From Deltaproteobacteria bacterium (GTDB taxonomy: Bacteria > Bdellovibrionota_F > JAHFAK01): a DNA stretch of 7,782 nucleotides. A program made the translations under genes and the position numbers. Shown here piece after piece: positions 1-7,782 of this stretch. The notes beneath the pieces were generated by a model. The model ran no database searches. It saw only the letters and a list, made by a program, of their open reading frames with translations, and was not told the origin of the DNA. The stretch spans positions 2,760 to 10,541 of the forward strand of contig JAHFAK010000086.1 in the NCBI GenBank assembly GCA_023250585.1. Reading direction: 5' to 3'. Numbering within the stretch: position 1 is the first letter of the stretch; the number at the start of each line of letters is the position of its first letter.

Positions 1-476
1 GCAAAAATTTCATCTATCTTTTTCTTAGTTAAATTCTCGTAATAGTCTTCATTTATTTGCATCATAGGAGCAGAACCGCAGGATGCTAAACATTCAACCG
101 TAGAAAAGCTACACTGTTTTTCTTCATTCATTTCGCCTGGTGCAATTCCTAATTTTTGTTGTACATAACCAATGAGCTCTTCTGCTCCTCGTAAAGAACA
201 CGATAAATTTCTACATACTTGAATATGATACTTTCCTCTTTTTTGGGTAGAAAACATCGAATACCAACTTACCACTTCTTCTACCCAAATATCAGGCACT
301 CCAATAAGCTGTGCTACATATGAAAGAGCATGAGAAGGAATATAGCCCTGTTTTTTTTGAATCATCCAGAGCGTGGGAAGAATTAAGGAACGTTCTCCAT
401 TGTTTGGAAACTCTTTTTTGAGTTCCTCAAATGATTTTAATTCTTCTTTGTTGAACGAAAATGGCTTATCGATCAC
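1..476 (-). CDS. nuoE: NADH-quinone oxidoreductase subunit E (partial, C-terminus cut by window edge)
   Basis: This is the 24-kDa, thioredoxin-like subunit of the NADH-oxidising arm of complex I. With NuoF and NuoG it passes electrons from NADH and carries the [2Fe-2S] centre N1a on the cytoplasmic side. About 158 residues are visible. The four cluster ligands are present as CRNLSC (C88, C93) and CLASC (C129, C133), and the N-terminal helical part contains the typical LPTLWMIQ and GYIP segments. Family members are about 160-170 residues, so only a few residues are missing. The start chosen is GTG at 474-476, because the nearest upstream in-register codons belong to the nuoD end and a purine-rich AGGGGG/GGAG lies just before it. 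It overlaps the nuoD stop by 11 bp, which implies translational coupling. The GTG start is the least certain part; the identity is secure. Confidence 0.93.
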   Translation of the reverse strand, partial: MIDKPFSFNKEELKSFEELKKEFPNNGERSLILPTLWMIQKKQGYIPSHALSYVAQLIGVPDIWVEEVVSWYSMFSTQKRGKYHIQVCRNLSCSLRGAEELIGYVQQKLGIAPGEMNEEKQCSFSTVECLASCGSAPMMQINEDYYENLTKKKIDEIF

Positions 477-1659
477 ATTCTCCCCCTATCATATTAATTG
501 AACCAAAGATGGGAACTACATCAGCTATGCTCGAGCCTTTGAGCATAGTATGAACCCCACCCATTAAAATGAAAGAAGGTGGACGTAAACGGCATTTAAC
601 TGGTTTACCTGTTCCATCGGAAACAAGATAAAATCCAAATTCTCCATTGGCTCCTTCAACCGCGCTATATGTCTCACCTGCTGGAATAATTGGCCCTTCA
701 TAAATAATTTTAAAATGTTTAATAATCGCTTCGATTGATTTATATACTTCTTCTTTTGGCGGAAGCATAATTTGAGGATGATACACGTTGATTTCACCCT
801 CAGGAATTTTATCAATTAACTGCTCAATAATTTTTATACTTTCTTCCATCTCACGTAGTCGAACATAAAAACGATCATAGGTATCGCCATATTTACCAAC
901 GGGAACCTCAAATTCTACTTTGTCGTAGAGAAGATATGGATTGTATTTTCGACAATCGAGACTCACACCGGTAGATCGCAATACCGGACCAGTGAAACCA
1001 TAATTGAGAGCATCTTCTTGGCTAATTACTCCTACCCCTCGCGTTCGATCAATGAAGATACGATTGTCCATCATAAGACCCACAAACCGATCCATAAGCT
1101 CTTTATGATTTTTCACTATTTCTTTGAGTCGTGGAATCCAGCCATCAGGAAGATCATTTGCAAGGCCTCCAACTCGAGCATATGAAACGGTCAGACGAGC
1201 GCCCGTTACTTTACAAATATGCTCGTAGAAAAAATCGCGAGATTGTATCGCATATAAAAATGCCGTCATTGCCCCGAGCTCCATCGCTCCAGCACCAATA
1301 CACGTAAGATGATCCGTAATACGAGAGAGTTCGGATAAAATTGTACGGATGTATGCACATCGAGGCGTAATCTTTATGTGAGCTAATTTTTCAAGTGCTT
1401 GAACATAGGCAAAATTACAAATAAGTGGTGAACTATAATTCAAGCGATCGACATACGGAATAGCCTGATGCCACGTAGCTGCTTCACAGCTTTTTTCAAA
1501 TCCACGATGAAGATACCCAACATTGACGTCACAATCTTTTATAATTTCTCCTTCAGTTTGAACTACTATACGAATAGTTCCATGCATAGCCGGATGTGAA
1601 GGACCGAGGTTGATTATCATTTGATCAGGATTTTGGGTTTTCTCTACATCAAATTTCAT
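466..1659 (-). CDS. nuoD: NADH-quinone oxidoreductase subunit D (49-kDa subunit)
   Basis: This 397-residue subunit forms, with NuoB, the quinone-reduction site of complex I in the peripheral arm just above the membrane. The N-terminal motif GPSHPAMHG and the later DRLNYSSP match the family. By spacing, H26 and Y75 correspond to Thermus Nqo4 H38 and Y87, the quinone-head ligands (49 residues apart in both). Other family blocks are VGYLHRGFEK, SELSRITDHL, RTRGVGVIS, the GPVLRSTG segment and the C-terminal PIFGSINMIGGECDR. Length is normal. The ATG at 1657-1659 follows the nuoC stop by 23 bp, with a weak AAGAAAG ribosome site. NuoC and NuoD are separate proteins here, unlike the fused NuoCD of enteric bacteria. 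Confidence 0.98.
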   Translation of the reverse strand: MKFDVEKTQNPDQMIINLGPSHPAMHGTIRIVVQTEGEIIKDCDVNVGYLHRGFEKSCEAATWHQAIPYVDRLNYSSPLICNFAYVQALEKLAHIKITPRCAYIRTILSELSRITDHLTCIGAGAMELGAMTAFLYAIQSRDFFYEHICKVTGARLTVSYARVGGLANDLPDGWIPRLKEIVKNHKELMDRFVGLMMDNRIFIDRTRGVGVISQEDALNYGFTGPVLRSTGVSLDCRKYNPYLLYDKVEFEVPVGKYGDTYDRFYVRLREMEESIKIIEQLIDKIPEGEINVYHPQIMLPPKEEVYKSIEAIIKHFKIIYEGPIIPAGETYSAVEGANGEFGFYLVSDGTGKPVKCRLRPPSFILMGGVHTMLKGSSIADVVPIFGSINMIGGECDR

Positions 1660-1682
1660 GGTAACTTTCTTATAAATTAATC

Positions 1683-2186
1683 TTAGACCGTTGGGTTTGC
1701 TTCTACTTCACGCAATCCAATCAGAGGCTGCTCATCACGAATGTAATAATCTTTTCGTAAAGGAAAACCTACAAATTCCTCATATAAAAGTATACGCCGA
1801 AGATCGGGATGGCCCGTAAATTTAATTCCGTACAAATCCCACACTTCTCGTTCTAAAAAATACGCTGTTTTCCAAATTGGGTATACTGAAGCAACTTCAG
1901 GTATTTCTTCAGTAACAGGGACTTTTATTCGGATACGATCATAGGTTTTTGTATGAAACAAATGATATACTACTTCAAAGCGTGGTTTCTTATTTTGAAG
2001 AAGATAATCAACCGCCGTAACATCCATAAGAAAATCAAAATGAATTGTAGAAAATTTTTCCATAAGAGAAAACAGATTATTTTTATCAACGAAAGCATAT
2101 AATTCTTTGAGCGCTTCATTAATAATAAATTCTTGGCCGTATGTATCTTCGAGTATTTTTTTGAGTTCAGGCAATAAAGTTGGCAT
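1683..2186 (-). CDS. nuoC: NADH-quinone oxidoreductase subunit C (30-kDa subunit)
   Basis: This 167-residue peripheral-arm subunit packs against NuoD and NuoB and supports complex I assembly. The family signature lies at about residues 111-131: LEREVWDLYG followed by IKFTGHPDLRR. FPLRKDYY follows at 141-148. An upstream in-frame ATG would add 68 residues, but those lie inside nuoB in another frame and do not look like NuoC. The ATG at 2184-2186 is preferred because AGAGG (2197-2201) sits 10 bp upstream, overlapping the nuoB stop. The result is a normal family length and a 13-bp gap to nuoB. It is a stand-alone NuoC with nuoD following separately. Confidence 0.96.
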   Translation of the reverse strand: MPTLLPELKKILEDTYGQEFIINEALKELYAFVDKNNLFSLMEKFSTIHFDFLMDVTAVDYLLQNKKPRFEVVYHLFHTKTYDRIRIKVPVTEEIPEVASVYPIWKTAYFLEREVWDLYGIKFTGHPDLRRILLYEEFVGFPLRKDYYIRDEQPLIGLREVEANPTV

Positions 2187-2199
2187 AAATAATGTACCT

Positions 2200-2736
2200 C
2201 TATTCTCTTTTTCCTGTAGTGTGATACTGTTCAATTTTTTTCTGGAGGGCAATGATTCCTTCAAGTACAGCTTCTGGTCGCGGGGGGCATCCTGGAATGT
2301 AAACATCGACCGGAATAATTCGATCACATCCCGCAACGGTAGCATAATTTTGATAAAAGCCACCTGAAACAGCGCATACACCAAAAGCAATCACCCATTT
2401 TGGATCACACATTTGTTCATAAACCGTACGAAGTATTGGCGCTTGCTTATGCACAATGGTGCCTACTACAAAAAGTAAATCCGCCTGACGGGGAGAAAAG
2501 CGTGGCAATGCCGCCCCAAATCGATCAGTATCATAATGAGCAGAAGAGACGGACATAAATTCCATTCCGCAACAAGCCGTTACAAAAGGATATGTCCACA
2601 GTGAATATTTCCGCGCCCAATTAAAAAATTCTTCTATTTTTGTCGGAACATAGAGATCTTGTAATGGATTTTTATTCGATCCTTGTTCACGAGCTATTAC
2701 TGTATTTAATTCCAATTGAGCAGTCCTTTTTTCCAT
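2200..2736 (-). CDS. nuoB: NADH-quinone oxidoreductase subunit B (N2 iron-sulfur subunit)
   Basis: This 178-residue subunit carries the [4Fe-4S] cluster N2, which hands electrons to quinone at the NuoB-NuoD interface. The ligands are visible as the tandem pair in ACCGMEF (C55, C56), C121 in FGVCAVSGG and C150 in IPGCPPRPE. The VVGTIVHKQAP block is also typical. A longer reading from 2826 would add 30 hydrophobic residues, but that stretch is the out-of-frame end of nuoA, so the ATG at 2734-2736 is used. Translation must start inside nuoA: the two genes overlap by 31 bp, more than the 1-8 bp usual in operons. No strong Shine-Dalgarno is seen (the upstream bases are mostly TATATA), so coupling to nuoA translation is likely. 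Confidence 0.97.
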   Translation of the reverse strand: MEKRTAQLELNTVIAREQGSNKNPLQDLYVPTKIEEFFNWARKYSLWTYPFVTACCGMEFMSVSSAHYDTDRFGAALPRFSPRQADLLFVVGTIVHKQAPILRTVYEQMCDPKWVIAFGVCAVSGGFYQNYATVAGCDRIIPVDVYIPGCPPRPEAVLEGIIALQKKIEQYHTTGKRE

Positions 2737-3065
2737 ATATATACAAGACCAAAAAATAATAAGAAAATAAAAAAAGATCCAATGAGCAGTGCAGTAGTTC
2801 CAAATGCCCGCGCTGAGATCACCCAAGGATATAAAAGGATAGTTTCTAAGTCAAACAGCAGAAATACAATTGCTACATTTGCGTATTTAACTTTAAAAGT
2901 TTTCTGATTTGCCTCATGAACTACAGGCATCCCGCATTCAAATGGTTCCTGTTTCAGCTTTGTTGGCTTGGGCTTTACTCCAATGAGTGCATTGAGGACA
3001 AAATTAAAAACCACAAAACCAAGTGCAACGAGAAAAAGCATAAAAATAAATAAATACTCACGCAT
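2706..3065 (-). CDS. nuoA: NADH-quinone oxidoreductase subunit A
   Basis: This 119-residue membrane subunit lies at the junction of the peripheral and membrane arms of complex I. Three transmembrane helices are visible, at about residues 3-26, 62-82 and 90-111. The loop between the first and second carries the conserved PFECG motif (C44), part of the TMH1-2 loop that lines the quinone cavity. The second helix contains the acidic FDLET motif typical of the family. It is the first gene of the nuoABCDE run. The ATG at 3063-3065 lacks a well-placed ribosome site (AGAGGA lies about 18 bp upstream). The transcript may therefore have a very short leader, or the start may be slightly different. Confidence 0.96.
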   Translation of the reverse strand: MREYLFIFMLFLVALGFVVFNFVLNALIGVKPKPTKLKQEPFECGMPVVHEANQKTFKVKYANVAIVFLLFDLETILLYPWVISARAFGTTALLIGSFFIFLLFFGLVYIWKKGLLNWN

Positions 3066-3071
3066 AACATA

Positions 3072-3101
3072 TAAAAGTATTCCTCTGTGAGATTATTAGT
3101 C
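3072..3101 (-). promoter_or_regulatory. Candidate sigma70-type promoter for the nuo operon
   Basis: On the minus strand TTGACT (3096-3101, five of six matches to TTGACA) is followed after 18 bp by TACTTT, a weak -10. It lies directly upstream of nuoA and just inside the large inverted repeat. A start about 7 bp after this -10 would leave almost no leader before the nuoA ATG. The match is by eye only. Confidence 0.4.
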
Positions 3102-3138
3102 AACAGAAAAACATAGAATTCTGTAATCCGGCAGTTAT

Positions 3139-3252
3139 GAAGGCGGAGAAATATGTTTTAAAAAAAATTATACCTAAATTTGCTTCCTCTTATAAAACTT
3201 CACTGAGCAAAATTTAGGTATAATTTTTTTTAAAACATATTTCTCCGCCTTC
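3139..3252. repeat. Perfect 43-bp inverted repeat with 28-bp loop
   Basis: Arms 3139-3181 and 3210-3252 are perfect reverse complements over 43 bp, separated by 28 bp (3182-3209). Each arm has a GC-rich outer end (AAGGCGGAG and its complement), a central run of eight A or T, and an inner TTATACCTAAATTT. There is no U-tract after the stem on either strand, so it is not a standard intrinsic terminator, although it would fold strongly in RNA. It sits between the tRNA-Leu side element and the nuo promoter. I do not recognise it as a named element; its loop resembles nothing else in the window. Confidence 0.9.
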
Positions 3253-3261
3253 CCAATTCTT

Positions 3262-3382
3262 ATGCACAGTAAAATTCATTTTAGACAAGGCGAGGAATAA
3301 AAATCCGAGTAAGGCGTATATTATAATACGCCGTCGAGGAGTTTTATTCCTCAACGCAGTATAAGATGAATTTTACAAGCAT
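3262..3382 (+). repeat. Palindromic element, copy A, abutting tRNA-Leu
   Basis: The core is 3280-3365, bounded by TTTAGAC and GTATAAG. It contains GAGTAAGGCGTAT (3307-3319) and AATACGCCGTCGAG (3325-3338), both shared with copies B and C. Inner arms GAGGAATAAAA (3292-3302) and TTTTATTCCTC (3342-3352) pair perfectly. Outer arms 3269-3279 and 3366-3376 pair over 11 bp. After a small internal loop, ATGC (3262-3265) pairs with GCAT (3379-3382), whose last base is the tRNA discriminator position. Orientation is given by the core as in copy C. Confidence 0.85.
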
Positions 3383-3464
3383 GCGAGAGGCGGGACTTGA
3401 ACCCGCACCTAGGTAAGTAGACTGGACCCTGAACCCAGCGTGTCTGCCATTCCACCACTCTCGC
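3382..3464 (-). tRNA. tRNA-Leu, anticodon CAG
   Basis: On the minus strand this folds as a class II tRNA. The acceptor stem is GCGAGAG (3458-3464) with CTCTCGC (3383-3389), the anticodon stem is CTGGG/TCCAG around loop TTCAGGG, and the T-arm is GCGGG TTCAAGT CCCGC. A long variable arm of about 15 nt separates them, as expected for leucine. The anticodon CAG reads the CUG codon. The discriminator is A. The 3' CCA is not encoded (the next bases are TGC), so a CCA-adding enzyme is needed. The body closely resembles the enterobacterial tRNA-Leu(CAG). Confidence 0.96.
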
Positions 3465-3503
3465 AAAAAATATCTTCACAAACGTAGAGAGATTTTTTTG
3501 CCC

Positions 3504-3532
3504 TGTGTAGCCCAAATCGAGACGATTATCAA
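3504..3532 (-). promoter_or_regulatory. Candidate promoter for tRNA-Leu
   Basis: On the minus strand TTGATA (3527-3532, five of six to consensus) is followed by a 17-bp spacer and TACACA (3504-3509, a weaker -10). The bases right after it are GGGC, a GC-rich discriminator of the kind seen at stable-RNA promoters under stringent control. The upstream DNA is AT-rich, like an UP element. The tRNA begins about 35-40 bp after the expected start. No terminator separates ruvA from this point, so read-through from ruvA is also possible. Confidence 0.4.
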
Positions 3533-3568
3533 TAATGAAAAATAAAGCAAAGCAGGGCTATTCATTCT

Positions 3569-4180
3569 CTAAGCCCCAGAATCGCTGAGCGAACGGAGAG
3601 AATGTTTAAGAGCAATTTCAAACGTCATACTTTCCGTAAACTCCATTTTCTTTAAAGTCTCATGAATACGGTGTTTATGAAAACCTAAATTAGCAAGAGC
3701 ATCGGTAAGATCTCTATAAAGTTTTGAAACCGAGCTCTGAGTTTCAGAAGAAACCGAATCCTGCTCTGCGGAAAGAAAATGCAAGAGTTTTCCTTTTAAC
3801 TCGAGGATAATACGCGCTGCAGTTTTTTGCCCAATACCAGGCACTGAAGAAAGTACGGAGGCATCTCCTCGTTCTATTGAATGAACAAGACTATCAATGG
3901 TCACTTCCGTAATAATAGTCAACGCAAGCTTTGGACCAATACCGCTTACTTTATTTAACGAACGGAAGAGTTCTCGCTCAAGCGCCGAACGAAATCCATA
4001 CATCACCATCATTTCTTCTTTGATATACGAAAAAATATAGATAGTCATTTCTTCATTAACGAGAGGAAGACTATAAATTTGTTTTTTGGTCATGCATACT
4101 TCATAACCGATACCGTTATTTTCAATAATAAATGAATCCTCGCATTTTTTAAAAATTTTGCCGGTAATGTGTGCTATCAT
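3569..4180 (-). CDS. ruvA: Holliday junction branch migration protein RuvA
   Basis: This 203-residue protein binds four-way DNA junctions as a tetramer and loads the RuvB motor during homologous-recombination repair. The N-terminal OB-fold domain spans about residues 1-62, with the acidic pin near E55-E56. Two helix-hairpin-helix motifs follow: VSGIGPKLA (78-86) and VPGIGQKTA (113-121). A flexible Ser/Gln/Glu-rich linker (about 138-152) leads to the C-terminal three-helix domain that contacts RuvB (about 153-203). Length is normal. The ATG overlaps the ruvC stop by 4 bp (ATGA), so translation is coupled. The usual partner ruvB does not follow; a tRNA gene lies downstream, so ruvB must be elsewhere in the genome. 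Confidence 0.97.
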   Translation of the reverse strand: MIAHITGKIFKKCEDSFIIENNGIGYEVCMTKKQIYSLPLVNEEMTIYIFSYIKEEMMVMYGFRSALERELFRSLNKVSGIGPKLALTIITEVTIDSLVHSIERGDASVLSSVPGIGQKTAARIILELKGKLLHFLSAEQDSVSSETQSSVSKLYRDLTDALANLGFHKHRIHETLKKMEFTESMTFEIALKHSLRSLSDSGA

Positions 4181-4674
4181 AGATTTTCCTTACTTATTTT
4201 CTGCTGAAAACGATGCGTATTCGCATGACAAATTGCTACTGCAAGCGCATCCGATGAATGAATTGAGCTAATCTTATTTATTTTTAATAATCTTTTTACC
4301 ATTTCATATATTTGATTTTTATCTGCACGGCCGTAACCAGTAAGTGCACTCTTAATTGCGAGGGGAGAGTATTCAAATACTTCAAGATGAGAGAGAGCCG
4401 AACCTAAAATAAGCACGCCACGAGCATGCCCTAATTTGAGAGCTGAACGTGCGTTATTGCTTACAAACATATCTTCAATGGCCGCTTGATCTGGCTTTTC
4501 TTTTTCAATGATATTCTGTAGATGAGAAAAGATTTTTTTTAATCTCTTCGCATAAGAATCAGAAGCTAGAGATGTAATTACTCCTTCATTTATGAGTACA
4601 TATCGATCATGATTAAATTCAATGATACCAAACCCTGTTGCAGTAAGGCCTGGATCAATTCCTAAAATTTTCAT
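4177..4674 (-). CDS. ruvC: Crossover junction endodeoxyribonuclease RuvC
   Basis: This 165-residue protein is the RNase H-fold dimeric nuclease that cuts Holliday junctions symmetrically. The first catalytic strand is ILGIDPG with D7. The second acidic residue is E67 in AAIEDMF. The C-terminal active-site helix reads IHSSDALAVAI, giving H139 and D142. The residue equivalent to Escherichia coli D138 is thus histidine, as in Thermus RuvC, which uses D/E/H/D. The conserved NNARSALKLGHARG and SPLAIKSALTGYGRADKNQ segments are intact. The ATG at 4672-4674 begins 4 bp after the yebC stop, with AGGAA upstream inside yebC. It is the middle gene of yebC-ruvC-ruvA. Confidence 0.97.
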   Translation of the reverse strand: MKILGIDPGLTATGFGIIEFNHDRYVLINEGVITSLASDSYAKRLKKIFSHLQNIIEKEKPDQAAIEDMFVSNNARSALKLGHARGVLILGSALSHLEVFEYSPLAIKSALTGYGRADKNQIYEMVKRLLKINKISSIHSSDALAVAICHANTHRFQQKISKENL

Positions 4675-4678
4675 TTAT

Positions 4679-5431
4679 TTATTTTGTTCCTATTCGTTCG
4701 AGTTCTTTTTCAGAAATATCAAAGTTAGAATAAACATGCTGAACATCATCATTATCTTCCAATGAATCAACGAGTTTTAAAACTGATTCTGCATGAGCGC
4801 CTTCGACTTTTATGGTATTCTGAGGAATCATATCAATTTGTGAATCAATAATTGTAAGTTTTTTTTCCTCAAGTTTATTTTTTACTTCAATGAAATCACT
4901 CGGAGCTACGGTAACTTGAAATTCATTGCCATTATCTTGAATATCATCAACCTCATAATTGAGGAGTAATTCCATAAGATCATCTTCACGAATTTGTTTT
5001 TTATCGACGCTCATTACTCCCCTCTTTTTAAACATCCACGCCACCGAGCCTGATGCTCCCATACTTCCACCAAATTTAGAAAAAATATGTCGAATTTCCG
5101 CTACAACACGATTTTTATTATCGGTAAGAATTTCAACTAAAAGCGCCACTCCACCAGGGCCATATCCTTCATACATAATTTCTTCGTAATTTACACTCTC
5201 GAGTGCTCCCGTTCCCTTTTTAATTGCACGATCAATATTATCCTTGGGCATACTGCACGCTTTTGCATTATCAACCGCAAGCCGCAGTCGCGGATTTCCA
5301 TTAATATCCCCTCCTCCAATTCGTGCCGCAACCGTAATTTCTTTTATTAACTTGGTAAAAATCTTTCCTCTTTTAGCGTCAATTTCACCTTTTTTTCTTT
5401 TAATTGACGCCCATTTTGAATGTCCCGACAT
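4679..5431 (-). CDS. yebC: YebC/PmpR family protein (TACO1-like)
   Basis: This 250-residue cytosolic protein of the YebC/PmpR family has been described as a transcriptional regulator, and more recently as a translation factor that relieves ribosome stalling. The N-terminus MSGHSKWASIKRKKG is the family hallmark, followed by DAKRGKIFTKLIKEI, YEGYGPGGVALLV, GGSMGASGSVAWMF and the C-terminal DDVQHVYSNFD. The frame stays open upstream to 5803, but that 124-residue extension crosses the promoter and has no family similarity. The ATG at 5429-5431 has an excellent AAAGGAG 8 bp upstream. It heads the yebC-ruvC-ruvA operon; linkage of yebC with ruvC is widespread in bacteria. Confidence 0.97.
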   Translation of the reverse strand: MSGHSKWASIKRKKGEIDAKRGKIFTKLIKEITVAARIGGGDINGNPRLRLAVDNAKACSMPKDNIDRAIKKGTGALESVNYEEIMYEGYGPGGVALLVEILTDNKNRVVAEIRHIFSKFGGSMGASGSVAWMFKKRGVMSVDKKQIREDDLMELLLNYEVDDIQDNGNEFQVTVAPSDFIEVKNKLEEKKLTIIDSQIDMIPQNTIKVEGAHAESVLKLVDSLEDNDDVQHVYSNFDISEKELERIGTK

Positions 5432-5439
5432 ACGGAAAA

Positions 5440-5446
5440 CTCCTTT
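5440..5446 (-). promoter_or_regulatory. Shine-Dalgarno site fixing the yebC start
   Basis: On the minus strand AAAGGAG is followed by 8 bp and the ATG of MSGHSKW. This is the strongest ribosome site in the window. It rules out the long upstream extension of the open frame. Confidence 0.85.
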
Positions 5447-5462
5447 ACTACAATTAACTAGG

Positions 5463-5491
5463 ATAGTATTGTAAGCGATAATCGTGGTCAA
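5463..5491 (-). promoter_or_regulatory. Sigma70-type promoter of the yebC-ruvC-ruvA operon
   Basis: On the minus strand TTGACC (5486-5491) is followed by a 17-bp spacer and TACTAT (5463-5468). Both boxes match consensus at four to five of six positions with ideal spacing. The expected transcript starts near 5456 and has a leader of about 25 nt ending in the strong ribosome site of yebC. It lies in the 91-bp divergent region shared with the MNT-HEPN pair. Confidence 0.75.
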
Positions 5492-5497
5492 GATAGA
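5469..5497 (+). promoter_or_regulatory. Weak candidate promoter for the MNT-HEPN pair
   Basis: On the plus strand TTGTAA (5469-5474) and GATAGA (5492-5497) lie 17 bp apart. They overlap the opposing yebC promoter almost entirely. The -10 is poor, and the only ribosome-site candidate for the first gene is a weak GGGTAG. If real, the two promoters would compete for polymerase. Confidence 0.25.
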
Positions 5498-5522
5498 AAA
5501 TAATGGGTAGAAAAAAAATACT

Positions 5523-5861
5523 ATGTTTACCGCAGAAAAAAAAATACTCGATATTCTTGTACAAAAAATTAAAAACGTACTAAAAAGTGAGCTTGTTACG
5601 ATTGTTGTGTTTGGATCGCGTGTGCGTGGCGATTTCCATGATAGTTCCGATTTTGATATTCTCATTATTGTACAAAAAAAGTCATTTGCTCTACTTAATA
5701 GGATAAACCAAATTATTACTGAAGAAGAATTACGTTCTCTACAAAATTTCGGTGTTCTTGTTAAAGGCCTTAATACTTTTCGCCAAGAAAAAAAATATAA
5801 CACCCCATTTTATCAAAACATTAAAAATGAAGGGAAAGTACTGTATGGTAGAATTGAGTAA
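5523..5861 (+). CDS. MNT-type nucleotidyltransferase (MntA-like antitoxin)
   Basis: This is a 112-residue minimal nucleotidyltransferase of the DNA polymerase beta superfamily. The active-site motif GSX10DXD is complete: GS at 31-32, then D43 and D45 in SSDFDILI. The glycine-rich GSRVRGD and the C-terminal FYQNIKNEGKVLYGR block are typical of the small MNT proteins paired with HEPN partners. In characterised MntA-HepT systems this protein transfers AMP to a tyrosine on the HEPN toxin and silences it. That role is inferred here from the motif and the adjacent HEPN gene. It overlaps the next gene by 17 bp. The ATG at 5523-5525 has only a weak ribosome site. A stand-alone nucleotidyltransferase role cannot be excluded. 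Confidence 0.88.
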   Translation: MFTAEKKILDILVQKIKNVLKSELVTIVVFGSRVRGDFHDSSDFDILIIVQKKSFALLNRINQIITEEELRSLQNFGVLVKGLNTFRQEKKYNTPFYQNIKNEGKVLYGRIE

Positions 5862-6267
5862 GGAAGAAAAAATATCTCTATCAGATATTCGATTTGAAAA
5901 AAGTAAAACAATGCTTACCGATGCAAAAAAAAGCTATGAAGCCGAAATGTATAAAACGTCCGTGAATAGAAGTTACTATGCAATTTTGCATGCAGCTCGA
6001 TCAATTTTAATACTTCAGGGAGTTGATCCATCACGCCACGAAGGAGTAAAAACAATGCTCTCACTCCATTTTGTTAAACCGAAATTGCTCTCTCAAGACG
6101 CAATAAAAATCTTCCATAATTTACTATCCATGAGAACTGATGTTGATTACGGTGATTTTGAGTATATCAGCAAAGAAGATGCAAAAGAATCTTATGAAGA
6201 AGCTCAAAAATTTATTGAAATGATTGAATCAATAAAAAAAAAGTTACAAGAAGAACTCACGAGATGA
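5845..6267 (+). CDS. HEPN domain protein (probable RNase toxin partner)
   Basis: This is a 140-residue all-helical HEPN protein. Residues 42-49 read RSYYAILH, the RX4-6H motif (R42, H49) that forms the RNase centre in HEPN toxins. Further family features are the HAARSIL segment, a GVDPSRHEGV loop, HFVKPKLL and RTDVDYGDF. This pattern matches the classical HEPN family (PF05168 type) better than the HepT/DUF86 type. The tyrosines next to the R...H motif could be targets of AMPylation by the MNT partner. The ATG at 5845 is preferred, with GAAGGGAAAG just upstream; an in-frame ATG at 5827 would add six residues. It ends 4 bp from the convergent gene at 6272, and no terminator is visible between them. 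Confidence 0.87.
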   Translation: MVELSKEEKISLSDIRFEKSKTMLTDAKKSYEAEMYKTSVNRSYYAILHAARSILILQGVDPSRHEGVKTMLSLHFVKPKLLSQDAIKIFHNLLSMRTDVDYGDFEYISKEDAKESYEEAQKFIEMIESIKKKLQEELTR

Positions 6268-6271
6268 TTCC

Positions 6272-6866
6272 TTAAAGAACGATTCCATCCGCATATACTG
6301 TTCCTATCTTGATGAATTCATCCGGAAACAAAATATATTTTACAGTTTCAGGAATATGTAGCCTCTCACTCTTAAGAAATTCTTGTACTATGGGATTGGT
6401 TAAGGCCTTCTGTACATTAACCCAGTTTACAAGCGGTTTCTCTACTTCATATGCTTTGCTGAGTTCCCAAATCGCCCACGTGCAATTTGTTGAAAATAAG
6501 TCATAAGGTTTTCCATTTATGTTGTTATAAAAAAATTCTATAGCTTTAGTAACATCTCCTTGAATGGGCATTGTTCTGATATCAACGTTTTTTCCCTGAA
6601 ATATTTTTTGAAGCTCGTCATATGATATACGAGAACATTCCATAGGACGACATCCATAAGAAGATCCCTTAAATAATACTTCTATATGCCAATACGTTCG
6701 GATACCCAAACAACTTCGCGGCTCGAGTAACAAGACTATCTCCTTTGATGAGAAGAAGATAAATTCCGTTATCATCGGCTGGAGGAAACTCATTATTATA
6801 AGAATATAAATCAGATGAATAAATTGTAATAAAAACAAAAATTATATTTAATAAAATTTTCTTCAT
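6272..6866 (-). pseudogene. Frameshifted secreted papain-fold (permuted NlpC/P60- or LRAT-like) protein
   Basis: Two overlapping minus-strand frames together make one protein of about 197 residues. The first frame (from 6866, stop at 6669) begins MKKILLNIIFVFITIYSS, a signal peptide, and continues to LFGYPNV. The second frame resumes at W-HIEVLF (6689-6691 onward) and runs to 6272. Joining them requires skipping one base near 6692, so the gene has gained one or lost two bases. In the joined protein, histidine about 60 (WHIEVLF) precedes cysteine about 128 (PYDLFSTNCTW). This His-then-Cys order and the NC motif fit the circularly permuted papain fold of YiiX- and LRAT-like proteins, which hydrolyse peptide or acyl bonds. 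The ATG has AGAAAGG 7 bp upstream. No homopolymer lies at the break. A sequencing error, a true pseudogene or recoding all remain possible. Confidence 0.65.
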
Positions 6867-6880
6867 TGATTAACCTTTCT

Positions 6881-6926
6881 GTAAAAACACAAAAGCCCGA
6901 ATCATCTTTTCGACAATTCGGGCTTT
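6881..6926 (-). terminator. Intrinsic terminator of the rRNA operon
   Basis: On the minus strand AAAGCCCGAAT (6916-6926) pairs perfectly with ATTCGGGCTTT (6892-6902) around a 13-nt loop. It is followed by a T-rich tail TTTTGTGTTTTT. It begins about 10 nt after the 5S rRNA 3' end, so it ends the 23S-5S transcript. The frameshifted papain-like gene starts only 15 bp beyond the tail. Confidence 0.93.
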
Positions 6927-6935
6927 GTATATTAA

Positions 6936-7053
6936 TTCTGGCAACGTCCTACTCTCCCACAAAGCTGCCTTTGCAGTACCATCGGCGCTGAAGGGCTTAA
7001 CTACCGTGTTCGGAATGGTAACGGGTGTGACCCCTTCGCCATAGTCACCAGAA
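6936..7053 (-). rRNA. rrf: 5S ribosomal RNA
   Basis: The gene is about 118 nt on the minus strand. Terminal helix I pairs TTCTGGTGAC at the 5' end with GTTGCCAGAA at the 3' end. Internal 5S landmarks are intact: CATTCCGAACACGG, AAGCCCTTCAGCGCCGATGG and GGGAGAGTAGG. The ends are set from helix I and may be off by a base or two. It follows the 23S gene after a 287-bp spacer filled by two palindromic elements, and a clear terminator lies just after it. Confidence 0.97.
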
Positions 7054-7059
7054 AACCTT

Positions 7060-7186
7060 AAATCATCGGTCTTATTTTCTTTTATACTTCGTTTTCAGTC
7101 GAAAATCTCGACGACGTATTAGAAAATACGCCTTACTCAATTTTCTCCTTCAAGCCTCGTCTAAAAGAAAATAAGACCGATGATTT
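7060..7186 (-). repeat. Palindromic element, copy B, in the 23S-5S spacer
   Basis: Outer arms 7060-7084 and 7162-7186 are perfect inverted repeats of 25 bp. The core, read on the minus strand, is 7081-7165, from TTTAGAC to GTATAAA. It carries GAGTAAGGCGTAT (7126-7138) and AATACGTCGTCGAG (7107-7120), shared with copies A and C. It is inverted relative to those copies. Its left arm begins 6 bp upstream of the 5S 5' end. Confidence 0.9.
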
Positions 7187-7207
7187 TATTTTCCTTTTTC
7201 TAGAGAA

Positions 7208-7330
7208 CCTCGCAGGCACATTTTGATTTAGACAAGGCCCGAGGGAGAAATCCGAGTAAGGCGTATTTTCTAATACGTCGTCGAGGATTTCGACCGAGAA
7301 CACAGTCTAAATCAAAATGTGCCTGCGAGG
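7208..7330 (+). repeat. Palindromic element, copy C, at the 23S 3' end
   Basis: Outer arms 7208-7233 and 7305-7330 are perfect inverted repeats of 26 bp. The core is 7227-7311, from TTTAGAC to GTCTAAA, with GAGTAAGGCGTAT at 7254-7266 and AATACGTCGTCGAG at 7272-7285. GAAATCC (7247-7253) and GGATTTC (7285-7291) form an inner stem. The element ends about 10 bp from the 23S 3' end, with AAAAATTTTT between them, and 21 bp separate it from copy B. Confidence 0.9.
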
Positions 7331-7340
7331 AAAAATTTTT

Positions 7341-7782
<442 letters not shown>

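Follow-up and report, generated by a model that had tools for sequence, protein, structure and literature searches.

The window analysed here, a stretch of 7,782 nt, belongs to a contig of 10.5 kb in an assembly that totals 2.24 Mb in 164 contigs, and contains the only 5S rRNA gene and the only, truncated, 23S rRNA gene of the assembly. Both are encoded on the minus strand, the 5S rRNA gene at positions 6936-7052 (Rfam RF00001, 95.8 bits) and the 3' part of the 23S rRNA gene, which is cut by the contig end, at 7341-7782 (RF02541, 471.7 bits). As delimited by the Rfam ends and the repeat coordinates, the spacer between them spans 288 nt, 250 of which are taken up by two hairpins. Copy B (7060-7186, 127 bp, 25-bp perfect outer arms) carries its core on the minus strand and copy C (7208-7330, 123 bp, 26-bp perfect outer arms) on the plus strand, the two being separated by a 21-nt linker (7187-7207). 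The right end of B, which is the AACGNAGT side, points toward the 5' end of 5S rRNA across a gap of 7 nt, while the right end of C points toward the 3' end of 23S rRNA across a gap of 10 nt (7331-7340, AAAAATTTTT). This last stretch is possibly one half of the 23S terminal stem; the 5' flank of the 23S gene is absent from the contig. The original prediction had described about 250 bp of the spacer as two long, near-perfect hairpins of the same family, inverted relative to each other and set off by gaps of 6, 21 and about 10 nt. All of this was borne out, with 7 nt measured on the 5S side, and the opposite orientation of B and C is documented by an asymmetric core common to both that matches on opposite strands.

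A third copy of the same family, A, is located at 3269-3376 on the plus strand, and its right end is separated by 4 nt from the 3' terminus of a tRNA-Leu(CAG) gene (3381-3465, minus strand). An inverted repeat with perfect 43-bp arms around a 28-nt loop (3139-3252) lies 16 nt from copy A and is unrelated to it in sequence. Positions 5523-6267 are occupied by overlapping genes for a nucleotidyltransferase (Polbeta/NTP_transf_2) and a HEPN protein as assigned by Pfam, which likely form an MNT-HEPN toxin-antitoxin pair.

A covariance model built from nine copies of this genome yielded about 69 core matches in the same genome. The copies fall into at least four subfamilies that share one inner plan, consisting of an apical GGCGTAY...RTACGYC stem, tandem G.A mismatches formed by CGAG opposite CGAG, and an internal loop whose left side reads AAGGC and whose right side reads AACGNA. 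Copies A, B and C measure 108-127 bp, and the size given for the family as a whole is 110-165 bp. The inner core of about 85 nt is conserved between genomes; the outer arms are lineage-specific yet complementary. Of 385 other genomes sampled, 24 contained the core, and in the phylum of one of these hosts it was present in 25 out of 46 genomes. Matches to the type-1 pattern occur in Nitrospinota, Desulfobacteraceae, other Deltaproteobacteria and one Uhrbacteria record, while phages, plasmids and viral contigs yielded no matching copy. No Rfam family exceeded the threshold for the repeat, only rRNA and tRNA reaching gathering scores, and the sub-threshold matches belong to eukaryotic miRNA hairpin families. 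Nor did we come across a description of the repeat in the literature searched, which comprised open-licence papers only. As far as Rfam and this literature reach, the elements thus represent a new and widespread variant of MITE-like palindromic repeats. It is unusual for one core to persist across distant bacteria while the transposon termini vary, which hints at a function of the core itself.

The arms of individual copies in this genome are complementary to a median of 90% over 20 nt, as compared to a 99th percentile of 60% for random sequence. Among the old copies, namely A, B, C and the C117 copy, arm identity is 25-50% and core identity amounts to 56-84%. Recent copies have arms in common, from which it follows that the arms belong to the element; the notion that they are inverted copies of the insertion site was rejected on the same grounds. 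There was no signal for an extension of the palindrome into flanking DNA. In the C63 copy of this genome and in L131 elsewhere, one arm has been rewritten into an exact match of the other, which suggests that arms can be corrected from one another.

Signs of mobility come from active subfamilies. Type-2 copies of this genome are flanked by TNA target-site duplications (TSDs) in 16 of 27 cases (5.6 in shuffled sequences, with a maximum of 13 in 1000 shuffles), and 5-bp TSDs accompany 9 of 11 copies of the G418/G399 subfamily (0.8 in shuffles), the ends of which read GGTGTGTTGAAAAATGG...CATTTTTCAACAGTCC. With these TSDs in active subfamilies and with a length under about 300 bp, lack of coding capacity, terminal inverted repeats and presence in multiple copies, the elements are MITE-like. 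As the TSDs differ by subfamily, one core travels with different ends and duplication lengths. No TSD was seen around B and C themselves, type 4 of this genome has a 5-bp duplication in one of seven copies as scored by script, and in a second G399 burst YTAR duplications in four cases were suggestive by eye and not significant in the script. Active G418/G399 copies such as L385 and L383 are longer at the left by about 25 nt, in which the terminal motif (TGTTGACAAAG or TGTTGAAAAATGG) occurs a second time. The type-1 copy L176 from a Nitrospinota MAG is flanked on both sides by the 12-bp direct repeat AGAACAAAAATT.

The placement of A, B and C beside stable-RNA genes recurs elsewhere. In the same genome, one copy lies 5 nt from tRNA-Cys (C18), another adjoins tRNA-Leu (C43) and the C63 copy abuts RNase P RNA. 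Across 158 copies in 47 other genomes, we counted 15 flush contacts with tRNA or tmRNA, a contact being regarded as flush when the core is 19-30 nt away. At L404 (G417; other family, distantly related) a copy is situated upstream of 5S at nearly the distance seen for B. Stable RNAs make up 16 of 76 flush neighbours, which is far above an assumed gene share estimated at 2.5% (p about 1e-10), and 15 of 59 once copies with like arms are removed. This enrichment could mean that copies are kept at these sites for a function instead of being neutral insertions, and the flush position itself may be due to targeting, to retention for processing, or to both. Long perfect hairpins with arms of 21-38 bp that do not clearly belong to this family are also present within 0-21 nt of other tRNA genes at the loci L242, L256 and L258 of this genome, and at L443 (G415) a single element with near-perfect arms occupies the entire space between two tRNA-Arg genes.

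Orientation provides a further clue. In all 20 one-sided stable-RNA cases, as tallied by hand, the right end is directed toward the RNA (p about 2e-6), and stop codons of protein genes are flush with the right end in 37 of 72 instances, as opposed to 13 of 81 for the left end. Such a constant orientation with respect to the RNA suggests insertion specificity, and it is quite conceivable, if tentative, that a putative transposase joins the right end beside the ends of structured-RNA genes and the 3' ends of genes. The observed orientation accounts for the inverted arrangement of B and C, which results from two insertions following the same rule, each right end pointing at its own rRNA. The rule is not universal, however, because the near-tRNA copies L127 and L144 of the type-1 set (Nitrospinota/Desulfobacterota) present their left end, and the roughly 25 extra nt at the left ends of active copies blur the comparison of right and left.

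At the RNA level, the spacer is predicted to fold with -131.4 kcal/mol, as compared to a shuffle mean of -64.9 (sd 5.0; z -13.4). In this minimum-energy fold B is paired with C, and two separate hairpins result at -120.4 when the pairing distance is limited to 150 nt. During transcription, the separate B and C hairpins could arise earlier than the pairing of B with C. It is plausible from the sequence that their stems are substrates of RNase III that set the mature rRNA ends. RNase III is encoded in the genome and the enzyme cuts Correia MITE hairpins in Neisseria transcripts (PMC10969869), which by analogy makes cleavage of B and C likely. Domestication of the hairpins as processing signals is a more far-reaching proposal: RNase III cuts would yield the 5' side of 5S and the 3' side of 23S rRNA, and like copies would play this role for tRNA, tmRNA and RNase P RNA. 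Besides the presence of RNase III and its activity on MITE hairpins in other bacteria, it is favoured by arms that have diverged yet remain perfect and by distances of 0-10 nt between arm and mature end in A, B, C, C18, C43 and many genomes. We nevertheless consider it rather doubtful, since stop codons of protein genes are flush neighbours as well, since cutting of a palindrome by RNase III needs no fixed orientation, and since the one relative from the same class that was compared (88% identity in 23S) has a 23S-5S spacer of 56 nt without the element. The elements are thus not required by the class. That close relatives with a short normal spacer and identical mature ends would reveal the elements as dispensable passengers had been stated in the original prediction; the short spacer was indeed encountered, albeit in a distant relative. 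At this class-level distance, the comparison revealed no empty insertion site.

Taken together, B and C are most likely two old, non-autonomous copies of MITE type that were inserted separately with their right ends against rRNA. A transposon-like palindromic element would have entered the 23S-5S spacer twice, its right end coming to lie each time beside the adjacent rRNA gene. The outer arms differ between lineages but have stayed self-complementary, the likely cause being either arm-to-arm rewriting or compensatory selection. In the precursor rRNA, B and C would form long stems that are probably cut by RNase III and that would not be essential for rRNA maturation. Cleavage, neutrality and arm correction are parts of the explanation that we infer. 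The proposal of two independent insertions, already contained in the original prediction, is supported by the multi-copy nature of the family, the unrelated arms of B and C and the TSDs in active subfamilies. The finding also cautions against taking every long hairpin in an rRNA spacer to be a processing signal by origin. The flush placement at the ends of tRNA, tmRNA, rRNA and RNase P RNA opens up a direct test of whether mobile hairpins reshape the maturation of stable RNAs.

Other readings fare less well. A superfamily of mobile hairpins with a conserved core and differing transposon ends, distributed across many distant bacterial lineages, aimed at stable-RNA ends and taken over there as processing stems, appears unlikely to us. 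Mobilisation as REP elements by RAYT transposases is disfavoured and very improbable. The repeat is palindromic, intergenic and multi-copy, and Y1 transposase genes are present in seven of the eight host genomes searched, but these genes do not lie beside the elements, no full R1 element stands next to them, and the genome with most type-1 copies has no Y1 transposase in the sequence searched. No transposase could be linked to the repeat in this search, which covered Y1 only. In addition, the repeat exceeds the 20-40 bp of REP elements with its 110-165 bp and has 3-bp and 5-bp TSDs. De novo inverted duplication via replication template switching, without any mobile element, would account for perfect arms and for the separate perfect 43-bp inverted repeat in the window, but is scarcely credible because it is contradicted by a core sequence shared by about 69 copies here and conserved in distant genomes.

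Several known systems resemble the elements assigned here to the MITE type. One likeness is with prokaryotic MITEs such as Correia/NEMIS, ERIC and Chunjie, which are likewise short, non-coding, intergenic and multi-copy, with terminal inverted repeats and with TSDs in active subfamilies; this likeness is one of general features. The present repeats differ from them in that one core occurs across subfamilies with unrelated termini and differing TSD lengths and in many families, in their flush position at stable-RNA ends, and in that no parent IS was found. REP elements of the GTAG and CGTC families are also intergenic palindromes found in several phyla (PMC3733652), but they are 20-40 bp long with tagged unpaired ends and the GTAG family is linked to RAYT, whereas for the longer repeats described here no such link was found. 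Rickettsia palindromic elements are likewise palindromic repeats of about 150 bp in several families (PMC10969869), but they are known for inserting in-frame within protein genes, whereas the present repeats reside between genes. Finally, intervening sequences of 23S rRNA also add a stem of 100-200 nt to rRNA transcripts (PMC8708148), but they are located inside the 23S gene, whereas the repeats reported here sit in the spacer between 23S and 5S and are scattered over the whole genome.

Follow-up and report, generated by a model that had tools for sequence, protein, structure and literature searches.

Hairpins A, B and C, three palindromic elements in the window (the whole 7,782-nucleotide stretch of deltaproteobacterial DNA that was analysed), belong to a family with about 105 copies in their own genome, and on balance they are best regarded as non-coding, MITE-like mobile hairpins of about 125 bp whose arms are kept complementary by template-switch copying after insertion. 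The window also carries nuo genes, a tRNA-Leu gene, ruvA, ruvC, yebC, a nucleotidyltransferase/HEPN pair, a 5S rRNA gene and the 3' end of a 23S rRNA gene. The neighbouring nucleotidyltransferase (PF18765/PF01909) and HEPN (PF05168) genes, at 5523-6267, likely form an MNT/HEPN toxin-antitoxin pair. The palindromes of the window are as follows.

3139..3252, no strand assigned: member of a second family, unrelated to that of A, B and C, with 43-bp perfect private arms and a conserved 28-nt loop (3182-3209).
3262..3382, + strand: copy A, a hairpin adjoining the tRNA-Leu 3' end; core about 3287-3359, perfect outer arms 3269-3279/3366-3376; model match C163:6028-6135.
7060..7186, - strand: copy B, a hairpin in the 23S-5S rRNA spacer; core about 7087-7158, 25-bp perfect private arms 7060-7084/7162-7186; model match C163:9829-9935.
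7208..7330, + strand: copy C, a hairpin in the 23S-5S rRNA spacer; core about 7234-7305, 26-bp perfect private arms 7208-7233/7305-7330; model match C163:9975-10081.

The three copies with a common core that the initial annotation had described were recovered at the same coordinates, and the lengths it gave for their private perfect arms, with uninterrupted outer pairing of 11 bp in A, 25 bp in B and 26 bp in C, were confirmed. Each copy folds into one long stem with internal mismatches within the core. By our own arithmetic from the base composition of the window, the chance of a 25-bp perfect inverted repeat within 130 nt is about 1e-9 to 1e-8 per window. Copy B is oriented opposite to A and C, and the 23S-5S spacer is filled by B and C in opposite orientations; as inverted copies 21 nt apart (7060-7330), the two could fold as two hairpins or as one long hairpin with 99-nt arms that are 82% complementary. 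A BLAST search with copy C located a fourth core on another contig (C117:45170-45276, here copy D) with its own private 24-bp perfect arms, and the arms of A, B, C and D have no obvious common sequence. Over about 85 nt the cores can be aligned, and they show the landmarks first proposed for them, but the outermost two, TTTAGAC and GTMTAAR, are partly arm, because copy D has CGAGAC and GTATCG at those places. No flanking target-site duplication was seen by eye at A, B or C.

A first covariance model built from copies A to D found about 35 further places in the genome, and a second, built from 24 copies, gave at least 109 matches at E<=1 among 150 scored candidates, so that the model search once proposed as a check did return many further copies. 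Within 1.18 Mb of the genome, 81 copies were located. There are at least four subfamilies, all of which contain RAGGC, an apical GCGTAY...RTACG stem-loop (invariant across subfamilies in the form GCGTAT/ATACG) and AACRNNG, with a spacing from RAGGC to AAC of 65-66 nt in nearly all copies and of 69-70 nt in one subfamily. Only 12 of the 81 copies overlap an open reading frame of at least 110 aa, compared with 87% of random stretches. The family is to be seen as a DNA element and not as an RNA acting in cis: relative to codirectional neighbours its copies are oriented 17:17, a lack of strand preference that argues against a role as cis-RNA. Rfam covariance models matched only rRNA and tRNA in the window and nothing at copy D. 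With no Rfam match, and with no explanation in open-access papers on palindromic repeats, a named repeat family that already accounts for the arms, which would have undone the initial reading, did not emerge; nor was a description of the core motifs or of such a family found in the full text of open-access papers. Of 23 tRNA genes, three lie within 150 nt of a copy, where about 0.8 would be expected, and a subfamily-4 copy (L361 17285-17426; L279) ends just upstream of a sequence resembling the start of an RNase P RNA gene, which together suggests that copies lie near stable RNA genes. Some members of subfamilies 3 and 4 (L030, L032, L027, L017, L276), as well as copies in an unrelated deltaproteobacterium (L297-L302), show an additional left arm some 26 nt upstream; in sequence it is similar to the right arm in reverse complement, some of the private outer bases of that arm included.

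Beyond its own genome, the element was sought in 115 genomes that had been chosen without regard to it, each representing another GTDB family; 8 of them gave matches at E<=1e-6. A strict sequence pattern had no matches in genome or viral contigs. A looser, degenerate pattern recovered at least 118 stretches in GTDB genomes, where about two chance matches are expected by our own estimate and some single matches could thus be chance, and one match among 2.9 million viral contigs. The taxa concerned include many Deltaproteobacteria, Geobacter sp. AOG1, Nitrospirae, Selenomonadales and other Firmicutes, Pseudomonas, Rokubacteria, Acidobacteria, Arcobacter, Campylobacter gastrosuis, Veillonella and others, and in 22 genomes reached through the pattern search the covariance model found between 1 and 149 copies each. 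The metagenome-assembled genome Dive96_bin1.91 (L076, L113, L120, L158, L171, L172), with 149 model matches, carries a longer version of about 190 bp with an extra inner module; its copies are 86-96% alike, and flanking repeats of about 5-7 bp can be seen by eye in a few.

That the hairpin element is mobile is evident from its youngest subfamily: nine copies whose cores are identical or almost so, and whose arms hardly differ, stand at unrelated sites with different flanks. The unit runs TAC...GTA. Identical 3-bp TNA repeats flank 8 of the 19 young-type (subfamily-2) copies with measurable borders, compared with 2.6 by shuffling (p=0.0005), and shifted controls for identical flanking 3-mers gave 1, 0 and 0. 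The arms belong to the mobile unit, because young copies carry common arms along with the core and the TNA repeats flank the whole unit, outside the arms. We rejected the idea that the TNA duplication turns complementary at its middle base, since flank trinucleotides that became complementary number 3 of 19, no more than chance. A search for the subfamily-2 arm pattern in the incomplete 164-contig assembly revealed isolated arm copies and no autonomous element or transposase-bearing partner, a scan of multicopy open reading frames in half of the genome found no transposase, and no protein family recurred beside 118 element loci; two DDE_Tnp_1 matches in the genome were not linked to the element.

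The arms of individual copies change in concert. In subfamily 2, 21 complementary double changes stand beside 15 mismatches, where independent arms would give about 1.7 doubles, and in subfamily 3 the figures are 9 and 12, with 0.8 expected; complementary double changes are thus about tenfold above expectation, in counts of two-sided change that include changes inherited by several copies. The arms of these two subfamilies are recognisably homologous and show paired changes, and mismatched arms are common among them, so arm correction is incomplete there. In one element-bearing genome (G059), 52 pairs of copies with a core identity of at least 95% have an arm identity of only about 0.71, which is the combination of conserved cores with differing yet pairing arms that the initial annotation had expected to see. 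Private arms are likewise present in further genomes, among them Geobacter sp. AOG1, a large single-scaffold record. At one orthologous Pseudomonas locus, two base pairs differ on both arms between species (CTGG/CGGG and GGCCA/GGTCA), and the co-change therefore happens in place. The arms of A to D, judged from their sequence, appear too different for descent from one ancestral arm to be demonstrable.

In a search of 79 genomes, an orthologous Pseudomonas locus was found to hold the element, to lack it wholly or to retain a one-armed remnant, the latter without a core and in two Pseudomonas species. These remnants look like secondary losses, because the element is present in relatives both closer and more distant. 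The searches yielded no true empty site, nor any inside other repeats. Pseudomonas viridiflava has a tandem duplication of the element (L139 7581-7649 and 7712-7780) downstream of an aldehyde dehydrogenase-like gene, at a place where P. alcaliphila has one copy (L117 6197-6265).

The second palindrome family, represented in the window at 3139-3252, records arm correction more fully. Its 28-nt loop type has five copies in 1.18 Mb of the genome (the window copy and four more), while a related type with a 39-nt loop has 43 matches in the same 1.18 Mb; the window palindrome corresponds to L420 5898-6011. Among 41 full-length copies of the 39-nt type, 482 two-sided changes from the consensus stand against 12 mismatches over 1394 positions, or about 40:1. 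Units with GTAA-type ends enclose 22 of the copies, and in 19 of the 22 a target duplication of 8-9 bp was found. The second family is MITE-like, and the ends and duplications of its 39-nt loop type may resemble features of the IS66 family. Relative to the outer ends, the loop is oriented one way in 10 of the 22 units and the other way in 12. In the 19 copies with target duplications, mismatches number 6 of 154 positions in the duplications, whose two sides started out identical, versus 5 of 646 in the arms (p=0.009); measured by this clock, the arms have about one fifth of the mismatches to be expected. Template switching between inverted repeats is reported to homogenise arms and to invert spacers (PMC8794818, PMC8604942, PMC7202029), and quasi-palindrome template-switch mutagenesis predicts multi-base compensatory change as well. 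Arms homogenised beyond the neutral clock together with an inverting spacer were found in the second family only, and quasi-palindrome template switching explains its arm pattern best. It differs from the present case in being a mutational process and not an element, one that here would act on mobile repeats genome-wide.

Applied to the hairpin element, such a process would run as follows. The asymmetric core, comprising the RAGGCG box, the apical GCGTAY/RTACG stem-loop and the AACGMMG box at fixed spacing, would sit in an imperfect stem that is extended by arms forming part of the unit. An enzyme acting in trans would move this unit into intergenic DNA, insertion of the young-subfamily unit presumably leaving the 3-bp TNA duplication. 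After insertion the arms would drift, and a nascent strand would, by folding back or by a template switch within the long inverted repeat, copy one arm onto the other, probably during DNA replication, such that arm changes would be erased or fixed on both arms. Older copies, among which we would count A to D, would end with private yet complementary arms that had drifted in concert, while the mismatches of the core, the putative recognition site, would be kept as needed for recognition and movement. Template switching in replication, rather than selection, would on this sequence evidence remove arm mismatches. A copying process that makes or repairs the arms, one of two origins initially proposed, fits the concerted arm changes.

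The main rival, which we consider fairly unlikely as a full account, is that the element is a functional hairpin, acting as folded single-stranded DNA in movement or as RNA, and that ordinary mutation with selection for pairing keeps its arms. The core structure is under selection, because its spacing is strictly fixed and its internal mismatches are conserved across phyla, and selection for pairing probably contributes there; it would also accommodate the mismatched intermediates common in subfamilies 2 and 3, the copies beside 3 of 23 tRNA genes and the placement of B and C in an rRNA spacer. Selection on one element does not, however, predict a second family with an unrelated loop, 8-9-bp target duplications, a 40:1 excess of two-sided change and 10:12 loop inversion. 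Less probable again is that the mobile hairpins form a pan-bacterial superfamily, with a folded core recognised by an enzyme that acts on single strands and with arms rebuilt at each insertion by fold-back copying; if this were true, terminal repeats would be made at insertion and not recognised by sequence.

Two further readings are each improbable. In the first, the other origin initially proposed, short bare cores enter perfect palindromes that existed beforehand, terminators for instance, and the arms belong to the target site. The lack of an obvious common sequence in the arms of A to D and the many long perfect palindromes of the genome are in its favour, but the youngest copies carry identical arms with TNA repeats outside the whole unit, the arms of subfamilies 2 and 3 are homologous with paired changes, and many coreless palindromes belong to other repeat families with loops of their own. 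The second treats the perfect arms and mixed loop orientation as artefacts of short-read assembly. At k-mer sizes close to the arm length of 37-46 bp a graph assembler could merge both arms, perfect inverted repeats could be simplified by an assembler, and the genome is in 164 contigs with N runs; an artefact cannot, however, create private arms or target duplications, this assembly retains mismatches in other families and at conserved positions next to loops, and arm co-variation recurs in other assemblies.

The least credible reading makes the element a repeat of REP/RAYT type, moved by a Y1 tyrosine transposase. RAYT-like proteins are present in the genome, and the apical stem TAAGGCGTA...TACGCCG presumably resembles the E. 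coli REP stem with its conserved bulge. That bulge has been described (PMC8266576). REP/RAYT does not explain the element, because Y1/RAYT transposases are absent from several copy-rich genomes: at a threshold of E<=1e-4, Y1_Tnp went unmatched in 7 of the 22 element-bearing genomes (G045, G049, G050, G052, G053, G059 and G062), among them genomes that hold 40, 51, 35 and 82 copies. This absence, with motif scans that found no element beside the RAYT genes of the own genome, led us to reject RAYT as the mover.

The template-switched, MITE-like hairpin favoured here can be set beside several known systems. Like a MITE, the element is short, non-coding, multicopy and mostly intergenic, with inverted-repeat ends and short direct repeats at the borders of its young subfamily (target-site duplications in 8 of 19 subfamily-2 copies). 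Unlike in a MITE, its conserved sequence is central and not terminal, its terminal arms vary between copies yet stay complementary, and no parent transposon was found in the incomplete assembly. REP, BIME and REPIN sequences with their RAYT (TnpA_REP), and TIRtrons, are likewise intergenic palindromes with conserved internal mismatches that occur across phyla (PMC3733652). The hairpin element is, in contrast, about three times longer, occurs in genomes without a detectable Y1 transposase and lacks a GTAG or CGTC tag at its foot, neither tetranucleotide being present beside the arms of A, B, C or D. The multicopy intergenic sequences of Geobacter metallireducens are also dispersed, palindrome-containing families, in a genus that carries the hairpin element, and may include members of it, though they are presented as separate families within Geobacteraceae (PMC2700814). 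Three other candidates were rejected. The GTTRRRY/RYYYAAC core sites of integron attC are absent from the stem base, where A, B and C have GTATAAG, GTATAAA and GTCTAAA along with TTTAGAC; the in-frame insertion in protein genes typical of Rickettsia palindromic elements is not seen, 12 of 81 copies overlapping a long reading frame; and no curated covariance model of an Rfam structured RNA family matched the hairpin copies.

The hairpin element links dispersed repeats of many phyla that have seemingly never been joined under one family. With target duplications as a clock, the rate of arm correction becomes directly measurable in the second family, a rate that bears on the upkeep of stems in DNA and RNA, and the arms of both families form a natural record of how long palindromes stay complementary.
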